Source of the DNA: Clostridiales bacterium
Lineage (GTDB): Bacteria > Bacillota > Clostridia > Christensenellales > Borkfalkiaceae
NCBI GenBank assembly: GCA_015069295.1
Contig: SVIW01000009.1
Coordinates: 1-64,000, forward strand
Direction of reading: 5' to 3'
DNA: 64,000 bases
In this document: positions 1 through 64,000 of the stretch, piece by piece
Numbering within the stretch: position 1 is the stretch's first letter
Layout of the letters: each line of letters begins with the position of its first letter
The notes under the pieces: model-generated
Database searches by the model: none
What the model was told of the DNA's origin: nothing
The model's input: the letters and a program-made list of their open reading frames with translations, nothing else
Made by a program: the position numbers and the translations under genes

Positions 1-218
1 ATTTTTCCACAATCTCTTATTCCGCCATTCTCGGCTCCCTTGTGCAAAGGGAGCTGTTGAGGCAGCGGAGTGTTGCCTTGCGGTCATTGCGAGCCCATAG
101 GGCGTGGCAATCTCTTTACGTTTGAGATTGCTTCGTCGCTTCACTCCTCGCAATGACGGTAACCCCGCAGTACGACGGAAGGATAGACAAGACCGCCTGC
201 AAGCTCAGCTTGCCGAAT
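1..218. repeat. intergenic dispersed repeats
   Basis: No gene is seen here. Positions 33-56 are a short palindromic unit (GGCTCCCTTGTGCAAAGGGAG core) that recurs at 32585-32608. Positions 83-157 form an inverted repeat: GTCATTGCGAG pairs with CTCGCAATGAC, and an inner GGCAATCTC pairs with GAGATTGC. A related unit starts at 39179. Positions 182-214 (GATAGACAAGAC then GCAAGCTCAGCTTGCC) recur near 32664-32696. Both GATAGACAAGAC copies lie directly beyond the stop codon of a minus-strand gene. They look like REP-type intergenic repeats rather than insertion sequences, since no coding capacity is present. Confidence 0.6.
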
Positions 219-1241
219 TTATCTTTGCACTCTGCCGCTTGCGTCGCCGCCTGCAAGGTTCATAACTTCCGCAACGGAGACCATATTATAATCCCCTTCA
301 ATCGAGTGTTTCAAACAGCTTGCCGCTACCGCAAACTCAATTGCCGCCTGCGGCTCTTTCCCGTTTAACAAACTGTAAATCAAGCCGCCGCCAAAGCTGT
401 CGCCGCCGCCCACTCTGTCCACGATATGCATCGAATATTTCTTGGAAAAATGCGCCTTTCCGTCCGTATACAACATCCCCGACCAGTCGTTGTCGTTCGC
501 GCTCTTGCTTTCACGCAAAGTAATCGCTACGCCTTTAAAATCAAAACGATCCGTCAATTTTTTCGCGACGGAGATATACCCTTCCTTATCCAGCTTGCCG
601 CCGTAGATATCCGTATTATCCGCCTCAATCCCGAACACGTCTTTTGCGTCCTCTTCGTTGGCGATACAATAATCGATATAACTACAAAGTTTGCCCATGA
701 CTTGCCCGGCTTTTTCTTTGCTCCAAAGTTTCTTTCTAAAATTCAAATCGCAGGAAATCGTGATATTCTTTTCTTTTGCCTTTTGGCAAGCGATTTCGCA
801 AATCTCCGCCGTTTCGTCGGAAAGCGCGGGCGTAATCCCCGTAAAATGGAACCATTCTACGCCGTCGAAAATCATATCCCAGTCGAAATCTTCCTTTTTC
901 GCCGTTGCAATCGAGCTATGCGCGCGGTCGTAAACGACCTTAGAGGGACGCTGGGAAGCCCCTTTTTCGCAATAGTAAATACCGACTCTTTCTCCGCCGC
1001 GCACGATTTTCGTCGTATCGACGCCGAATTTACGCAACGAATTCACCGCCGCCTGTCCGATTTCGTGGCTGGGCAATTTGGTTACGAACGCAACGTCTTC
1101 GCCGTAATTCGCCAAAGACACCGCCACGTTTGCCTCCGCACCGCCGAACGTCGCCTCGTAATTTTCGCTTTGCACAAAACGCAAATATCCCATCGGTGCC
1201 AATCTCAACATCAATTCGCCAAACGTTACTACCTTCTTCAT
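219..1241 (-). CDS. kdgK: 2-keto-3-deoxygluconate kinase (PfkB family sugar kinase)
   Basis: Cytosolic sugar kinase of 340 residues. It probably phosphorylates 2-keto-3-deoxygluconate to KDPG with ATP. The PfkB fold is visible: an N-terminal GELMLRLAP strand, a GGAEANVAVSLA motif at about residues 33-44, and the C-terminal anion-hole motif VGGGDSFGGG near residue 277, whose Asp is the catalytic base of the family. The start has a good ribosome site (AAGGAGAAAAGGAA) and lies 12 bp after the YitT gene, so the two are co-transcribed. The substrate is inferred from the KDPG aldolase gene at the head of the same operon; PfkB sequence alone would also allow fructokinase or another sugar kinase. Confidence 0.85.
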   Translation of the reverse strand: MKKVVTFGELMLRLAPMGYLRFVQSENYEATFGGAEANVAVSLANYGEDVAFVTKLPSHEIGQAAVNSLRKFGVDTTKIVRGGERVGIYYCEKGASQRPSKVVYDRAHSSIATAKKEDFDWDMIFDGVEWFHFTGITPALSDETAEICEIACQKAKEKNITISCDLNFRKKLWSKEKAGQVMGKLCSYIDYCIANEEDAKDVFGIEADNTDIYGGKLDKEGYISVAKKLTDRFDFKGVAITLRESKSANDNDWSGMLYTDGKAHFSKKYSMHIVDRVGGGDSFGGGLIYSLLNGKEPQAAIEFAVAASCLKHSIEGDYNMVSVAEVMNLAGGDASGRVQR

Positions 1242-1253
1242 TTCCTTTTCTCC

Positions 1254-2132
1254 TTATTTGTTTTCCTCATTCAACGCTTTAAAGCCCTTTCCTCGAACCT
1301 CAACCGAATCGTTGATGATAATAAACGCCTTTTCGTCAATACTTTTTACAACCTGCTTTAAATGCGAAAGCTGATTGTTTTTAACGCAAGTCAATAAAAC
1401 GTTATGCTCGTTATGCGTATACATACCCTCGCCTTCCAGCATCGTAATTCCGCGCGGGCTGCTCTCTAACAAAGTCTTGGAAATCTCCTCGCCCTTGTCG
1501 GTAATGATAATACACATTTTCGATTTTTCCAAGCCCGTCAACACCAGTTCGGACACTTTCGTGCTGACGAATACGACGATTAACGCGTGCAGCATATTCG
1601 CAGGCTCGCGCAGTACCACCGCGCCCAAAATAACAATCGCCCCGTCCAATATCCCCACGCAAATGGGAATCGTTAAGAACTTGAACCAACGAGTCAATAC
1701 CCGTCCCAAAAGCTCCGTCCCGCCGCTGGAAAACTGATAGCGAACGAACAGCCCTATCCCGACGCCTTGGCAAACCCCGCCGTATAACGACGCCAAAATC
1801 CCGTCATCGGTCAAAGGCGGTAACATCGCCAAAAGGTCGGTAACCACGCCGAGCGTCGCAACCGTCAACAGACAGCGGACGATAAATTTCCAGCCTTGGT
1901 ATTTTAACCCCAACAGCAAAATCGGCAGGTTGATAGCAATCGATATCATACCGACGAACGAAGTCAATTCTTCTTTTAGTTGCGCAATTAAAACGGCAAG
2001 CCCCGTCGCTCCGCCCGCAACGATTGCGTTGGGCGACAAGAAAAGACTGGTGCTCGACCCGTAGGCGATACACCCTAACACCATAAACAGAAACCCTACG
2101 ACCTCTTTGCGAATTTTTTCTTTATTGTGCAT
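1254..2132 (-). CDS. YitT family membrane protein (DUF161/DUF2179)
   Basis: Integral membrane protein of 292 residues with about five or six hydrophobic segments in the first 190 residues, including GGATGLAVLIAQL and SSGGTELLGRVLTRW. A soluble C-terminal domain of DUF2179 type follows (CIIITDKGEEISKTLL, then GITMLEGEGMY). This is the standard architecture of the YitT family, whose substrate is unknown. The ATG overlaps the last codons of the upstream aldolase gene by 11 bp, so translation is probably coupled. Its place between eda and kdgK suggests a transport or export role linked to sugar-acid use; this is inference from position only. Confidence 0.85.
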   Translation of the reverse strand: MHNKEKIRKEVVGFLFMVLGCIAYGSSTSLFLSPNAIVAGGATGLAVLIAQLKEELTSFVGMISIAINLPILLLGLKYQGWKFIVRCLLTVATLGVVTDLLAMLPPLTDDGILASLYGGVCQGVGIGLFVRYQFSSGGTELLGRVLTRWFKFLTIPICVGILDGAIVILGAVVLREPANMLHALIVVFVSTKVSELVLTGLEKSKMCIIITDKGEEISKTLLESSPRGITMLEGEGMYTHNEHNVLLTCVKNNQLSHLKQVVKSIDEKAFIIINDSVEVRGKGFKALNEENK

Positions 2133-2670
2133 TCTCCAACGCCTCTTTTACGAAAAAGCTCCCGCCGATCGCCGCGATTTTATCCCAAGCCAAAAACTCG
2201 TCGATGTTGCTTCTGTCCACCCCGCCCGTAGGGATAAACTTTATCTGCGGGAAAGGTGCAGCCAAAGCTTTCATTGCCTTTAAGCCCCCGTATACGTTCG
2301 CAGGGAAAAACTTCACCGTCGTAATCCCAAGCTCTAACGCCGCCATAATCTCCGTCGGCGTTACGCAACCGGGATAATAGGGAATATTTTTCTTGTTACA
2401 AATCTTTGCAACCGCTACGGAAAGACCGGGCGACACGATAAACTTCGCACCCGCAAGCAAAGCCTCTTTGCATTGTTTTGCATTGATAACCGTACCCGCG
2501 CCGATCAACATATCAGGGTAGTTTTTGCAAGCGTACGCAATCGCTTCCGCCGCACAAGCCGTACGGAAAGTGATTTCCGCGCAGTTTATCCCGCTGTTTT
2601 TAAGCGCCGTCAAAATTTTATCCGTTTCCGAAAGTTCTTTTATCACTACCACGGGGATATATTTTTCCAT
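2122..2670 (-). CDS. eda: KDPG/KHG aldolase
   Basis: 2-keto-3-deoxy-6-phosphogluconate aldolase, 182 residues, a trimeric TIM barrel that splits KDPG into pyruvate and glyceraldehyde 3-phosphate. Visible motifs are EITFRTACA (with the Glu of the active site), IGAGTV, FIVSPGL, and TTVKFFPA near residue 119, whose Lys forms the Schiff base; GCVTPTE and IPTGGV complete the phosphate and substrate pocket. It is slightly shorter than the usual 200-215 residues because the N terminus is compact. It is the first gene of an operon with a YitT gene and kdgK; together eda and kdgK give the lower part of uronate breakdown. Confidence 0.93.
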   Translation of the reverse strand: MEKYIPVVVIKELSETDKILTALKNSGINCAEITFRTACAAEAIAYACKNYPDMLIGAGTVINAKQCKEALLAGAKFIVSPGLSVAVAKICNKKNIPYYPGCVTPTEIMAALELGITTVKFFPANVYGGLKAMKALAAPFPQIKFIPTGGVDRSNIDEFLAWDKIAAIGGSFFVKEALENAQ

Positions 2671-2710
2671 CTTTTTACTCCTTTGTTCTCCCTAAAATTA
2701 TTACTCTTAA

Positions 2711-2739
2711 AGTATACCGCTAAAAAGAAAAAATTGCAA
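2711..2739 (-). promoter_or_regulatory. sigma-A promoter of the eda operon
   Basis: Read on the minus strand: -35 TTGCAA (2734-2739), a 17-bp spacer and -10 TATACT (2711-2716). It lies 40 bp upstream of the eda start, with AAGGAG before the ATG. Confidence 0.7.
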
Positions 2740-2786
2740 CCAAAAAAAACCCCAAAATTTATCCTTTCACTTCATTTTTTCACAAA

Positions 2787-2817
2787 AAAAGCCACGGAAT
2801 TTTTCCGCAGCTTTTCT
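2787..2817 (-). terminator. intrinsic terminator after hpt
   Basis: On the minus strand an 11-bp stem (AAGCTGCGGAA with TTCCGTGGCTT, two G-U pairs) closes a three-base loop and is followed by a run of T. It lies directly after the hpt stop. Confidence 0.75.
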
Positions 2818-2819
2818 TC

Positions 2820-3371
2820 TTATTCTTTAAAAACCCCAATGTAGGGCAAGCCTCTATATTGCTCTGCGCAATCAAGCCCATACCCCACCACGAACTCGTC
2901 GGGAATCGTGAACAGCGAATAGTCCGCTTTAAAGTCCACGATTCTGCGCGAGGGTTTATCAAGCAAGGTAACCACCCGCAAAGATAAGGGTTTGCGCGCT
3001 TTCAATAATTTAACGACGTCGTTTAAAGTGCGACCCGTATCAATAATATCTTCCACAATCACCACGTGATACCCGCTGATATCTTGCGACAAATCCATCG
3101 TGATTTGCACGACGCCGGACGACTGCGTACCGCTATAATAACTTTTTGCGCACATAAACCCGATTTCGCAAGGCACGCGCACCGCACGGCACAAATCCGC
3201 CAAAAACACGAACGCGCCCTTTAAAATACTAACGAGCAAAATCGGTCTACCGTCGTAAATCCCGTCAATCCACTCGCCCGCCTTTTTTACGGCAGCCTTG
3301 ACTTCCTCTTCGGCAATTAAAACGGTTTTCGCCTTATCGTAATACTGACTAATCTCTTTTTCTTTCTCCAT
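2820..3371 (-). CDS. hpt: hypoxanthine phosphoribosyltransferase
   Basis: Purine salvage enzyme of 183 residues that makes IMP/GMP from hypoxanthine/guanine and PRPP. The PRPP-binding loop VIVEDIIDTGRTL (about residues 104-116) has the acidic pair and the TG of the type I phosphoribosyltransferase motif. LLVSILKGAFVF and the flexible-loop SYYSG are also present, and VVGYGLDCAEQYRGLPYIGV is the C-terminal signature of the HPRT family. Length is normal. It lies 56 bp downstream of the stump of an NCS2 purine permease, so the ancestral operon was probably permease-hpt. No clear promoter is seen directly upstream. Confidence 0.95.
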   Translation of the reverse strand: MEKEKEISQYYDKAKTVLIAEEEVKAAVKKAGEWIDGIYDGRPILLVSILKGAFVFLADLCRAVRVPCEIGFMCAKSYYSGTQSSGVVQITMDLSQDISGYHVVIVEDIIDTGRTLNDVVKLLKARKPLSLRVVTLLDKPSRRIVDFKADYSLFTIPDEFVVGYGLDCAEQYRGLPYIGVFKE

Positions 3372-3427
3372 AGTAAAACCACCTGCAACGCCTTAAATCG
3401 TTTTATTTAATCGATTCTTTATCAGCC

Positions 3428-3688
3428 TTAAAGAACGGTAGGCACGAAGAAATAAACGACAAAGAGCACCGTTACCACGATTGCCACGACGGAAACGTCC
3501 CAAACGGGCTTTTCCTTCTTCGTAATCGCATATTTAACAAGTTCTACGAGGTATGCAAAAATCGACATCAACGTATAGGAAACCATACCGATACCAATCC
3601 CTTTGGTAATCGAATAGGAAAGCACCATAACGGCAATCGTAAGGAACGCAGCCGTTGCGTTGATTGCATTAATTTTAAAGAGTTTTCT
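3428..3688 (-). pseudogene. 3' remnant of an NCS2 family purine permease
   Basis: Only about 87 codons remain, read from just after an in-frame TAG at 3689-3691 to the stop at 3428. The reading frame upstream of the first ATG (3628) still encodes AINATAAFLTIAVMVLSYS, and the frame continues with ITKGIGIGMVSYTLM, which together match the last transmembrane helices of NCS2 (AdeP/GhxP/PbuG) permeases: AFLTI...YSI..GI..G..SY. Full members have about 430-480 residues, so roughly 80 percent is missing at the 5' side. The break abuts the duplicated tRNA-terminator repeat of the restriction-modification island, which suggests that the insertion destroyed the gene. Confidence 0.75.
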
Positions 3689-3748
3689 CTATTGTAACAT
3701 ATTTTTTCACCCACCGCAAGTACTTTAGGAAAAATTTATTTTACTTTT

Positions 3749-3847
3749 TTTCTCGCTCCTCGCGCGAACACCCGATAACGCGGGAACTCTTATTCTTCGC
3801 CGCAGACAAAGAAAAACGAGATACCGCTTGGTATCTCGTTTTTCTTG
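3749..3847. repeat. 99-bp direct repeat, copy A
   Basis: Identical over all 99 bp, as far as can be read by eye, to 6586-6684. It contains the bidirectional terminator hairpin that follows tRNA-Gln in copy B (arms 3809-3825 and 3830-3846, GAGATACC/GGTATCTC core). The two copies are in direct orientation and bracket the restriction-modification gene. Here the hairpin can serve as terminator for that gene, which stops at 3910. Confidence 0.85.
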
Positions 3848-3852
3848 TGAAT

Positions 3853-3870
3853 GGGCGATAAAAAAGATAT
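3853..3870. repeat. 18-bp inverted repeat, left end of island
   Basis: GGGCGATAAAAAAGATAT is the exact reverse complement of 6482-6499. Together they form inverted ends just inside the 99-bp direct repeats. Directly next to it (3875-3905) the minus strand reads GTTCAAGTC, reminiscent of a tRNA T-loop, but no complete tRNA can be folded. Confidence 0.6.
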
Positions 3871-3909
3871 TATTTGTAGTTTCGATGTAGACTTGAACTA
3901 CCACAACAG

Positions 3910-6216
3910 TTAATGTTTCATAATATCAATAACCTTATTCGATAGTTCAGAAACTTTTTCGAATATACTACTTTCACTGTCTATCAGCGGTGCAGGCGGA
4001 GCGGTAAGCTTTATTTGTTTTAAACGCTTCAAAATTGCCATTCTTCCATAGAAAAAGCGCCATCTTTGCATATTGATTTGTGCTGCAAACCATACCAATT
4101 CTTCATAAGACATATTATATTTGGGAACCAAAACACGAACAGCACTTCCACCGTTTCCTCTTGCCATGAAACGCCATGGTTGAACACACGCTCTACCAAA
4201 ACATGTAACTGTTATAGCACCATCCGCAAAAACTTCTCCATCGACATCACCAACCAGTCGAATAATACTGTTTTGTGGATCGCCAGAAGAAACATAAGGA
4301 CAGGATCCGGCATGATAATTGCTTTCTCCGCTAGATTTGCCGCCTTTCACAACAAAAAATCTTTCTATCGAATCTGTTTCCCCATATGGCATTGAGGGGA
4401 GATTTTTCCAAGATGGAAAATCGGGAAGCACTTCGTCAGCTATATCTTCAACACAAACTGCCGTAGTCAAAATAGACTTTGTAATCTCATCGCGACAACT
4501 GCTTTGCTCTTCTTCGGGAAATTCAGGTTGCGGCAAATACTGCTCGGGACAAAATTCAGCCCCCTCCTGCATGATTTTTTCTGCTTTTATAACTGTAGCT
4601 AATTTTGAATTGACTTTTTGACCTAATCTAAATTTCCTAAATTCGCCAAGCATTTCTTCTAATTGCGAACCATCAGCCTCTACGCGTTTCCCTTTTAGTT
4701 TCCTATATCCATCATTCCAAATTTTTGCCATAAAAACATCATCTGTAGCTTTTTGGCTATATGGAGCCGCTATCATGATGGTTGTATCAACTGCCGTAGG
4801 ATAAAATAAATCACCCGGAAGACTAATCATTCCTAAAACGGAGTTTTTTTCTAAGAATGAATTTCTCCATTTAGCATTATCTTCATCTGCAAAAATCCCC
4901 GATTTAACAACGACTGCAAGAAGTCCCGTCCTGTGTAAGGCTGCCATTGCGGCATCTATAAAATTCCGTTCCGGTTCATCTTCTTGAGAAAAAGGAGGAT
5001 TAATAAGTGCCTTTGTAAATCTTCCCTTTACGGTCTGTAAACTGTGTTCATCAAAGCAACTTGCGTTTTCAATATGACTCTTTCCATCACCTCTAAAAAA
5101 CATATTAAGCGCAGCTAATGCCCAAACAGTCGGGTTTGTATCAAATCCGTATAATGATTCTCTAATTATGGAATAAGAAATACCCATATCTTTAGATGTT
5201 TTCATCATTCTGTCGAAAGATGCAACCAAGAAACCACCAGAACCACATGCAATATCAATAACGGTATCTCTTGCTGTTACTTCAATTAATTCCGCACAAA
5301 ATTTTGTAATATGCCGAGGCGTAAAAACAATTCCTAACGAATTATTGTCATAGCCATATCTAATAAAAGCTTCATACAACAATCCTAAAAAATCAGTGTC
5401 CGTTCTCAATAGTGATTTAATATTTAGCGATTTTAAAATATATACAATCTTACTCATTTTGGGTGCCAGTCTTGCATAATCAGCATCCAAAAGTTTTAAT
5501 GTTTCTACTAATTGCTTTTTCTTCGATTCTTCAAAATGATCTGTTGTAGCAATTGCAGCCTCTACTAATTCATTAATGGAGGATAATTCATTTCCGCTAC
5601 CTAAATCAATTTCACCTTGATAGAGAGCTGTAATCACTGCTCCCAATACTTTGGGCCTTAGCGAAGGTTCAATTTTTGCCGAACGTAAAAGAGCGGAAAG
5701 TTCAATGGCAACTGAAATATAATCCGATACTTTAGGAACGGTTACTTCAGTCGTTCCGTTTTTAGTTAAAAGGGCTGTTTCCAATTCTCCTACTGTCGGA
5801 AAACTTGTCAAGTTAAAACCATGTGAAGACAGAGGAACCCAATTGTTATTGAGCAAAAAAACAGTTTTAAACAAGTAGCCATTATCTTCTTCGCCCGCAA
5901 CGCCAATAGCTATGGTAATTGAAAAATTTCCAGCGCGGTTAATAGTTTCCGCATAATCAATTGCTTCTGAAAGGGCTGTGTCAATTTTCTTTATATCGTT
6001 TTTTGCTTCGACAACAATAACAGGCGTTCCTTGTTTACACACTAAAAAATCAGGTTTTGCTTTATCTAATCCAATATTAGGAAAATAATCCTCTATTTCC
6101 TGTTCTTCCAAAAAATCTCCACCTTTTTGTAAGTGCTTAGTATTCCATCCCTTTTGATTGGCAACTTCTCTTATCAAATATCTGCAACGCGATTCTGCTC
6201 GTTTGCTACTTGCCAT
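3910..6216 (-). CDS. single-chain restriction-modification enzyme (nuclease, N6-adenine methylase, specificity domain)
   Basis: One polypeptide of 768 residues that resembles type IIG/BcgI-like enzymes. Residues about 1-150 form an HSDR_N-type nuclease domain: KPDFLV then VIVVEAKN supplies the D...ExK catalytic residues of a PD-(D/E)xK fold. The middle is an N6-adenine methylase: FTPRHITKFCAELI, the SAM motif DIACGSGGF near residue 318 and catalytic NPPF near 410. The last 170 residues (FFVVKGGKSSGESNYHAGSC and on) look like a target-recognition domain of HsdS type. There is no separate HsdR, HsdS or methylase gene nearby. The gene is clearly more AT-rich than its neighbours, has its own strong promoter and is bracketed by direct repeats, all signs of acquisition. 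Start chosen by AGGAGGAGA. Confidence 0.85.
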   Translation of the reverse strand: MASSKRAESRCRYLIREVANQKGWNTKHLQKGGDFLEEQEIEDYFPNIGLDKAKPDFLVCKQGTPVIVVEAKNDIKKIDTALSEAIDYAETINRAGNFSITIAIGVAGEEDNGYLFKTVFLLNNNWVPLSSHGFNLTSFPTVGELETALLTKNGTTEVTVPKVSDYISVAIELSALLRSAKIEPSLRPKVLGAVITALYQGEIDLGSGNELSSINELVEAAIATTDHFEESKKKQLVETLKLLDADYARLAPKMSKIVYILKSLNIKSLLRTDTDFLGLLYEAFIRYGYDNNSLGIVFTPRHITKFCAELIEVTARDTVIDIACGSGGFLVASFDRMMKTSKDMGISYSIIRESLYGFDTNPTVWALAALNMFFRGDGKSHIENASCFDEHSLQTVKGRFTKALINPPFSQEDEPERNFIDAAMAALHRTGLLAVVVKSGIFADEDNAKWRNSFLEKNSVLGMISLPGDLFYPTAVDTTIMIAAPYSQKATDDVFMAKIWNDGYRKLKGKRVEADGSQLEEMLGEFRKFRLGQKVNSKLATVIKAEKIMQEGAEFCPEQYLPQPEFPEEEQSSCRDEITKSILTTAVCVEDIADEVLPDFPSWKNLPSMPYGETDSIERFFVVKGGKSSGESNYHAGSCPYVSSGDPQNSIIRLVGDVDGEVFADGAITVTCFGRACVQPWRFMARGNGGSAVRVLVPKYNMSYEELVWFAAQINMQRWRFFYGRMAILKRLKQIKLTAPPAPLIDSESSIFEKVSELSNKVIDIMKH

Positions 6217-6231
6217 AAGATTCTCCTCCTA

Positions 6232-6280
6232 CAGAATATAAAATAACTATCAGAATATAAAATAACTATCTTAAGATAGT
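6232..6280 (-). promoter_or_regulatory. operator-like palindrome and tandem repeat before the RM gene
   Basis: A 19-bp unit (CAGAATATAAAATAACTAT) occurs twice in tandem at 6232-6250 and 6251-6269. It runs into a perfect 16-bp palindrome ACTATCTTAAGATAGT at 6265-6280 that covers the expected transcription start. Such a symmetrical site at +1 is typical of a repressor operator. No controller protein gene is seen in the window, so the enzyme itself or a remote factor may bind. Confidence 0.55.
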
Positions 6281-6283
6281 ATA

Positions 6284-6312
6284 ATTATAACAAATAAAGA
6301 AAGAACTGTCAA
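6284..6312 (-). promoter_or_regulatory. consensus sigma-A promoter of the RM gene
   Basis: On the minus strand TTGACA (6307-6312), a 17-bp spacer and TATAAT (6284-6289): a perfect match to the consensus in both hexamers and spacing, unlike most promoters in this window. It drives the restriction-modification gene 68 bp downstream. Confidence 0.85.
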
Positions 6313-6442
6313 GATTATTGCAACTCTTTTTAGGATTTCTATATAGTGTTTCGGTTGATGATTTTACGCAGATACAAATCCTTTCGGTATCGGAAAATAC
6401 CCATTTTTATCTTCAAAATCGAACAAAAATTTCGCCCTAAAA

Positions 6443-6476
6443 AAGCGAAAAAGCCTTGAAAAATCAAGGCTTTTTG
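6443..6476. terminator. bidirectional hairpin terminator
   Basis: AAAAAGCCTTGA pairs with TCAAGGCTTTTT across a four-base loop and has A/T tracts on both sides. It isolates the RM promoter from the tRNA side. Confidence 0.65.
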
Positions 6477-6481
6477 CTGCG

Positions 6482-6520
6482 ATATCTTTTTTATCGCCCT
6501 TTTATGGCTGGGGCGAAGTG
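6482..6520. repeat. 18-bp inverted repeat and 16-bp tRNA 3'-end duplicate
   Basis: 6482-6499 is the inverse of 3853-3870. At 6505-6520 TGGCTGGGGCGAAGTG repeats the last 16 bases of the tRNA-Gln gene, CCA included (6683-6698), in the same orientation. Partial tRNA 3' ends are the usual att scar of tRNA-targeting integrases. Just beyond (6524-6542) lies a perfect TTGACAAC/GTTGTCAA hairpin. There is no integrase gene in the window. Confidence 0.6.
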
Positions 6521-6585
6521 GTATTGACAACCAAGTTGTCAAAGCGTCGTCGCTCGCCAACCTTCGCCCTCTGCCCAAGAAAGGA

Positions 6586-6684
6586 TTTCTCGCTCCTCGC
6601 GCGAACACCCGATAACGCGGGAACTCTTATTCTTCGCCGCAGACAAAGAAAAACGAGATACCGCTTGGTATCTCGTTTTTCTTG
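6586..6684. repeat. 99-bp direct repeat, copy B, with tRNA-Gln terminator
   Basis: Second copy of the repeat at 3749-3847. It begins directly at the 3' end of tRNA-Gln on the minus strand. Its hairpin (arms 6646-6662 and 6667-6683) is the natural terminator of the tRNA transcript, so this is probably the original location and copy A the derivative. Confidence 0.85.
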
Positions 6685-6757
6685 GCTGGGGCGAAGTGAT
6701 TCGAACACCCGAATGACGGAGTCAGAGTCCGTTGCCTTACCGCTTGGCGACGCCCCA
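6683..6757 (-). tRNA. tRNA-Gln (anticodon CUG)
   Basis: Read on the minus strand: a seven-base acceptor stem TGGGGCG pairs with CGCCCCA, discriminator G, and an encoded CCA at 6683-6685. The anticodon arm is ACGGA-CTCTGAC-TCCGT, loop bases 34-36 are CTG, with U33 in place. The T arm is CGGGT-GTTCGAATC type with the invariant TTCGA. It decodes CAG. The rho-independent hairpin follows at once. The position next to the RM island makes it the likely insertion target. Confidence 0.93.
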
Positions 6758-6929
6758 ATATGTGGAAAACAAATTCGTTTTACTTGCGTTATTTTATCAA
6801 ACTTTTTTCTATTTTGCAAGCGTTTTCATACCTTTTTCAAAACTTTTTTCATTTTTCGATAAAAAATCCCCCAGCCTTTTCTTTTTCGCCCTTTCCTTTA
6901 TTTTATGATACTCTAAAAAAGGAGTTTTT

Positions 6930-7487
6930 ATGTTTTTATCTGAACTTGTAAAAAAAGAAATCTATTCCAGCGGCGAAGAACGGGGCGTTTGCTTAGGTAT
7001 AGGCGTTTCCTTAAAAACCAACGCTGTCAAATACCTCTTATGCGCCTGCGATAAACAAAGCAACTCCCCCGATTTTGCCCTGCCTATTTCCGCAATTTTA
7101 TCCGTTGACGATAAAATCCGTTTGCGCGCTCTGCGCGCCGTCCCGCCCAAAAGCTGCATCCGACTTTTCCCCGCTCTTCCCGTCTACGCCTTCAACGGAC
7201 GTCTTTTGGGCAAGATCCACGATATCGCCATACGGGAAAATACCGTTACGGAAATTTTTGTTGATTCCTTCTCCTTTTCACCCCGCGCAATTCTCGCCTG
7301 CGCCGACGTCGTTATTTTGCGAAAAGAACAGGTCTTCCCACTCGGTCAACGCATACCTGCCCCCTTGTTACCCCTATTAGGCAACAAAAACGAAAGGATT
7401 GTTACAAAGCCCGTTTTACGCACCGCAATGCAAAAGGGCGCGCTTGTAAAATTGACTTTGTCTTTGCCCCCTTTTACAAAACCGTAA
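6930..7487 (+). CDS. PRC-barrel-like protein
   Basis: Soluble protein of 185 residues with no signal peptide. The central part reads PVYAFNGRLLGKIHDIAIRENTVTEIFVD, the usual V...G..LG.V.D pattern of PRC-barrel domains, preceded by a first barrel-like part (GVCLGIGVSL...YLLCA). PRC barrels bind RNA-processing or cell-division partners in other bacteria (RimM, YlmC). The specific role here is unknown. The start has AAAAAAGGAG seven bases upstream. It faces the next gene tail to tail with only 2 bp between stops. Basic, proline-rich last 30 residues (RTAMQKGALVKLTL) are unassigned. Confidence 0.55.
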   Translation: MFLSELVKKEIYSSGEERGVCLGIGVSLKTNAVKYLLCACDKQSNSPDFALPISAILSVDDKIRLRALRAVPPKSCIRLFPALPVYAFNGRLLGKIHDIAIRENTVTEIFVDSFSFSPRAILACADVVILRKEQVFPLGQRIPAPLLPLLGNKNERIVTKPVLRTAMQKGALVKLTLSLPPFTKP

Positions 7488-7489
7488 CG

Positions 7490-8101
7490 CTATATCGCGA
7501 CCTCGTATTTCGCCGACAGCTTTAAAAGGGCGGCAAACGTTTCGTTAATCCCCCGCAAATCCCTCTCGCCTATCGCCTCTTTCTTTAAATACAAAGAAAA
7601 GGTTTTTCCAATATCCTCCGCCTGCAATCGTTCCGCGGCGGAAAGCGGAGCTTCCAACACTTTTGCCAACAATTTTTTCGCATACGAAAAGCGCACGGGA
7701 GCAGGCAAAGAGCGTTCTTCTTCCAAAGGCGGGGGGACTTGCAAGACGGTGTGCAATCTTTCCCGCACGAAAGCGTTTTCCTTATCGGGCAGCGCAAACT
7801 GTATCCGCCGCAAACGCTCTTCTTTTTGCGCCCGTTTTTTCGCCCGTCTTTTCCCAAGCCCCTCCACGCAAGCGACGAGAAGCAACCCCACCCCGCCGCA
7901 GGACAAAAAACAACCGACGGCAAAAAAGCTTGCCGACGAGGACGCCCCCGTCAAATACGTCGCCGACAACACCCCGCCAAACAACGGCAACAAAAAAACG
8001 AAACAAATTCTTTTCCCTATCAAAGCAGACAGCCAAAGCAACCCTACCGCCGCGCAAATCACGATACAAAGCGTGGTATTTTTTTCAATAAACTCGACCA
8101 T
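7490..8101 (-). CDS. membrane-anchored protein of unknown function
   Basis: 203 residues from the ATG at 8101, which has AAAGGAGGGGGG before it; an ATG ten codons upstream has no such site. Three hydrophobic segments fill the first 85 residues (LCIVICAAVGLLWLSALI, FVFLLPLFGGVLSATYL, FFAVGCFLSCGGVGLLLVA). A very basic stretch KRRAKKRAQKEERLRR then marks the cytoplasmic side, followed by a helical cytoplasmic domain of about 110 residues. No family is recognised. It follows addA on the same strand but a terminator hairpin (8183-8219) separates them. Confidence 0.6.
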   Translation of the reverse strand: MVEFIEKNTTLCIVICAAVGLLWLSALIGKRICFVFLLPLFGGVLSATYLTGASSSASFFAVGCFLSCGGVGLLLVACVEGLGKRRAKKRAQKEERLRRIQFALPDKENAFVRERLHTVLQVPPPLEEERSLPAPVRFSYAKKLLAKVLEAPLSAAERLQAEDIGKTFSLYLKKEAIGERDLRGINETFAALLKLSAKYEVAI

Positions 8102-8182
8102 ACCCCCCTCCTTTGCGTTGAGTATTGCCAAAAACGCAAAGGTACTTTTGTCGTTTACAATCGAATTTTATCGAAAAAAGAA

Positions 8183-8219
8183 AGAGGCAGGTATGAGATG
8201 AACTCTTCCCGCCTCTTTT
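8183..8219. terminator. terminator of addBA
   Basis: AAAGAGGCAGG pairs with CCGCCTCTTT (one-base offset) around a 16-base loop, with T or A tracts on both sides. It starts one base after the addA stop codon. Confidence 0.65.
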
Positions 8220-8220
8220 T

Positions 8221-11200
8221 TTATTCGACGTCCACGCTAATCCCGCGTTTGATATTGACGATGGTGCAACGTATCGATTTTTCCTCAAGCTGCAAAATTT
8301 TCGCCACCGCCATTTTGTACAATTTAAGCTGCGGCGTGTACTGCGCAAGCAGCCCCTGCGCGTCCTTGCCCGAATACTTATAATCGATAATCCGTACCTC
8401 GTCCCCAACCGCCAACAAATCGATTGCGCCTTGGAAAATTATCTGCTCCGCTTCCGTCGCCGCCGACTTTGGCAAACCGCGGAATTTTACGTAGGTTTCC
8501 AAGGCAGGCAACGCAACCAAGAACTGCTGTTCTTTATACAATCTGCAATCCTGCAATTCGTAGAAAACGTCGTTTTGCAAAATTTCCGTCAATTTTTCCG
8601 CCGTCAGATATTTCGCCTGCTCGCCAAAGCCCACAAGGCATTCCTTTACGATAGCAAGCAAAGTTTCCTTATCTACCGCCCCGCTTGGCGTAACCAAACG
8701 GGAAAAATCAAAGTCTTCCAAAAAGGCGTGATAGGCAATCCCCTGCTCTCTCGCGTTGCCATCTTGCCCCTCTTCGTCCAAATCAAACAAAGTGCCGAGA
8801 GTTACTATCTCCCGCCCATAGCCGACGTCTGCCACGCCGTCTATTTGCCGTTCGTCCAAAGCCTCTTTGGAAAGAAGGTGCGTTGCCGAACTTTTCACCG
8901 GCAGATTTTCGCATCCTGCAAACGGGTATTGCCATTGCAGCGCCGCCGCAATTTTCTCCGTCAACCGCTCGCTGCTCGGCAAAACCAAGGCTTGGCGTTC
9001 TTCCTTTTCCATTTCGCCCGCCAAAGCCGCCGCCTCATACCTTTCCCAGACCTTAAAATCGGTCAATTCCGCATACGAGCGCGCGTATTTAATATCGGTA
9101 AACGGCGTTTTTTCCTCAAACAATAAGTGCAGAGCGTACTTTGCGCGGGTCAACGCCACGTAATACAAATTCAAGCCGTCTTCCACCGCGCTCTTTTCCG
9201 ATTTCATTTCGTACAACGCCCGCAAAAGCGTCGATTTTTTCGTCATTTTTTCGACGTCGTACGCCCGCGGCGCAAGCCCGAATTTCTCCTCGACGTACAC
9301 CTCGTCCCGATCGATTCCGTGAAAAGAGGTACTCAGCCCGTCCACGATAACGACGGGATATTCCAAGCCCTTGGACGAATGCATCGTCAACACCTTTACC
9401 GAATCTTCCCCGCCGCTTTCGCTGTATTCGATTTGATATTCCAAATCGCGCAACCTTTCCAAAAACGCGTGTACGGACATCGGCTCCGGCGAAACGCTTT
9501 CGTCGATAAAACGGCGGATTCGTTTTAAACACGCCGCCCCGTTTTCCCTCGAAAGCAGCCTCGCTTCCATCTTGGTTTCCGCAAGAATACGGGTCAACAA
9601 TTCCCCCGCGTCCAAAACCCTCGAAAGCAACCGCGCCTTTTCGTAATAGGCGTAAAATCTTTTCAGCTTATGACAAAGCTCCCCTTCTCCCTCGTCGGCA
9701 TATCTTCGGCAAGCAAGACGGAAAGTTTTTTCGGCTGGATAGGCAAGACGGATTTTCGTCAACTCGTCCGCCGTCAAATTCCCCATTGAGGAGAGCAACG
9801 CGCTGCAAAGAGGCACGTCCTGCTCCGCGTTGTCGATAAGCGACAAAATGTCTATCAGAGTTTTTACCTCGGAAAAGGCGCAAACGTTGACCGCCGCCGC
9901 ACTAGAAACCGGGATTCCCTTATCCGAAAGCTGCGCCACCGTCTCGACGATTTTTCCCTTTTTCTTTCTCGACAAAACGGCAATATCGCCGTACTCCAAC
10001 GCCCGTTCCTTCCCCGTGTCGGGGTCAAACCATTTCCGTCCCCTCTCCGATTTTAAAATCCCTAAAATCGTTTCCGTAACGCGACTGAGCGATTCCGAAG
10101 GCTTTGCTGCGTGCTCCTTCACCGAATACACGCCCCGCTCCTTTTTCTCTTCCGCCTCGTCCTTGCCCGTGAAATGCACCTGCACCTTCCCCGTGTAGGG
10201 ATCGTACCGATCCCCCCCCTCCATCATCGAAGTGCCCTTGTAATCGACGTCGCAATTCTCCTTCGTCATCACCTTGGCAAATTGCAGGTTTACAGCGTTT
10301 AAAATCTCGCTCGCACTGCGGAAATTTTTCTGTATCGACAAGCTTTGTCCTACGCCTGCCGCGTATTCTTCTTGCTTGTCCGAAAAATATTTCGACTGAC
10401 TGCCACGGAACCCGTAAATCGACTGCTTTTTATCCCCCACCAAAAACACGTTGTCGCCGCCAAGCCGAGAAACGATCGCGTCCTGCACGGGGTTGACGTC
10501 CTGATATTCGTCCACGAAAACGTAACGGTATTTCTCGCGTACTTCCGCCGCCACCGCGGGATCTGCCAGCAGCGCAAGCGCCTTGTGCTCTAAATCGTTA
10601 TAATCCAACACGCCGCGTTCTTTTTTCAGCTCTTCATACCGCTCGTCAAAGCGCAAAAGATATTTCCCCAGCGCGCGCGCCGTCCGACTCGCCTGTAAAT
10701 ACAAAGCAAGCGCTTCTTCCCTGTCGCCAAGGGAGGAAAAAGCGTCCTCGTAGGCTTTTACGATACGCTCCTTTAAAAAGCCGAGTCTTTTCGATTTTTC
10801 GACAAACTCCGCGTTCTCTTTGTCCTGCTTCGACAGCCTATTGACCGTAAATTTCGGTTTTCCTATCTCCCGCGCCGCGAATAAATCCAACGCCCCGCAA
10901 AGCTGATTTACCCAGGATATCAGCTCGCAACAAAGCGCTGTTTGCGCCTTTGCGCCCGCGGTTTCAAAATACTCTTTTTCCCTTTCCACCTGCCCTGCAT
11001 AGTAGGCAAATTTTTCTTTTATAAGCGCAAAAAGCTCGTCCGTTACCGCGCAAAAGCTCTCCTCGTTTTGCCCCGCCGAAAGCTCTAAATACGCTTTATA
11101 ATCCTCTCGAATCCGCAATTTTTCGTACAATTCGTGGAAAATTCTGCGCAGCGCATTGTCGCTCTTTTTTCGCCAGTACACGGACAATAAGTGCGCAAAA

Positions 11201-11661
11201 TCCTCCTCTTGCGATTCGTAGCCCTCTTCCAAAATTCCGTCGAGGGCTTCGTTTTTAAGGGCAACCCCCTCCGCGTCGTCGCTGCCGATAACCCGAAAGG
11301 CATTGTCCACGCCCGCTGCAAAAAAGTGCGTGCGAATCAGCTTTGCGCAAAAGGAATGAATGGTGGAAATATCCGCCGTCGGCACTTCGGTAAGCTGCTT
11401 TTTTAACGTCGCCCGTCTTTCCTTTGAAAGCTCCTTTTCGTTGATGGTCTCTATCAGCTTTTTGCTAAGCTTTTCCTTCATCTGCGCCGCCGCCTTTTTG
11501 GTAAAGGTAACCGCCAAAATTTCGCCGACGCCGACGCCGGACTGTACGAGACGGATAATTTTTTCAATCATAACCGTCGTCTTACCGCTGCCGGCAGACG
11601 CAGATACGATTACCTTTCCTTGCGCGTCGATGGCGCGCTGTTGATCGGGCGTAAATGCCAT
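8221..11661 (-). CDS. addA: ATP-dependent helicase/nuclease subunit A
   Basis: Large subunit of the AddAB (RecBCD-like) enzyme that resects double-strand ends for recombination. 1146 residues from MAFTPDQQRAI, chosen because AGGAGG stands in front of it and the upstream extension overlaps addB. UvrD-type helicase motifs are in order: Walker A VSASAGSGKTTVMI near the start, motif II FVDEYQDVNPVQ, QKNFRS, VLTMHSSKGLEYPVVIV, and YVALTRAKYALHLL. The C terminus holds a RecB-family nuclease: GIAYHAFLEDF and VRIIDYKYSG with the D-x-K residues, then QLKLY. The ATG begins 4 bp after the addB stop, so the subunits are translated together. Confidence 0.95.
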   Translation of the reverse strand: MAFTPDQQRAIDAQGKVIVSASAGSGKTTVMIEKIIRLVQSGVGVGEILAVTFTKKAAAQMKEKLSKKLIETINEKELSKERRATLKKQLTEVPTADISTIHSFCAKLIRTHFFAAGVDNAFRVIGSDDAEGVALKNEALDGILEEGYESQEEDFAHLLSVYWRKKSDNALRRIFHELYEKLRIREDYKAYLELSAGQNEESFCAVTDELFALIKEKFAYYAGQVEREKEYFETAGAKAQTALCCELISWVNQLCGALDLFAAREIGKPKFTVNRLSKQDKENAEFVEKSKRLGFLKERIVKAYEDAFSSLGDREEALALYLQASRTARALGKYLLRFDERYEELKKERGVLDYNDLEHKALALLADPAVAAEVREKYRYVFVDEYQDVNPVQDAIVSRLGGDNVFLVGDKKQSIYGFRGSQSKYFSDKQEEYAAGVGQSLSIQKNFRSASEILNAVNLQFAKVMTKENCDVDYKGTSMMEGGDRYDPYTGKVQVHFTGKDEAEEKKERGVYSVKEHAAKPSESLSRVTETILGILKSERGRKWFDPDTGKERALEYGDIAVLSRKKKGKIVETVAQLSDKGIPVSSAAAVNVCAFSEVKTLIDILSLIDNAEQDVPLCSALLSSMGNLTADELTKIRLAYPAEKTFRLACRRYADEGEGELCHKLKRFYAYYEKARLLSRVLDAGELLTRILAETKMEARLLSRENGAACLKRIRRFIDESVSPEPMSVHAFLERLRDLEYQIEYSESGGEDSVKVLTMHSSKGLEYPVVIVDGLSTSFHGIDRDEVYVEEKFGLAPRAYDVEKMTKKSTLLRALYEMKSEKSAVEDGLNLYYVALTRAKYALHLLFEEKTPFTDIKYARSYAELTDFKVWERYEAAALAGEMEKEERQALVLPSSERLTEKIAAALQWQYPFAGCENLPVKSSATHLLSKEALDERQIDGVADVGYGREIVTLGTLFDLDEEGQDGNAREQGIAYHAFLEDFDFSRLVTPSGAVDKETLLAIVKECLVGFGEQAKYLTAEKLTEILQNDVFYELQDCRLYKEQQFLVALPALETYVKFRGLPKSAATEAEQIIFQGAIDLLAVGDEVRIIDYKYSGKDAQGLLAQYTPQLKLYKMAVAKILQLEEKSIRCTIVNIKRGISVDVE

Positions 11662-11665
11662 CTCG

Positions 11666-14600
11666 TCAATCCTCCTTCCCGTATTTTTCTTTTCTCGCGA
11701 TCTCGGCAATCGTCGTCGGCTCGATTTTTCCTTCCTTGCGCCGCACCGACGACTCCGTCGTAAACCCGCACATACCGCCGTATTTGCAGTATTCGCAGCT
11801 CCCCTCGTAGGGCGACGGAGCAATATACCCCTCTTTTAATTCCCCACACGCCTTTCTCGCCGCAAACACCGAATAGTCCACGAAATTGGAAAACTCTTCC
11901 TCTTCCATAACCCGCTTTGCCCGCGCGTTGTTCTTCAACGAAGCAGGGAAATATTCGCTTTTTTCCGTTTCGGAAATATTCTTATCCCCACAGCGGAGCG
12001 CCGCTTCGCTGCCGTTTAAAAACCCGCGCATACGGAACCGCCCGTCCTCTTCGCCGAATTCTAACGAAGCGGGGAAATAAAATACCCCCGCGGGCTTTTT
12101 CTTCCCTTTTAGCGCAGACATATACAGCTGCATTTGCATCTTCTGTCCCGTATAATAGGACAGCGCGCTGTCGTCGATTTTCCCCGTCTTATAATCGATG
12201 ACGCGGACAAACTCGTCCGTTTCGTCCACACGGTCCACTTTGCCGCGGAAAAACTCTCCCTTTACCTCTTTTTCCGTCGCCTCGATCGTATACGCCGAAT
12301 TTTTTACCTGCCTAAACACGGCGACCGCCGCTTCCGCGCCCTCTTTTAAAAGTTTTTCTAAAAAGTACGCGCCCGAAGCGGTATCCTGCTGCATAGCGTA
12401 TACCGATTCTTGCAACAGCTCTCTGCCCACCTTTATTGCATACCTGCGCATATCTTCTTCTTTCGCTACGTTGTCCAGTTCCTTCGTAACCTTTTCCAAT
12501 AACAAATGCACGAAGTTCCCCGAATCGACGGCAAGCACCACCGCCTCTTCCCGATTTTTCAGTTTCAGACCTCTTTCCGCAAAATGACGGAAGGGACAGG
12601 AAAAATATTCTTCCAGCGAAGTCGGGGAAATTCTCCCGTCCTTAAAGAAGAGCTCTTCTCCTCGTTCAATCGATACCTGCCCCCCGCGTTTTATCAAATA
12701 TTCGTCCATTTCACGCACGCCGACGCTCTCTAATGCCGCGTATAGCGAGGAGTATTCTTCCCGCAGCCCCTCTTGCGCTAAATCCCGCTTTTTCTCAAAA
12801 TCTTCCTTTTCCAGCAGCAACTGTCGAATGGCAGGTGTTACCGCCCCACATTGATAAGCAAAGTCGGCTTTTTCGTATTTTTTCCGTCGCAATAATCTCC
12901 CGCCGTTTTCCTCGCAAAACAACCCGTCGATATAACGGAAAATTTCGCTGAGCGCAGGCTCGTCCCCGTTCACGGAAAGCGGATAGGTAAGATACAAGCG
13001 CCTATAAAAGGTGCAAAGATTCAATCCCACGCTTTCGCGGGTACGCAGGTTTACTTCTGCAACGCTAGGCTCTAACAGCGATTTCACCTCGGCAAGCCGT
13101 TGCATTTCTTTGTCGGAAATAATCGCGGTGTCTGCCGCCGCATACGGCACTTCTTCGGTCATACCCAGCGCAAACAACACGCCCACCTTTTCGATACGAC
13201 TCTGCGCGATATCCCCCACGAACACCGCGTCCGCCTTTAAGGGAATTAGGGAAATTTCCGTCGCATCCAAACCGTTTTGCAGCACCGTCTCAAATTCGGC
13301 GACCGTCATTTCCTTATCCCCCGTCAACAGCAACGCCTCTTTTAAAACGCCTTCTATCGCCGACGAAATCTGAGCAAGATAACTCTTTTGCGCAAGATCG
13401 TCCAAACCGCCTTCCAAATCCTTCAAGGTCTTTTCCACCTCGAAATCCTGCATAATTTTCACGATTGCGGCGCAGTATTCTCGACCCTGCCCCCTTGCTT
13501 TTATATTTTCCGTCGCTTTCAACAACCGCTCCCGACCTGCCGACAAACGGGCAACATCAAAGCTTTTTTCTACCGCCTCTCCCGTTTTTATCAATCGTTT
13601 CGCGCCGCCGCGATAGTTGGCAAATTTCAAAAGATAGTTTCTATATTCGTCGCTTTCGCCAAAAAATAAATTTTGCGCCAACGCCTGCACGGACGAGGGA
13701 GTAAACCGTTCGCGCACTACCCGCAAGCAGGCAAGCAAAAACTCCGACAACGGGTGCCGTTTTAAAGAGCGCTTCTCGTCGATAAAAAAGGGAATCTTGT
13801 ATTCGGCAAAGGTCTTTTTCACCGACAGCGCGTACCCCTCCGCCGAGGGCACGAGCACGGCGATATCCCGATAGCGAAGACTTGGCGTTTCCGCCATTTC
13901 TCTGCGGATTTTCGCCGCTACGAATTCCACTTCCGCGCCCTTATCCGCCGCCTCGAATATCCGCACGTTTTCCGTATAGCGGGGCGGTGCTTCCTGCAAC
14001 GGCTCGAACAACCCCTTCCGCAAAACTTCCGCCTCTCCAAAAAGGGGAGTACCGAGATTTACCACGCGGGTTTTCCCGTATTCCTCACACACCCGAAGAA
14101 AGGTTTCCTTGGCGCGGTTGGTATACAATTCCTCTTCTCCCCCGCAGAAAACCCCGACGACGTTTTCCGCCGTCTCCAAAACGGCGCGTACCGCTTCGCA
14201 AGCCTGCGCCGTAAAGGAGGAATAACAAAGGAAAAACACGTTGTAGCCCTTTAAAATTCCTTCTTCGCGGATGCGCTGGGGCAGCAGGGAAAGATACTCA
14301 CTTTCGTCCAAATACCCGTTCTCTTTTAAAAACGAAGTATAGCCCTCGTAAATTTCGGTAAGGTCGGCAACCTTACTTTTTAAAGCGTCCTCTGCCAACA
14401 ACGCAAGACTGTCTTTCAAGGTTGACGGCGAAACCTTAGAGGCGGACATTTGCGCCAAAGTCTCGTACACGCAGCGCGCGTTGTTACCAATCCCCGAAAG
14501 GGTGGTAAAGCATTGCAATTTCCCTTCCCGTTGCAGCCTTGTCATCACTTCGCCGACCGCCATCACCGAGCCTTGCTTGCTGATGGCGCGCCCTTCCGTC

Positions 14601-14800
14601 TTTACGAACCTTGCAAAGGTGGAAACGGAAGTAAAAAAAGTCCCGCCCATACGGGAAAGCAGAGCGCGTTCGGCAATCAAAGTCAGTCTGTCTTCGCAGA
14701 AAATTAAATTTTTCCCGCCCAATTTTTCATAGGCTTCGGCGTATTTGCTAACCTCTTCCATACACTCGGATAAAGTATACGCCTCGATAACCGTCCGCAT
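11666..14800 (-). CDS. addB: ATP-dependent nuclease subunit B
   Basis: Second AddAB subunit, 1044 residues from MRTVIEAYTLSE (AAAGGAGGGCGCAAT ribosome site; the longer frame to 14845 has none). The C-terminal RecB-like nuclease is intact: FVRVIDYKTGKIDD with D-x-K, then QMQLYM. Cysteines in FSCPFRHFAERG and in GSCEYCKYGGMCGF give the four-cysteine iron-sulfur site of AddB. Odd: the N terminus, where AddB of Bacillus carries a P-loop, reads LGGKNLIFCEDRLTL and lacks any GxxxxGKT, so the ATP site seems lost. A lipoprotein gene diverges from it. Confidence 0.9.
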   Translation of the reverse strand: MRTVIEAYTLSECMEEVSKYAEAYEKLGGKNLIFCEDRLTLIAERALLSRMGGTFFTSVSTFARFVKTEGRAISKQGSVMAVGEVMTRLQREGKLQCFTTLSGIGNNARCVYETLAQMSASKVSPSTLKDSLALLAEDALKSKVADLTEIYEGYTSFLKENGYLDESEYLSLLPQRIREEGILKGYNVFFLCYSSFTAQACEAVRAVLETAENVVGVFCGGEEELYTNRAKETFLRVCEEYGKTRVVNLGTPLFGEAEVLRKGLFEPLQEAPPRYTENVRIFEAADKGAEVEFVAAKIRREMAETPSLRYRDIAVLVPSAEGYALSVKKTFAEYKIPFFIDEKRSLKRHPLSEFLLACLRVVRERFTPSSVQALAQNLFFGESDEYRNYLLKFANYRGGAKRLIKTGEAVEKSFDVARLSAGRERLLKATENIKARGQGREYCAAIVKIMQDFEVEKTLKDLEGGLDDLAQKSYLAQISSAIEGVLKEALLLTGDKEMTVAEFETVLQNGLDATEISLIPLKADAVFVGDIAQSRIEKVGVLFALGMTEEVPYAAADTAIISDKEMQRLAEVKSLLEPSVAEVNLRTRESVGLNLCTFYRRLYLTYPLSVNGDEPALSEIFRYIDGLFCEENGGRLLRRKKYEKADFAYQCGAVTPAIRQLLLEKEDFEKKRDLAQEGLREEYSSLYAALESVGVREMDEYLIKRGGQVSIERGEELFFKDGRISPTSLEEYFSCPFRHFAERGLKLKNREEAVVLAVDSGNFVHLLLEKVTKELDNVAKEEDMRRYAIKVGRELLQESVYAMQQDTASGAYFLEKLLKEGAEAAVAVFRQVKNSAYTIEATEKEVKGEFFRGKVDRVDETDEFVRVIDYKTGKIDDSALSYYTGQKMQMQLYMSALKGKKKPAGVFYFPASLEFGEEDGRFRMRGFLNGSEAALRCGDKNISETEKSEYFPASLKNNARAKRVMEEEEFSNFVDYSVFAARKACGELKEGYIAPSPYEGSCEYCKYGGMCGFTTESSVRRKEGKIEPTTIAEIARKEKYGKED

Positions 14801-14898
14801 ATTGCGCCCTCCTTTTTTTCTTTTCTTTATTATAGCATATTCCAAAGCAAATTTTCAGCTTTTTTTCACAATATTTTTCAAGAAATCTCGATTTTGTT

Positions 14899-14927
14899 TT
14901 TACAAATCGGAAAATATGTGCTATAAT
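14899..14927 (+). promoter_or_regulatory. promoter of the 14985 lipoprotein gene
   Basis: TTTACA (14899-14904), 17-bp spacer, TATAAT (14922-14927); the ATG follows 58 bp later after ACGGAG. Confidence 0.7.
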
Positions 14928-14984
14928 AAGAGAAAAGTAGTCATTTTACGGCGTGAAAATCCCGCGCCGATTACGGAGAAAGAT

Positions 14985-15944
14985 ATGAAAGCGAAAAAAC
15001 TTATCCCCGCGCTTGCTTTGGCGCTGGGCATTACCACCCTTGCAGGCTGTTCGGCGGGCGACCAAAAATTAGCCTTTCAACCCTACTGGAACCAAGCCTC
15101 CCTCGTCTACCAAGACGTCGACGAAACGATCGAATACGAAGCGACCTTTGAAGAGGCTTCGGGCGCGAGCTCGTTGGGTTACGCCTTTTCTTACGATACG
15201 GGAACGTACACCACTCAGCTTAAGAGCACGACCGTAGACGGCAAATCCGCCTACGAATATACGACTAGCTTCGAAATCAAAGTGCATTACGAATTTGGCG
15301 GCAAAGAAAAAGAATTTATCGACAAAACCCAATCGAAAGTCGTTTTCCTCTCCACCGAATCTGCGCTTCGCCCCATCGAATCGCACGTAGAAATTATCAA
15401 CCACAGCCCCAATAACAAAGCAGGCTCGACGATAGAATCCTGCTATAGCGAATTGAAGGCAAAATGGGATATCACTTACGATACCGACGGCAACGGCGTT
15501 TGCAAGATTACCAACCTTGCCAACAACAAATCCACCTCGCACGATTTTGAACGGGACGAAGATTTGACCTTCGTAGACAAAGAACAGCTCGTCGTTGCGC
15601 TCCGCGCGCTCAGCACCTCGGTTACTTCGGGCAAGATGCAAATTTACAGCCCCTTCCACTACGACGTGCAAACCCTTAATTTTAGTTTCGGCGACGCGAC
15701 CAGCCAGCAATTCACCTATACTTTAAACGGCGAAACGATTAAAAAGCCCGTCAACTACCGTGCGGCAACCGTAACGATTGACGCCAACAACCCCGGCCCT
15801 TCACAAACGATTTGGATTGCCTCTTCGGCAGAAAGCCAAAACAACGCGAACAGAAACGTAATGCTCCGTATGGAAAATCCTTATTCGTACAATATGGGCA
15901 AAATGGTCTATACCTTAAAAGCGATTACCCGCGTTGACCAATAA
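14985..15944 (+). CDS. lipoprotein of unknown function
   Basis: 319 residues from MKAKKLIPALALALG; the frame is open further upstream, but the ACGGAGAAAG ribosome site and the signal peptide fix this start. A hydrophobic stretch ends in the lipobox LAGC, so the mature protein is a lipid-anchored extracytoplasmic protein. The rest is rich in Thr, Ser and Glu and in beta-strand-like repeats (YEYTTSFEIKVHYEFGGKEKEF, VTIDANNPGPSQTIWIASS). No enzyme motif or known family is recognised. It stands alone between a promoter and a strong terminator, divergent from addB. Confidence 0.75.
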   Translation: MKAKKLIPALALALGITTLAGCSAGDQKLAFQPYWNQASLVYQDVDETIEYEATFEEASGASSLGYAFSYDTGTYTTQLKSTTVDGKSAYEYTTSFEIKVHYEFGGKEKEFIDKTQSKVVFLSTESALRPIESHVEIINHSPNNKAGSTIESCYSELKAKWDITYDTDGNGVCKITNLANNKSTSHDFERDEDLTFVDKEQLVVALRALSTSVTSGKMQIYSPFHYDVQTLNFSFGDATSQQFTYTLNGETIKKPVNYRAATVTIDANNPGPSQTIWIASSAESQNNANRNVMLRMENPYSYNMGKMVYTLKAITRVDQ

Positions 15945-15965
15945 AATTTGCACGACAAAAAGCAT

Positions 15966-16001
15966 ATCCGCGCAAGCCTTTGCGGCTTGCGCGGATTTTT
16001 T
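15966..16001 (+). terminator. intrinsic terminator of the lipoprotein gene
   Basis: A 13-bp perfect stem (ATCCGCGCAAGCC with GGCTTGCGCGGAT) is followed by T6. It lies 21 bp after the stop. Confidence 0.9.
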
Positions 16002-16085
16002 ACACAAAATCAAACAAAACGTAAAAAAATACAAACAAAAAGGTATTTACAAACCCTAAAAAACTATGCTATACTGAAAACAAGC

Positions 16086-16904
16086 CTAACCCTTCTCGCT
16101 CTTTCGATACTGCAACGGAGTAAGGCGGGTATATTTTTTAAACAGCTCGGAAAACCGACTGACGCAGGAAAAGCCCAAAGAATAGGCAATTTCCTCTACC
16201 GTATGCTCGGTGGCGCGCAAAAATTCTTTTGCTTTTTCCATCCGCACGTAAGTCAAATACCGATAGGGTGATTTGCCCGTGCGCTTTGAAAACAAAGTCG
16301 TAAAATACGCGCGGGAATACCCGAACGAATCGGCAAGGGAAGCCACGTCGATATCGCGGAAATAATTTTCTTCTAAATACCGAAGCGCCGTGGAAACCAC
16401 GCTTTCCTCCGACAGACTTTCCGTTCTTTTTTCAACGCTCTGAATGGAAGAAAGCGCCGTCAACAGCACTCTAAGGCTGTTTACCTTGTCGCAAATCTCG
16501 TCGTCGAGGGCTTGGCGCAACGCTTGCAGCCCGCTTGCGCGGTATTTCATCGAAAGCAAGTCCGTCGTTTCCTCGACCAGCTCTTTCGCAAAATCCCCCG
16601 CAAAGCTAATCCAGCGATACGTCCAAGGCTCGTCCTTATCGGCGCGGTAGGTGGTTACTTCCCCCGGCAAAATCAAAAACGCGTCCCCTTTTGCAAGCGG
16701 CGTTATCTTGCCTTCTCTTTCGATTTCCCCCTTGCCCGACTCGATAAAATGCAACAAATAATAGGGTCTTACGGCGGGGCCAAAAGTATGCGAGGGCGGC
16801 GTTTTATGCCAACCTATATCACAAACGTACAGGGGCGATGACCCACCTTGCGAAAGGGTCAATATCTTTTTTTCGGCGTTGGAAAATAAAATTTTAGACA
16901 ACAT
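16086..16904 (-). CDS. AraC family transcriptional regulator
   Basis: Sugar-responsive DNA-binding regulator, 272 residues from MLSKILFSNA (AAGGGGAAGGA before the ATG at 16904). The first 150 residues are a cupin-like effector domain (GPAVRPYYLLHFIESGKGEIEREGK, GDAFLILPGEVTTY). The last 100 residues hold the two AraC helix-turn-helix motifs: DVASLADSFGYSRAYFTTLFSKRTG and VEEIAYSLGFSCVSRFSELFKKYT. It is divergent from the GH4 alpha-galactosidase gene with 88 bp between starts, so it most likely controls that gene, perhaps with an alpha-galactoside as effector (inference). Confidence 0.9.
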   Translation of the reverse strand: MLSKILFSNAEKKILTLSQGGSSPLYVCDIGWHKTPPSHTFGPAVRPYYLLHFIESGKGEIEREGKITPLAKGDAFLILPGEVTTYRADKDEPWTYRWISFAGDFAKELVEETTDLLSMKYRASGLQALRQALDDEICDKVNSLRVLLTALSSIQSVEKRTESLSEESVVSTALRYLEENYFRDIDVASLADSFGYSRAYFTTLFSKRTGKSPYRYLTYVRMEKAKEFLRATEHTVEEIAYSLGFSCVSRFSELFKKYTRLTPLQYRKSEKG

Positions 16905-16992
16905 ATTCCTTCCCCTTTTCAAACAAAACGTGAAATCTTTGTGTTATTTAGTATAGCACACGAAAATAAAAAAAGCAAGGAGAAAAAACAAA

Positions 16993-18303
16993 ATGAAAGT
17001 TACTTTTTTAGGCGCAGGCAGTACGGTATTTGCAAAAAACGTGCTTGGCGACTGTCTTTTGGCGGAAGGCTTGCCGCAATTTGAAATTGCGCTTTTGGAC
17101 ATCGACCCCGACCGCTTGGACGAATCTTTCGTCCTTATCAGCGCTCTGCGCGATAAATATAAACCCGCGGTAACGGTGAAAAAATACCTCGCCACCAACG
17201 AGGAAGAAACGGAAGAGGCGTTTAGGGACGCCACCTACGTCGTCAACGCCATTCAAGTCGGCGGCTACGAGCCCTGCACCGTAACCGATTTTGAAATCCC
17301 TAAAAAATACGGTCTTCGCCAAACGATCGGCGACACCCTCGGCATTGGCGGTATTTTCCGCGGCTTGCGTACCATTCCCGTTATGAAACGCTACGCCGAC
17401 GTTATGGAAAAAGTCTGCCCCAACACCCTGTTCCTTAACTATTCTAACCCGATGAGTATCCTTTCGGGGTATATGCAGCGGTATACGAAAATCAATACCG
17501 TCGGGCTTTGCCATTCCTGCCAAGTCGTTACGAAATCTCTTGCCGAATGGTTGAATATGCCCGAATTGAACGACACGACCTATACCTTGGCGGGTATCAA
17601 CCATATGTGCTGGATGCTTAGCATCAAGGACAAGAACGGCAACGATATGTACCCCGCTTTGAAAGAACGCTTTAACGAAGTAAAACCCCAAAACGACCTC
17701 GTTCGTTTGGAGATAATGAACAGATTCGGCTATTACAACACCGAAAGCAGCGAACATACCGCCGAATATCACCCTTACTTTATCAAAAAAGACCATCCCG
17801 AACTTATCGAGCGTTTCAATATCCCCCTCGACGAATATCCCCGTCGCTGCGTAAACCAAATCCGCGACTGGAAACAGCAAAGAGAAGATATTATGAAACC
17901 CGAAAACATCAAACACGAACGCTCGCGTGAGTACGGTTCGCGTATTATGGAAGCGTGCGAAACGGGGGTTCCCTACAAGATTTACGGCAACGTACAAAAC
18001 ACAGGTCTTATCACCAACCTGCCCGCAAACGCTTGTGTCGAAGTCCCCATTATGGTGGATTCGAACGGGATGAACCCTTGCGTCGTCGGCGATATTCCCG
18101 ACCAGCTTGCAGGGCTGAATATGACCCATATCGCCGTACATAATATGACGATCCAAGCCGCAGTTACGGGTAAGAAAGAATACATCTATCAAGCAGCGTA
18201 CCTCGACCCGCACACCCGCGATCAGTTGACCTTGGACGAAATCAAGTCCCTTTGCGACGACCTCATCGAAGCACACGGCGACTGGCTTCCCAAATTTGAA
18301 TAA
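16993..18303 (+). CDS. melA: alpha-galactosidase/alpha-glucosidase of glycoside hydrolase family 4
   Basis: Cytosolic GH4 enzyme of 436 residues that needs NAD and a divalent metal and cleaves glycosides by an oxidation-elimination mechanism. The N-terminal Rossmann motif GAGSTVFAKNVLGD binds NAD. The metal and substrate residues are seen in LNYSNPMSI (Asn), GLCHSCQ (Cys and His) and GINHMCW (His), at about residues 150-205. NHMCWML and the long C-terminal dimer domain match MelA-type members more than 6-phospho-glucosidases. AAGGAG precedes the ATG. It is divergent from an AraC regulator. The gene symbol is given by family resemblance; the exact substrate is not certain. Confidence 0.85.
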   Translation: MKVTFLGAGSTVFAKNVLGDCLLAEGLPQFEIALLDIDPDRLDESFVLISALRDKYKPAVTVKKYLATNEEETEEAFRDATYVVNAIQVGGYEPCTVTDFEIPKKYGLRQTIGDTLGIGGIFRGLRTIPVMKRYADVMEKVCPNTLFLNYSNPMSILSGYMQRYTKINTVGLCHSCQVVTKSLAEWLNMPELNDTTYTLAGINHMCWMLSIKDKNGNDMYPALKERFNEVKPQNDLVRLEIMNRFGYYNTESSEHTAEYHPYFIKKDHPELIERFNIPLDEYPRRCVNQIRDWKQQREDIMKPENIKHERSREYGSRIMEACETGVPYKIYGNVQNTGLITNLPANACVEVPIMVDSNGMNPCVVGDIPDQLAGLNMTHIAVHNMTIQAAVTGKKEYIYQAAYLDPHTRDQLTLDEIKSLCDDLIEAHGDWLPKFE

Positions 18304-18314
18304 GTATTAACGAC

Positions 18315-18347
18315 AAAAAAACGCAGGCTTACAAACCTGCGTTTTTT
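18315..18347. terminator. bidirectional terminator between melA and tilS
   Basis: ACGCAGG and CCTGCGT form a 7-bp GC-rich stem extended by A tracts and T tracts on both sides; it ends both convergent genes. Confidence 0.85.
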
Positions 18348-19651
18348 TATTTACTCTTTTTTCTCAACGCCAAATACAAAACCTTCGTCGTATTCTCGTC
18401 CGTTTTCACCTTTTCGGAAATTTCCACGCCGCAAACGGCAAGCACCTCTTTCCCTCTTGCCACAACGGGCAAATACGATCGCTGTGCAACGGGAATTTTT
18501 TCCTCGTTGAAAAACTTTTTCAACGTCTTTTCCCCGCCGCCAAACCGCGCAATCATATCCCCTTCTTCACGAAAACGAAACCGTTCCTCGCCCGTTAATT
18601 TGCCTTTATCTATATACAGTGTACGGAACGGAAAATCACTTTCTATCGACTGTGTGTCAACGATAACCTCATACCTGCCCCCGTCAAACCCGATTTCGTT
18701 AAAAAGTTTTTCCTCGCCTCTTTCCTCTTTTTCTTCCTTTTTCAAATAAAACGCAACCCCGTCGTTTCGCTTTTCCGCCTCCACGCCCTTGGGTAGGCTC
18801 AATTTTGCCCCCCGCTCTTTTTCCTGTAATAAAAACGCGTCTTCCAAATGCACGGAAGTATAATCCTTTTCAATCCCCAGCCCCTTCATCGCCTTCAAGC
18901 AGGCACGGGAAAACAACGGTTTCTCTTTACTAAACAACACGGTATACCCGTCCGCCTCGGCAACCAAAAGAGCTCCTGAAAGCCGCTGCAAAAGCTCGTC
19001 GTCCTCGGCGCAAAGCCCCGCAAATTTCACAAGATTCCCCGCCGCGCCGGGTACCGCCTCCTCCAAGGCAGGCAAAACCTCCAAACGAAGCTTATTGCGG
19101 GTAATTTCTTTATCCAAATTGGTGTAATCTTCCCGATACTCCAAACCGTGCTCGTCTACGTACGCCTCGATTTTCTCTTTCGTCCAATTTAAAAAGGGTC
19201 GAATAAACCGTCCGTCCACCGCGGTCATCGCCTTAACCCCCGATAGCGTACCGCGAGCAAGCCGAAACAGCACCGTTTCCGCCTCGTCGTTTAAATGATG
19301 CGCCGTCGCCAAAAAATCCGCTTTCCCTGTTTTTAAAACCTCGAAAAACGCCTCTTTACGAAAATTCCGCGCCGCCGTTTCCAAACTGACTTTTTCCCGC
19401 TTTGCCCGCGCGATACAATCCTCGTCAAAACGGTAAAAGGGCAGGTCGTACTCCTTACAAAGCCCCTCTACGAACGCGGCGTTTTCCAAACTCTCTTCCC
19501 CGCGAATCCCGTGCTGACAGTGTACGACGGATAAAGTATACCCGTAGTCTTGTTGACGGGTTTTTAAGTACCGCAAAAGGGCGACGGAATCCTTCCCGCC
19601 GCTAACCGCTATACATATTTTCTTGCCCGCCAAGGCGTTCCAATCCAGCAT
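18347..19651 (-). CDS. tilS: tRNA(Ile)-lysidine synthase
   Basis: Essential enzyme that joins lysine to C34 of tRNA-Ile(CAU) so that it reads AUA. 434 residues from MLDWNALAGKK; the longer frame adds 15 residues without a ribosome site. The PP-loop ATP motif IAVSGGKDSVALL lies at residues 11-23, HCQHGIRGEES and ATAHHLNDEAETVLFRLARG follow in the catalytic domain, and GDMIARFGGGEKTLKKFF begins the C-terminal tRNA-binding TilS_C domain (usually RPR.GD...). Its promoter lies inside the terminator hairpin of adhE. Confidence 0.93.
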   Translation of the reverse strand: MLDWNALAGKKICIAVSGGKDSVALLRYLKTRQQDYGYTLSVVHCQHGIRGEESLENAAFVEGLCKEYDLPFYRFDEDCIARAKREKVSLETAARNFRKEAFFEVLKTGKADFLATAHHLNDEAETVLFRLARGTLSGVKAMTAVDGRFIRPFLNWTKEKIEAYVDEHGLEYREDYTNLDKEITRNKLRLEVLPALEEAVPGAAGNLVKFAGLCAEDDELLQRLSGALLVAEADGYTVLFSKEKPLFSRACLKAMKGLGIEKDYTSVHLEDAFLLQEKERGAKLSLPKGVEAEKRNDGVAFYLKKEEKEERGEEKLFNEIGFDGGRYEVIVDTQSIESDFPFRTLYIDKGKLTGEERFRFREEGDMIARFGGGEKTLKKFFNEEKIPVAQRSYLPVVARGKEVLAVCGVEISEKVKTDENTTKVLYLALRKKSK

Positions 19652-19684
19652 ACCGTTTTCCCTTTTGAAAGCTTTCTTTCTACC

Positions 19685-19713
19685 ATTATATATCAAAACG
19701 CGGAAGAAGTCAA
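19685..19713 (-). promoter_or_regulatory. tilS promoter
   Basis: Minus strand TTGACT (19708-19713), 17-bp spacer, TATAAT (19685-19690). The -35 hexamer is the loop of the adhE terminator hairpin (19697-19725). Confidence 0.7.
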
Positions 19714-19725
19714 TTCTTCCGCGTT
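19697..19725 (-). terminator. terminator of rex-adhE
   Basis: A 12-bp perfect stem AACGCGGAAGAA/TTCTTCCGCGTT with a five-base loop, followed on the minus strand by TTTTGAT. It lies 18 bp beyond the adhE stop and overlaps the tilS promoter. Confidence 0.7.
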
Positions 19726-19743
19726 ATAATCTTACCCCGTCTT

Positions 19744-22380
19744 TTACTCTTTTTCTTGCCCGTAATACGCGTTTAGATACATTTGCCGAATCTCCCGCAC
19801 CAACGGATAGCGCGGATTTGCCCCCGTGCACTGGTCATCGAAAGCGTCTTTACTCATTTTATCCACGCTCTCTAAAAACGCACTTTCCGAAACCCCCGCG
19901 CCAAGCGCCTCTTTTATCGTTTTGGGAATTTGTAATACCCGTTGCACTTCCTCGATTTTTTCTAACAGCGCGCCAAACAGTTCCTCGTCCGTTTCCCCTT
20001 TGCAGCCGATATACCTCGCCACCTTTGCATACCGCGCCAAACAGTCGGGATAGGCGTATTGAGGAAACGTCCCCATCTTTTCAGGGCTGGGAACCGCGTT
20101 AAATTTCATTACCTCGATTAGCAATAACGAGTTCGCCATACCGTGCGGCAAATGCCACCTCGCGCCCAGCTTGTGCGCCATCGAATGACATACCCCCAAA
20201 AAGGCGTTTGCAAACGCCATACCCGCCATAGTTGCGGCGTTCGCCACCTTTTCTCTCGCCAAAATATCCCCGCTCCCCTTCTCAAACGCGCGGGGCAGGT
20301 ACGAGATTAACAGTGAAATCGCCTCGTAAGCCAGTCCGTTCGTAAAGTCGGAAGCCAATAGCGACCCCACCGCCTCTACCGCGTGCGAGAGCGCGTCAAA
20401 CCCCGCGTACGCCGTCAATTTTTGCGGAATATCGAGCATCAACTCGGCGTCGCAAATCGCTACGGTCGGCATCAATTCATAATCGGCAAGCGGGTATTTA
20501 TGCCCCGTATTCTCATCCGTAATTACGGCAAAAGGAGTAACTTCACTCCCCGTCCCCGCCGTCGTAGGAATCGCGTAAAAAATCGCTTTTTGCCCCATCT
20601 TCGGAAAGGTAAACACTCGCTTGCGAATATCCATAAACCGCAAAGCAAGATCCTCAAAGCGTACGGACGGGTGCTCGTACAAAACCCACATTACCTTTGC
20701 CGCGTCCATCGGCGACCCGCCGCCCACCGCGATTACGACGTCGGGCGCAAAGCTTTCCATCCGCTTCGCGCCCTCTCTTGCGCAAGCCAAGGTCGGGTCG
20801 GGCGTAACCTCGAAAAACTCGGTATGCGCAATCCCCAGTCCGTCCAGCTCGTCCGTAACTTTTTTCACCATACCGCTTTGGTACAAAAATTTATCCGTAA
20901 CGACGAACGCCCGACGGCGGCGATAGCCCGATTTCCCCAATTCCGCAAGCGCCGTTTTCAAACACCCCCGCTTAAAATACACCTTTTCGGGCGCACGAAA
21001 CCACAGCATATTCTCTCGGCGATGCGCCACCGTCTTTATATTGATAAGCTCGCTTATCCCAACGTTTTCACACACGCTGTTGCCGCCCCAAGAACCACAC
21101 CCTAAGGTTAACGAAGGTGTCAAACGAAAATTATATAAATCTCCAATCCCGCCCTGCGCCGCCGGCGTATTGACGAGAATTCGGCAAGTCTTCATACGCT
21201 CGCAAAAATCGTTTAACCCCGCGCTATTTTTCCTCTCGTCGATATAAATCGCCGCCGTATGCCCAAACCCGCCACCGCGCACCAATCCTTCCGCAACGTC
21301 CAACGCCTTAGACAAATCCTCCGTCTTGTACGCCGTCAACACAGGGGAAAGCTTTTCCATCGAAAACGGCTCTTCCTCGCCGACTTTCTCCGCTTCCACC
21401 ACCAAAACCTTGGTATCCTCTCGTACCTGTATACCTGCAAGCTCGGCAATCCGCCGCGCGCTCTGCCCAACGATTTGTGCGTTTAAGCCCTTTTCACCAA
21501 ACATCACCTTGCGCAATTTTTCCTTTTCTTCTCCGCTTAAAAATACACAGCCTTGCGCCTGCATTTCCGCTTTTACCTTTTCATAGACGGACTTTACGAC
21601 GACAATCGCTTGCTCAGATGCGCAAATGACCCCGTTATCAAAAGTCTTCGAATGCACCACGGACGAAACCGCCAAACGAATATCCGCGCTCTCGTCGATC
21701 ACGGCAGGCGTGTTCCCTGCGCCCACCCCAATCGCAGGTTTTCCCGAAGAATACGCCGCGCGCACCATCGCAGGCCCGCCCGTCGCCAAAATAATGTCCG
21801 ATTCCTTCATAAGATAAGCGGACAACTCCACCGACGGCTCTTCAATCCAGCCGATAATATCCTTCGGTGCGCCCGCCGCCACCGCCGCCTCCAACACGAT
21901 TTTAGCCGCCGCAATCGTGCATTTTTTCGCCCGCGGGTGCGGGGACATAATCAATCCGTTGCGAGTTTTTAAACAGATCAACGCCTTAAAAATCGCCGTT
22001 GACGTCGGGTTGGTAGTCGGAATCACCGCCGCCGCCACTCCGATCGGCTCGGCGATACGCACGTAGCCGCCCGCCTCGTCCTCCTCAATAATCCCGCAGG
22101 TCTTTTCGCCTTTATAGCGGTTATAGATATACTCTGCGGCGTAATGGTTTTTAATTACCTTGTCTTCCATTAGCCCCATGCCCGTTTCTTCCACCGCCAT
22201 TTCGGCAAGCGGAATCCGCGCGGCAGCGGCAGCCAACGCCGCCGCCTTAAAAATTTCGTCCACTTTTTCCTGTGAAAAAACGGAAAAGTCCACCTGCGCC
22301 GCGCGCACTCTTTTGAGCAGCGCTTGCAAATTTTCTTTCCCGTTTTCGTTTTCCGTTTTGCTATGCAATTTTTCCGTCAT
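19744..22380 (-). CDS. adhE: bifunctional acetaldehyde-CoA/alcohol dehydrogenase
   Basis: 878 residues, normal for AdhE, which reduces acetyl-CoA to acetaldehyde and then ethanol with two NADH and forms spirosomes. The N-terminal aldehyde dehydrogenase domain shows IGVGAGNTPAVID and the nucleophile Cys in FDNGVICASEQA near residue 250. The C-terminal iron-dependent alcohol dehydrogenase domain shows the NAD motif VIAVGGGSPMDAAKVMW and the metal-binding residues in FDALSHAVEA, HSMAHKLGARWHLPHGMAN. All key residues are present. It follows rex on the same strand with a 52-bp gap, without a clear promoter of its own, so it is probably co-transcribed and redox-controlled. Confidence 0.96.
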   Translation of the reverse strand: MTEKLHSKTENENGKENLQALLKRVRAAQVDFSVFSQEKVDEIFKAAALAAAAARIPLAEMAVEETGMGLMEDKVIKNHYAAEYIYNRYKGEKTCGIIEEDEAGGYVRIAEPIGVAAAVIPTTNPTSTAIFKALICLKTRNGLIMSPHPRAKKCTIAAAKIVLEAAVAAGAPKDIIGWIEEPSVELSAYLMKESDIILATGGPAMVRAAYSSGKPAIGVGAGNTPAVIDESADIRLAVSSVVHSKTFDNGVICASEQAIVVVKSVYEKVKAEMQAQGCVFLSGEEKEKLRKVMFGEKGLNAQIVGQSARRIAELAGIQVREDTKVLVVEAEKVGEEEPFSMEKLSPVLTAYKTEDLSKALDVAEGLVRGGGFGHTAAIYIDERKNSAGLNDFCERMKTCRILVNTPAAQGGIGDLYNFRLTPSLTLGCGSWGGNSVCENVGISELINIKTVAHRRENMLWFRAPEKVYFKRGCLKTALAELGKSGYRRRRAFVVTDKFLYQSGMVKKVTDELDGLGIAHTEFFEVTPDPTLACAREGAKRMESFAPDVVIAVGGGSPMDAAKVMWVLYEHPSVRFEDLALRFMDIRKRVFTFPKMGQKAIFYAIPTTAGTGSEVTPFAVITDENTGHKYPLADYELMPTVAICDAELMLDIPQKLTAYAGFDALSHAVEAVGSLLASDFTNGLAYEAISLLISYLPRAFEKGSGDILAREKVANAATMAGMAFANAFLGVCHSMAHKLGARWHLPHGMANSLLLIEVMKFNAVPSPEKMGTFPQYAYPDCLARYAKVARYIGCKGETDEELFGALLEKIEEVQRVLQIPKTIKEALGAGVSESAFLESVDKMSKDAFDDQCTGANPRYPLVREIRQMYLNAYYGQEKE

Positions 22381-22432
22381 ACTCCCTCCCGCTTTTCGCC
22401 CGTAGCCAACGCAAAAAGCGAGAACGAGCGTT

Positions 22433-23095
22433 TTATTTCAAATCGTTCGTCTTGTACAACTTTGCCGCCAGCATCGCAAGCGACGCCGCCAAATCCTCCG
22501 TCTTTAATAGGATATCCTTAGGCACGCGCAAGGGCGCAGGCGCAAAATTCCAAATTGCTTTGATACCTGCCTCCACCATTTTGTTTAAAACCTCTTGCGC
22601 CGCTACCTTGGGCACGGTGATAATTCCGATGCGGACGTTATGCACTTTCACAAACTCTCCCAGCTTGTCCAACGGCATAATTTCTTTTCCCGCTACTTTG
22701 GTTCCCACCAATTTTTCCGAGATATCAAACGCCGCCAAAATATGCAGCCCGTTGCTTTTAAACCCCTCGTACCCAAGGAACGCGCGCCCTAAACCGCCCG
22801 CGCCCACGATAATGGCATCGGAAAGATTGTCATAACCTAAGAATTTTTCAATGTCTACGATCAATCTGCTGATGGCAAACCCAAGTCTAGGTCTGCCCGG
22901 CTCGGAAGACACCAACGCAAGGTCCTTTCGTACAAGCACCGACGATACGGAAATATTTTGCGCAATAACCGTCGAGGAAATGTATTGCGCCCCCTTGGAA
23001 CTTTCTTCCTGTAAAAAATGCAAATATAACGGCATACGCCATATCGTCGCTTTGGAAATTTCTCCCGTTTCTTTCGTTTCTATCTTGTTCGACAT
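22433..23095 (-). CDS. rex: redox-sensing transcriptional repressor Rex
   Basis: 220 residues from MSNKIETKETGE (GAGGGAAAGAAAA before ATG). Rex is a homodimer that leaves DNA when NADH rises. The N-terminal winged helix is seen in MPLYLHFLQEESSKGAQYISSTVIAQ...VRKDLA, and the Rossmann NAD(H) site in IIVGAGGLGRAFLGYEGF near residues 88-105. VPKVAAQEV and IWNFAPAPLRVP are typical of the family. A classical TTGTTAA-type Rex operator was not seen upstream of rex or adhE, but a TTATCGATAA palindrome lies in the rex promoter spacer. The adjacent adhE is the usual target. Confidence 0.95.
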   Translation of the reverse strand: MSNKIETKETGEISKATIWRMPLYLHFLQEESSKGAQYISSTVIAQNISVSSVLVRKDLALVSSEPGRPRLGFAISRLIVDIEKFLGYDNLSDAIIVGAGGLGRAFLGYEGFKSNGLHILAAFDISEKLVGTKVAGKEIMPLDKLGEFVKVHNVRIGIITVPKVAAQEVLNKMVEAGIKAIWNFAPAPLRVPKDILLKTEDLAASLAMLAAKLYKTNDLK

Positions 23096-23120
23096 TTTTC
23101 TTTCCCTCGTTTTTTTCTTT

Positions 23121-23149
23121 ATTATATCATATATTATCGATAAAATCAA
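23121..23149 (-). promoter_or_regulatory. rex promoter with palindromic spacer
   Basis: Minus strand TTGATT (23144-23149), 17-bp spacer, TATAAT (23121-23126). The spacer contains the perfect palindrome TTATCGATAA (23134-23143), a possible autoregulatory site. Confidence 0.65.
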
Positions 23150-23154
23150 GCGAA

Positions 23155-23190
23155 TAAAAAGGGACGGATAAAAAATCCGCCCCGTTTTAT
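23155..23190 (-). terminator. terminator of the MATE gene
   Basis: Minus strand GGGGCGGA/TCCGTCCC stem with a seven-base loop followed by T5; 15 bp beyond the MATE stop. Confidence 0.7.
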
Positions 23191-23204
23191 CGTTTTTGCA
23201 ATTC

Positions 23205-24551
23205 TCAAAAATACCGATATTTTTTGCGTTTAAAGAACAAGAACACCCACGACAGTGCCGCCGCCATAAACTCGGCAACGATGACCGAATACCAAATCCC
23301 GTCCAAACCCCAAAGCAGAGGCAACAGCATAACCGCCGCCACCTGAAAGACCAAGGTACGCAGGAAAGAGATAATCGCCGAGGTTACGCCGTCGTTGAGC
23401 GCCGTGAAGAACCCCGAGGCAAAAATCGCAAACCCCATAAGCAAAAAGGAAAAGGCAAAAATCCGAAACCCGTCTACGGTCATTTTCAATAGCGCCTCGT
23501 CATACCCAACGAACATTTTTGAGAGGGGCAAAGCAAGCGCTTCACCAATCCCCAACATCGCCAACGACCCAATCGCCACAAGCAGCGAACTTTTTTTCAG
23601 CAGCCCCCGAAGTTCAAAGTGATTTCTCGCCCCGAAATGATACCCAACGACGGGCGCCACGCCGATGGTATACCCCAAAAACGCCGCTGCAAAAATAAAG
23701 CTGACGTACATCAACACGCCGTACGCGGCAACCCCGTTTTCGCCTGCGTAGCGCAAAAGCTGCATATTGTATAGCATCGCCACGACGTTCATCGAAACGT
23801 TGCTCATAAACTCCGACGAGCCGTTCACGCACGTTTTCCCAATCGCAAAACCGCTAAATTTCGTTTTTCCGAGGCGCAACAGACTCTTGTTTTTACGGAA
23901 AAAATAACAAATCGGAATTATCCCGCCGACGAATTGACTTGCCGCCGTCGCTACCGCCGCCCCGATCAATTTATACTCTTGCGGCAATAAAATCACGAGC
24001 AGCGCGTCCAAAGCAATATTCGTCCCGCCCGAAGCCAACGTCGAAACCAGCCCCAGCTTGGGCTTTTCCGCCGTTACGAAAAAACTTTGGAACATCATTT
24101 GCAACACGTAAAAGGGCAATCCGCACAGCAGTATTCTCCCGTAAAGGACGGCTTTATCCAATACCGATTCGCTCACTTGCCCTCCACCTAAAAACTCGGC
24201 AATCGGGTGCAAGAATACGAAGGAAAGAGCCCCCAGCAGCACCGATAACGCCACCGCCGTATAAACGAGCAAGGAAAAATAGCCGTTTGCTTTCTCTTTG
24301 TCCCCCTCACCCATCGTTTTCGATACCAACGCGCTGCCGCCCGTGCCGAACATAAACCCGACCGTCGCCACGATCATAAGATAGGGAAAAATCAAATTGA
24401 TCGCGGTAAACGCGTCCTTGCCCGCAAAATTCGACACGAACAATCCGTCCACCACCCCGTAAACGGAGGTAAACACCATCATCACGATAGAGGGCAGGGT
24501 AAAACGCAACATTCGCCCGTAATTAAAATGATCGGAAAGCCGAATCCGCAT
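23205..24551 (-). CDS. MATE family multidrug/metabolite exporter
   Basis: Inner-membrane antiporter of 448 residues with about 12 hydrophobic helices. The N-terminal half shows the MATE hallmarks MLRFTLPSIVMMVFTSVYGVVDGLFVS and GTGGSALVSKTMGEGDKEKAN (the G.A.S...G..d...A motif), and the same pattern returns in the second half (LGYTIGVAPVVGYHFGARNHFELR). Substrate unknown; members export cationic drugs or metabolites using Na+ or H+ gradients. AGGAG lies before the ATG. Its neighbours give no hint of the substrate. Confidence 0.9.
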   Translation of the reverse strand: MRIRLSDHFNYGRMLRFTLPSIVMMVFTSVYGVVDGLFVSNFAGKDAFTAINLIFPYLMIVATVGFMFGTGGSALVSKTMGEGDKEKANGYFSLLVYTAVALSVLLGALSFVFLHPIAEFLGGGQVSESVLDKAVLYGRILLCGLPFYVLQMMFQSFFVTAEKPKLGLVSTLASGGTNIALDALLVILLPQEYKLIGAAVATAASQFVGGIIPICYFFRKNKSLLRLGKTKFSGFAIGKTCVNGSSEFMSNVSMNVVAMLYNMQLLRYAGENGVAAYGVLMYVSFIFAAAFLGYTIGVAPVVGYHFGARNHFELRGLLKKSSLLVAIGSLAMLGIGEALALPLSKMFVGYDEALLKMTVDGFRIFAFSFLLMGFAIFASGFFTALNDGVTSAIISFLRTLVFQVAAVMLLPLLWGLDGIWYSVIVAEFMAAALSWVFLFFKRKKYRYF

Positions 24552-24593
24552 AACATACTCCTAAAAAATGCTCGTACGCGCGCGCACCGTAAA

Positions 24594-24622
24594 AGCATAA
24601 TACAAAACGCGCTTTTTGTCAA
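24594..24622 (-). promoter_or_regulatory. promoter of the MATE gene
   Basis: Minus strand TTGACA (24617-24622), 17-bp spacer, TATGCT (24594-24599). Confidence 0.65.
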
Positions 24623-24662
24623 GGATTTGCACCGCCTATCCCGTTTTCTAAACCAAAAATTT

Positions 24663-24697
24663 AAAACCGCCGACCTCAATAAAAGATCGGCGGTTTT
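24663..24697 (-). terminator. terminator of the ABC importer operon
   Basis: An 11-bp stem AAAACCGCCGA/TCGGCGGTTTT with T-rich flanks directly after the ATPase stop. Confidence 0.8.
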
Positions 24698-24698
24698 C

Positions 24699-25358
24699 TT
24701 ATGCTAACAATGCCTGCAATAATTTTTCTTTCAACTCTTGATTGCTCCCGTACGCGCGGGGAATTTCCCCCTCTACGGGAATATCCAATACGATTCTTCC
24801 CCCTTTCAATACCACAATCCTCTGCGCTAACGCGCACGCTTCCTCTATATCGTGCGTTACCATCACCGCCGTTTTCGGCTTTTCCCGCCACAATTTCGCA
24901 AACACTTCCAAAAGCCGTATTTTTAAAGCGGTATCGAGGGAGGAAAACGGCTCGTCTAAAAGGAGCAGCGGCGCGTCAGACAAAAAAGCCCGCGCAATAC
25001 TCACCCGTTGTCTCTCCCCGCCCGAAAGCCTCGTCGGGCGTTTGTTTTTTAGCCCCAAAATCTCCGTTTTTTGCAAAATTTCGTCAATATCCTCGTCCCT
25101 GCCCCCCACGTAGCGCAAATTCCCCGCCACCGTAAGGTTGGATAAAAGACGAGGCTCTTGAAAAATATACCCTACGTTTTCAGGCACGTCCACCCGTTCG
25201 CCCGCATAGTCAATCAAGCCCGCCAAAATATTCAAAAGAGTGGTTTTCCCGCCTCCCGATTCGCCTAAAACACAGACGATTTCGCCTTCTTTTATCTCCA
25301 GTTCAAGGTTCTCAAAAACCTTTTTTTCGCCGTACGATTTGGAAATTTGCAGTTTCAT
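24699..25358 (-). CDS. ABC importer ATP-binding protein (nitrate/taurine/thiamine-precursor type)
   Basis: 219-residue ATPase. Walker A is VLGESGGGKTTLL (about 31-43), Q-loop YIFQEPRLL, signature RLSGGERQRVSIARAF, Walker B LLLLDEPFSSLD and the switch VMVTHDIEEA. The EPRLL context is typical of SsuB/TauB/ThiZ-type ATPases. It is the third gene of the importer and overlaps the permease gene by 4 bp. It drives uptake together with the permease and lipoprotein upstream; the ligand is not evident from sequence. Confidence 0.9.
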   Translation of the reverse strand: MKLQISKSYGEKKVFENLELEIKEGEIVCVLGESGGGKTTLLNILAGLIDYAGERVDVPENVGYIFQEPRLLSNLTVAGNLRYVGGRDEDIDEILQKTEILGLKNKRPTRLSGGERQRVSIARAFLSDAPLLLLDEPFSSLDTALKIRLLEVFAKLWREKPKTAVMVTHDIEEACALAQRIVVLKGGRIVLDIPVEGEIPRAYGSNQELKEKLLQALLA

Positions 25359-26131
25359 TTGACCCTCCTTTCCACCGCCGCCGCTATCAAAGCGGTGATA
25401 CCTTCTAACAAAAGCGCCGCTAAAAACGTAAGAATCACCAGCGCAAACAGATTGGGCATTTCATAGGAAACGCGCGCCTCTTGCATCAACCCGCCAAGAC
25501 TTTCGTAGGTATTCGCAATAACCTCTGCCGAAACGACCAGTTTCAAGGAAAAGGACAACGCCGCCCCGCCCTCGCGGATAAGATAGGGAGAAATTTGCGG
25601 CAGATATAAAAACGCCACCCGTTTCCAAATCGGCACGTTATACACCTTACTCATCTCCGTCAACTGGCTATCCACGCCTAAAAGCGCCGTAAGCGTCGAG
25701 GTATACAGCATCGGGAACAAGGACAAAAACGCCACCGCCACGGGCGCGTTTTCCGTCCCCATCGCCACCAGCAATATCAGCAACACCGCCAATACGGGCA
25801 GCGAGCGCAATATCGAGGCAATCGGCGAGAAAAACCGCCGAAACCAAGGCAGCAGGTACGAGACGACGGCAAAAACAACCCCAAAAACAAACGCCAGCGC
25901 AAAAGCGATAAGCACACGCAAAAAGGTCGCGCCAAACCCCGCCCAAAACCAAGCCTCGCCTATCAATAAGACCGCCCGTTTCAAACAAACGGAAAGAGGC
26001 GGCACCAACAAATCGTTCCCCGCCGAAAGGTAAGCAATCCACCAAGCCGCCGCCAACACGAAAAACGAGGCGACAATTTGCAGGCATCCCTTCCCGATTC
26101 CAATTAAAATTTTCTTTCCCTTCTTTTCCAT
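25355..26131 (-). CDS. ABC importer permease
   Basis: 258-residue inner-membrane permease of the BPD_transp_1 family with about six hydrophobic segments (LQIVASFFVLAAAWWIAYL, FLRVLIAFALAFVFGVVFA, ILRSLPVLAVLLILLVAM, and others). The loop SKVYNVPIWKRVAFLYLPQISPYL is the coupling helix region that contacts the ATPase, in the usual form for SsuC/TauC relatives. It starts 9 bp after the binding-protein gene. Together with the two neighbours it forms a complete NitT/TauT-type importer. Confidence 0.9.
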   Translation of the reverse strand: MEKKGKKILIGIGKGCLQIVASFFVLAAAWWIAYLSAGNDLLVPPLSVCLKRAVLLIGEAWFWAGFGATFLRVLIAFALAFVFGVVFAVVSYLLPWFRRFFSPIASILRSLPVLAVLLILLVAMGTENAPVAVAFLSLFPMLYTSTLTALLGVDSQLTEMSKVYNVPIWKRVAFLYLPQISPYLIREGGAALSFSLKLVVSAEVIANTYESLGGLMQEARVSYEMPNLFALVILTFLAALLLEGITALIAAAVERRVK

Positions 26132-26140
26132 ATCCGATTA

Positions 26141-27142
26141 CTACCAATAAAAGTTTTGAGAAATAAGACTTGCCTTCGAAGAATCAATCTCCACCAATTC
26201 TTGTAAAAATCCGTCGATTTTCCCCCGCGCGTCTTTTGCATACTCAAAGGAAATCCCGCACCGCGCAATCGTTTCCGCCGACAAATTTTCCGCGGCAAAC
26301 GCAGGCGTTACGCCCTTATCCTCATAATGCGATTGCACCGCCTTAAAAATCTCCTCGCCGCTCGCGGTGTACAGCCAATCCCCCGCCGCCGCGATTTTAT
26401 CAATAAACGCTTTCGCCCATTCCGCGCGCTCGGTCAAAAGCTCCGTTTTCGCTACCAGCACCGCCTGCGGATAGCCCACCTCGCCGCTATCGCCGTTGTA
26501 CAGCGACTGTAAATCTCCGACTAAGTGGAATTTCCCGCTTGCCGTCAATTTGCTGACGTTGGGTTCGGGCACGAGGTAATATTCAAAACTCCCGTCAACC
26601 CCCGCAACCCCTTGCAGGTTCACAAGCGAACCGCTTGCGGATATCCCCTCTTTCAGTTCCTGCCAAGCAACCTCTTGACGATTGAGCGCCGCCTTCATCG
26701 TCAAACCGGGCACGTTGTTGATTTTGACAACCCCCACCGTTTTACCCTGCAACGAAGCCAAGTTTTCTATTTTTTCCGAGTGCTTGTTCGAAACGAGGTA
26801 CATATTCCCTTGCGTTACCAAGCCCACCAGCTTATATTCGTCTTTATCCACTTGCGTACTCGCCGTCGCAACGGGCAAAATACAAAAATCCGCGTTTTTC
26901 TCTTTATCCCTGTTCGTTACCTTCAAGGCAATATCCACGCTGCCGCCGACCACCCGATAGGTAACTCCGTCCGTCTCCGTATCCTCCGCCATCAGCTTCG
27001 CCATAGAAAGCGCAGGCGCGCCGTCCGGCATATATACCGTTACTTCTCCCTCGGCAACCTCCTCCGAACAGCCCGCAGCCGCCCCGCAAAGCCCTACCGT
27101 TACGCAAGCCGTCAATACCGCAATCCATCTTCTCAGTTTCAT
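26141..27142 (-). CDS. ABC importer substrate-binding lipoprotein
   Basis: 333 residues from MKLRRWIAVLTACVTV (AAAAGGAGAG before ATG at 27142; the longer frame lacks a site). A signal peptide ends at the lipobox GAAAGC, then SEEVAEGE begins the mature protein. The fold is periplasmic-binding type II of the NMT1/SsuA kind: VTVYMPDGAPALSMAKLMAE, DFCILPVATAS, LQGKTVGVVKINNVPGLTMKAAL and VLVAKTELL. The ligand cannot be named; relatives bind thiamine precursors, sulfonates or nitrate. It follows a TM1266-type regulator by 16 bp, an unusual partner. Confidence 0.88.
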   Translation of the reverse strand: MKLRRWIAVLTACVTVGLCGAAAGCSEEVAEGEVTVYMPDGAPALSMAKLMAEDTETDGVTYRVVGGSVDIALKVTNRDKEKNADFCILPVATASTQVDKDEYKLVGLVTQGNMYLVSNKHSEKIENLASLQGKTVGVVKINNVPGLTMKAALNRQEVAWQELKEGISASGSLVNLQGVAGVDGSFEYYLVPEPNVSKLTASGKFHLVGDLQSLYNGDSGEVGYPQAVLVAKTELLTERAEWAKAFIDKIAAAGDWLYTASGEEIFKAVQSHYEDKGVTPAFAAENLSAETIARCGISFEYAKDARGKIDGFLQELVEIDSSKASLISQNFYW

Positions 27143-27158
27143 ATTTTTTTCTCTCCTT

Positions 27159-27413
27159 TTATATTTTTCCAAACAGCGCCTTTACAGACGTCCCGTTTAT
27201 CCTGCCGAGTTTCCCCGTCAAAGCGTTGGTAATTTCCATCGGCGCGTCAAGCGCCACCGACAAAATCGATACCTCCTTTTCCTTGTAAGGAATTCCCATT
27301 CTTCCCAAAATCCAATCCCCGTATTCGGACAAGAGCGAATTTACCCTATCGCTCACCCCTCTGTCGGTTACCAAAATACTGATAATTGCAATCCGTTTTT
27401 CCTTCTCTTCCAC
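27159..27413 (-). CDS. TM1266-type iron-only hydrogenase system regulator (ACT-like)
   Basis: 84-residue protein starting at GTG (27413), chosen because AGGAG lies seven bases upstream; longer frames run into the terminator of the leader. The sequence RIAIISILVTDRGVSDRVNSLLSEYGDWILGRMG, then EVSILSVALDAPMEITNALTGKLGRINGTSVKA, matches the TM1266 family, a small ACT-like fold often found beside the [FeFe]-hydrogenase maturation genes hydE, hydF, hydG. Here no such gene is nearby; it heads an ABC importer operon and follows an attenuated leader. Its ligand and mode of action are unknown. Confidence 0.8.
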   Translation of the reverse strand: MEEKEKRIAIISILVTDRGVSDRVNSLLSEYGDWILGRMGIPYKEKEVSILSVALDAPMEITNALTGKLGRINGTSVKALFGKI

Positions 27414-27620
27414 GATTTTTCTCCTATTTTCCACAAAAAAAGCGCTCTTTCGCCACGGCAAAAGAGCGCCTATCTCTATATTGGATAGACTTTTTCTTTG
27501 GGAAAGGCTTTGCCCGCCCCGCAGTAACGAATACTCTTTTCGCCGTCAGATTCTTCTTTCGGTTCAAATTTCTTTTTTCAGCCGCGCTGCCCCGTAAAAA
27601 GGCGCATACGCCGCCGCTAA
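27414..27620 (-). promoter_or_regulatory. attenuated 5' leader (candidate riboswitch) of the TM1266-ABC operon
   Basis: About 205 nt between promoter and first gene. The leader ends in an intrinsic terminator (arms 27461-27469 and 27442-27450, GCGCTCTTT/AAAGAGCGC, then T7) directly before the ribosome site. Upstream, 27534-27546 reads ACGGCGAAAAGAG on the transcript and can pair with CTCTTTTGCCGT (27455-27466) over 12 bp with a single bulged G. This would destroy the terminator. A small hairpin GGCG-TATG-CGCC (27601-27612) lies near the 5' end. No known riboswitch class is recognised by eye. Confidence 0.7.
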
Positions 27621-27624
27621 ATAC

Positions 27625-27653
27625 AGTATAGCATACCTTTTTTATTTTTTCAA
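27625..27653 (-). promoter_or_regulatory. promoter of the TM1266-ABC operon
   Basis: Minus strand TTGAAA (27648-27653), 17-bp spacer, TATACT (27625-27630). It sets the leader length at roughly 205 nt. Confidence 0.75.
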
Positions 27654-27803
27654 TAGTCTTTCGCAAAAAAATCCGTCGTTTTTTAAAAATTTCCGCCGAT
27701 TTTCCACGCTTGCCCTTTCGGGCATATATTCTCCCCTTTTCAAGCGCAAAAAAAGGGAGCGCACCGCCCCCTCTTTTTACGCACTTTTTAATTTGCTTTA
27801 CGT

Positions 27804-28919
27804 TTATTCGCCTAACATAATCGCACGAATCGAGTCGATTTCTTCTTGCGTAACCCCAATCGAAAGCATATACGACTCCGTCTTTTCCGACAAAGTTTCC
27901 CCCTCAAACGATTTTAACCTCGTATAAAACGCTTGGAACATTCCGCCGAACTCCGTCCCGTCGATGCTATTCCTTTGCCCGTAGACGGAAAAGGAAGTAA
28001 ACTCGTAATCGTGGATAAGGTCGGTTTCCGACACGCCGATTAGGGCGTTCAACAAAAACGACACCGTTCCCGTCCGATCCGCGCCGCCCGTGCAGTGCAT
28101 ATAGATAGGATAATTATCGATATCCGCAAAGAAGGAGAACACCTCTTTAAAGTTGTTCTTCATCGAAAACGCCGAAGCGTACCCGCCAACCTGAATATAT
28201 TTGAGCGTCGCGTCAGGGATAGGGCTTTCGGTAAGATACCCCGATTCCTCGCCGTAACCGCGCAAATCCAACTCGGTTTTTATCTGCATATCCCGTGCCA
28301 TCGTCGCCATACCGTCCGCCGAAAGATTACTATCATACGGCCCGTACGGAGTCAACGCACCGCCACGGTAAATTAATCCCTGGGTGCTTGTTTTTCCCGA
28401 TTCGGTCGTATAACCGCCCAAATCCCGCACGTTATAAATCCCGTCCACGCTCATCACGCGAGGTCCTAAATCCGTGGTTTCAAAACTCGATTTCCCCGTT
28501 TCTTGCACCGCGCCGTTTACAAGCGCGCTAACGGAAACTTGATACTTCGCGCCCTTGTATAAATTCCGCACGGCAAGAGAAGTCTTTTCAGCCGAAACCT
28601 CCACCCGTTTCAAATCCGATTTATCCGCCTTGGAATAATACTCCACGCGATACCCCGAAACGTTTGATAACGAACAAGTCCATTCGATAACGATATCTTG
28701 CGCCGAATCCTTTATCCCCGTCAAATACCTACCCACGTCCTCGCCGCGAGTCGCCAGCAAATACTCCTTTGCGTTTTCCACGTAAGGATATACCGTCTCC
28801 GTCGGAGCGGTTATCGCAATATGTAATTCTTCCGTTCCCTCCGTCGTTTCCCCGCAAGCGGAAAAACCAACGGTCAAACAAAGCGCCGACAACAGCGCCA
28901 AAGGTCTCCACTTTTTCAT
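27804..28919 (-). CDS. lipoprotein with Fn3 domain and tyrosine-phosphatase domain
   Basis: 371 residues from MKKWRPLALLSALCL (CGGAGGGCG before the ATG). The signal peptide ends in the lipobox GFSAC, so the protein is anchored outside the membrane. Residues about 55-150 resemble a fibronectin type III domain (IVIEWTCSLSNVSGYRVEYYS, TSLAVRNLYKGAKYQVSVSAL). The rest is a Y_phosphatase3-type domain: IYNVRDLGGYTTESGK, TELDLRG, and the catalytic loop MHCTGGADRTGTV with the C-x5-R nucleophile site. Substrate unknown; secreted relatives act on phosphotyrosine or phosphoinositides. A single gene with its own promoter-like TTGCAT-17-TAAACT. Confidence 0.87.
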   Translation of the reverse strand: MKKWRPLALLSALCLTVGFSACGETTEGTEELHIAITAPTETVYPYVENAKEYLLATRGEDVGRYLTGIKDSAQDIVIEWTCSLSNVSGYRVEYYSKADKSDLKRVEVSAEKTSLAVRNLYKGAKYQVSVSALVNGAVQETGKSSFETTDLGPRVMSVDGIYNVRDLGGYTTESGKTSTQGLIYRGGALTPYGPYDSNLSADGMATMARDMQIKTELDLRGYGEESGYLTESPIPDATLKYIQVGGYASAFSMKNNFKEVFSFFADIDNYPIYMHCTGGADRTGTVSFLLNALIGVSETDLIHDYEFTSFSVYGQRNSIDGTEFGGMFQAFYTRLKSFEGETLSEKTESYMLSIGVTQEEIDSIRAIMLGE

Positions 28920-29031
28920 CGTAAGCGCCCTCCGTTTTTCTTTTAGTTTAGCATACCGCCCTTTAAAATGCAACCCCGCCAAAAAAAGATATCGGTTTTT
29001 GATATAATTTTCTTAAATTTTGAAAGCCGAA

Positions 29032-29727
29032 TTATTCCAAAACCGCCTCTACGCGATGAATCGGCAAGCCGCGGTCCACCCACTTTTGCTCGTATTCGGT
29101 TACGATGTTCCAATCGGGATTCCCGCCCTCGTGCAAATCGTAGGTTACCTTTTCAAGCGTAAAGCCGCACGCCTTGTACTCTTCTAAGGAAAACTCGAAA
29201 AAATCCCGATCGTCCGTCTTTTGCAAAATCCTGCCGCCCTTTTTCAAAAGCTTTTTATACACCTCTAAAAAATTACGGTGAGTCAACCTTTGCGTAGCGT
29301 ACCCAAGCTTGGGCAACGGAGTGGAGAAATTAAGATAAATACAATCCAAACTCCCCTCAGGAATATAGCAAGGCAAACACTCCGCGCGGATATTTAAAAA
29401 ACGGATATTTTCAAGTCCCTGCTTTTTCACTTCTTCCATCGGAGTCAAAATGACGTTACTCATCTTTTCCAAAGCCAAATAATTGCAGTCTGGCTCTCTT
29501 TGCGCGAGCGCAATCACAAATCCGCCCTTCCCGCAGCCAATCTCCAGTGCCACGGGCAAATCCGCCCGTTCTTCGCCAAACGCCGCCTTATACTCAATCA
29601 GCGCGCGAAAACTTTCCGCCGCCTCTTTCATATTCAAAATCCCGTTTGCCCCTTTGGCAAGCAAGAGCTTCCCGCACGCTTCCATACGCGCGTCAAAGTT
29701 TCTCTTTTTTCTCATTCGCATCGACAT
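29032..29727 (-). CDS. trmB: tRNA (guanine-N7)-methyltransferase
   Basis: 231-residue SAM-dependent enzyme that methylates G46 of tRNAs. The SAM motif is ALEIGCGKGGFVIALA (about residues 62-76) followed by YLALEKMSNVI, and RAECLPCYIPEGSLDCIYLNFS. Odd: the family signature DPWPKKRHxKRRLT appears here as STPLPKLGYATQRLTH, so the usual Asp-Pro-Trp is replaced by Thr-Pro-Leu while the RLTH part and the C-terminal TDDRDFFEFSLEEY and TEYEQKWVDRGLPIHRVEA are kept. It follows dut by 14 bp. Still best called TrmB; activity is less sure because of the altered motif. Confidence 0.85.
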   Translation of the reverse strand: MSMRMRKKRNFDARMEACGKLLLAKGANGILNMKEAAESFRALIEYKAAFGEERADLPVALEIGCGKGGFVIALAQREPDCNYLALEKMSNVILTPMEEVKKQGLENIRFLNIRAECLPCYIPEGSLDCIYLNFSTPLPKLGYATQRLTHRNFLEVYKKLLKKGGRILQKTDDRDFFEFSLEEYKACGFTLEKVTYDLHEGGNPDWNIVTEYEQKWVDRGLPIHRVEAVLE

Positions 29728-29741
29728 AGCTTTTACCTATC

Positions 29742-30182
29742 TTATTTTCTGCCCGTACTCCCAAAGCCGCCTTCGCCTCTGACCGTCTCGCACAGCTCGT
29801 CCGCCGCCGTGAACTCCACCTTTAAAAAGGGCGTTACCACCAATTGCGCAATTCTCTCCCCCGACACGATTTTCTGTTCCACAGCCGAATGATTATGCAG
29901 CGCCACCATCACTTCGCCGCGGTAATCCGAATCGACCACGCCGACCTTGTTGGCAGGCGCAAGCCCGCGCTTGCAGGCAAGCCCGCTGCGCGCGTAAATC
30001 AGCCCCGCGTACCCTTCGGGAATCTCCATCGCCAAACCCGTCTTGATAAACTTAGTTTCCCCGGGCGCGAAAACCACTTCCCCGTCCGTTACCGCGTACA
30101 AATCCGCGCCGGCAGCCGCCTCCGAACCGTAGGTAGGCAACACCGCTCTTTCGTCCAATTTCTTCACCGCTATCGTAGGCAT
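29742..30182 (-). CDS. dut: deoxyuridine 5'-triphosphate nucleotidohydrolase
   Basis: 146-residue trimeric dUTPase that splits dUTP to dUMP and pyrophosphate, keeping uracil out of DNA. All five family motifs are visible: AAAGADLYA (1), ARSGLACKRGL (2, with the RSG that binds phosphate), VGVVDSDYRGEV (3, catalytic Asp), GERIAQLVV (4) and RGEGGFGSTG (5, glycine-rich closing tail). Length is normal. First gene of a dut-trmB pair, with a TTGCGT-17-TATAAT promoter at 30236-30264. Confidence 0.96.
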   Translation of the reverse strand: MPTIAVKKLDERAVLPTYGSEAAAGADLYAVTDGEVVFAPGETKFIKTGLAMEIPEGYAGLIYARSGLACKRGLAPANKVGVVDSDYRGEVMVALHNHSAVEQKIVSGERIAQLVVTPFLKVEFTAADELCETVRGEGGFGSTGRK

Positions 30183-30235
30183 ATTTTTTCTCCTTTGTCA
30201 ACGCGGGCGTTCACGCCGCCCGCCTCTTTCCGTTT

Positions 30236-30264
30236 ATTATACCAAACCAAGCCGAAAAACGCAA
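30236..30264 (-). promoter_or_regulatory. promoter of dut-trmB
   Basis: Minus strand TTGCGT (30259-30264), 17-bp spacer, TATAAT (30236-30241). Confidence 0.7.
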
Positions 30265-30283
30265 GTCTTTTTCAGGTCCTATA

Positions 30284-30316
30284 AAAACACGGACGACAAA
30301 AGCCCGCCCGTGTTTT
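30284..30316 (-). terminator. terminator of the LRR lipoprotein gene
   Basis: AAAACACGG pairs with CCGTGTTTT; T-rich on the minus-strand side; 15 bp past the stop. Confidence 0.7.
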
Positions 30317-30330
30317 CCTTTCTGTTTTCT

Positions 30331-32217
30331 TTATTTCTCTATTCTTTGCCAATTCCCTGCTATGTACTCTTTCGTTAAATAGCTTGCTGCCGTTGCCAAA
30401 TCTAACAAGTCTTCAGAAGAAATTATCCAATCCTCGCGTTGGTACGTCCACCCCTCGGTATTCTCAAAGTGTACACTCTTTAAATTAGAACACCCCAAAA
30501 AGGCTGCCCACTCAATAACGGTTACGCTTTGAGGAATACTTATCTCTGTTAACGCCAGGCACCCGAAAAACGCATTATCTTCGATTGTCATTATATTTTC
30601 GGGCAAAATAACGTTTTCCAAAGCCTCGCACCCGGAAAACGCACTCCTTCCTATCGTCATCACCCCCACAGGCACCGCAAAGCTTTTTTCCGTTTTGCCT
30701 ATGGCGTATTGTAACAGCGTTTTTCCGTCTTTCGTATACAAATTCCCGTCCACCGATTGATACGCAACGTTTTTCTCGTGCACCTGGATATCCGTTAATT
30801 TTTTACATCCTTTAAATGCACCGTTCCCAATTTCGGTTACGCTTTCGGGAATGCTTATTTCCGTTAATTCTTTACAATTTCCAAATGCACCGCTCCCAAT
30901 TTTGATTACACTTTCGGGAATGCTTATTTTTGCAATCTCGCAACCATAAAAGGCTCTTTCCCCTATATACTCGCAAACGCTTCCTTTCTCAAAAACAGCC
31001 TCTTTCAAAAAAGTATCTCTAAACAATTCCTCTGGAATTATTTTTACGTTCGCCCCAATAGTAACCGAAAATCTGTTTTGTCCCGCATCCTTGAAAGCCC
31101 CCTCCGCGGCTTCACATTCTACCGCATTATAACGTATTGTTTTTATTGGAGAATTCCAAAACGCAGATTCCCCGATAAATTCTGTCCTTTCGGGAATCTC
31201 CAACTCCTCCAACCAGCAACGGCTAAAAGCGTCTTCTCCTATGGACAAGCCGTATGCCGTTAAAAAGTCCCCCTCTTCAAACCGCAACTCTTGCAACGCC
31301 TGACACCCCTCAAAAGCACTTTTACCGATGGAAATCGTTCTTGCGGGAATCTCCACCTCGCTCAATCCCTTGCAGCGATAGAAAGCTTCCTCACCAATCG
31401 TCAGAGTACGCGGAAAGCCAACGCTCGTTTGTTTAAAGGTTACGCTCGTCAGCGCCTCGCACTCTGCAAACGCGCCCGCGGCAATTTCCGTTACAAATTC
31501 GAACACCTCAAACTCCGTTGCCTTTTTCCCTTTCGCATACGATAACAATACGCTGCCGTCTTTCGTATACAAATTCCCGTCTATCGATTGGTATGCGCCG
31601 TTTCCCTCGGCGACCGTAATCTTCTCCAAATTCTTACATCCTGAAAACGTACTGTTCATCGCAATTACGCTTTCAGGTATCGTAATTCTTTTCAAACTCA
31701 AACAGGAAGAAAAGGCGACCGGATCTATTGTCGTTACGGGCAATCCCTCGTATTCGGAAGGAATCACGATACAGCTATACGTACAATTTCCAATACCGTG
31801 TACCGCATAATAGGTGCCGTCCTGACTTTTTCTATATTCCAAATCTTGCCCCGCTACGTACTCGCAACGACTGCATTTCCCCGCCTCGTTACAATCGTGT
31901 CCCCACGCCGTTTCCTCTAAAACAACGGTGTGCAATTCTTCGCAACGTTCGCACTTCGCCGTCTGCGTCTCGTTCTCCTCGCAACTAACCTTTTCATCTA
32001 AAAGATACGTTTTAAACGAATGCCCCAGCTTATCAACACCATACGAACGGAAATTTCCGCACGAGCACATCTCTTCAATATACCCCTCTTTCGTGCAAGT
32101 TGCCTTATCTTCTTTTAAAATTTCATACTCGCAAGTATGCTCGCAACCCGCCACCGCAAATACGCTTGCCACAACGCAAGCCAAGGACAATACGCCCAAC
32201 AACAGTTTTCTTTTCAT
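30331..32217 (-). CDS. BspA-like leucine-rich-repeat lipoprotein
   Basis: Cell-surface protein of 628 residues from MKRKLLLGVLSLACVV (GGAGG seven bases before the ATG). A signal peptide ends in the lipobox AVAGC. Residues about 20-130 are unusually cysteine-rich with paired C-x2-C motifs (EMCSCG, KCERCEE, KCSRCEYVAG), likely a metal-binding or disulfide module. From about residue 150 there are roughly a dozen LRR_5 repeats of the BspA kind with the core I..SAF.GC..L..I.IP.SV. BspA-type proteins serve in adhesion. It lies behind an elaborate attenuator with a leader peptide, unusual for a surface protein. Confidence 0.9.
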   Translation of the reverse strand: MKRKLLLGVLSLACVVASVFAVAGCEHTCEYEILKEDKATCTKEGYIEEMCSCGNFRSYGVDKLGHSFKTYLLDEKVSCEENETQTAKCERCEELHTVVLEETAWGHDCNEAGKCSRCEYVAGQDLEYRKSQDGTYYAVHGIGNCTYSCIVIPSEYEGLPVTTIDPVAFSSCLSLKRITIPESVIAMNSTFSGCKNLEKITVAEGNGAYQSIDGNLYTKDGSVLLSYAKGKKATEFEVFEFVTEIAAGAFAECEALTSVTFKQTSVGFPRTLTIGEEAFYRCKGLSEVEIPARTISIGKSAFEGCQALQELRFEEGDFLTAYGLSIGEDAFSRCWLEELEIPERTEFIGESAFWNSPIKTIRYNAVECEAAEGAFKDAGQNRFSVTIGANVKIIPEELFRDTFLKEAVFEKGSVCEYIGERAFYGCEIAKISIPESVIKIGSGAFGNCKELTEISIPESVTEIGNGAFKGCKKLTDIQVHEKNVAYQSVDGNLYTKDGKTLLQYAIGKTEKSFAVPVGVMTIGRSAFSGCEALENVILPENIMTIEDNAFFGCLALTEISIPQSVTVIEWAAFLGCSNLKSVHFENTEGWTYQREDWIISSEDLLDLATAASYLTKEYIAGNWQRIEK

Positions 32218-32235
32218 AACCGCCTCCAATACAAT

Positions 32236-32266
32236 AAAAAAATGCCGACTTGCGAACAAGCCGACA
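32236..32266 (-). terminator. attenuator terminator in the LRR leader
   Basis: Minus strand TGTCGGCTTG - TTCG - CAAGTCGGCA, 10 bp with two G-U pairs and a stable UUCG loop, then T7 (32236-32242). It ends before the ribosome site of the LRR gene, so read-through is required for expression. Confidence 0.8.
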
Positions 32267-32400
32267 CTAGCAAAAGTGGCTTATTCGCTAAAGCTGCGAC
32301 ACTCAATTAAAATCGTCCGTACAGAAGATTTGTATGTAAGCGAAAAAGGTACACTTATGCCCCATAAGTATACTTCCGTACGTTATTTAATTGAGTTCGC
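32252..32400 (-). promoter_or_regulatory. alternative-fold leader of the LRR gene
   Basis: On the transcript GCGAATAAGCC (32278-32288) can pair with GGCTTGTTCGC (32252-32262) over 11 bp (one U-G), which would dissolve the terminator. A long helix ACTCAATTAAAT (32385-32396) with its complement at 32301-32313 encloses the leader ORF and includes its stop codon, so a translating ribosome must open it. The first bases GCGAAC can also pair with the terminator loop region. Confidence 0.65.
32303..32365 (-). CDS. 20-codon leader peptide
   Basis: Short ORF starting MGHKCTFFAYIQ and ending CTDDFN, rich in aromatic residues, with two Cys. GGAAG lies seven bases before the ATG. The ATG and its ribosome site are themselves in a 13-bp hairpin (AAGTATACTTATG with CATAAGTGTACCTT, some G-U). 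The stop codon lies in the enclosing helix that controls the downstream attenuator. The layout is that of a ribosome-stalling leader peptide, as known for erm, tet and vmlR-type genes; no such resistance gene follows here. Coding is inferred from layout only. Confidence 0.55.
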   Translation of the reverse strand: MGHKCTFFAYIQIFCTDDFN

Positions 32401-32406
32401 AAGTTT

Positions 32407-32435
32407 ATTTTAGCACATTTTACCTTGCCCGTCAA
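32407..32435 (-). promoter_or_regulatory. promoter of the LRR leader
   Basis: Minus strand TTGACG (32430-32435), 17-bp spacer, TAAAAT (32407-32412). The start of transcription falls near 32400. Confidence 0.75.
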
Positions 32436-32439
32436 GACT

Positions 32440-32695
32440 TTTAATATTTTATATTAAAATTTACTCAAACACCCAAGCAAACGGGAGGCTAATAGCCTCC
32501 CCTACGAATATAGCAACGAAACTTTGCTCTCCCCACTCCGAACTCCCCAACCCGTAGGGGAGGATAGCATCCCCACCGCCCCTTGGCTCCCTTGTGCAAA
32601 GGGAGCTGGTGCAAAGCGCCTGAGGGATTGTCTATCCTATGCTCCACCGCAGGGCGACGGAGCGATAGACAAGACTGGATGCAAGCTCAGCTTGC
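32440..32695. repeat. intergenic dispersed repeats
   Basis: No gene is seen. The stretch holds GGAGGCTAATAGCCTCC (near 32483), a GTAGGGGAGGATAGCATCC unit, the palindrome GGCTCCCTTGTGCAAAGGGAG at 32585 (as at 33-56) and GATAGACAAGAC...GCAAGCTCAGCTTGCC (as at 182-214). They separate the LRR gene from the phage module. Confidence 0.6.
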
Positions 32696-33187
32696 CTATC
32701 CGTACAAATGCAAATCCCAATAATAGGCTAAGAGCGGCGAATACTCTTCGCCCAAATAATCCGCCGCAATACTATCCGCTTTCAAGGCGCGATACCGCTT
32801 TTCAGGGTCGGTATACTCCGCCTCGTAATACGCGCGCACGATCGCCAAACGCTCCTCGGTCGACAACGCGTAATCCACGGTATACGGCGCCGTTGCCGCC
32901 GCCGAATTCTGTCCTCGGCTATAATGCAGATAAAACAAAAGCGAATCCCGCACCCACTCGATTTCCGCCTGATATTTTTCCTCTATTTTCGCGCGTTTCA
33001 AATCCCAAAACCCCGAAAAATACACCCCGTTCTCAATCAGAGCCGCTTGCTCCTTTTTCAGTTCCTCTTCCATCTGAAAGAGCAATCGGTTTTTCTTTAA
33101 CTGCGCGGTTTTTATCTCCAAAAGCTGCTCCTCGGACAACACCGCAAACTGTTCGGGCGTATAATTGATAATATCGATTCCTACCAT
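32696..33187 (-). CDS. hypothetical protein at the end of the phage head module
   Basis: 163 residues, no signal peptide or membrane segment. The first half is a charged helix likely to coil (EEQLLEIKTAQLKKNRLLFQ, then EEELKKEQAALIENG). The second half has many aromatic residues (YYEAEYTDPEKRYRALKAD, LLAYYWDLHLYG). It is the last gene of the head operon, 9 bp after the propeller protein, where P22-like phages carry gp26/gp14-type accessory proteins, but no family is recognised. The stop codon coincides with the border of a dispersed repeat, so the 3' end of the module may have been lost here. Confidence 0.55.
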   Translation of the reverse strand: MVGIDIINYTPEQFAVLSEEQLLEIKTAQLKKNRLLFQMEEELKKEQAALIENGVYFSGFWDLKRAKIEEKYQAEIEWVRDSLLFYLHYSRGQNSAAATAPYTVDYALSTEERLAIVRAYYEAEYTDPEKRYRALKADSIAADYLGEEYSPLLAYYWDLHLYG

Positions 33188-33196
33188 ATTCCCTCC

Positions 33197-34561
33197 TTAT
33201 TTTCCAAAAGCAACCTCTGCCGCCACGGACGAAATTTCCGCTTCTTTTGTGAAAACGAATTCCAAACAGAACCCTTCTCCGCGCTCGAATAAGTCAATTC
33301 CCACGCCCGTTTCCTTATCGCTGCCCATATCCACCCATCTTTCAACGATATGGTTTCCGTTATGCACTCGGCACAAAAACTCCCCGCGCCCGTGAAAGAG
33401 CAACCGTTTCAAAGTCTTTCTGCCCTGCTTTCCAAAAGTCAGCCTGCTGCTTTTGAAAAAACTCTGTCCGTATACCTCACCGTGCGCCGTTAACTTTTTC
33501 AACCAATCCAAATTGTCTTCCAATATCGTAAACAGCGTCCTCGACCCGTCGCCGCCCAGGCTCTTAAACCCGTCCGCAAAGCACGCCGTCGGCGTATTCC
33601 CGTCGAAAATAACCAACGTCGTATTCCCTCTCTTCTCGTCCTGATAACACAATAAAAACCTATCTTCTTTGGTAGTGCAAGTACAAAGCTGCCCCTCTTT
33701 CAACGGGTACACGGGTACCTCCTTACACACTTTTTCCGCCGTTTTGCCGTCAAACGCATACACACCGTCTTCTGCAAGAAAATAGATTTTTTCTCCGCAT
33801 ACCGCAGCGCTCGTACAAAAAATCTTCCCCCCGCTATAAGGCAATCGTTCCAAACGACATTCCGCCATGTCCCCGCTCGGTATCAAGCAGTAAATCCCGT
33901 ATTCCAAAATCACGTAGATTTTCTCTTTCCACACGACGAAATTGGTGATTTCTCCGTATTCCGCCGTCAAATCTATATACGAATTCCCTTCCTCGCCTTT
34001 AAAGACACACGGCTCGTCAGGCTCGGAAAACAAAATTCTCCCGCCCTCCAATCCGATGAACGCCCGTCCTTTATAGGCGCATACCGCCACTACGCAATGC
34101 AAATCCATAGGCGTACCGCCTTCAAAATCGTGCCAAGCCATGCCCTTGCCGACGAACAAAACCCCGTGCCTACCTTCTTTATTAAAGAGTACCACCGCCG
34201 CGCCGTCTTCGCCTGAACGCGCTTTTATATCCACGTCCAATTGGTTAGGTCTTTGCTGATACAACATGCCGTTATCCCCCAAGAAAAACAACGCCTCGTT
34301 TTCCGTCTGCCCATCCTCCGCCGCATAACGAAAATAATACAGCTTTTTCGCGTTATTTCTTTGAAGCATCATTCCTTTCGCCTCGTCCCCGTCGCCCAAG
34401 AAACAAAACGGCTGGTATAAAAGAGCAGGTCTAACCCCCGCGCGGCAATCACAGTTATGCCTTTCCGCCACCCGCAAGCCTTCCTCTTTCCCAAACCTTT
34501 TATAAACGAACCATTCGCTTTTCCCTTTTACGTTTACCTTTCTTTTTTTATATCCCGTCAT
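33197..34561 (-). CDS. phage beta-propeller protein, P22 gp10-like (packaged-DNA stabilisation)
   Basis: 454 residues from MTGYKKRKVNV; this ATG overlaps the preceding stop (TAATG) and has GAAGGTGG before it, while a GTG nine bases upstream is the alternative start. The protein is a run of about six or seven beta-blade repeats: GRHGVLFVGKGMAWHDFEGG, KGRAFIGLEGGRILFSEPD, VWKEKIYVILEYGIYCLIP, CGEKIYFLAEDGVYAFDG. By position (after coat and a gp4-like connector) and predicted propeller fold it resembles P22 gp10, which plugs the filled head. This is inference from synteny and repeats, not from a clear motif. Confidence 0.5.
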   Translation of the reverse strand: MTGYKKRKVNVKGKSEWFVYKRFGKEEGLRVAERHNCDCRAGVRPALLYQPFCFLGDGDEAKGMMLQRNNAKKLYYFRYAAEDGQTENEALFFLGDNGMLYQQRPNQLDVDIKARSGEDGAAVVLFNKEGRHGVLFVGKGMAWHDFEGGTPMDLHCVVAVCAYKGRAFIGLEGGRILFSEPDEPCVFKGEEGNSYIDLTAEYGEITNFVVWKEKIYVILEYGIYCLIPSGDMAECRLERLPYSGGKIFCTSAAVCGEKIYFLAEDGVYAFDGKTAEKVCKEVPVYPLKEGQLCTCTTKEDRFLLCYQDEKRGNTTLVIFDGNTPTACFADGFKSLGGDGSRTLFTILEDNLDWLKKLTAHGEVYGQSFFKSSRLTFGKQGRKTLKRLLFHGRGEFLCRVHNGNHIVERWVDMGSDKETGVGIDLFERGEGFCLEFVFTKEAEISSVAAEVAFGK

Positions 34562-35112
34562 TATATCCACCTTCTCGACGAAATCCGCTTATACGGCGCC
34601 AACGAGCGCACGCTCTCGATCGCGTCCTTGTATTTTCTGTCCCAAACCGCCGCCTCTTCAAACAAGCCCATCGCCAAACAATACTCTGCCGCCACACCGA
34701 ACGCCAGCAAACGCTTGGAAACGTTTTCCCCGTACTCACATTCTCCGTCCACGTCCTTTTCCTCGGGCACGAACGTATATCGCACGCGAACGGTACTCGG
34801 CTGCGTCGTCAAATATTTCGGGAAAATTTTAAACGGCAGCGAATCCCCTTGCAAGTTCCGCACCTCTAAAACCCGCAATACCCTCTTTTGCAACCAGCTA
34901 TACAAAATCTGCCCCGTCTCCGTGCTATACGTTTCCTCGTTTATAAGCGGCAAATAATCAATTGCCAGCTCGTTTTCTACGAGATGAAAACAAGTCGTCA
35001 ACAGCTCTGCGTTTTTCTTCCCCAGCGTATCCGTATCCGCAAAATACGCCGCCACCTCTTCTTCAATCCCCAGCAGCCTCGCCGCCGAAAGCACTACCTC
35101 TTTTATCTTCAT
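34561..35112 (-). CDS. phage head-tail connector, P22 gp4-like
   Basis: 183-residue mostly helical protein: KIKEVVLSAARLLGIEEEVAAYF, LLTTCFHLVENELAIDYLPL, and VSKRLLAFGVAAEYCLAMGLFEEAAVWDRKYKDAIES. Small helical proteins of this size directly after the coat gene are head-completion connectors (gp4 of P22, gp15 of SPP1). The start has AGGAG. It overlaps the next gene by a base and is separated from the coat gene by a terminator-like hairpin (35191-35226). Function assigned by position and size. Confidence 0.5.
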   Translation of the reverse strand: MKIKEVVLSAARLLGIEEEVAAYFADTDTLGKKNAELLTTCFHLVENELAIDYLPLINEETYSTETGQILYSWLQKRVLRVLEVRNLQGDSLPFKIFPKYLTTQPSTVRVRYTFVPEEKDVDGECEYGENVSKRLLAFGVAAEYCLAMGLFEEAAVWDRKYKDAIESVRSLAPYKRISSRRWI

Positions 35113-35190
35113 ACTTCTCCTTTTTACCTCCGCCCTTATAGTGTTATTTTTCCTCTTTTTCTACCGCCACATTCGCTCATAATTTTAATA

Positions 35191-35226
35191 AAGGGGGTAC
35201 AGGTACGCGTTGAACGCACCAATACC
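35191..35226 (-). terminator. hairpin after the coat protein gene
   Basis: Minus strand GGGGGTA...TACCCCC with an inner GCGTT-CAACGC stem, then TTTATT. It may lower expression of the connector genes relative to coat. Confidence 0.6.
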
Positions 35227-35254
35227 CCCTCCCCCTCACGAAGTCTTCGCGTTT

Positions 35255-36406
35255 TTACGCTTCGGTAATCCCCGTAATCATACCTTGACCGCAAGGACGC
35301 TGACAAACGAGTTCGGCATACTTAACGAGGGTCGCCGTATACACGGGCTTGCCCGCTACCTGCTTTAAGATTTTCCCGTCTTCCGCCTCCAACCACTGCC
35401 AATCGCAAAGCTGACAAAGCTTAAAGTCGTCGGTGTTGAGAAGGTACATCGTACCCGCAGGACAGAATCTATCCACGACGATAGGAATCCCGTTATAGCT
35501 AATCGCCTTGAAACCGCCCTCAATTTCCATAGTCGGCAGCGATACGTGATTTTGTTTAAAATAGGAAAGCAACGCGCGGCGTACCCCCCACGAACAAACG
35601 ATAAAGTTTACCTTACCGCCCGAAACCTCTTCAATTTCGTCCAAAGCCGTCTGGATCGTCATTTCGTCGATTTCGCCCGCGTCCTCCAAAACGTAAGGCT
35701 GCATCACCGTAACGTCTCTATCTACGCCGTAGAGTCTGTTTTCAGAGAAAATCGCACCCAAGCCCGTCAGCTCGTTGTTATCCGAACCGTAGATATAGAT
35801 AAGTGTTCCCTCAGGCACGTCGGTATTAAGAGGATAAGCCCCGGAAATATAAATTTTCTTTTCCTTTCTATCCACCTTTTCTACGACCAAGTTATCATAC
35901 TCGCTCTTGCTGGAAACGCGTACGCGCATACCTTCGACAATCCCGCTTACGCTGTCGAGGAAAATCCAATAATTTTGTACCCTAATCGTCTTTGCGACAA
36001 CCCCGCTGCCGTCGCCGAACAACATTCTGCCAAAATTAAAGGTCGCGCTCTTTACAAGCGTATTCATCTCGTCGTTCAAAAGATTGACGAACGAGCCCTC
36101 GTCGCTAGCGGAAGCGCGAAGCGCCTTATCGGAAATTTCAATCGTGCCGTACAAATTCTTCAAAGGCAGAGTAAACTGCAAATACTGCGAAGCGGACGCC
36201 GTGGGCAAATCCCCCGTTTCCGTACCCGCGCCGATCCCTGCGCTGTACGACTTACGCACCGTCATTTTCACGTCCTTCCCCACGACGTTTGCGCTCGTGC
36301 GTTCAATGCTGGCTAAAAACGGATTGGTTTTCATATTCAACGATTCCGCTACTGCGCCCAAATAAAAAGATTTCAATGCGCTATCCGCGCTGTTTAAAGT
36401 TACCAT
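35255..36406 (-). CDS. phage major capsid (coat) protein
   Basis: 383 residues; AAAGGAGTAAAAGT precedes the ATG. It starts with a helical arm (VTLNSADSALKSFYLGAVAESLN) and has the coat-typical TNPFLASIERTSANVVGKDVKMTVR, ETGDLPTASASQYLQFTLPLKNLYGTIEISDKAL and YNGIPIVVDRFCPAGTMYLLNTDDFKL near the end. The last motif, a recognised island or metal site with the phrase NGIPI..D...P, is found in many HK97-fold coat proteins. It lies between the scaffold and connector genes as expected. Confidence 0.8.
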   Translation of the reverse strand: MVTLNSADSALKSFYLGAVAESLNMKTNPFLASIERTSANVVGKDVKMTVRKSYSAGIGAGTETGDLPTASASQYLQFTLPLKNLYGTIEISDKALRASASDEGSFVNLLNDEMNTLVKSATFNFGRMLFGDGSGVVAKTIRVQNYWIFLDSVSGIVEGMRVRVSSKSEYDNLVVEKVDRKEKKIYISGAYPLNTDVPEGTLIYIYGSDNNELTGLGAIFSENRLYGVDRDVTVMQPYVLEDAGEIDEMTIQTALDEIEEVSGGKVNFIVCSWGVRRALLSYFKQNHVSLPTMEIEGGFKAISYNGIPIVVDRFCPAGTMYLLNTDDFKLCQLCDWQWLEAEDGKILKQVAGKPVYTATLVKYAELVCQRPCGQGMITGITEA

Positions 36407-36447
36407 ACTTTTACTCCTTTTTTACGTTTTTATTTTTCCTTGCTCTT

Positions 36448-37170
36448 TCAACCGTTTTTCGGCATTTTAAAATACTGCAACGCCATATCCCCGGCGTCGT
36501 GGATATTTCTCGGCTTTAAAGGCGGGGCGGCAAGCGTCCCCCTCCCCAAAGCCGTCAAGGGCGCGCCGCCCTTCCCCATCGAAGATAAATACTCCCCGAT
36601 AATTCGCAACCGTACGTTTTCGTTTTCGCAAACCTGTGTATACAGCGCCTTTGACGCATCTTCCTCGTCCGCACTCTCTACAACGTTCGACGTTTCCCTT
36701 TCCGACCCCGTTTGGACGGTATCTTCCGCCCCCGTACTCTCCTTCGAAAAAGCTGCCAAATCCGTCTCCACAGCCTCGCCTACACCCCCGTCCGTTGCCG
36801 CCGTTAAAGGCTCTCGTTTCTCCTCGGTTTTTTCCGCTTCCCCGCACGGCGCTACGCTCGTTGCTTTCTCGATAAACTCGTCAAAAGCCCTCGTTTCCGC
36901 CCTCCGCGCCTCGGCGTTCTTACGGAGCTTTTCCACCCCCGACGCCGCCTTGCTCTGCGATTCCGCTTCCCGCGCCTGTTTCTCCAACGCCTTCAAGCGT
37001 TGGCTACGCCTTGTAAACTCCGCCTGTAACGATTCGTACGCCCTTACAAGGGCGCTTACGTCCTTAAACTTTTCGGGTACCGCCGAGTCCTCTTTCCCAT
37101 CTTCCGTCTTCGCCGTCGCGCTTACCTCCGTCCCGTCCGTTTCCACGTAAACGTTCTCCTCTTTTTCCAT
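36448..37170 (-). CDS. phage scaffolding protein (probable)
   Basis: 240 residues, very acidic and low in hydrophobics, with a long coiled-coil-prone part (ALVRAYESLQAEFTRRSQRLKALEKQAREAESQSKA) and an unstructured Glu/Thr-rich region. The N-terminal phrase PEKFKDVSALVRAYESLQAEF is typical of capsid-assembly scaffolds. The C terminus ends PRNIHDAGDMALQYFKMPKNG. Size and location between portal and coat match the scaffold slot of P22-like modules. AAAGGAGG precedes the start. Confidence 0.6.
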   Translation of the reverse strand: MEKEENVYVETDGTEVSATAKTEDGKEDSAVPEKFKDVSALVRAYESLQAEFTRRSQRLKALEKQAREAESQSKAASGVEKLRKNAEARRAETRAFDEFIEKATSVAPCGEAEKTEEKREPLTAATDGGVGEAVETDLAAFSKESTGAEDTVQTGSERETSNVVESADEEDASKALYTQVCENENVRLRIIGEYLSSMGKGGAPLTALGRGTLAAPPLKPRNIHDAGDMALQYFKMPKNG

Positions 37171-37182
37171 AAATATCCTCCT

Positions 37183-39072
37183 TTATTCCTTTACGGAAAC
37201 GTCCCTTTTCGTTTCCGCTTTTTCCATTTCCTTATGCGCCTTGATATGCGCCCCGACTCGCCCTTTAATTTCCTCGTACGCCGCAGCCGTTTTCGTCCCC
37301 GAAGACAATAAAAACCGCACGTGTTCTTGGATATGCAGAGTATGTTCGTCGAACTCGTCAGGCAATACCGCCGCCGACTTCATCGTCAAATTCTCCTCGC
37401 CCGCTTTTGCGATGTGCAATGCGGAAATATCCCGCGCGTTTTCATAACTGCCGAACCCGAACGCTTCCAAAATACGGTTCTTATTCTCTTTGCTCATCTT
37501 CCCGTCCTCGTCCGTCAAAAGCCCCGCCTCGTACAACCGCAGCAATACCTCTTTCTTCTCCTCGGGAGTCGAATTTTCTTGCGACTCGAACTGAATATCG
37601 CTCACCTCCAATTTCGAAGCGTTAAAATAATACACCTGCGCCTTTTTATCCTCGCCCGTCATCGTCATCAGCCTTGCGTTGCCCGCAAATTGTCTATACA
37701 AACGCAAAATCTGCCGCCCAATCGCCTTCATTGCCCGTTCGATACACACCATCGTCGCCGACAGCCTCGTATCGTCCTGCGAAATCAAAAGCTGCAACCC
37801 CGTCGCGCTCGTTACCCTCGCAGGCGTCGAATTTCTCGTCAAATCGCTCACACCGCTAATCAAGGCAAACTCTTTTTCCAACCATTCCTCTTCGTCTTTA
37901 AACTCGCTCGGCACGCTTCCGCAATCGAGCATTTCCGGCGCTTTCCCGCCCTGTCTGTACACGAGCACCTTGCCGGGCAGCAACCCTTCTTCCGTCAGCT
38001 CGTCCGTATCAATCGAACCGTCTTCCACCGTCAAAACCCCCATCGACAGTCGGTTTAAAAACTCGTGTTTTCGATTGCGCACGGCATTGTACGCCCTCTG
38101 CACGGGAATCAGTCTGTCAATCACGCTTCCCGCAAAAAACGCACCGGGCAAACGCAAACAATCCTGCTTTACGAACGGAAAATCTCTCTCCTCGCGCTCG
38201 CCGTTTTTATAGGGCAAATCCCCCTCAAAAAGCAATTCTCCGCCCGCAACGATCTCCAATCTCCCCTTGGGATATGCACTGCAAGGCTTGGTATAACGCT
38301 CTATCAAAGTAACCCCCTCTTCCACCGTCGCCTTATTGATCCCAACGGATTCCGTCGGCAATCTCCCCGCGCTCGGCTCGCTGTAGCCTACCAAAGTCGT
38401 AATTTCTTCTCCTTTTACCGTTACGCCGAACCGCTCTTTTACGTACTCCGCCGTTACCGCTTGCGCGTGAATCAAACTCTTAATTCCTTCCAATTCTTCC
38501 ACGTCCAAACGGTCGGGAAAGATCTCGAACGGCGGCACGACGGAAACCTGCACTTCCCCCTCGTACATAGGCTTTCCCATATCGTCAACGGCTACCTGCC
38601 TGCCACCTTTTTCATTCCACAGCACTTTATAAAACACGCTACCGCAGGTTTCCGCCCACAATATCGCCTTAGAAAGCGCGTCTTGCAGCGAAATACGGTC
38701 TTGTACGTATTGCAAAATCCCCGTCGCCAACTTCGCCGCCTTTACGTCCCCTTCCTCGTCCGAAAAAGCACGTACCCGCAATTCGGGCTTCATACGTTCC
38801 AGCTTCGCAATACGCGCGTCCACCGTCGGCGCAATATGATTAAACGCCCTGCGCGCCTGCCAGTAAAACTGTCTGTCCTCTTCCACCACGTCCCCAAGCG
38901 GCGAAACGTCGCAGTATTGGTTTCCGCTGAAAAAATTCAAATTCAAAGTCCACCCGCTTTCTATTTTCCGTCTTTGTTCCCGCCTTTTCAAAAAGTCCTC
39001 GGTAACCTCTCTTGCGAGCGCCTTTTTTCTTTTTTCTTCCGCTCTTTCCATTTCCAACATTTTTTCCGACAT
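37183..39072 (-). CDS. phage portal protein (P22 type)
   Basis: 629 residues from MSEKMLEMERAEE (AAGGAGAACGAG before the ATG; 12 more codons are open upstream without a site). The portal is the dodecameric channel for DNA entry. Visible parts: WTLNLNFFSGNQY, RRAFNHIAPTVDARIAKLERMKPELRV, SVVPPFEIFPDRLDVEEL, and GSVIDRLIPVQRAYNAVRNRKHEF followed by the helix QLLISQDDTRLSATMVCIERAMKAIGRQILRLYRQFAG. These match the P22/podovirus portal family in order and length. The C-terminal tail is charged and helical (KTAAAYEEIKGRVGAHIKAHKEMEKAETK). Confidence 0.85.
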   Translation of the reverse strand: MSEKMLEMERAEEKRKKALAREVTEDFLKRREQRRKIESGWTLNLNFFSGNQYCDVSPLGDVVEEDRQFYWQARRAFNHIAPTVDARIAKLERMKPELRVRAFSDEEGDVKAAKLATGILQYVQDRISLQDALSKAILWAETCGSVFYKVLWNEKGGRQVAVDDMGKPMYEGEVQVSVVPPFEIFPDRLDVEELEGIKSLIHAQAVTAEYVKERFGVTVKGEEITTLVGYSEPSAGRLPTESVGINKATVEEGVTLIERYTKPCSAYPKGRLEIVAGGELLFEGDLPYKNGEREERDFPFVKQDCLRLPGAFFAGSVIDRLIPVQRAYNAVRNRKHEFLNRLSMGVLTVEDGSIDTDELTEEGLLPGKVLVYRQGGKAPEMLDCGSVPSEFKDEEEWLEKEFALISGVSDLTRNSTPARVTSATGLQLLISQDDTRLSATMVCIERAMKAIGRQILRLYRQFAGNARLMTMTGEDKKAQVYYFNASKLEVSDIQFESQENSTPEEKKEVLLRLYEAGLLTDEDGKMSKENKNRILEAFGFGSYENARDISALHIAKAGEENLTMKSAAVLPDEFDEHTLHIQEHVRFLLSSGTKTAAAYEEIKGRVGAHIKAHKEMEKAETKRDVSVKE

Positions 39073-39319
39073 TCTCGTTCTCCTTATTTTTTCTTTTCTT
39101 TGTTTCATTTTTTCTTATTGATTCTTCCTTCCCCTTGTCCGACCGAGCAAGCCTTGGCGCGTATCGCATCTCCCTTTCGTCATTGCGAGCATACGCCGCG
39201 AGATCGTCTCATTTTTTTTCGTAATGGCACCTAGCGTATGCGCGGCAATCTCATCATAATTCCCTCCACAATCCCAAATTCCGCATTCCGAATCCCGAAC
39301 TCCGCAATTCCGAATCCCC
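39073..39319. repeat. intergenic repeat inside the phage module
   Basis: No gene is seen. From 39179 it carries CATTGCGAG...GGCAATCTC, related to the inverted repeat at 83-157, with its own GCATACGC/GCGTATGC arms, and then a short degenerate run around 39265-39310 (AATTCCGCATTCCGAATCCC). The same run appears in inverse near 58040. Its presence between portal and terminase genes shows that the module has been resident long enough to collect host repeats. Confidence 0.55.
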
Positions 39320-39673
39320 CTACTCCTTAGCCCTTACCACCCGCTTTCTCGGCTTCGCCCTCGCCTTTTTTACCACACTCTCCGTTTTCACGGCGCTTTT
39401 CTTTTTTTCTCCCGCCTTCAACGTTTCCAACAATCTTTGTTTTTCCTCTTCCAATTCCTCGTCCGTCATCGCCCCGTACTCGCCGGCTTCGCCGCCGCCA
39501 AGCAACATCTGTACCGCTTTCAAATCGGGCGGCACGTCCTTTTTCGTCTTTTTCCGCTTCGTCAGCTTCAACGTCCCGTCCACTTCGGCATACTCCTCCG
39601 TTACTTCCGCCAGCTGATAACCAAGCGCCACCTTCAATAATACTTCGTCTATTTTTTCTCGATTCTCTCCCAT
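39320..39673 (-). CDS. phage terminase small-subunit-like protein
   Basis: 117 residues. The stretch LLKVALGYQLAEVTEEYAEVDGTLKLTKRKKTKKDVPPDLKAVQMLL matches the part of small terminase subunits in which a GY.Y.E.T.E segment is followed by a basic linker, VPPD and a helix. The usual N-terminal DNA-binding helices are missing, so the protein is short, and the rest is a lysine-rich tail (KKSAVKTESVVKKARAKPRKR). It is placed between large terminase and portal. Function is probable, not sure. Confidence 0.55.
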   Translation of the reverse strand: MGENREKIDEVLLKVALGYQLAEVTEEYAEVDGTLKLTKRKKTKKDVPPDLKAVQMLLGGGEAGEYGAMTDEELEEEKQRLLETLKAGEKKKSAVKTESVVKKARAKPRKRVVRAKE

Positions 39674-39710
39674 ACCATTCTCCGTTCATCTCATACCTGT
39701 CCCATCCGTT

Positions 39711-41147
39711 TCAATGCTCAAACCGCTTTTTCGCAAGCCCTCGTATCCGTTTTTCCTTGTCCCTTTGTATCGCGGTTTTCTCCTCTACGGCAGGCGTTTT
39801 TTTCGGCCTCGTCATCAGATAATACCGCATCTCGTCCAAGCTATGATCGTCCACCTTTCTCGGCGCGTCTCCGCTCCCCCAATAATATCCTTTCAGCTCG
39901 CGTATCAGATGCACGCACGAACGAAAGATGTACAAATTCGGCAGCCCGTTTCGACGATTTAAATAACTCTTCACCCGCGCAATCCCCGAAAACAAATCCT
40001 TCTCCACGTTCGGATTCACCAAAATCCCCCGCTCGTAAAACAGCTCCACGACGCTTTTCACGCTCCCCAAGGTTCTCTGCTTTGCCGCGCTGTCAATCAA
40101 AGCGCAAATTCTCCCCCGACTGTCGGTGTGCCACCCCAATTCCTCACAAATCCGTTTCAACGCCTCGGCGTGATAATCGATATCCCGCCCCGCCTCGTAA
40201 TGCTCGGCAATCACGTACACGTTGTCGTCAAAATCCACCGCATACCAATGCGCGGACAGCGGATTGTTCAATCCGGGATCAATGGAAATGGTATCCTGCC
40301 ACTCCTTCGGCACGGCAAACGGCTCGATCACGTGCACCTGCTCGTCAAATTCGGGATAGACGAGCCCCGCCGAGTCGGACACGAACTTTCCGTACTTCCT
40401 CGCCTGCAACGCCCGCTCGTCCATACTCGCTTCCAAAGCGGCAATTTCCCCCTCGTCAAGATAGGGATTATCCCGCCATTCGACGAACTCGTACCAAACC
40501 TCAGGGTCGTTATGCCGATTTAAATAAATCTCGTTATACACGAACGTCAATCCCTTTAAGGGAGTCATCGTTCCGAAAATATCCCCTTTTTTATCCACGA
40601 CGCGCATACGGCACTCCGCGTATACGTCTTGGGGCGGCTCCTCGTCAAACCAAACGAAATCCAGCGAAGTCCCTTGAAACTTGTCCCTGCCCTGATCGCA
40701 GCTTTTAAACCCGATAACCGAGCTCCCGCCCAGCACGTTTTTCACGCGGATAAAATCGATAACGCCGTGCTCAGGCGAATCCTTCCGCCCGCTTAGCATC
40801 ACGATATCTTCAATCCAATCCCGCCGTAGATACCGCAAAATTTTCTTTTGCGCCACGTCCCTTTGCACCTGCGCGGAAAGGGACACCACCCAACCGCAAA
40901 CCTCTTTTTTGTTTTCGCGATAGGGGTGAATCCCACGCGCCATATACACGCATTCCACCGCGCCGCACTCCGTCTTTCCCGAACGGTTCCCCCCAAACAC
41001 CCAACGGTTCCGCTTTTTGCATTTATGAAACGCCAGTTGTTTTTCGTGCACCCTTTCCCCCGTATTATACGCCGCCAAAAAATCCCCCTCTTTCCGCCTT
41101 TTTTGCTCCGCCTCAATCCTGCGTAGTTTTTCTACAATTTCTTTCAT
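39711..41147 (-). CDS. terL: phage terminase large subunit
   Basis: DNA-packaging motor, 478 residues from MKEIVEKLRRI; an ATG at 41159 is also possible and neither has a strong ribosome site. The ATPase has Walker A VFGGNRSGKTE near residue 50 and Walker B LDFVWFDEEPP near 165, then GTMTPLKG as coupling motif. The RNase H-like nuclease shows SIDPGLNNP, ALIDSAAKQ and DDHSLDEMRYYL with its acidic residues. All motifs look intact. First structural gene of the head operon. Confidence 0.9.
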   Translation of the reverse strand: MKEIVEKLRRIEAEQKRRKEGDFLAAYNTGERVHEKQLAFHKCKKRNRWVFGGNRSGKTECGAVECVYMARGIHPYRENKKEVCGWVVSLSAQVQRDVAQKKILRYLRRDWIEDIVMLSGRKDSPEHGVIDFIRVKNVLGGSSVIGFKSCDQGRDKFQGTSLDFVWFDEEPPQDVYAECRMRVVDKKGDIFGTMTPLKGLTFVYNEIYLNRHNDPEVWYEFVEWRDNPYLDEGEIAALEASMDERALQARKYGKFVSDSAGLVYPEFDEQVHVIEPFAVPKEWQDTISIDPGLNNPLSAHWYAVDFDDNVYVIAEHYEAGRDIDYHAEALKRICEELGWHTDSRGRICALIDSAAKQRTLGSVKSVVELFYERGILVNPNVEKDLFSGIARVKSYLNRRNGLPNLYIFRSCVHLIRELKGYYWGSGDAPRKVDDHSLDEMRYYLMTRPKKTPAVEEKTAIQRDKEKRIRGLAKKRFEH

Positions 41148-41245
41148 AATTACTCTCATTCCCTCAAAACCCGCCCTCGCCGCGCTGTTATAATACCCTT
41201 TACCCCTCGCCCTGCGCGAGCATCAAAAACCCCAAGTATACCGCT

Positions 41246-41950
41246 ATGAAAAAACGCATTTTTCTGACAATTTTATCCCTCTTTCTTTTCTGCGCCTTTT
41301 CCCTGCCGCCCTGTGCGACGCGCCATATTGCGCGTGCGTCCGTTTTCCCGCGAGCGGGCGATTACGCCTGCATTCTCACCGAAGCCCGCTTTTGCACCGC
41401 CCCCGACGAAAGCACGGATATCTTTTTGCTGCCCAAAACCTATTACGTAAAACTCCTCGAATACGGCGAAAACTATTGCAAAATCGAATACCTCTACGAC
41501 AGCGCCGACACCAAAAAGCTAACGGGCTACGTCAAGACTTCCTCATTGACCTTCGTCGACTACGTCCCAGCCCGCCCCTATCTTTACTACTTCTTCGACG
41601 TAACCTACCGCATCGACGGCAAAACGGACGAGGACGACTTCCTCTCCCAAATCACGGTTACCTGCGTGTATTACGGCGACAAACGCGTCGGCTCTACCCA
41701 GTATTGCTACGTCCTTTTAGAAAACGAATTCGGCTACGTCCCAAAACCCGCCACCCTTTCCTTTGAGGAAAATACCGAATACGCCGACCGCCTTGCCGCA
41801 AAGACGGAAAAACCGAATATAACCGAAGAAGACGACGGAGCTTCCCCCTTACAAATTGCCATTCTCGTCCTGCTTTGCCTGCTCGTTCCCGTCCTCGCCG
41901 CCCTCGTTTTAAAGCCGCCCCGCCGCCCCCCTTACGAAAACGACGAATAA
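41246..41950 (+). CDS. membrane-anchored SH3-like surface protein
   Basis: 234 residues with an N-terminal signal peptide (KRIFLTILSLFLFCAFSL) and a C-terminal membrane helix (IAILVLLCLLVPVLAALVL) followed by a short basic tail. The extracellular part resembles a bacterial SH3 domain (ETYYVKLLEYGENYCKIEY-like, LTGYVKTSSLTFVDY). The same layout ends the 42765 protein, so the two are likely paralogues. It runs against the phage genes on the opposite strand, 98 bp upstream of terL. It is either a host gene trapped in the module or a morphon-like cargo. No enzymatic motif is seen. Confidence 0.7.
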   Translation: MKKRIFLTILSLFLFCAFSLPPCATRHIARASVFPRAGDYACILTEARFCTAPDESTDIFLLPKTYYVKLLEYGENYCKIEYLYDSADTKKLTGYVKTSSLTFVDYVPARPYLYYFFDVTYRIDGKTDEDDFLSQITVTCVYYGDKRVGSTQYCYVLLENEFGYVPKPATLSFEENTEYADRLAAKTEKPNITEEDDGASPLQIAILVLLCLLVPVLAALVLKPPRRPPYENDE

Positions 41951-41952
41951 TT

Positions 41953-42450
41953 TCATCTCGTACCTGCCCCCGTTAAAGCCTCTCTTTTTTGCCGCTCTCG
42001 TTTTTGCAAGCGCTTGCGCACCGCCTTAAACGGCTCGCTCTCCGCCCACGATTGTATGTACGTCTCTTTCGTCAATCCCTCTTTGATAAACAAGCCGTCC
42101 AGCCTTTCTTCCAGCTTGTCCTGCATACGGAAATATTTCCGCCTGCTCCACGCCTGCCCCGCTTCGGTTTTGAGGATTTTCTCCTTTCGTTTCCTTCCAA
42201 AATAACGGATTTCCAACAACGCCTTTTCCGTCTGCGAAAGCTTGTCCATTACCCTTTCCACGCCCGCCTTTAACGCGGTAAGATTTTCTTTCCAAACGAT
42301 TTCCTCCGCCAAATATTCCACCAACCTTTCCGCCGTCATTCCGCTTTTATAAGACAGTAACGCTCTGTTTTTTATGTGCTCCTCATAATCCTTTTCTACC
42401 GTTACCAACAACGGATATACGTACAAAATCTCCTTTACGTACTCCTCCAA
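41953..42450 (-). CDS. phage regulator with sigma-like helix-turn-helix (ArpU/RinA type, probable)
   Basis: 165 residues starting at TTG (42450), chosen because AGGAGGTGAAAA lies in front. Highly charged, helical. The middle (VMDKLSQTEKALLEIRYFGRKRKEKI then WSRRKYFRMQDKLEERLDGLF) has the look of a sigma-70 region 4 or ArpU-type helix-turn-helix, in which a Y..I.Y..K pattern and a WS.R.Y.R recognition helix are common. Such proteins activate late operons in Gram-positive phages and stand just before the terminase genes, as here. It is the first gene after a LexA box. Confidence 0.55.
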   Translation of the reverse strand: MEEYVKEILYVYPLLVTVEKDYEEHIKNRALLSYKSGMTAERLVEYLAEEIVWKENLTALKAGVERVMDKLSQTEKALLEIRYFGRKRKEKILKTEAGQAWSRRKYFRMQDKLEERLDGLFIKEGLTKETYIQSWAESEPFKAVRKRLQKRERQKREALTGAGTR

Positions 42451-42544
42451 ACCTTTTCACCTCCTTTCTTGCCGAAGCGACGCGCCTATTATGTCATCAA
42501 TTCTCGACTTTACAAGAACCCACTGCCGCTTTTTGATAAAAATC

Positions 42545-42576
42545 CGAACATTTGTTCGTGTTTTAAGAGGATTATA
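42545..42576 (-). promoter_or_regulatory. LexA (SOS) box and -10 of the phage module
   Basis: CGAACATTTGTTCG (42545-42558) is a perfect Gram-positive LexA site (CGAAC-N4-GTTCG). A minus-strand TATAAT lies at 42571-42576, so the box falls just after the transcription start. The -35 is poor. The first gene in this direction is the phage regulator. Confidence 0.7.
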
Positions 42577-42727
42577 CGCCATAAAACTTGACAACTGTAT
42601 GCCTGTTTTATTATTTTCTGTAAAAAATTTCCAAGCTTTTTGCGAAGAATGTCGAAAAGCGCAAAAGCGGCGAAGAAGCGACCTTTTTCCCCTTTTTTCC
42701 CTAAGGGAAAAATTTTTCTTTATTTCG

Positions 42728-42756
42728 TTGCTTTTTCTAAAAAAAAGTGTTATAAT
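42728..42756 (+). promoter_or_regulatory. promoter of the 42765 gene
   Basis: TTGCTT (42728-42733), 17-bp spacer, TATAAT (42751-42756). The ATG is only nine bases after the -10, so the transcript would begin at or beside the start codon. Confidence 0.65.
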
Positions 42757-42764
42757 ATCCTTGT

Positions 42765-45140
42765 ATGAGAAAAATGACGCTTGCAATTTTATCTTCTATC
42801 GCGTTTACCGCACTCGCTTTGACGGGCGCGGCAGCTTTGCGCGCTGAAAAAGAAGTAAAAGCAAACGCCTTACAAAGCCAATCTTACGAGCATACGGAAA
42901 CCTTGCTTTTCCCCGCCTCGTATGAAGAATATCTTCCCTTGACCTCACCTTCGGACGTTGCGGTAACGGACGGATATCACGCCGTTTCGGACGGCAACGC
43001 CATTCACGTATACAACGCCCACGACGGCGTTTACCGCACCTATTTTCACGAACAAAACGTAGAAGCGGCAAAAAACGTCGTTACAAAATTGCAATTCTAC
43101 GGCAATTCGCTGTATTTCCTCGACGCCTCTACGGGCTTATACGTATTAGACGTACGCACCTTAGGGGTTGGCGGCACGCCCACCCAAACGGGGCTTTCTT
43201 GCAGCACCTTTGCCATTCATAAAGACAGCTTGTATTTCACGACCATCTCCAACGGCATTTCCCAGCTTTCGAAAGCGCCGTTAAACGATTTGAAGATGTC
43301 CTCGTCCATAACCCTTTTGGACAACCTTTCCTTAGAGCCCACTCTCGCCTTTTTCGGCGGCGAGCTCTACTATACGGACGCAGGGGTGTATCTCAACAAA
43401 ATCGACCCCGAAACGAAAGGCGCGCAGCCGACCTTCCTTAGCAAGTTTTCCGCCAATATTCTTTCGATGTATATCAGCGGCAACGTGCTGACCTGTTCGG
43501 ATATCAACGGCAATTTCTACGCCTACGATTTAGCGCAGCTCTCCGTTTCTCCCAACGCCAACCTGCTCGACCCGATTTTCTTTGCAGCGGGCGACCACGC
43601 CGCTTTGACGGCGCACGGCGGCTTCGTCTACGTAATCCAAAATACTTCGGTTCGCCAATACGATTTAGAGCAGGCTGCGTTTACCGAATACGAAATTTCT
43701 TCTTCCTCTACCTCTATCAACCGTTTAAACGGCGGCACGGAAAGCTGCCTTGCCAATAACAAGCTCTTTATTGCGGACGACGGTAACGACCGTATCGGCG
43801 TATACGACGTAACCGCAAACGAGTTTTTGACTCCGATTTCTTCCGATTTGACGGCAAGCTATCTTGCCTCGGACGGGGAAACGGTGCTCGCCAGCGATTC
43901 TTCGCAGGCAGTTTTATACAGCGCGGCAGGGGATTCTTACGGGGAAATTCTCGCCACTTTCGCGGGATTTAACGGCAACGTCGTCGGCACGGCAAGCGTG
44001 TACGGAAAATATTATTTTTTGACGGACAATAACTATTTTTACGTAACCGACGAAGCGGATAACTGGAACTTGACGGAGACGAAAAAAATCTCCACCCGCT
44101 TTGCAAAACTGCTAACCTCGGACGCCTACGGCAACCTCTACGTCGGCACGGAAAAAAGCGTGTACCGCTATACGGAAGCAGAATTCTTATCCCCCACTCA
44201 CGAGGGCGAAGAACTCTTCACCGATTTGCCCGTCAACACAACCAAACTTCTTATCGATTACACGGGCGGCGCGTACGCCTTGGCAGACGGAAAACTGCAA
44301 AAATTAGGCGGGGAACCTTACGAATTGAACGCCCCCCTCGTTTACAGCGACAGCGCGACGATCGCCTCGTTTGCGTTTAGCTTGGAAGAAAACGCGACCT
44401 ATCTTTTGTACGAAGAAAATTACGTCGTAAAGACGGACGCGCTCGATTTGCCGACCTTTAAAACGATTGCCGTCGGCGACGCGGCCGAGAAAATTTTCGC
44501 CTCGGAAAGCGCGACCTTCTCCGTCGTACAAACGCAAGAAAACGCCCTCGTTATTGCCTTTGCTATGGAAAACTTGCAGGGCGCGGAATATTTCCCGTAC
44601 CTTTCTTTCTATCGCACGAAAGCCCCCTTCACCGCTTTAAAAATCGGGGAAACGGAAACCCATTTCGTCTTGGCGGCGTACGATGAAACCGCCAAAACGT
44701 ATACGACCTGTTTGGTTTTGCAATCACAATGCAGCCAATACTCTGACGACGAGTACCGTATTCCTTACGAACAAGCGAAAACGGGATATCTTACCAACGA
44801 AGTGTCCCTATATAAATTCCCCTACCTCAACTCCGACTTGACCGTCTTAAAATTGGCGAGCAACAGTAAAGTGGACATCGTAGGGGAAATCGATAAACTC
44901 GACCACGCCTATTACGAAATCGTTTATACGGACGGGGAAAATCGGTACACGGGCTTCGTGCCCAAGGTTTACGTGTCCGAGTTCAACGGCACGCCCACCC
45001 CGCCTACGCACACGATTTTAGGCTCGACGAACGACAACAGCGACGGCATTTGGCGGCTCGTTTACCTGCTTTTGGGCGCGGGCGCGATTTGCATTTTACT
45101 TGATTATCTCATCTTGAAAAAACGCGACAAAGACGAATAA
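42765..45140 (+). CDS. membrane-anchored beta-propeller and SH3-like surface protein
   Basis: 791 residues. A signal peptide (MTLAILSSIAFTALALTGAAAL) starts at the first or fourth codon; neither ATG has a ribosome site. Residues about 60-600 are repeats of beta-blades with the pattern G.LY..D...G.Y..D (YGNSLYFLDASTGLYVLDV, YGNLYVGTEKSVYRYTEAE), reminiscent of NHL or WD propellers. Near residue 680 an SH3-like segment follows (TNEVSLYKFPYLNSDLTVLKLA). A C-terminal membrane helix (LVYLLLGAGAICILLDYLIL) and KKRDKDE anchor the protein. No enzyme motif. A scaffold or adhesion role is likely. Confidence 0.75.
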   Translation: MRKMTLAILSSIAFTALALTGAAALRAEKEVKANALQSQSYEHTETLLFPASYEEYLPLTSPSDVAVTDGYHAVSDGNAIHVYNAHDGVYRTYFHEQNVEAAKNVVTKLQFYGNSLYFLDASTGLYVLDVRTLGVGGTPTQTGLSCSTFAIHKDSLYFTTISNGISQLSKAPLNDLKMSSSITLLDNLSLEPTLAFFGGELYYTDAGVYLNKIDPETKGAQPTFLSKFSANILSMYISGNVLTCSDINGNFYAYDLAQLSVSPNANLLDPIFFAAGDHAALTAHGGFVYVIQNTSVRQYDLEQAAFTEYEISSSSTSINRLNGGTESCLANNKLFIADDGNDRIGVYDVTANEFLTPISSDLTASYLASDGETVLASDSSQAVLYSAAGDSYGEILATFAGFNGNVVGTASVYGKYYFLTDNNYFYVTDEADNWNLTETKKISTRFAKLLTSDAYGNLYVGTEKSVYRYTEAEFLSPTHEGEELFTDLPVNTTKLLIDYTGGAYALADGKLQKLGGEPYELNAPLVYSDSATIASFAFSLEENATYLLYEENYVVKTDALDLPTFKTIAVGDAAEKIFASESATFSVVQTQENALVIAFAMENLQGAEYFPYLSFYRTKAPFTALKIGETETHFVLAAYDETAKTYTTCLVLQSQCSQYSDDEYRIPYEQAKTGYLTNEVSLYKFPYLNSDLTVLKLASNSKVDIVGEIDKLDHAYYEIVYTDGENRYTGFVPKVYVSEFNGTPTPPTHTILGSTNDNSDGIWRLVYLLLGAGAICILLDYLILKKRDKDE

Positions 45141-45183
45141 CGCCTTTGCCGCAACCAAAAAATAAAAAAAGGAGGAAAAAATT

Positions 45184-45288
45184 ATGTCATCGGGCGATTA
45201 TCACCCAAGCGTAGACCCGCTAAGTACATCTTTTCGTACGGGCTTTTTCCTCTCTTTTAGGAAAGAAAACCCCTTTCCCCGTACCTGA
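45184..45288 (+). CDS. 34-codon leader ORF of mgtE
   Basis: A strong ribosome site (AAAGGAGGAAAAAATT) opens a 34-codon ORF beginning MSSGDYHPSVDPL and ending with FPRT. It carries Asp and Pro codons (YHPSVDPL), as do mgtL-type leader peptides which sense Mg2+ through ribosome destabilisation. GTACGGG after the first third can pair either with an upstream GTAC/CCC or with the downstream CCCGTAC (45279-45285). Downstream, CTACCT (45303-45308) can cover AGGTAG (45331-45336), the mgtE ribosome site. Coding is inferred from the ribosome site and layout. Confidence 0.6.
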   Translation: MSSGDYHPSVDPLSTSFRTGFFLSFRKENPFPRT

Positions 45289-45342
45289 CTTTGCGAGCCA
45301 CGCTACCTACAAGCACACGATTTTTTTACGAGGTAGAGTAGT

Positions 45343-47007
45343 ATGGAAATGGAAATTTTTGCATTATTAAACGCCAACGAGCCTGCGGAAGCGGCGGCGT
45401 TGGCAAACAAATTAGAGGCGCAAGAGCTTGCCGCCTTATTACAAAACTTAGACGAAACCGCGCTTGCGGTTTTCTGCCGTGAACTGGACAGCGACCTTTT
45501 GGCAGACACGCTGCTGCTTTTGGACGCGACGTTGCAGGAAAAAATTCTCGGCGGGCTTAGAGATGACGAGCTGGAAAAGGTTATGGACGAAATGTCCGTT
45601 GACGATACGGTAGACATCATCGAGGATATGCCCCAAGAAATCGTTCGCCGTATTGCGGAAACGGACGAAATCCTTATTCTGTTAGAAGAACGCAATTACG
45701 GAGTTTTAAAGCCCCTTTTGTCAGATATGAACGCCATTGACCTTGCCAAGGTTTTCGAGGAAACGGAACGGGACACCGACCTTTTGATCCTCTTCCGTAT
45801 TCTGCCCAAAGACCTTGCGGCGGAGACTTTCGTCGAAATGGACAACGACGTCCAAAAACGCTTGATTAACAAACTCAGCGACCGCGAATTAAAGGCGGTC
45901 TTAAACGAGCTCTTCCTCGACGATACGGTGGATTTGATTGAAGAAATGCCGGCAAGCGTGGTAAAGCGCGTTTTGGCGCAAAGCGACAGCGAAACCCGCG
46001 CCTATATCAACGAAATGCTGAAATACCCTCGCGACAGCGCGGGCAGCATTATGACTATCGAGTTCGTCTCTCTCCTGCCCACGATGACGGTAGAGGACGC
46101 CTTCGAACGGATTCGGCGTACCGCAATCGACAAGGAAACGATTTACACCTGTTACGTTATCGACCCTACCAACAAAATTTTGGGGCTGGTTACGGCAAAG
46201 GATTTGATGCTGGCGCAAAAGGACGAGCTCATCTCCGAAATTATGGAAGAAAACGTCATCTACGCCTACACCGAAACGGACAAAGAAGAGGTTGCGAGAA
46301 CCTTCTCCGATTACGGTTTCCTCGCCCTGCCCATCGTGGATAGGGAAATGCGTTTGGTCGGTATCGTTACCGTCGACGACGCAATGGAAGTCTTGCAGGA
46401 AGAACACACCGAGGATATCGCAAAGCTCGCCGCTATGGCGCCCTCGGAAAAGCCCTATTTAAAAACCAGCGTTTTCTCCCTTTGGCGTAGCCGCGTCTTG
46501 TGGTTGATTATCCTTATGCTCGGCTCCACCTTTACGGGACTCATTTTAAACAGCTACGAAGCGCAGCTGTCCACCTGCTTGGTTGCCTGCGTACCTATGA
46601 TTATGGGTACGGGCGGGAACTCGGGCGCGCAAGCCTCCGTTACCGTTATTCGCTCCCTTTCTATGGGAGAAATCGAAACGAAGGACGTTTGGCGGGTCGT
46701 TTGGAAAGAACTGCGGGCGGCGCTTCTTTTAGGACTTACCTTGGCAATCGTTTGCTTTTTAAAGCTGATTTTCATCGACGGTATGCTGCTTAGTATGCAA
46801 GGCTATACTTGGGACGTCTCCCTCGTCGTTTCCCTTGCGTTGTACGCGACGGTCATCGTGGCGAAACTGGTCGGCGCGCTGTTGCCTATCCTTGCAAAGC
46901 TTATCCGTCTTGATCCCGCGGTGGTCGCCAATCCTTTCATTACCACCATCGTAGACGCCGTTTCGGTCATTCTGTTTTGCTATCTTGCCATCGGCATTTT
47001 GGTTTAA
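45343..47007 (+). CDS. mgtE: magnesium transporter MgtE
   Basis: 554 residues, a homodimeric Mg2+ channel. Order of domains: a longer than usual N-terminal superhelical domain made of MgtE_N repeats (about 1-225), two CBS domains (GSIMTIEFVSLLPTMTVEDAFERI, then VIYAYTETDKEEVARTFSDYGFLALPIVD) at about 230-360, and five membrane helices from about 385 (VLWLIILMLGSTFTGLIL). The pore motif CVPMIMGTGGNSGAQAS is intact, as is the end DAVSVILFCYLAIGIL. GAGGTAGAG precedes the ATG. Expression is probably governed by the leader ORF and the hairpin over this site. Confidence 0.95.
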   Translation: MEMEIFALLNANEPAEAAALANKLEAQELAALLQNLDETALAVFCRELDSDLLADTLLLLDATLQEKILGGLRDDELEKVMDEMSVDDTVDIIEDMPQEIVRRIAETDEILILLEERNYGVLKPLLSDMNAIDLAKVFEETERDTDLLILFRILPKDLAAETFVEMDNDVQKRLINKLSDRELKAVLNELFLDDTVDLIEEMPASVVKRVLAQSDSETRAYINEMLKYPRDSAGSIMTIEFVSLLPTMTVEDAFERIRRTAIDKETIYTCYVIDPTNKILGLVTAKDLMLAQKDELISEIMEENVIYAYTETDKEEVARTFSDYGFLALPIVDREMRLVGIVTVDDAMEVLQEEHTEDIAKLAAMAPSEKPYLKTSVFSLWRSRVLWLIILMLGSTFTGLILNSYEAQLSTCLVACVPMIMGTGGNSGAQASVTVIRSLSMGEIETKDVWRVVWKELRAALLLGLTLAIVCFLKLIFIDGMLLSMQGYTWDVSLVVSLALYATVIVAKLVGALLPILAKLIRLDPAVVANPFITTIVDAVSVILFCYLAIGILV

Positions 47008-47028
47008 ACTTTCAAAACAAAAAAAATT

Positions 47029-47060
47029 CGCGGACAAACCTCGGTTTGTCCGCGTTTTTT
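47029..47060. terminator. bidirectional terminator between mgtE and cysK
   Basis: CGCGGACAAACC pairs with GGTTTGTCCGCG around a two-base centre (the tip opens), flanked by A and T tracts. Serves both convergent genes. Confidence 0.88.
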
Positions 47061-47063
47061 CTT

Positions 47064-47987
47064 TTATTTTAAAATAGACGCGTACCTGCCCCCCTCGTCG
47101 GGGAATACGGTCGCTATCGTCTTTCCTGTGTTTTCCGCTCTTTGCGCCAAGCGGATTGCCGCCGCCGCGTTCGCGCCCGAAGAAATTCCCACGAACAATC
47201 CCTCTTCCGTTTGCAACCGTTTCGTCATCTCGATTGCCTCGGCGGAAGAAACGGTTATCACTTCGTCGTAAACGCTTACGTCCAATACTTCGGGAATAAA
47301 ATTCGCCCCGATGCCCTGTATACCGTGCGCGCCCGCTCTTCCGCAAGAAAGCAAGGGGGATTCGCTCGGCTCGACGGCAACGATTTTTACCTGCGGGTAG
47401 CGTTCTTTATAATACCGCCCGATTCCCGTCAGCGTACCGCCGCTGCCCACGCCCGCCACGAAAATATCCATCTTCCCTTGCGTTTGCTTTTCTAATTCTC
47501 TCGCCGTCGTATCGTAATGCACCTTCGCGCAAACGGGATTGCCAAACTGGTTGGCAAGCAGGGTATTTTCTTGCGATTCCGCCCATTTTTTTGCGTATTC
47601 GACCGCCCCCGTCATACCCAGTTTCCCGTCCGTCAGCACCACTTCCGCGCCGTAAGAGCGCAATAATTCCTGCCGTTCCTTCGACATATTTTCAGGCATC
47701 ACAATCACTACGCGATACCCGCGCGCGCCGCCGATTAGCGAAAGCCCTATCCCCGTGTTTCCACTCGTCGCCTCGACGATAGTGCCGCCCGCTTGCAACC
47801 GCCCCGTCCTTTCCGCGTCCTCGATAATCGCTTTTGCCACGCGGTCCTTAATCGACCCGCCGATATTTTCCCCCTCCAACTTCGCGAAAATACGGGCGTG
47901 TAAAGAAAGCCCACAGACAATTTTCGTGAGCTCTTTTAACGACGTATTGCCGATTTTTTCTTCGATTTTGTTTCGCAATCCGTCCAC
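47064..47987 (-). CDS. cysK: cysteine synthase (O-acetylserine sulfhydrylase)
   Basis: 307-residue PLP enzyme that makes cysteine from O-acetylserine and sulfide. The PLP-binding Lys is in NIGGSIKDRVA near residue 43; EATSGNTGIGLS binds substrate; FVAGVGSGGTLTGIG holds the phosphate of PLP; EPSESPLLS and IQGIGANFIPEVLD are typical CysK motifs. Length is normal. It is the last gene of the operon that runs from radC through the two-component system; its promoter is therefore shared or unseen. Confidence 0.95.
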   Translation of the reverse strand: MDGLRNKIEEKIGNTSLKELTKIVCGLSLHARIFAKLEGENIGGSIKDRVAKAIIEDAERTGRLQAGGTIVEATSGNTGIGLSLIGGARGYRVVIVMPENMSKERQELLRSYGAEVVLTDGKLGMTGAVEYAKKWAESQENTLLANQFGNPVCAKVHYDTTARELEKQTQGKMDIFVAGVGSGGTLTGIGRYYKERYPQVKIVAVEPSESPLLSCGRAGAHGIQGIGANFIPEVLDVSVYDEVITVSSAEAIEMTKRLQTEEGLFVGISSGANAAAAIRLAQRAENTGKTIATVFPDEGGRYASILK

Positions 47988-47996
47988 GGCGACTCC

Positions 47997-48647
47997 TTAT
48001 TTTTCTTTACAATACTCCAAAAGCTGCGCGGGCTCGTCTATAAACGTCTTCCCGCCGTTTTCCGCCAAAAACTCTTTATCCTTAAAGCCCCAAGTAACGC
48101 AAATACAGTCCATACCCGCCGCCTGCGCCGTCTGAATATCCACTTCCGAATCGCCGACGTATACGGCGGATTTTTTGTCTACGCCCAAGCTTTCCAAAAC
48201 CAAGAACAGCGCGTCGGGCGCGGGCTTTTTTCTTATTCCAGCCCCTTCGTTTTCCCCGACGGCAAGTTCTAAAAGTCCACCGAAATATTCTTCCGCCAAA
48301 AGCTTGACGGCAAAATCGGGCTTGTTAGAAAGCACCGCCGTCTTTATCCCCCGCTCTTTTAACCGTAAAAGCAATTCCAAAATCCCCTGATAAGGCTTAG
48401 TATCGTCTTTACAGTGCGCCTGATAATAGGCATAAAATTCGCTTAACGCCTCGTCTACAAGGGGCGACTGCTCGCCCACGGCGCGCTCCATCAATTTCCT
48501 TGCGCCGTTGCCGATAAACGCGCGCACCTCTTCTTTTTTACGGCAAGGCAGCGAGTATTTTTTCAACGCGGCGTTGACCGCCGACGCCAAATCGTCCAAG
48601 GTATCTAAAAGCGTTCCGTCCAAATCGAAGATAACCGTCTCGTACAT
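47997..48647 (-). CDS. HAD family phosphatase, phosphoglycolate phosphatase-like
   Basis: 216-residue cytosolic HAD hydrolase. Motif I is VIFDLDGTLLDT (nucleophile Asp at residue 8), motif II LSNKP, motif III Lys in GIRKKPAPD, motif IV VYVGDSEVDIQTAQAAG. The four-helix cap (residues about 15-80) is of the Gph type. Likely substrates are phosphoglycolate or other small phosphate esters; the family is promiscuous. Placed 9 bp before cysK and 24 bp after the response regulator. Confidence 0.88.
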   Translation of the reverse strand: MYETVIFDLDGTLLDTLDDLASAVNAALKKYSLPCRKKEEVRAFIGNGARKLMERAVGEQSPLVDEALSEFYAYYQAHCKDDTKPYQGILELLLRLKERGIKTAVLSNKPDFAVKLLAEEYFGGLLELAVGENEGAGIRKKPAPDALFLVLESLGVDKKSAVYVGDSEVDIQTAQAAGMDCICVTWGFKDKEFLAENGGKTFIDEPAQLLEYCKEK

Positions 48648-48671
48648 GGTATACTCCTTTTTCGATTTTGG

Positions 48672-49325
48672 TTACTGTAACGCGGCTTTGATTGCCGCAA
48701 CGGCGCCCGCGCGATTTTCGCTGTTCGTCTTTACGTAGATTGCCGACACGTAATTTCTCGTCGTACCGTCCGACAATTTCAACGCCGCGGAAATTTGGCG
48801 GTTGGTAAACCCTTCGTAGACCATCAGCGCAATTTCCACCTCTCTATCTGACATTCCAAACGCGCGCATTAAACGCAACTCTCTGTCGGCGGAAACGTGT
48901 TTTGCCGCGTCCGCAATTCTGCGCGCTATTTTTGCGGGCAAAATGGTATCTCCCTCGTAAGCGTTTTTCACTGCCGAAATCAAAGCGTTGCCGCCGATAT
49001 CCTTTAAAAGATAACCGCTTGCGCCGTTGTTGATGGCGTTGAGAATATAATCGCTGTCGTCAAACGTCGTCAAAATAACTACTTTGACGTTTGGAAATTC
49101 CGTTTTGATACGTTGCGTCGCCACAACCCCGTTCATATTCGGCATACGGATATCGAGCAGCACGACGTCGGGAGGATTGACGCGAATTTTTTCCAAAGCG
49201 TCAAATCCGTCTACCGCCGTCCCGATTACCTCTAAGCCCGTATCGGTACGGATAACGTCGGCGATTTCTTCCGACAATTCTTTTTGGTCGTCTACCACCA
49301 ATACCTTAATTTTTTCATTCGTCAT
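48672..49325 (-). CDS. NarL/LuxR family response regulator
   Basis: 217 residues. Receiver domain: VLVVDDQKELSEEIADVI, phosphoacceptor Asp in VVLLDIRMPNMNG near residue 58, TTF and the Lys in YLLKDIG. The C-terminal LuxR helix-turn-helix reads MSDREVEIALMVYEGFTNRQISAALKLSDGTTRNYVSAIYVKTNS. It overlaps the histidine kinase stop by 4 bp, so the two form one system. The signal and regulon are unknown; the adjacent gph and cysK suggest nothing definite. Confidence 0.93.
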   Translation of the reverse strand: MTNEKIKVLVVDDQKELSEEIADVIRTDTGLEVIGTAVDGFDALEKIRVNPPDVVLLDIRMPNMNGVVATQRIKTEFPNVKVVILTTFDDSDYILNAINNGASGYLLKDIGGNALISAVKNAYEGDTILPAKIARRIADAAKHVSADRELRLMRAFGMSDREVEIALMVYEGFTNRQISAALKLSDGTTRNYVSAIYVKTNSENRAGAVAAIKAALQ

Positions 49326-50656
49326 ATCTCTTCTCCTCCGTCGGTTGGTATCGTCAACTGTATTTCAAAGCCCTCGTCCTTTTCGCCGCTAAAACGCACG
49401 TCGCCGCCAAGCGCCCGCGCCCGATCCCGCATAGACGTCAAACCGAAGCCCGTTTTTATCTCGCCTTCAAAACCCGTGCCGTTGTCCGAAAGCAGGAAGA
49501 AAATTTCCTTGCCCTCCGTTTTTAACTCGAACCAAAACGCCGTCGCGCCGCCGTGCCGAAGCCCGTTGGATATCCCCTCTTTTAAGGTATTGCAAAGGAA
49601 ACGGTATTTTGCCTCGGAAACGATAACGTCCTCGATTTCCCAACGGATTTTAATCCCCGTGCCGTCCGTCGATTCGTGAATAATCCCCAAAAGCGCCGTT
49701 TTCAGCGTTTGATTTTTCGTACTGCCCGAAAGGATATGCACGCTGTCGCGCAACTCCTCCAAGGCGTGTTTTGCCTGCAAATTGGCGGCGATAATCTTGT
49801 TTTTTGCCTCGTCGGGATTGCTTTCAATAATCCGTTTTGCCGCCTCCGTCTGCATAATAACCGTCGTAATCGAATGCCCCGCCGTATCGTGGATATCTTT
49901 GGCGATACGCTGACGTTCTTCCAACGCGGTAACCTCCGCAACGACGGCGTACGCCTTTTCAAGCTCTGCTTTACTATCGTCCAATTCGCGCAAAGCTTTG
50001 TTCAAGCGCAAGAACTGGTGATAAAAGGCAAGCGCGATATGCACGACGACGAAGTGTACCGCCAAGGCAAGGGTTACCCCGAACGCGTCGAGGAATATCC
50101 CAAAAAACTCGATTTTCTGCGGCGCGCGCATCAAGAGCTGTAAGGAGTATACCATTCCATACACCGACATACTTATCCCGAACACCGCCAACGAAATACG
50201 AAACTTGCCCAAATTGATGTAAAAGCCCGTCAACACGATGATAAACACGAGCAGGGGGAGCGTGCCGCCAACGAGGAACAACATTCCGTACACTGACAAG
50301 CCGTCCAAGCCGTATAAAACAATGCGGATTTTCCCGTCCCGATTGGAAAATAGCTGCAAACTGAAAGAAACGGTTAAAACGGCAACGCACGTTGAAAGCC
50401 CGACCATACCCCATACGTCCTTCGCCTCCAATAAATCGATGCCGTTCCCCCAAAGAATCAATACTTCCATAAGCAACAGCAAGATTAAAATCAGCCATCT
50501 TGCAAAGCGTAAGAAATCTTTCTCGTTACGAAAATCGTATTTCCCGAACAAACGGACGAAGTACTGTTTGAAACGCCCCTCCTCGGGCTTTTCCATAGCG
50601 CGCGGATTTTCCACTTCGTTCAAAGTCAACCGCCCGACGTCCTTTCTCTCCTTCAT
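49322..50656 (-). CDS. sensor histidine kinase (HisKA_3 type)
   Basis: 444 residues. About six membrane helices lie at residues 45-210 (FARWLILILLLLMEVLILWG, LYGLDGLSVYGMLFLVGGTLPLLVFI, and others) without a large extracytoplasmic loop, so the sensor is intramembrane as in DesK-like kinases. A coiled part (RLNKALRELDDSKAELEKAYAVV) leads to the phosphoacceptor His in RQRIAKDIHDTAGHS. The catalytic domain shows LKEGISNGLRHGGA and SDNGTGF. Acts on the response regulator that overlaps it by 4 bp; it overlaps radC by 4 bp on the other side. Confidence 0.93.
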   Translation of the reverse strand: MKERKDVGRLTLNEVENPRAMEKPEEGRFKQYFVRLFGKYDFRNEKDFLRFARWLILILLLLMEVLILWGNGIDLLEAKDVWGMVGLSTCVAVLTVSFSLQLFSNRDGKIRIVLYGLDGLSVYGMLFLVGGTLPLLVFIIVLTGFYINLGKFRISLAVFGISMSVYGMVYSLQLLMRAPQKIEFFGIFLDAFGVTLALAVHFVVVHIALAFYHQFLRLNKALRELDDSKAELEKAYAVVAEVTALEERQRIAKDIHDTAGHSITTVIMQTEAAKRIIESNPDEAKNKIIAANLQAKHALEELRDSVHILSGSTKNQTLKTALLGIIHESTDGTGIKIRWEIEDVIVSEAKYRFLCNTLKEGISNGLRHGGATAFWFELKTEGKEIFFLLSDNGTGFEGEIKTGFGLTSMRDRARALGGDVRFSGEKDEGFEIQLTIPTDGGEEI

Positions 50657-51420
50657 ACGCCCTCCAAAAAGCCGAAATTCCCCAAAATCCCGTCCATCGA
50701 GTACTCTGTGCTGATTCGAAGCATTCTTCCTTGCGCATAATAACTGTATACGCCTTCGGGCGCATAGATCACGTGGTCGCAGAAAACCACGTTATGCGTA
50801 CTGCAAAGCATTTGGCAGCGTTTCGTCATTTCGTCGTCCTTTTCCGAGGGGGTTCCCGCCCCGTAAGGGTGGTTGTGCACCATCACGAGCCCCGACGGAG
50901 TATGCTCCGCCAATAATTTCGCAAGCAGCGTCGGGTCAAATTCGACGTGAATGGCGTCGCCGCTTTGGATACGCTCTTTCAAGAAAATATGCGAATCCTC
51001 GTCCAAAAGATAAGCGTCGACCACCTCTATGCCTTCCGTCTTATACTTTTCGTTTACGTAGTTTACAAAATCCTTAGGGGCGTATTTTCTGCCCTTTTCG
51101 CTTTGCGGTTTTTCCGTGCAACGGCGCAGGACGCAGCCCAAACAAACGAGATACGTTGCTACGCTTTCCCCTACGCCGTCCACCTCTTGCAACTTTGCAA
51201 GGGAAGCGGTTAACACCTCTTGTAAGGACCCGAACGCGGAAAGCAAGCGGTGGGCTATGTCGTTGGTATTGCGACGGGGCAGCGCGTTGTACAGTAAAAT
51301 CTCCAACAACTCGTGTTCTAAAAGTTCTTCCTTGCCCACTCTTGCAAGGAGACGTTTTCTATGCCCCTCGTGGGGAGCTTTTCCCGTTTTAGCTTTGCTT
51401 TTCAAGGATTTTTCCGACAT
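50653..51420 (-). CDS. radC: RadC family DNA repair protein (JAB-domain)
   Basis: 255 residues. An N-terminal helix-hairpin-helix region (LLEILLYNALPRRNTNDIAHRLL, LQEVDGVGESVATYLV) is followed by a JAB metalloprotease-like domain with the metal motif VMVHNHPYGAGTPSEKDDEMT (H-x-H...S..D). Members are widespread and, despite the name, their repair role is not settled. First gene of the operon; its promoter (TTGACA-17-TACAAT at 51462-51490) is good. Confidence 0.93.
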   Translation of the reverse strand: MSEKSLKSKAKTGKAPHEGHRKRLLARVGKEELLEHELLEILLYNALPRRNTNDIAHRLLSAFGSLQEVLTASLAKLQEVDGVGESVATYLVCLGCVLRRCTEKPQSEKGRKYAPKDFVNYVNEKYKTEGIEVVDAYLLDEDSHIFLKERIQSGDAIHVEFDPTLLAKLLAEHTPSGLVMVHNHPYGAGTPSEKDDEMTKRCQMLCSTHNVVFCDHVIYAPEGVYSYYAQGRMLRISTEYSMDGILGNFGFLEGV

Positions 51421-51461
51421 ATTTACACCTGCTTTTTCTTGCTTTTTCTTGTTTCGCCTTT

Positions 51462-51490
51462 ATTGTAACACACTTTCGGGAAAATGTCAA
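51462..51490 (-). promoter_or_regulatory. promoter of the radC operon
   Basis: Minus strand TTGACA (51485-51490), 17-bp spacer, TACAAT (51462-51467). Confidence 0.75.
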
Positions 51491-51540
51491 AGGGGGAAAT
51501 TTGAAAATAAATATTTTTTTACGTTGCGCCCTTTATTTTG

Positions 51541-51569
51541 TTTACCAAAATAAAAAAATCGTGTATAAT
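51541..51569 (+). promoter_or_regulatory. promoter of the dipeptidase gene
   Basis: TTTACC (51541-51546), 17-bp spacer, TATAAT (51564-51569); back to back with the radC promoter. Confidence 0.7.
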
Positions 51570-51623
51570 AAATATAGAAACCGTGAAAAACGCCCTCTTA
51601 GGCGAACGGATAAGGAGTACGCT

Positions 51624-53000
51624 ATGGAAAAATATTTTGACGACATCGTAAATTCGACGGTGGAAATTTTAAAATTCGATTCCTCTTTAAAGCCTGCCGA
51701 AGGCGAATATCCTTTCGGCAAGGAAACGGCGGAGTGCCTGCAATATTTTTTAAACCTTGCGCAAAGCTTTGGCTTTGAAACGAAAAATTACGACAACTAC
51801 GTCGGCGAAGTAATTTTCGGCGAGGGCGAGGATTTTGCTATTTTGGCGCATTTGGACGTCGTGCCCGCCGGCAGCGGTTGGAAATATCCCCCCTTTGAAG
51901 GGGTTATCAACGACGACCTTTCCGACGGCGGCGTTGCGGGCAGAAAAATTTGGGGCAGAGGCGCGATGGACGACAAAACGCCCGCCATCGTCTGTCTGTA
52001 CGCGTTAAAGGCGTTAAAAGACGAGGGTATTACGCCAAACAGAACCTTTAAACTGATCGTCGGCTGCAACGAAGAAGCGGGCTGGAAATGTATCGAGCAT
52101 TATAACAAAGTCGCCGTAATGCCCAAGGAAGGCTTTACCCCCGACGCCGATTTCCCCGTTATCTATGCCGAAAAGGGAATTTTGCATTTTTCCTGCGATT
52201 TTGTGATAAACGACCCGCCCATGTCCGCGTTGAACGCGGGAGAACGGGTAAATATGGTCTGCGATTTCGCCAGCGCAATCTGCACGAGAAAGGCGGCGGA
52301 GAACCTCGTGTATTATGAAAATCCGATTGCGGGTACAACCCTTTCTTACGACAATACCACCAATATTTTAAAGGCGTACGGAAAATCTGCGCACGGTTCT
52401 ACCCCCGAAAAGGGCGCGAACGCTTTGCAGGCTTTATTGAAATTTTTCTCGACCTTCCACCCCGATTGCAAAAAAGCCTACGATTTGTTGTTTGACGACG
52501 TAACGGGCTTGAAAACCCTGCAAGACGAAACGGGCAACTTGACTCTTTCCCCCGATTTGGCAACCTTTAAAAACGGCGTGTTGACGGTAACCAGCGACGT
52601 GCGCTTCCCCGCCACCCATAAAAAGGAAGAAATTTTTGAGAAATTGGACGGTGTTGGCGCTATATACAACGTAGTCAATTACCAAGCTCCCCTCTACAAC
52701 GACCCCAACGGCGATTTGATCGTAACCTTGATGAAGGTCTACAACGAAGTAACGGGCAAAAACGAAAGCCCGATTGCCATCGGCGGCGGTACGTATGCGC
52801 GCGCGCTCGAATGCGGCTGCGCGTTCGGTCCCGAATTGAAAGACGAGGAAGCCACTATTCACCAAGCCAACGAATACGTTACTTTTGAGAGAATCCGTTT
52901 GATGAGCGACGTGTATTACCGCGCTTTGAAAGCCGTTGCCTTAAAAAAGAAAAAGGCTTTGCGACTGGGTTGGATACGGGTCGTAAAAAAGACGAAATAA
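51624..53000 (+). CDS. M20 family dipeptidase (PepV-like)
   Basis: 458 residues from MEKYFDDIVNSTVEI (AAGGAG before the ATG at 51624). A zinc-dependent cytosolic dipeptidase. Metal ligands: ILAHLDVVPAG (His-x-Asp), WGRGAMDDKTPAI (bridging Asp) and GCNEEAGWKC (Glu-Glu), then the lid domain (residues about 190-360, with AHGSTPEKGANALQAL) and the last ligand His in EATIHQANEYV. The length and lid fit PepV/Xaa-His dipeptidase. Alone between a promoter and a terminator. Confidence 0.93.
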   Translation: MEKYFDDIVNSTVEILKFDSSLKPAEGEYPFGKETAECLQYFLNLAQSFGFETKNYDNYVGEVIFGEGEDFAILAHLDVVPAGSGWKYPPFEGVINDDLSDGGVAGRKIWGRGAMDDKTPAIVCLYALKALKDEGITPNRTFKLIVGCNEEAGWKCIEHYNKVAVMPKEGFTPDADFPVIYAEKGILHFSCDFVINDPPMSALNAGERVNMVCDFASAICTRKAAENLVYYENPIAGTTLSYDNTTNILKAYGKSAHGSTPEKGANALQALLKFFSTFHPDCKKAYDLLFDDVTGLKTLQDETGNLTLSPDLATFKNGVLTVTSDVRFPATHKKEEIFEKLDGVGAIYNVVNYQAPLYNDPNGDLIVTLMKVYNEVTGKNESPIAIGGGTYARALECGCAFGPELKDEEATIHQANEYVTFERIRLMSDVYYRALKAVALKKKKALRLGWIRVVKKTK

Positions 53001-53010
53001 AAACCGCACG

Positions 53011-53042
53011 AGCCGAGGCGTTCTACTGCGCCTCGGCTTTTT
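53011..53042 (+). terminator. terminator of the dipeptidase gene
   Basis: AGCCGAGGCG pairs with CGCCTCGGCT (10 bp, 8-base loop), then T5. Confidence 0.9.
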
Positions 53043-53368
53043 ATTTGCCGAAAAAGATATGCGGCCCGCGTATTGCACGCGAGCCGCATACCTTTAGTGA
53101 GAGAATATGAAAAAAGTTAGTATAGTCGGATTTTATCATTTCTCCGTATATTTTTCTTTGCGCGGCAAAAAACCTTTTCCGGCTTTTTACTTCCGACAAA
53201 CTACCGCGGGAGCGTTCGCTCCTTTTTAGAAGAGCCCTTTTGCCTCTTCGTAAACTTTATTGTAATTTCGCTTTGTGTAAGTTATATGTTAATATTGTGA
53301 TAATTTAGTGAAAATTATATATTTTCACAAAAAATGTTTGTTTTGTTCGTATTATCCCTTTTTCTCGT
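53043..53368. other. AT-rich intergenic region with hairpins
   Basis: No ORF with a ribosome site is seen. A strong hairpin TATGCGGC/GCCGCATA with an inner CGCGT stem (53056-53091) has T5 on its minus-strand side and can end the flavoprotein transcript. Another hairpin GGAGC-GTTC-GCTCC followed by T5 (53212-53228) is a plus-strand terminator with no obvious gene before it. The last 100 bp are very AT-rich. A small RNA on either strand is possible but no known family is recognised. Confidence 0.4.
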
Positions 53369-54943
53369 CTATACCGTTTCGTAATAGAAAGAGGCAAAAA
53401 TTGCCTCCGCAACGCGCAAGCCGTCTGCCGCCGACGAAGTAATACCGCCCGCATAACCCGCGCCCTCGCCGCAAGGGTATAACGCGCGCACGCCGACAGA
53501 TTGCATATCCTTTTCCCTTTCGATTCGAATGGGCGAGCTGGTACGGGACTCTACACCCGTCAGCAACGCGTCGGGATCGGCAAAGCCTTTCAAGCGTTTG
53601 TCCATATCGATTGCGCCGTTTTTTAAAGCATTAATAATCGGCGCGGGAAAAACTTCGCGTAAATCGGCAAAAGCAGTGCCCGCCGCGTAGGTAGGCTGTA
53701 CGTCGCCGAACGAACGGCTCGTTTTGTCCTTTAAAAAATCTCCCAAGCGTTGCACGGGGGCGGCGTAGGTTTTCCCGCCCGCAAGGAACGCCGCGCGCTC
53801 TAAGCCGCGCTGAAATTCAACCCCTGCCAAGGGGGAATCGCCTATAAAATCCGCCTGCGTAACCTGCACGATTAAAGCGCTGTTGGCGTTTTTTCCGTCG
53901 CGGGCGTAATTGCTCATACCGTTGGTAACGACGCCGCCCTCTTCGCTGGCGGCGGGCATAACGTAGCCGCCCGGGCACATACAAAAGGTAAATACGGCGC
54001 GCTCGCTTGCGTGCGACACTAATTTATAATCGGCAGGCGGGAGCTTTTCAAACGCTTTGCCGTATTGCGAATACCCGATTTTCTCTTGCAAATGCTCGAT
54101 GCGCACCCCCACGGCAAAGTCTTTGGCACGCATAAAAACGCCGCGGCGAAGCAGCATTTCGAAGGTATCTCTCGCGCTGTGCCCAATCGCCAAAACGAGG
54201 GCGGAAACGGGAAGATATTCCGTCTTTCCCCCTACCGTGTCCGTATCGAAACGGGTTATAACCGCCTCTTTGACCCGTCCGTTTTCTATTTTGATATCTT
54301 CAAGGCGGGTGTGGAAATACACTTCGCCGCCCTGCGCGCGGATATATTCGCGCATATTTTTTACTACGGTTTTTAAGTTATCGCTGCCGATATGCGGCTT
54401 TGCCAAATATAAAATTTCTTGCGGAGCGCCGAACTGCACGAACAAGCGCAATACCTCGGCGTTTAACGGGCTGTGGGTCTGGGTGTTTAATTTGCCGTCC
54501 GAAAAAGTCCCCGCGCCCCCTTCGCCAAACTGGATATTCGTCTGCGTATCCAACAGGCGGGTATCAAAAAATGCCTGCACCCGCTTTTCCCGTTCTTCCA
54601 CGCACGCTCCCCGTTCGATTAAAATAGGCAAAATACCGTGCTCTAAAAGGCGCAAAGCACAAAACAGTCCCGCAGGACCGCTGCCCACGACTAGCACTTT
54701 TTCTTTCGGCTGCTTCGTTTTCGGCAGTTTCTCAAACACGGGCGGTTCTTCCTTTTGCGGGGTTTTGGCGCACTCGAAGGTATACACGTATTGCAGCCGA
54801 TTTTTATCCCGCGCGTCGAGGGATTTTTTCTTGATGGCAAAATAGCCAACTTGTCCGCCCAATTTCTTTTTCGCAATGCCAAGCAGTTCTTTTTCGTCGC
54901 GGTCAATGGGCAGCTTTATATTGGAAAAAGTCAATACACTCAT
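53369..54943 (-). CDS. FAD-dependent oxidoreductase, COG2509 type
   Basis: 524 residues. A small N-terminal domain of about 85 residues (LTFSNIKLPIDRDEKELLGIAKKKLGG) precedes the Rossmann FAD motif KVLVVGSGPAGLFCALRLLEHG near residue 95. GKLNTQTHSPL, LAIGHSARDTFEMLLRRGVFM and the closing YPCGEGAGYAGGITSSAADGLRVAEA are typical of this uncharacterised family of flavin dehydrogenases. The reaction is unknown. It overlaps the preceding flavoprotein gene by 4 bp, so the two are translated together. Confidence 0.87.
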   Translation of the reverse strand: MSVLTFSNIKLPIDRDEKELLGIAKKKLGGQVGYFAIKKKSLDARDKNRLQYVYTFECAKTPQKEEPPVFEKLPKTKQPKEKVLVVGSGPAGLFCALRLLEHGILPILIERGACVEEREKRVQAFFDTRLLDTQTNIQFGEGGAGTFSDGKLNTQTHSPLNAEVLRLFVQFGAPQEILYLAKPHIGSDNLKTVVKNMREYIRAQGGEVYFHTRLEDIKIENGRVKEAVITRFDTDTVGGKTEYLPVSALVLAIGHSARDTFEMLLRRGVFMRAKDFAVGVRIEHLQEKIGYSQYGKAFEKLPPADYKLVSHASERAVFTFCMCPGGYVMPAASEEGGVVTNGMSNYARDGKNANSALIVQVTQADFIGDSPLAGVEFQRGLERAAFLAGGKTYAAPVQRLGDFLKDKTSRSFGDVQPTYAAGTAFADLREVFPAPIINALKNGAIDMDKRLKGFADPDALLTGVESRTSSPIRIEREKDMQSVGVRALYPCGEGAGYAGGITSSAADGLRVAEAIFASFYYETV

Positions 54944-56169
54944 ACCTGCCCCACCCTTTTTTCTATTAAAGCCTTAGCAACCGTCTGCGAAGAGCTGAAC
55001 GCCCATTGCAAATTGTACCCGCCGCAAGCGCCGTCTACGTCCAAAATTTCACCCGCAAAATACAGCCCTTTGACAAATCGGCTCTCCAAATTCTCGTCCG
55101 CTTCACAAAGGGGAATACCCCCTTTGGTTACCTGCGCGTACTCAAAGCCCAAATTCCCCGTCAAGGAAAGAGGAAAGGCTTTTGTCAATTTGGCGGCAAG
55201 CCGCATATCGCCGTCCGCGCGGCGGAGTATCGCCCTGCCGATTTGGTTATTGACCACGCCGAATAAAAGCTCGGTTTTTGAAAGCGTGGGATATTTTTTT
55301 TCTTTCTCTTGTAAAATCCGATAAATTTCCGTTTCGGAAATTTCGGGCAAGAAATCAAGCTCTAACGAAATCCCTTTCGATACTTTGTCGGTAAGGTAGG
55401 CGGAAATACGGAAAACGGCGTCCCCGGAAATCCCGTAATCGGTGAAAATGATATCCCCCTGCTCCTTTGCGATAAGCTTTCCGTTTTGATACGCCCGCAC
55501 CATACCGTCGTGCACGCGAATCCCTTTCAAAGTCTTTATGTGCGCGGTATCCGTCTTTAATTGCACGAGCGAGGGGTATAACGCCGTTACGCTGTGTCCC
55601 AAATTTTGCGCAAGCGCGTACGCCGTGCCGTCCGTGCCAAAATTTTTGGCTGCTTTCCCACCCGCGCAAAGCACGACGGTTTTTGCAAAATACTTCTCTT
55701 CCCCGCTTTTCGTAGCTACCCGCAATAAAAAGCCGTCTTTTTCTTTTTTGATTTCCGTTACCTGCGATTGTAAATACACGGAAACGCCCTGCTTTTCAAC
55801 GGTAAAGCGCAACGCGTCGCAAAGCGCGGAAGCTTGTCTGCCCGCAGGGTAGACTCTGCCCCGCTCGTCGGCGAGTAAAGGCACGCCCAGCGCGGCGAAG
55901 AAGTCTTGCAATACGGTATTATCGTACGCATTGACGGTGTTTTGCGCGCGAATAGCGTCGCCCGCTAAAGAGGAGAATCCCCCTTCGCGAACGGCGAGGT
56001 TGGTGATATTCCCCTGCCCGTTGCCCGTCGCGGAGAGTTTTTTTCCAAGGCGATCCCCCCGCTCGAAAATGGCAACCTCGTCAAATTTTGCAAAATCGTG
56101 CGGCAAAGCCGCCGCAAGCATAAGCCCTGACGCGCCGCCGCCGATAATTGCTACTTTTAATCTTTTCAT
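54940..56169 (-). CDS. NAD(P)/FAD-dependent oxidoreductase, HI0933/BaiN-like
   Basis: About 409 residues from MKRLKVAIIGGGASG; ATG codons 9 and 45 bases upstream are alternatives and no ribosome site decides. FAD motif VAIIGGGASGLMLAAAL, then LGKKLSATGNGQGNITNLAV and VVLCAGGKAAKNFGTDGTAYALAQ, and the end LYFAGEILDVDGACGGYNLQWAFSSS are standard for the HI0933 family. A member in gut clostridia (BaiN) takes part in bile-acid dehydroxylation, but most have no known role, and no bai genes lie near. Forms a two-gene operon with the COG2509 flavoprotein. Confidence 0.87.
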   Translation of the reverse strand: MKRLKVAIIGGGASGLMLAAALPHDFAKFDEVAIFERGDRLGKKLSATGNGQGNITNLAVREGGFSSLAGDAIRAQNTVNAYDNTVLQDFFAALGVPLLADERGRVYPAGRQASALCDALRFTVEKQGVSVYLQSQVTEIKKEKDGFLLRVATKSGEEKYFAKTVVLCAGGKAAKNFGTDGTAYALAQNLGHSVTALYPSLVQLKTDTAHIKTLKGIRVHDGMVRAYQNGKLIAKEQGDIIFTDYGISGDAVFRISAYLTDKVSKGISLELDFLPEISETEIYRILQEKEKKYPTLSKTELLFGVVNNQIGRAILRRADGDMRLAAKLTKAFPLSLTGNLGFEYAQVTKGGIPLCEADENLESRFVKGLYFAGEILDVDGACGGYNLQWAFSSSQTVAKALIEKRVGQV

Positions 56170-56253
56170 ACTTTCCATACCTTTATTGTACTCTATTTGG
56201 GGCGTAGTTGTCAATTTTTCAAAAAAGAGAACGGAAAATTTTTTCTACGGATA

Positions 56254-56282
56254 TTGACAATTTCGACTTTTTATATTAAAAT
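56254..56282 (+). promoter_or_regulatory. promoter of the 56342 gene
   Basis: TTGACA (56254-56259), 17-bp spacer, TAAAAT (56277-56282). Confidence 0.75.
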
Positions 56283-56341
56283 ATACATAGGATAAATACG
56301 AAATACTCTTTACCGTTACGAGCGGTAAAAAAGGAGAAATT

Positions 56342-57694
56342 ATGGGTTTTATAGAAAAAGCAATCGAGTATTGTAAAGAAAACTTGGTGATGGCGATTTT
56401 GATTGCGGGGCTGGTTTTATTCTGCCTCGTCCTCGTCGTCATTCTTATCGTGCTTGGGCACAAGGCAAAAAAACGCAGAAAGGCGTTAGCGGCAAAGCCA
56501 ACGGAAAAACCGCAAGCATTGCCGGAAAAAGAAAGCAATACGCCTTTGAAGGAAGAAACGGCAGCGGCAGAACAAATCCCTTCCGTCCCCAAATACTGTA
56601 TGTTCTGCGGGAAGAAAAACGAAGCGCAAGCGACGTTTTGCGACGAATGTGCGGGTAAGGAATTCGGCGATTTAGAAAGCTATTTGCTCAAGAAAGAAGA
56701 AAAGCAAAAGACGCGCGAAGCGGAAAAAGCGGAAGCGGCGAAACGGGCGGCGGAAAAGGAAGCGGCAAAATCGGAAGCGGAGAAAAAACAGCAAGCGATG
56801 CTGGACGAGGCTATCGAAAAGGAAGAAAAGAAAACGCAGGCAACGAAGAAGCCCGCGGCGAAAAAGAGCGACGTTTCCTTGGGCAACGTCTACGAAGAAA
56901 ACGAAACGGATAAGCAAGCGAAGTACACCGGCAAATGGGTAATTTTCCGTATGTATACGCTGGGCAACGATCAGGAAGTTTCGGAAGAAACTTATTTCTT
57001 CGAACTGCGCGCCTCGAACGGCGAAAAGCTGCTTTCCAGCGAGGAATACAATTCGTACAACGGCGCTCTGCGCGGGATTGCCACGCATAAAGCAAACATT
57101 GCGCGCAGCAATTTCCGTATCAATCAAACGAAGAAAGGCGATTTTATTTATAAACTGATGAGCGGGAAAAACACCCTGCTCTGCACGGGAGAAAACTATG
57201 CGACCAAAGCTCGTTGCGAAAGCGCAGTCGAATCGGTGAAACGGTTTGCCGAGACGGCTATTGTGGACGAAAACGTGCAGGAACATTTGGTAAAAATTCC
57301 TATGGAAGAGGATACTACGCCGCCCACGCTGCCCGACGGCTGCAACGGGAAATGGATTATCAGCAGTGAAAAAACGGAAAACGGCGAAACGACCTACTCG
57401 TTTGAACTGTACGCAAACAACGGCGAAAAGCTGCTTTCCAGTGAAGAGTACACGACCTATATCGGCGCGGTCAACGGCATTGCCACTCACAAAACGAATA
57501 TTTCCCGCGGTAATTTCCGCATTACCTTGACCAAGCGCGGCGATTATATTTACAAGCTGTTGAATGGCAACGGGCAGCTGCTGTGCCTTGGCGAACATTA
57601 TAAGACCAAACGGCTGTGTCAAAACGCCGTCGAATCGGTAAAACGGTTTGCGTTAAATTCCCCTACCTTGACCGATTCGTCTATCACGAAATAA
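56342..57694 (+). CDS. membrane protein with zinc ribbon and two DUF1508 domains
   Basis: 450 residues. One N-terminal membrane helix (MAILIAGLVLFCLVLVVILIVL) is followed by a basic stretch, so the rest is cytoplasmic. A zinc ribbon reads YCMFCGKKN...FCDECAG (about 80-107). A long charged coiled coil of Ala/Glu/Lys repeats spans about 120-185. Two tandem YegP/DUF1508 domains follow (GKWVIFRM...SSEEYNSYNGALRGIATHK and GKWIISS...SSEEYTTYIGAVNGIATHK), each ending in ESVKRFA. The combination is not one I know; DUF1508 itself has no clear function. Single gene with own promoter and terminator. Confidence 0.8.
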   Translation: MGFIEKAIEYCKENLVMAILIAGLVLFCLVLVVILIVLGHKAKKRRKALAAKPTEKPQALPEKESNTPLKEETAAAEQIPSVPKYCMFCGKKNEAQATFCDECAGKEFGDLESYLLKKEEKQKTREAEKAEAAKRAAEKEAAKSEAEKKQQAMLDEAIEKEEKKTQATKKPAAKKSDVSLGNVYEENETDKQAKYTGKWVIFRMYTLGNDQEVSEETYFFELRASNGEKLLSSEEYNSYNGALRGIATHKANIARSNFRINQTKKGDFIYKLMSGKNTLLCTGENYATKARCESAVESVKRFAETAIVDENVQEHLVKIPMEEDTTPPTLPDGCNGKWIISSEKTENGETTYSFELYANNGEKLLSSEEYTTYIGAVNGIATHKTNISRGNFRITLTKRGDYIYKLLNGNGQLLCLGEHYKTKRLCQNAVESVKRFALNSPTLTDSSITK

Positions 57695-57700
57695 AAGAAA

Positions 57701-57730
57701 AAAACTACCTGCCAAAGCAGGTAGTTTTTT
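57701..57730. terminator. bidirectional terminator
   Basis: AAAACTACCTGC pairs with GCAGGTAGTTTT (12 bp, four-base loop), T or A tracts both sides; it ends the 56342 gene and the DUF378 gene. Confidence 0.9.
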
Positions 57731-57736
57731 TGCCCG

Positions 57737-57964
57737 TTAGTCTGCGCGGCGGTTTTTCAGCCAAAGCACACCGTTCGTGATAAACGGAGAAATGATCAGC
57801 CACAACGCCGCAAGCGCGATAAGCGAATAGACGATAACCGAGCCTGCCGTCCGCGCGCCCATAAATACCGTGGACACGAGGTTGACGTTAAACAACCCGA
57901 ACAAGCCCCAGTTTACAGCGCCGACGATTACCAAAATATACGCGATAATATTAGCAATGAGCAT
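57737..57964 (-). CDS. DUF378 family small membrane protein
   Basis: 75 residues from MLIANIIAYILVIVGA (AGGAGGGAAATTTT before the ATG at 57964). Two membrane helices: IIAYILVIVGAVNWGLFGLF and IVYSLIALAALWLIISPF. The phrase VGAVNWGLFGLFNVNLV is the hallmark of DUF378 (YuzA-like). Function unknown; members are common in Bacillota. Single-gene unit. Confidence 0.88.
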   Translation of the reverse strand: MLIANIIAYILVIVGAVNWGLFGLFNVNLVSTVFMGARTAGSVIVYSLIALAALWLIISPFITNGVLWLKNRRAD

Positions 57965-58019
57965 AAAATTTCCCTCCTGCAAGCAGTATGTGCACAGGAG
58001 GAAAAAAAATGCTTTGAAT

Positions 58020-58218
58020 TAAAGAAAATTCAAAATTTGGAGTGCGGAATTCGGAATTGTAGTTTTATTTAAATTACCGAGTGGTTACACGAAACTGTGG
58101 AGAAGGGTTGCAGATTGAAACAAAACACGGAAGATTCGCCGATGCGACTTTACTGAGCGTAAACGAGCAAGGCGAAAGCCGTTTTTGTTTCAAGATGCGC
58201 CCTTATACACAGTTTCTT
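58020..58218. repeat. intergenic stretch with long imperfect hairpin
   Basis: No gene is seen. Near 58036-58060 a GGAATTCGGAATT-type unit matches, in inverse, the run at 39265-39310. From 58105 to 58205 lies a long hairpin: TTGAAACAAAACACGG (58115-58130) pairs with CCGTTTTTGTTTCAA (58179-58193) with one bulge, and inside it TTCGCC/GGCGAA and TTTAC/GTAAA continue the stem. It lies 20 bp past the stop of the ABC protein on the minus strand. Confidence 0.5.
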
Positions 58219-61068
58219 TTATTCGGTGCGGAGAGCTACAACAGGATCCTTCTTCGCCGCTTTACGGGCGGGAATCAATCCGCTAATCAAAGTCAAGGTT
58301 ATACTGATGGCAATCATAACGAGCGCCGAGGGAATCGGCAAATCTGCCAGCGTGCTAACCCCGATTAGCGAAGAGAATATCGCGTTGACGCCAAAGGAGA
58401 TTAGGTAGGTAACCACGACCCCGATAACGCCCGAAGCCAAACCGATGATAAAGGTTTCCGCGTTGAACAGGTTTTTGATGTCCTTTTTCCTTGCGCCAAG
58501 CGAACGCAAAACGCCGATTTCTTTGACTCGTTCCACAACCGATACGTAGGTGATAATACCAATCATTACCGAAGAGACTACTAGCGATATCGAGGTAAAC
58601 GCCACCAAAACGTAGGTAATTGCGTCCAGCATCGTTTGCATCATCGTCATCATCATACCGACGGTGTCGGTGTACGTGATTTGGTCTTCCTTTTCGTGCG
58701 TATCGTTCCATCTATCCAGATGGGCAAGAATTGCTTCTTTCGATTCGAAATCGTCGGTGTAAATTGCCAAACCGTTGGGGAAGGATTTCCCTCCGACTGC
58801 GCGCAACGCCGAATCCCCGTACAGCATATATCCGGTAAAGCCTTCCGCTTTATATTCGATATAATACTCACTAAGCGAAGATGCAACCCGTTTGAAATAC
58901 TGCAAATTCGAAAGCATATATTGTTGAAGCTGCTGCGCCTTTTCCACGTAGGTAGGGTCGGTCGGCGAAAGCGACTCCATCTCTAACTGCATCCCTCTTA
59001 AATTTTGGATAACGTCGTATTGCGTACGCAAGCTTTCCGCTATTTGCGACTGTTCGTTGACGGCGATATACTCGGTAACGAGTTTTTCCGTAAAATACAA
59101 CCCGCCGTTAAGGCAGCCGTAGTTCATACCGTCTTTTAAGCGCAAGATACCCGAAATTTCAATTTCCACGCCGTCTGCGCCGCCGTTGCTGCCTAAGCCC
59201 TCCGCCGTTCTATCCCCTTGATAGTCGTAAAGATACTCGCTCGTCATAGGGTTTGCGGGGGAATAGACGGTATCGTTATAAAATAAGGTATATTTTTTGC
59301 CGACGATATTTTTATAATCGATGAGTTGTTCGTCGCGAATAACGGCGCTATCCTCCGGCAATTCTTCTCCTTCCTCAGGAAAGAGGTTTAAAAAGGATTC
59401 CTCATCCAAAAATCCCAACTGCGCAAGCGTAAGGTCGGTGATATCGTTATTGTTGCCGATAACGAGCACCGCCTCTTGGGAATTTTTCGGGAAGTGCCCT
59501 TCGACGATATCGTACTGCGAAAGCACGTATTTACCGTAGTCTTCGCTGCCGATTTCCGACGTGCCGGGCATCGTGCCGTAAATATCTCCAAGATATTCGA
59601 CAAGGTAAACGAGCTCGGCGTACTTTTCTTCCTGTTCGGTCAATTTTTGCACGTAATAAGATTTTAAAGTAGACAAGGACAGTATCCCGTCGTATTTTTG
59701 AACCTCTCCGCTGCCAAGTCGGATTTCGGTATACAGGTTGCTAAGCAAATTTGCGCCGTATTTGTATTGGATTGCCGTATACAAATCGGAGCCCATCGAT
59801 TCGACGTAATCGAAATATTCCTGCGTGAGGTTGTTAGAAATCTGCATACCTTGCGCGATGTTCGTCAAGAAAGAGTTGATGTATACCTTATCCCCGATTT
59901 TATCAAGCTCAGGTATATCGTCCAAAGAGTTCATTCCCGACATAATCGCCGTAACGTCCACCGTCGTTTCCGCAATTTCAAGCGGGTACGCCGAAAGCAT
60001 ATCCTCTTCCATTTTACGGATATAATTATTAAACCCGTTGGACAGTGCCAAAACCAAGCAAACGCTGATGATGCCGATACTGCCGGCAACCGAAGTCAAG
60101 GTCGTACGCCCCTTTTTCGTCATTAGGTTACGGAAACTTAACCCAAGCGCCGTTTTAAAGGACATCGACGAACGCTCCGCCTTTTTCTTGGCTTCTTTCT
60201 TGGCTTGCTTTTCCAATTTCTTCGCGCGCTTTTTTATCTGTTTTTCTTGCAGCGCCGATTCTATCGTTTTTTCGACGTCTTTGCCCTTTTCCGCCGCGTT
60301 ATCCGCCGCCTCTTTAATGACCTCGGCGTATGCTGCGCGTTCGGCGTCAAAAGCTTGCGCCTGCTCTTCCGGCTCTGCAATTTCCGACGGGTCGCAAGGA
60401 TTGGAGTCGGACACCACCAAGCCGTCCTGCAAGCGGACGATACGGGTGGAATACTCTTCCGCCAATTCGGGGTTATGCGTAACCATAATCACCAAACGCT
60501 CGCCCGCAATCTCGCGGATGAGGTCCATAATTTGCACGCTCGTTACCGTATCCAACGCGCCCGTAGGCTCGTCGGCGAGTAAAATTTCGGGGTTATTGAC
60601 AAGGGCGCGGGCTATCGCGACGCGCTGCATCTGTCCACCCGAAAGCTGATTGGGGCGTTTGTGCAATTCCTTACCAAGACCGACGCGAATCAAAGCTTCT
60701 TTTGCGCGTTTTTTGCGTTCGGCTTTGCTAAGCCCCGCAATCGTCAGGGCAATTTCCACGTTGCCGAGCACCGTTTGATGGGGGATAAGGTTATACGATT
60801 GGAACACGAAACCGACGCGATGATTTCTGTACACGTCCCAATCGCGGTCCTTATACGCCTTGGTCGATTTTCCGTTGATAATCAAATCGCCCGACGTATA
60901 TTTATCCAACCCGCCGATGATATTGAGCAGGGTCGTTTTTCCGCAGCCGGAAGCCCCGAGAATGGACACGAACTCGTTTTTACGAAAACAAAGGCTGACC
61001 CCTTTCAACGCCGGCACGAGCTGTCCTGCCGTCTTATAATTCTTTTTTACGTCAATCAGTTGCAACAT
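58219..61068 (-). CDS. ABC transporter with fused ATPase and FtsX/MacB-like permease
   Basis: 949 residues. Residues about 1-225 are a LolD/MacB-type ATPase: Walker A LGASGCGKTTLL, signature NQLSGGQMQRVAIARAL, Walker B ILLADEPTGALD and switch VMVTHNPELA. A charged Ala/Lys linker (240-300) leads to the first membrane helix (about 325-345), then a very large extracytoplasmic domain of about 470 residues, and three FtsX-type helices at the end (TYVLVAFTSISLVVSSVMIGIITYV, GLASGVIGVVVTYLISFGV, LVMIAISITLTLISGL). Such fusions export peptides or take part in antimicrobial-peptide defence. It has GGAGGAG before the ATG and follows a MarR regulator. Confidence 0.9.
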   Translation of the reverse strand: MLQLIDVKKNYKTAGQLVPALKGVSLCFRKNEFVSILGASGCGKTTLLNIIGGLDKYTSGDLIINGKSTKAYKDRDWDVYRNHRVGFVFQSYNLIPHQTVLGNVEIALTIAGLSKAERKKRAKEALIRVGLGKELHKRPNQLSGGQMQRVAIARALVNNPEILLADEPTGALDTVTSVQIMDLIREIAGERLVIMVTHNPELAEEYSTRIVRLQDGLVVSDSNPCDPSEIAEPEEQAQAFDAERAAYAEVIKEAADNAAEKGKDVEKTIESALQEKQIKKRAKKLEKQAKKEAKKKAERSSMSFKTALGLSFRNLMTKKGRTTLTSVAGSIGIISVCLVLALSNGFNNYIRKMEEDMLSAYPLEIAETTVDVTAIMSGMNSLDDIPELDKIGDKVYINSFLTNIAQGMQISNNLTQEYFDYVESMGSDLYTAIQYKYGANLLSNLYTEIRLGSGEVQKYDGILSLSTLKSYYVQKLTEQEEKYAELVYLVEYLGDIYGTMPGTSEIGSEDYGKYVLSQYDIVEGHFPKNSQEAVLVIGNNNDITDLTLAQLGFLDEESFLNLFPEEGEELPEDSAVIRDEQLIDYKNIVGKKYTLFYNDTVYSPANPMTSEYLYDYQGDRTAEGLGSNGGADGVEIEISGILRLKDGMNYGCLNGGLYFTEKLVTEYIAVNEQSQIAESLRTQYDVIQNLRGMQLEMESLSPTDPTYVEKAQQLQQYMLSNLQYFKRVASSLSEYYIEYKAEGFTGYMLYGDSALRAVGGKSFPNGLAIYTDDFESKEAILAHLDRWNDTHEKEDQITYTDTVGMMMTMMQTMLDAITYVLVAFTSISLVVSSVMIGIITYVSVVERVKEIGVLRSLGARKKDIKNLFNAETFIIGLASGVIGVVVTYLISFGVNAIFSSLIGVSTLADLPIPSALVMIAISITLTLISGLIPARKAAKKDPVVALRTE

Positions 61069-61126
61069 ACAAACTCCTCCATACGAAGACGAACGAATAT
61101 TCTCTCTTTTTTCTTTATCCTTAACG

Positions 61127-61154
61127 ATTATAATGACAATATACTATTAGGCAA
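61127..61154 (-). promoter_or_regulatory. promoter of the ABC gene with possible MarR half-site
   Basis: Minus strand TTGCCT (61149-61154), 16-bp spacer, TATAAT (61127-61132). The 9-mer TGACAATAT (61134-61142, plus strand) in the spacer recurs, inverted, in the marR promoter. Confidence 0.6.
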
Positions 61155-61170
61155 CTACGCGCGCTCTATT

Positions 61171-61653
61171 TTACCGCAACGCTTCCGCCTTTCTTTTTTC
61201 CGCAAGCTCGGTAAATTCTTCAAAAAGACTGCAAAGCATATAGAACTTCTCCTCGCCGTACTCTTCCACGAGCGCCCCGACGAAATCGAGTACCCGCTCC
61301 ATATCCTCCGAATAAGACTGCAACGCATTCTCCGTAATTTCGATATAGGCAATTTTTCTATCGATACTGTCGGCAACGCGCTTGACGATTTCGCGTTCCT
61401 CTAAACGGTTGACGATCTGCGAAACTGCCGAACGAGTAACGCCGAGCAATTTGGCAAGCTGCGTGGAAATTAGTCTTCTCCCTTCGCTTTTCGCCGCAAA
61501 TACCTCGCAAATCAAACGAAGCTCGGTATCGTTATAGGAGGACTTCCCGTCCGCAACCGTCAGCCCTTCCCGTCTTTTTAACATCTGAAAAAGCGCAGCA
61601 AGATAGCGTTTCTTCGTTTCCGTCGCCGCAGTTTCTTTCTTCATAAACATCAT
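61171..61653 (-). CDS. MarR family transcriptional regulator
   Basis: 160 residues. Winged helix-turn-helix: ELRLICEVFAAKSEGRRLISTQLAKLLGVTRSAVSQIVNRLEEREIVKRV, and the wing with DRKIAYIEIT. N- and C-terminal helices (MERVLDFVGALVEEYGEEKFYMLCSLFEEFTELAEKR) form the dimer. It is 102 bp upstream of the MacB-like ABC gene and most likely represses it and itself. AGAGGT lies eight bases before the ATG; an ATG three codons in is an alternative. Confidence 0.9.
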   Translation of the reverse strand: MMFMKKETAATETKKRYLAALFQMLKRREGLTVADGKSSYNDTELRLICEVFAAKSEGRRLISTQLAKLLGVTRSAVSQIVNRLEEREIVKRVADSIDRKIAYIEITENALQSYSEDMERVLDFVGALVEEYGEEKFYMLCSLFEEFTELAEKRKAEALR

Positions 61654-61717
61654 CTTCGTTTACCTCTTTCGTTTGAATTTCTTCCTCTTTTTATGTAAAG
61701 ACTTTATTCGTTATTAT

Positions 61718-61746
61718 ATTATAATTACTTCGGGGAATATTGTCAA
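61718..61746 (-). promoter_or_regulatory. consensus promoter of the marR gene
   Basis: Minus strand TTGACA (61741-61746), 17-bp spacer, TATAAT (61718-61723): a perfect consensus. ATATTGTCA at 61737-61745 overlaps the -35 and shares nine bases with the ABC promoter spacer. Confidence 0.8.
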
Positions 61747-61899
61747 CTGCTTAAATGTTTTTTCAGCCAATTTTTCGCAAATTTCACGCGAATTTCATCG
61801 AGTTTTGGCGTATATTTATCATTCTATAAAAAAGGCGGGAATAAAAAACCGGCAATTTTTTAAATTTTTGTGATTCCCCTTGCTTTTTCCGCAATATAC

Positions 61900-61928
61900 T
61901 TGTCAAAGCGAAAAAAAAGTGCTACAAT
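61900..61928 (+). promoter_or_regulatory. promoter of the M18 aminopeptidase gene
   Basis: TTGTCA (61900-61905), 17-bp spacer, TACAAT (61923-61928). Confidence 0.7.
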
Positions 61929-61969
61929 AGGGATACGAATATTTTGTAACATAACAAGGAAGAATATTT

Positions 61970-63247
61970 ATGAACGAAAGTTTTATCGAATTTTTGAAAA
62001 ACTCGCCTACTCCCTATCACGTTTGTGAAAATATACAATCGGTTTTGGAAGAGTGCGGGTTTGTAAAGCTGTCTGAAGGAGAGGATTGGAACGTCAACGA
62101 GGGCGGAAAATATTTCGTCGTTCGCGGGAGCGGGCTCGTTGCCTTTACGGTTGGAAGCTTGGACGATTTTTCCTTTAAAATTGCAGCGGCGCACACCGAT
62201 AGCTGCACTTTGAAGATTAAAGAAAACCCCCTCGTCAAATCGGAGTACTGCGCTTTATTAAACGTCGAAACGTACGGCGGCGGGGCTTGGCATACCTTCC
62301 TTGACAGACCCCTGCAAATCGCAGGCAGAGTGATAAAACGGCAGGGCAGCGTTTTAAAGGAAGAGACGGTTACTTCGTCTTTCTTGGTGCAAATCCCCTC
62401 GCTTGCCATTCATCAAAACCGCACGGTAAACGACGGACTGGCGATCAACGCGCAGACGGATTTGAAACCGATGATTTCGCTAAATGAAAACGGAATCGTA
62501 ATGGAAGACGTCTTGAAAAAACTGACGGATGGCAGCGTCGTTTCTTACGATTTATTCCTCGTGAACGCAGACCTGCCCCATTCGTTTGGTTTACACAACG
62601 AATTTTTATCCTCGCCAAGACTAGACGATTTGGCAAGCGTTTACGCTGGAATACAAGCTTTGCTTGCCGCGCCGGAAAGCGGTGGCATCAACGTCTTTGC
62701 CGCCTTTAACAGCGAAGAGATTGGCAGCGTTACTCCCGACGGGGCGGACGGCGACTTTTTAGAAAATACTCTGCGCCGTATCACTTACGCGTTGCGTTTT
62801 GACGACAACGAATATTATAAGGCGTTGTCCTCTTCGTTCTTGCTGTCGGTAGACAACGCGCACGCAACCCACCCCAATCACCCTGAAAAAACCGACCCGA
62901 CAAACCGCCCCACGCTTGGCGGCGGGATTGCCGTTAAATCGCACGCAAGCGGAGCGTATATCACGGACGCGCTCTCCTCTGCGATTGTGAAGACCTTATT
63001 TGACAACGCCGAAGTGAAATATCAGGCTTTCTTCAACCGTTCGGACGTAAGAAGCGGATCTACCCTTGGCGTAAGCTTCCGTCGACACCTTAGCCTTTCG
63101 GGCGCGGATATCGGCATTACGCAGCTTTCGATGCATTCAGCAAACGAAACGATTGCGTGGAGCGATTTAGACGAATTAACAAAGGGCTTGACCGCCTATT
63201 ACGCTTCGACTTTGCATATTGCAAACGGAAGCGTAACGATTGAATAA
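61970..63247 (+). CDS. M18 family metalloaminopeptidase
   Basis: 425 residues, a cytosolic dodecameric aminopeptidase with two metal ions. Ligands: AAAHTDSCTLKIK (His-x-Asp near residue 75), SPRLDDLASVYAGI (bridging Asp), AFNSEEIGS (Glu-Glu), SVDNAHATHPNH (Asp) and the last His in LSMHSANETI. The opening NESFIEFLKNSPTPYHVCENI is the family N terminus. Prefers acidic or neutral N-terminal residues in relatives (ApeB/DAP type); specificity here unknown. AAGGAAG precedes the ATG. Confidence 0.94.
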   Translation: MNESFIEFLKNSPTPYHVCENIQSVLEECGFVKLSEGEDWNVNEGGKYFVVRGSGLVAFTVGSLDDFSFKIAAAHTDSCTLKIKENPLVKSEYCALLNVETYGGGAWHTFLDRPLQIAGRVIKRQGSVLKEETVTSSFLVQIPSLAIHQNRTVNDGLAINAQTDLKPMISLNENGIVMEDVLKKLTDGSVVSYDLFLVNADLPHSFGLHNEFLSSPRLDDLASVYAGIQALLAAPESGGINVFAAFNSEEIGSVTPDGADGDFLENTLRRITYALRFDDNEYYKALSSSFLLSVDNAHATHPNHPEKTDPTNRPTLGGGIAVKSHASGAYITDALSSAIVKTLFDNAEVKYQAFFNRSDVRSGSTLGVSFRRHLSLSGADIGITQLSMHSANETIAWSDLDELTKGLTAYYASTLHIANGSVTIE

Positions 63248-63253
63248 CGTAAA

Positions 63254-63285
63254 TAACCCCCGCGTTTTACGCGGGGGTTAATTTT
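63254..63285 (+). terminator. terminator of the M18 gene
   Basis: TAACCCCCGCG pairs with CGCGGGGGTTA (11 bp, 5-base loop), then ATTTTAT. A second hairpin at 63289-63324 (AACACGG/CCGTGTT) ends the opposed surface-protein gene. Confidence 0.85.
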
Positions 63286-63332
63286 ATGAAAACACGGCTA
63301 CGCAGTAAACGTAACCGTGTTTTTAACTTTAA

Positions 63333-64000
63333 TTATTGTTGAATGGTAATGTTGGTATTGCTTGCAATTAAATTGTCTTTCTTCGCGCCCTCGGGTGCCG
63401 TTACCGTACCCGTCATAGTGTATCCCATCAGATAAGATTCGCTTATATCCGAATACGCATAGCCCATTAAGCCACCTACTTCGTTATTTCCGATAACGTC
63501 TCCCGTATTCGTTACATCTCCCATTGCGAGAATGTAATTATCGTCCCCGTAGAAAGAGTTGTTTAATCTTATATACCCAATTAAACCACCTACCTGTGTT
63601 TCCCCTTTAATCGTTCCTTGATTGCTCAATTCTCTTGCCGTGAAGGTAAATAAGCCATAATAACCGTATTCCCCTCTTATCCAACCTGCAATCCCGCCAA
63701 CTTTATCCTTTGCCGTAATATTTCCAGTATTTGTCAAGTTAGTGAAATCAAATGTATTGGCATTGTCTTTTGCCCCCACAATACCACCAACTCTGTTACC
63801 GGTTGAAGATATATTACCGTTATTGGTACAATCGGTTATGCTGTTATAAATATAACCCGCAATACCACCGATATTATCACCAATTCCCGTATACGTAAGG
63901 TCTACGTCGTTTACACAATTGGAAACCTTAAATCCGTCGCCGACGTAACCGCCCAAACACACGTAATTGACCGAGCTCCAATTTTTATAAGAGCTTGCGC
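63333..64000 (-). CDS. GLUG-repeat surface protein, 3' part
   Basis: The frame is open to the window edge, so only the last 221 residues are seen and the start lies beyond 64000. The sequence is a series of about six repeats of the form GGIAGY...S.D..C.N.G.I (IGGIAGYIYNSITDCTNNGN, VGGIVGAKDN, VGGIAGWIRG, VGGLIGYIRL, VGGLMGYAYSD), the GLUG motif of bacterial cell-surface and IgA-protease-like proteins. The C terminus lacks a sortase motif or membrane anchor. Probably secreted; the N-terminal part is needed to name a function. Confidence 0.8.
   Translation of the reverse strand, partial: ASSYKNWSSVNYVCLGGYVGDGFKVSNCVNDVDLTYTGIGDNIGGIAGYIYNSITDCTNNGNISSTGNRVGGIVGAKDNANTFDFTNLTNTGNITAKDKVGGIAGWIRGEYGYYGLFTFTARELSNQGTIKGETQVGGLIGYIRLNNSFYGDDNYILAMGDVTNTGDVIGNNEVGGLMGYAYSDISESYLMGYTMTGTVTAPEGAKKDNLIASNTNITIQQ

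Follow-up and report, generated by a model that had tools for sequence, protein, structure and literature searches.

The leader between a promoter and an LRR_5 lipoprotein gene in the window (the whole stretch of 64,000 nucleotides analysed here) is one copy of an apparently undescribed structured RNA switch, other copies of which precede a large number of surface and accessory genes within one order of gut Clostridia. We consider it probable that this leader belongs to a new class of RNA and works in cis as a non-coding attenuator of transcription; whatever recognises its core of three helices (P1-P3) would set which partner the tail behind the core pairs with. A riboswitch-like attenuator is the most likely reading of the data. 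Sequence comparison establishes the promoter-switch-terminator unit with its helices, a tail that pairs with either partner, and the lack of a conserved open reading frame (ORF). We infer that the competition for the tail works in the cell and that a ligand exists, and also where the transcript starts and which way control runs.

The leader in the window and its alternative folds

The switch region of the window copy comprises 166 nt (32401-32236, on the minus strand, as are all features of the window copy given below) between the promoter and the LRR_5 lipoprotein gene. The promoter that had been predicted is indeed present (TTGACG-17 nt-TAAAAT, 32407..32435), and the end of its -10 box lies 5 nt before P1. 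The gene predicted to be controlled, which encodes a BspA-type LRR_5 lipoprotein (MKRKLLLG...), occupies 30331..32217 and starts at 32217. The 230-nt leader folds with an energy of -71.5 kcal/mol, compared with -51.5 kcal/mol in shuffles (z -5.1, 0/200 as low). From 5' to 3', P1 closes the element and encloses P2, which is variable in sequence, and the conserved hairpin P3. In the window, the 5' strands of P1 (32386..32401) and P2 (32374..32382) are drawn from fold and covariation, their 3' strands (32295..32311 and 32318..32326, respectively) from the fold, and P3 with its G-rich apical loop GG[UC][AG] (32349..32373) from fold, covariation and a motif count. The strand joining P3 and P2, which bears UUUUUCGC in the family and reads CUUUUUCGC in the window (32340..32348; swap test, covariation and fold), provides the first strand of a predicted pseudoknot. 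The second strand is the tail directly 3' of P1, GCGRRAARG in the family and GCGAAUAAG in the window (32280..32288; swap tests and fold), which is followed by the terminator and also supplies part of the 5' arm of the antiterminator. In the window copy the pseudoknot pairing (32348-32340 with 32288-32280), which is absent from the original prediction, contains a mismatch and has an energy of -7.2 kcal/mol.

The intrinsic terminator (32236..32268, -14.7 kcal/mol by folding) has the UUCG loop and the run of seven T (32242-32236) that had been described, and the antiterminator (32253..32287), assigned from the fold and from a swap test in 98 copies, has 12 pairs rather than the 11 originally counted. 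With -14.1 kcal/mol it is near energy balance with the terminator in this copy. The presence of mutually exclusive folds close to the promoter and ahead of the BspA-like lipoprotein gene is thereby borne out, as judged from sequence and energy. Similarly, the ATG of a 20-codon ORF (MGHKCTFFAYIQIFCTDDFN, 32303..32365) does lie inside a hairpin, P3, which has 11 pairs and not 13, and its stop codon sits in the enclosing helix, P1; since the ORF is not conserved among copies, we judge it to be accidental (see below). Two other features were observed 5' of the leader: a perfect GGGAGGCTATTAGCCTCCC hairpin at 32483-32501, 5' of the promoter, and a group of frames that are phage-like by eye at 33197-37170 (minus strand), including a capsid-like protein at 35255-36406.

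A family of leaders and its sister type

DNA matches to the leader were found in 21/61 genomes, counting its own, which holds a second copy. A covariance model of P1-P3 and the tail (R1, which the 13 sequences used to build it match by construction) identified three copies in the window genome, to which a laxer search adds two antisense echoes. R1 matches at least 40/57 genomes of the genus (E <= 0.01) and at least 36/396 genomes and 15/142 genera of the order (E <= 0.001), and a single genome can carry up to at least 8 copies (G029, E <= 0.01); in a phylum-wide draw of 398 genomes, the window genome alone matches among the candidates scored (E <= 1e-4). It should be noted that, for sets of more than 40 genomes, the RNA model scored 8-9 candidates in each genome of the order and phylum sets and 60-69 in each genome of the genus set, so that these counts are lower bounds. 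In four genomes of the genus (G021, G023, G024 and G063) all R1 matches are weaker than E 3.1e-5, and at least that of G063 (G063:C44) is a copy of the sister type described below. The core pattern was found in 41 stretches of named genomes, whose titles are Clostridia or Clostridiales from metagenomes; where a title gives a sample, this is goat, sheep, yak or deer.

The strongest 120 places were taken with their flanks: 83 of 99 genus rows (E <= 3.1e-5) and 37 of 51 order rows. The remainder consists of 16 weaker genus rows, and 9 weaker and 5 already counted order rows; some of the weaker rows are sister-type copies. A contig end cuts 31/120 of the type I places (<300 nt upstream or <2,700 nt downstream), perhaps as a result of repeat-rich genes breaking the assemblies.

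The whole unit recurs among these type I copies. Using scripts of our own for promoter, terminator, lipoprotein and gene picks, we found a sigma-70-like promoter (score of at least 9/12) within 50 nt 5' of P1 in 112/119 copies, compared with 12/119 after shuffling, and in 104 of those 112 copies the end of the -10 box is 5 nt from P1; a terminator lies behind the element in 113/119 copies. An alignment of 100 copies (A3, with 20/120 places left out) was fitted to P1-P3, the pseudoknot standing outside the model. Over 43 pairs, including 7 pseudoknot pairs, 90.5% of the cells are paired, compared with 75.6% in shuffled and 42-54% in slid alignments, and both sides have changed in 649 cells versus 197 in shuffles. 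In the case of the pseudoknot, 88.1% of the cells are paired and covariation is modest: double changes occur in 11/700 cells and single-sided ones in 79, and 3/7 pairs are without any change on both sides. A failure of the pairing partners to covary had been named as grounds for giving up the original prediction; P1-P3 do covary, and strongly so, and native partners outperform swapped ones. The 5' leaders thus described carry a covarying, aptamer-like structure, as riboswitches do. The P3 loop GG[UC][AG] is present in 115/120 copies (31/120 shuffled) and AAUA 5' of P2 in 92/120 (43 shuffled). These two are the only conserved letters for which no partner has been named, and letter conservation could stem from the several pairing partners of the letters concerned.

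A fourth LRR lipoprotein gene of the window genome, on contig C16, has a different leader with the same plan. By DNA, this leader with the start of its gene matches 17/57 genomes, some matches lying outside the leader. A second model for this sister type (R2, which its 9 building sequences match by construction) finds it in at least 20/57 genomes of the genus (E <= 0.01) and in at least 52/396 genomes and 25/142 genera of the order (E <= 0.001). Neither R1 nor R2 finds further sense copies in the window genome. The sister helices are 92.9% paired, with 335 changes on both sides versus 99; the sister alignment (A6) has 48 rows, one each for 45/48 loci, with the second elements of two tandem pairs and an antisense match from L304 making up the rest. 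The two types have letters in common in the P3 core, including its loop, and in AAUA: in the sister copies GG[UC][AG] is present in 38/49 (shuffled 8) and AATA in 38/49 (shuffled 9). When R2 was run on 37 type I loci, it gave 25 weak sense matches (at most 27.9 bits) and 10 antisense matches, including the best match overall (29.8 bits). Judged from these sequences, type I and the sister type are likely, but not proven, to be homologous.

Several observations concern individual loci. Tandem sister-type elements precede a SLOG-like gene (YpsA-like by eye) at L349:1278-1385 and 1501-1612, and at L350:1209-1315 and 1501-1606. A possible third subtype, with P1 GCAAYACAG/CTGTRTTGC, is seen on the minus strand at L296:1532-1640 and L298:1536-1641; these candidates have pseudoknots GCCC/GGGT or GTCC/GGAC and are followed by zinc-ribbon-like and SLOG-like genes. 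In a relative, a SAM riboswitch match (L335:1252-1338, minus strand; 51.9 bits, above the gathering score) lies on the strand opposite a sister-type element, at a distance of about 160 nt.

Competition for the tail and alternative explanations

Three partners compete for the tail: the joining strand alone, the joining strand extended by the 3' half of P3, and the terminator, through its 5' arm and its loop. Each pairing was compared with ones in which partners were swapped among copies, by permutations that ignore kinship between the copies. The joining strand pairs with its native tail at -8.99 kcal/mol versus a swapped mean of -8.49, with 0/2000 permutations as low, although the best permutation, at -8.95, nearly reaches the native energy; this test covers 101/120 copies, the other 19 having been omitted where the pattern missed one or both strands, and at least three of the rows kept are mis-anchored (L092, L094 and L098). 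For the antiterminator (98 copies, 22/120 omitted), the native energy is -8.68 versus -7.40 for swapped partners (lowest -7.98; 0/2000), and the native pairing is better than the median swap in 74/98 copies. For the joining strand extended by that half of P3 (100 copies, 20/120 omitted), it is -14.7 versus -13.6 (lowest -14.2; 0/2000), and this invasion by the tail makes at least 4 pairs inside P3 in 100/100 copies. In the sister type the tail pairings differ from copy to copy (GUAUCC/GGAUAC, ACCGCC/GGCGGU, CUUCCC/GGGAAG), and native partners again outperform swapped ones, at -12.97 versus -10.00 in all 49 copies and -13.24 versus -9.13 in the 22 copies without the common GAGAG tail (0/5000 in both cases); this test spans the joining strand and the 3' half of P3, and so measures pseudoknot and invasion together. 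A tail common to pseudoknot and antiterminator would couple the expression platform to the core, another feature of riboswitches.

Since the tail can pair either with the core or with the terminator arm, it could either lock the core, leaving the terminator free, or save the gene through the antiterminator. In the mechanism that we propose, the transcript probably begins at P1 and folds P1, P2 and P3, after which the tail 3' of P1 would have the choice of two partners. In the OFF state it would pair with the P3/2 joining strand, forming the pseudoknot, and further into the 3' half of P3, so that the terminator is free; in the ON state it would pair with the 5' arm of the terminator, forming the antiterminator. 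The choice would fall to a factor that recognises the core; a small ligand is the likeliest candidate, a protein a less likely one.

The original prediction had a different trigger: a ribosome stalled on the 20-codon ORF would shift the folds, as in erm, tet and vmlR. The position of the ATG in the hairpin and of the stop in the enclosing helix fits this idea, and so do one copy (L117) that keeps the peptide with a single amino-acid change, the presence of some ATG ORF of at least 15 codons within the leader of 46/119 copies, and the gathering of the starts of leader ORFs (at least 12 codons, any start) in two regions of conserved letters, the beginning of P1 and P3. The mutually exclusive antiterminator and terminator are also what a stalling leader would have. 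Such leaders, however, have a conserved short ORF with a start and a ribosome-binding site, and none was found across 119 copies. The start ATGGGG in P3 is present in 3/119 copies, namely the window, L117 and L118, and L118 lacks one base, which shifts the frame into a 52-residue reading that runs past the terminator; a close relative (L012), whose leader is 85% identical to that of the window over the matched part, has ATC in place of the ATG; a leader ORF of at least 12 codons behind a Shine-Dalgarno-like match of at least 5/6 occurs in 3/119 copies; and the length of the joining strand differs by single bases among copies. For the family, we regard the leader-peptide reading as already refuted by the loss of the ORF from homologous leaders, and for the leader itself as very improbable. 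The accompanying suggestion that the leader was captured from a resistance gene is rejected as well: searches of 72,556 plasmid records and 50,697 phage records gave no match, nor did one exact-pattern scan of viral contigs, and the homologues examined precede surface and accessory genes.

Two further alternatives keep the folds and dispense with a small ligand or with control in cis. A switch run by an RNA-binding protein, by transcription speed or by temperature is in our view rather unlikely, even though the downstream genes have no common pathway and the near balance of antiterminator and terminator in the window copy means that small effects could tip the switch; with its conserved apical loop and AAUA, the elaborate core would suit a binding pocket, although a protein could read these letters too. 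We consider it improbable that the terminated transcript (about 165 nt) acts in trans as a small RNA, with read-through being incidental. Six of the 120 places are without a picked downstream gene (L165, L169 and L173, with 2,700 nt left downstream, and L141, L168 and L196, with 59-214 nt left), and in some copies, such as L104, the picked gene is more than 200 nt away; yet in 92/114 copies with a picked gene no more than 80 nt separate the element from the start of this gene, and native antiterminator partners match each other better than swapped ones, which a free RNA would not need.

Target genes, related RNAs and implications

Among 113 type I downstream proteins, cut at 440 residues, 55 contain LRR_5 (BspA-type); the others include Listeria-Bacteroides repeats (9), collagen repeats (7) and TIR_2 (2), and, among the 25 commonest of 73 Pfam families, zinc ribbons, SPFH and LicD. 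Our pattern detects lipoprotein-like N-termini in 73/114 type I targets. In the sister type (47 of 49 proteins), LRR_5 was found in 6, together with zinc ribbons and one YpsA (SLOG) protein, and several further targets are SLOG-like by eye. The window genome has about ten LRR_5 frames, three behind type I and one behind the sister type. Four others show no such leader upstream, within 420 nt for two of them and 100 nt for the other two, and a long frame on contig C1 and one starting at a contig end stand outside this comparison. In a relative, a different terminator-bearing leader, of neither type by eye, precedes an LRR-like lipoprotein gene (L025:about 1239-1568, minus strand).

No family of Rfam 15, which includes the T-box, c-di-GMP, fluoride and ZTP families, reaches its gathering score on the element, either in a gathering scan of the window or in permissive scans of 23 loci of both types. 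All matches overlapping the element are far below threshold (on the L002 element, MIR7502 with 30.5 of 71 bits and MIR5565 with 22 of 80; on that of L358, MicX with 24.4 of 75), and a known Rfam family was rejected on these grounds. Near leader copies, matches resembling Gut-1 RNA that stay below its gathering score (50 bits) lie at L028:1887-1962 and 1721-1797 (47 and 27.6 bits) and, in the window genome, at L305:2280-2352 (46.1 bits); Gut-1 itself is listed as human gut only (PMC2864571). A T-box reading of the GGU loop was dropped because the base before GG varies. An integron-like attC site was considered because structure outlives sequence here, and was set aside on the conservation of the promoter distance, the terminator and the antiterminator. 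Searches of an open-access library returned no earlier description of the element, and in the main text of the papers on new bacterial RNAs that were consulted the terms leucine-rich and lipoprotein are absent. On the basis of these searches and of Rfam, the element is apparently undescribed.

In fluoride, ZTP and preQ1 riboswitches, a pseudoknot strand beside the expression platform competes with the formation of a terminator or antiterminator. The element described here resembles them in this respect and differs in having no Rfam match at threshold, other helices and a tail that can invade the 3' half of P3. c-di-GMP riboswitches occur before adhesin genes, which is a parallel to the present case, where a leader RNA is predicted to control a surface protein. 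However, apart from the lack of an Rfam match, a search for GGDEF proteins in the genus found them in 4/57 genomes; the window genome and 52/56 others gave none, and only one of the four genomes with GGDEF (G028) also has a type I match. Since 53/57 genomes are without GGDEF proteins, c-di-GMP is unlikely as the ligand. The closest published analogue that we found is the SLH motif, a riboswitch candidate of unknown ligand that lies before S-layer-homology genes, partly in Clostridia, with about 60% of its copies preceding SLH-domain proteins and c-di-GMP as a possible ligand according to its authors (PMC6429828). Both are structured RNAs 5' of surface-protein genes, partly in Clostridia. The targets here, on the other hand, are LRR_5 lipoproteins and others, SLH being absent among the 25 commonest of 73 Pfam families; the distinction is drawn from the target genes.

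Tentatively, and with rather less confidence than in the attenuator as such, both types may belong to a new riboswitch superclass of at least two subtypes, with a common P3 core (AUACU..UUGGUARAA..GUAU) and freely re-invented pseudoknots. Such a superclass would sense a signal and switch a large, lineage-specific set of surface lipoprotein, zinc-ribbon, SLOG and TIR genes in gut Clostridia, its tail displacing half of the core hairpin. In the sister type the tail pairing persists through many unrelated sequences, which offers a clean natural data set for the choice of the tail between pseudoknot, strand invasion and antiterminator. If our reading is correct, it would add an undescribed RNA regulator to Clostridia that are known here from ruminant-gut metagenome assemblies, and with it control over those surface proteins with which the cells meet their host and other microbes. 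The ligand, if there is one, would point to the signal that governs surface display in a genus in which 53/57 genomes are without GGDEF proteins.
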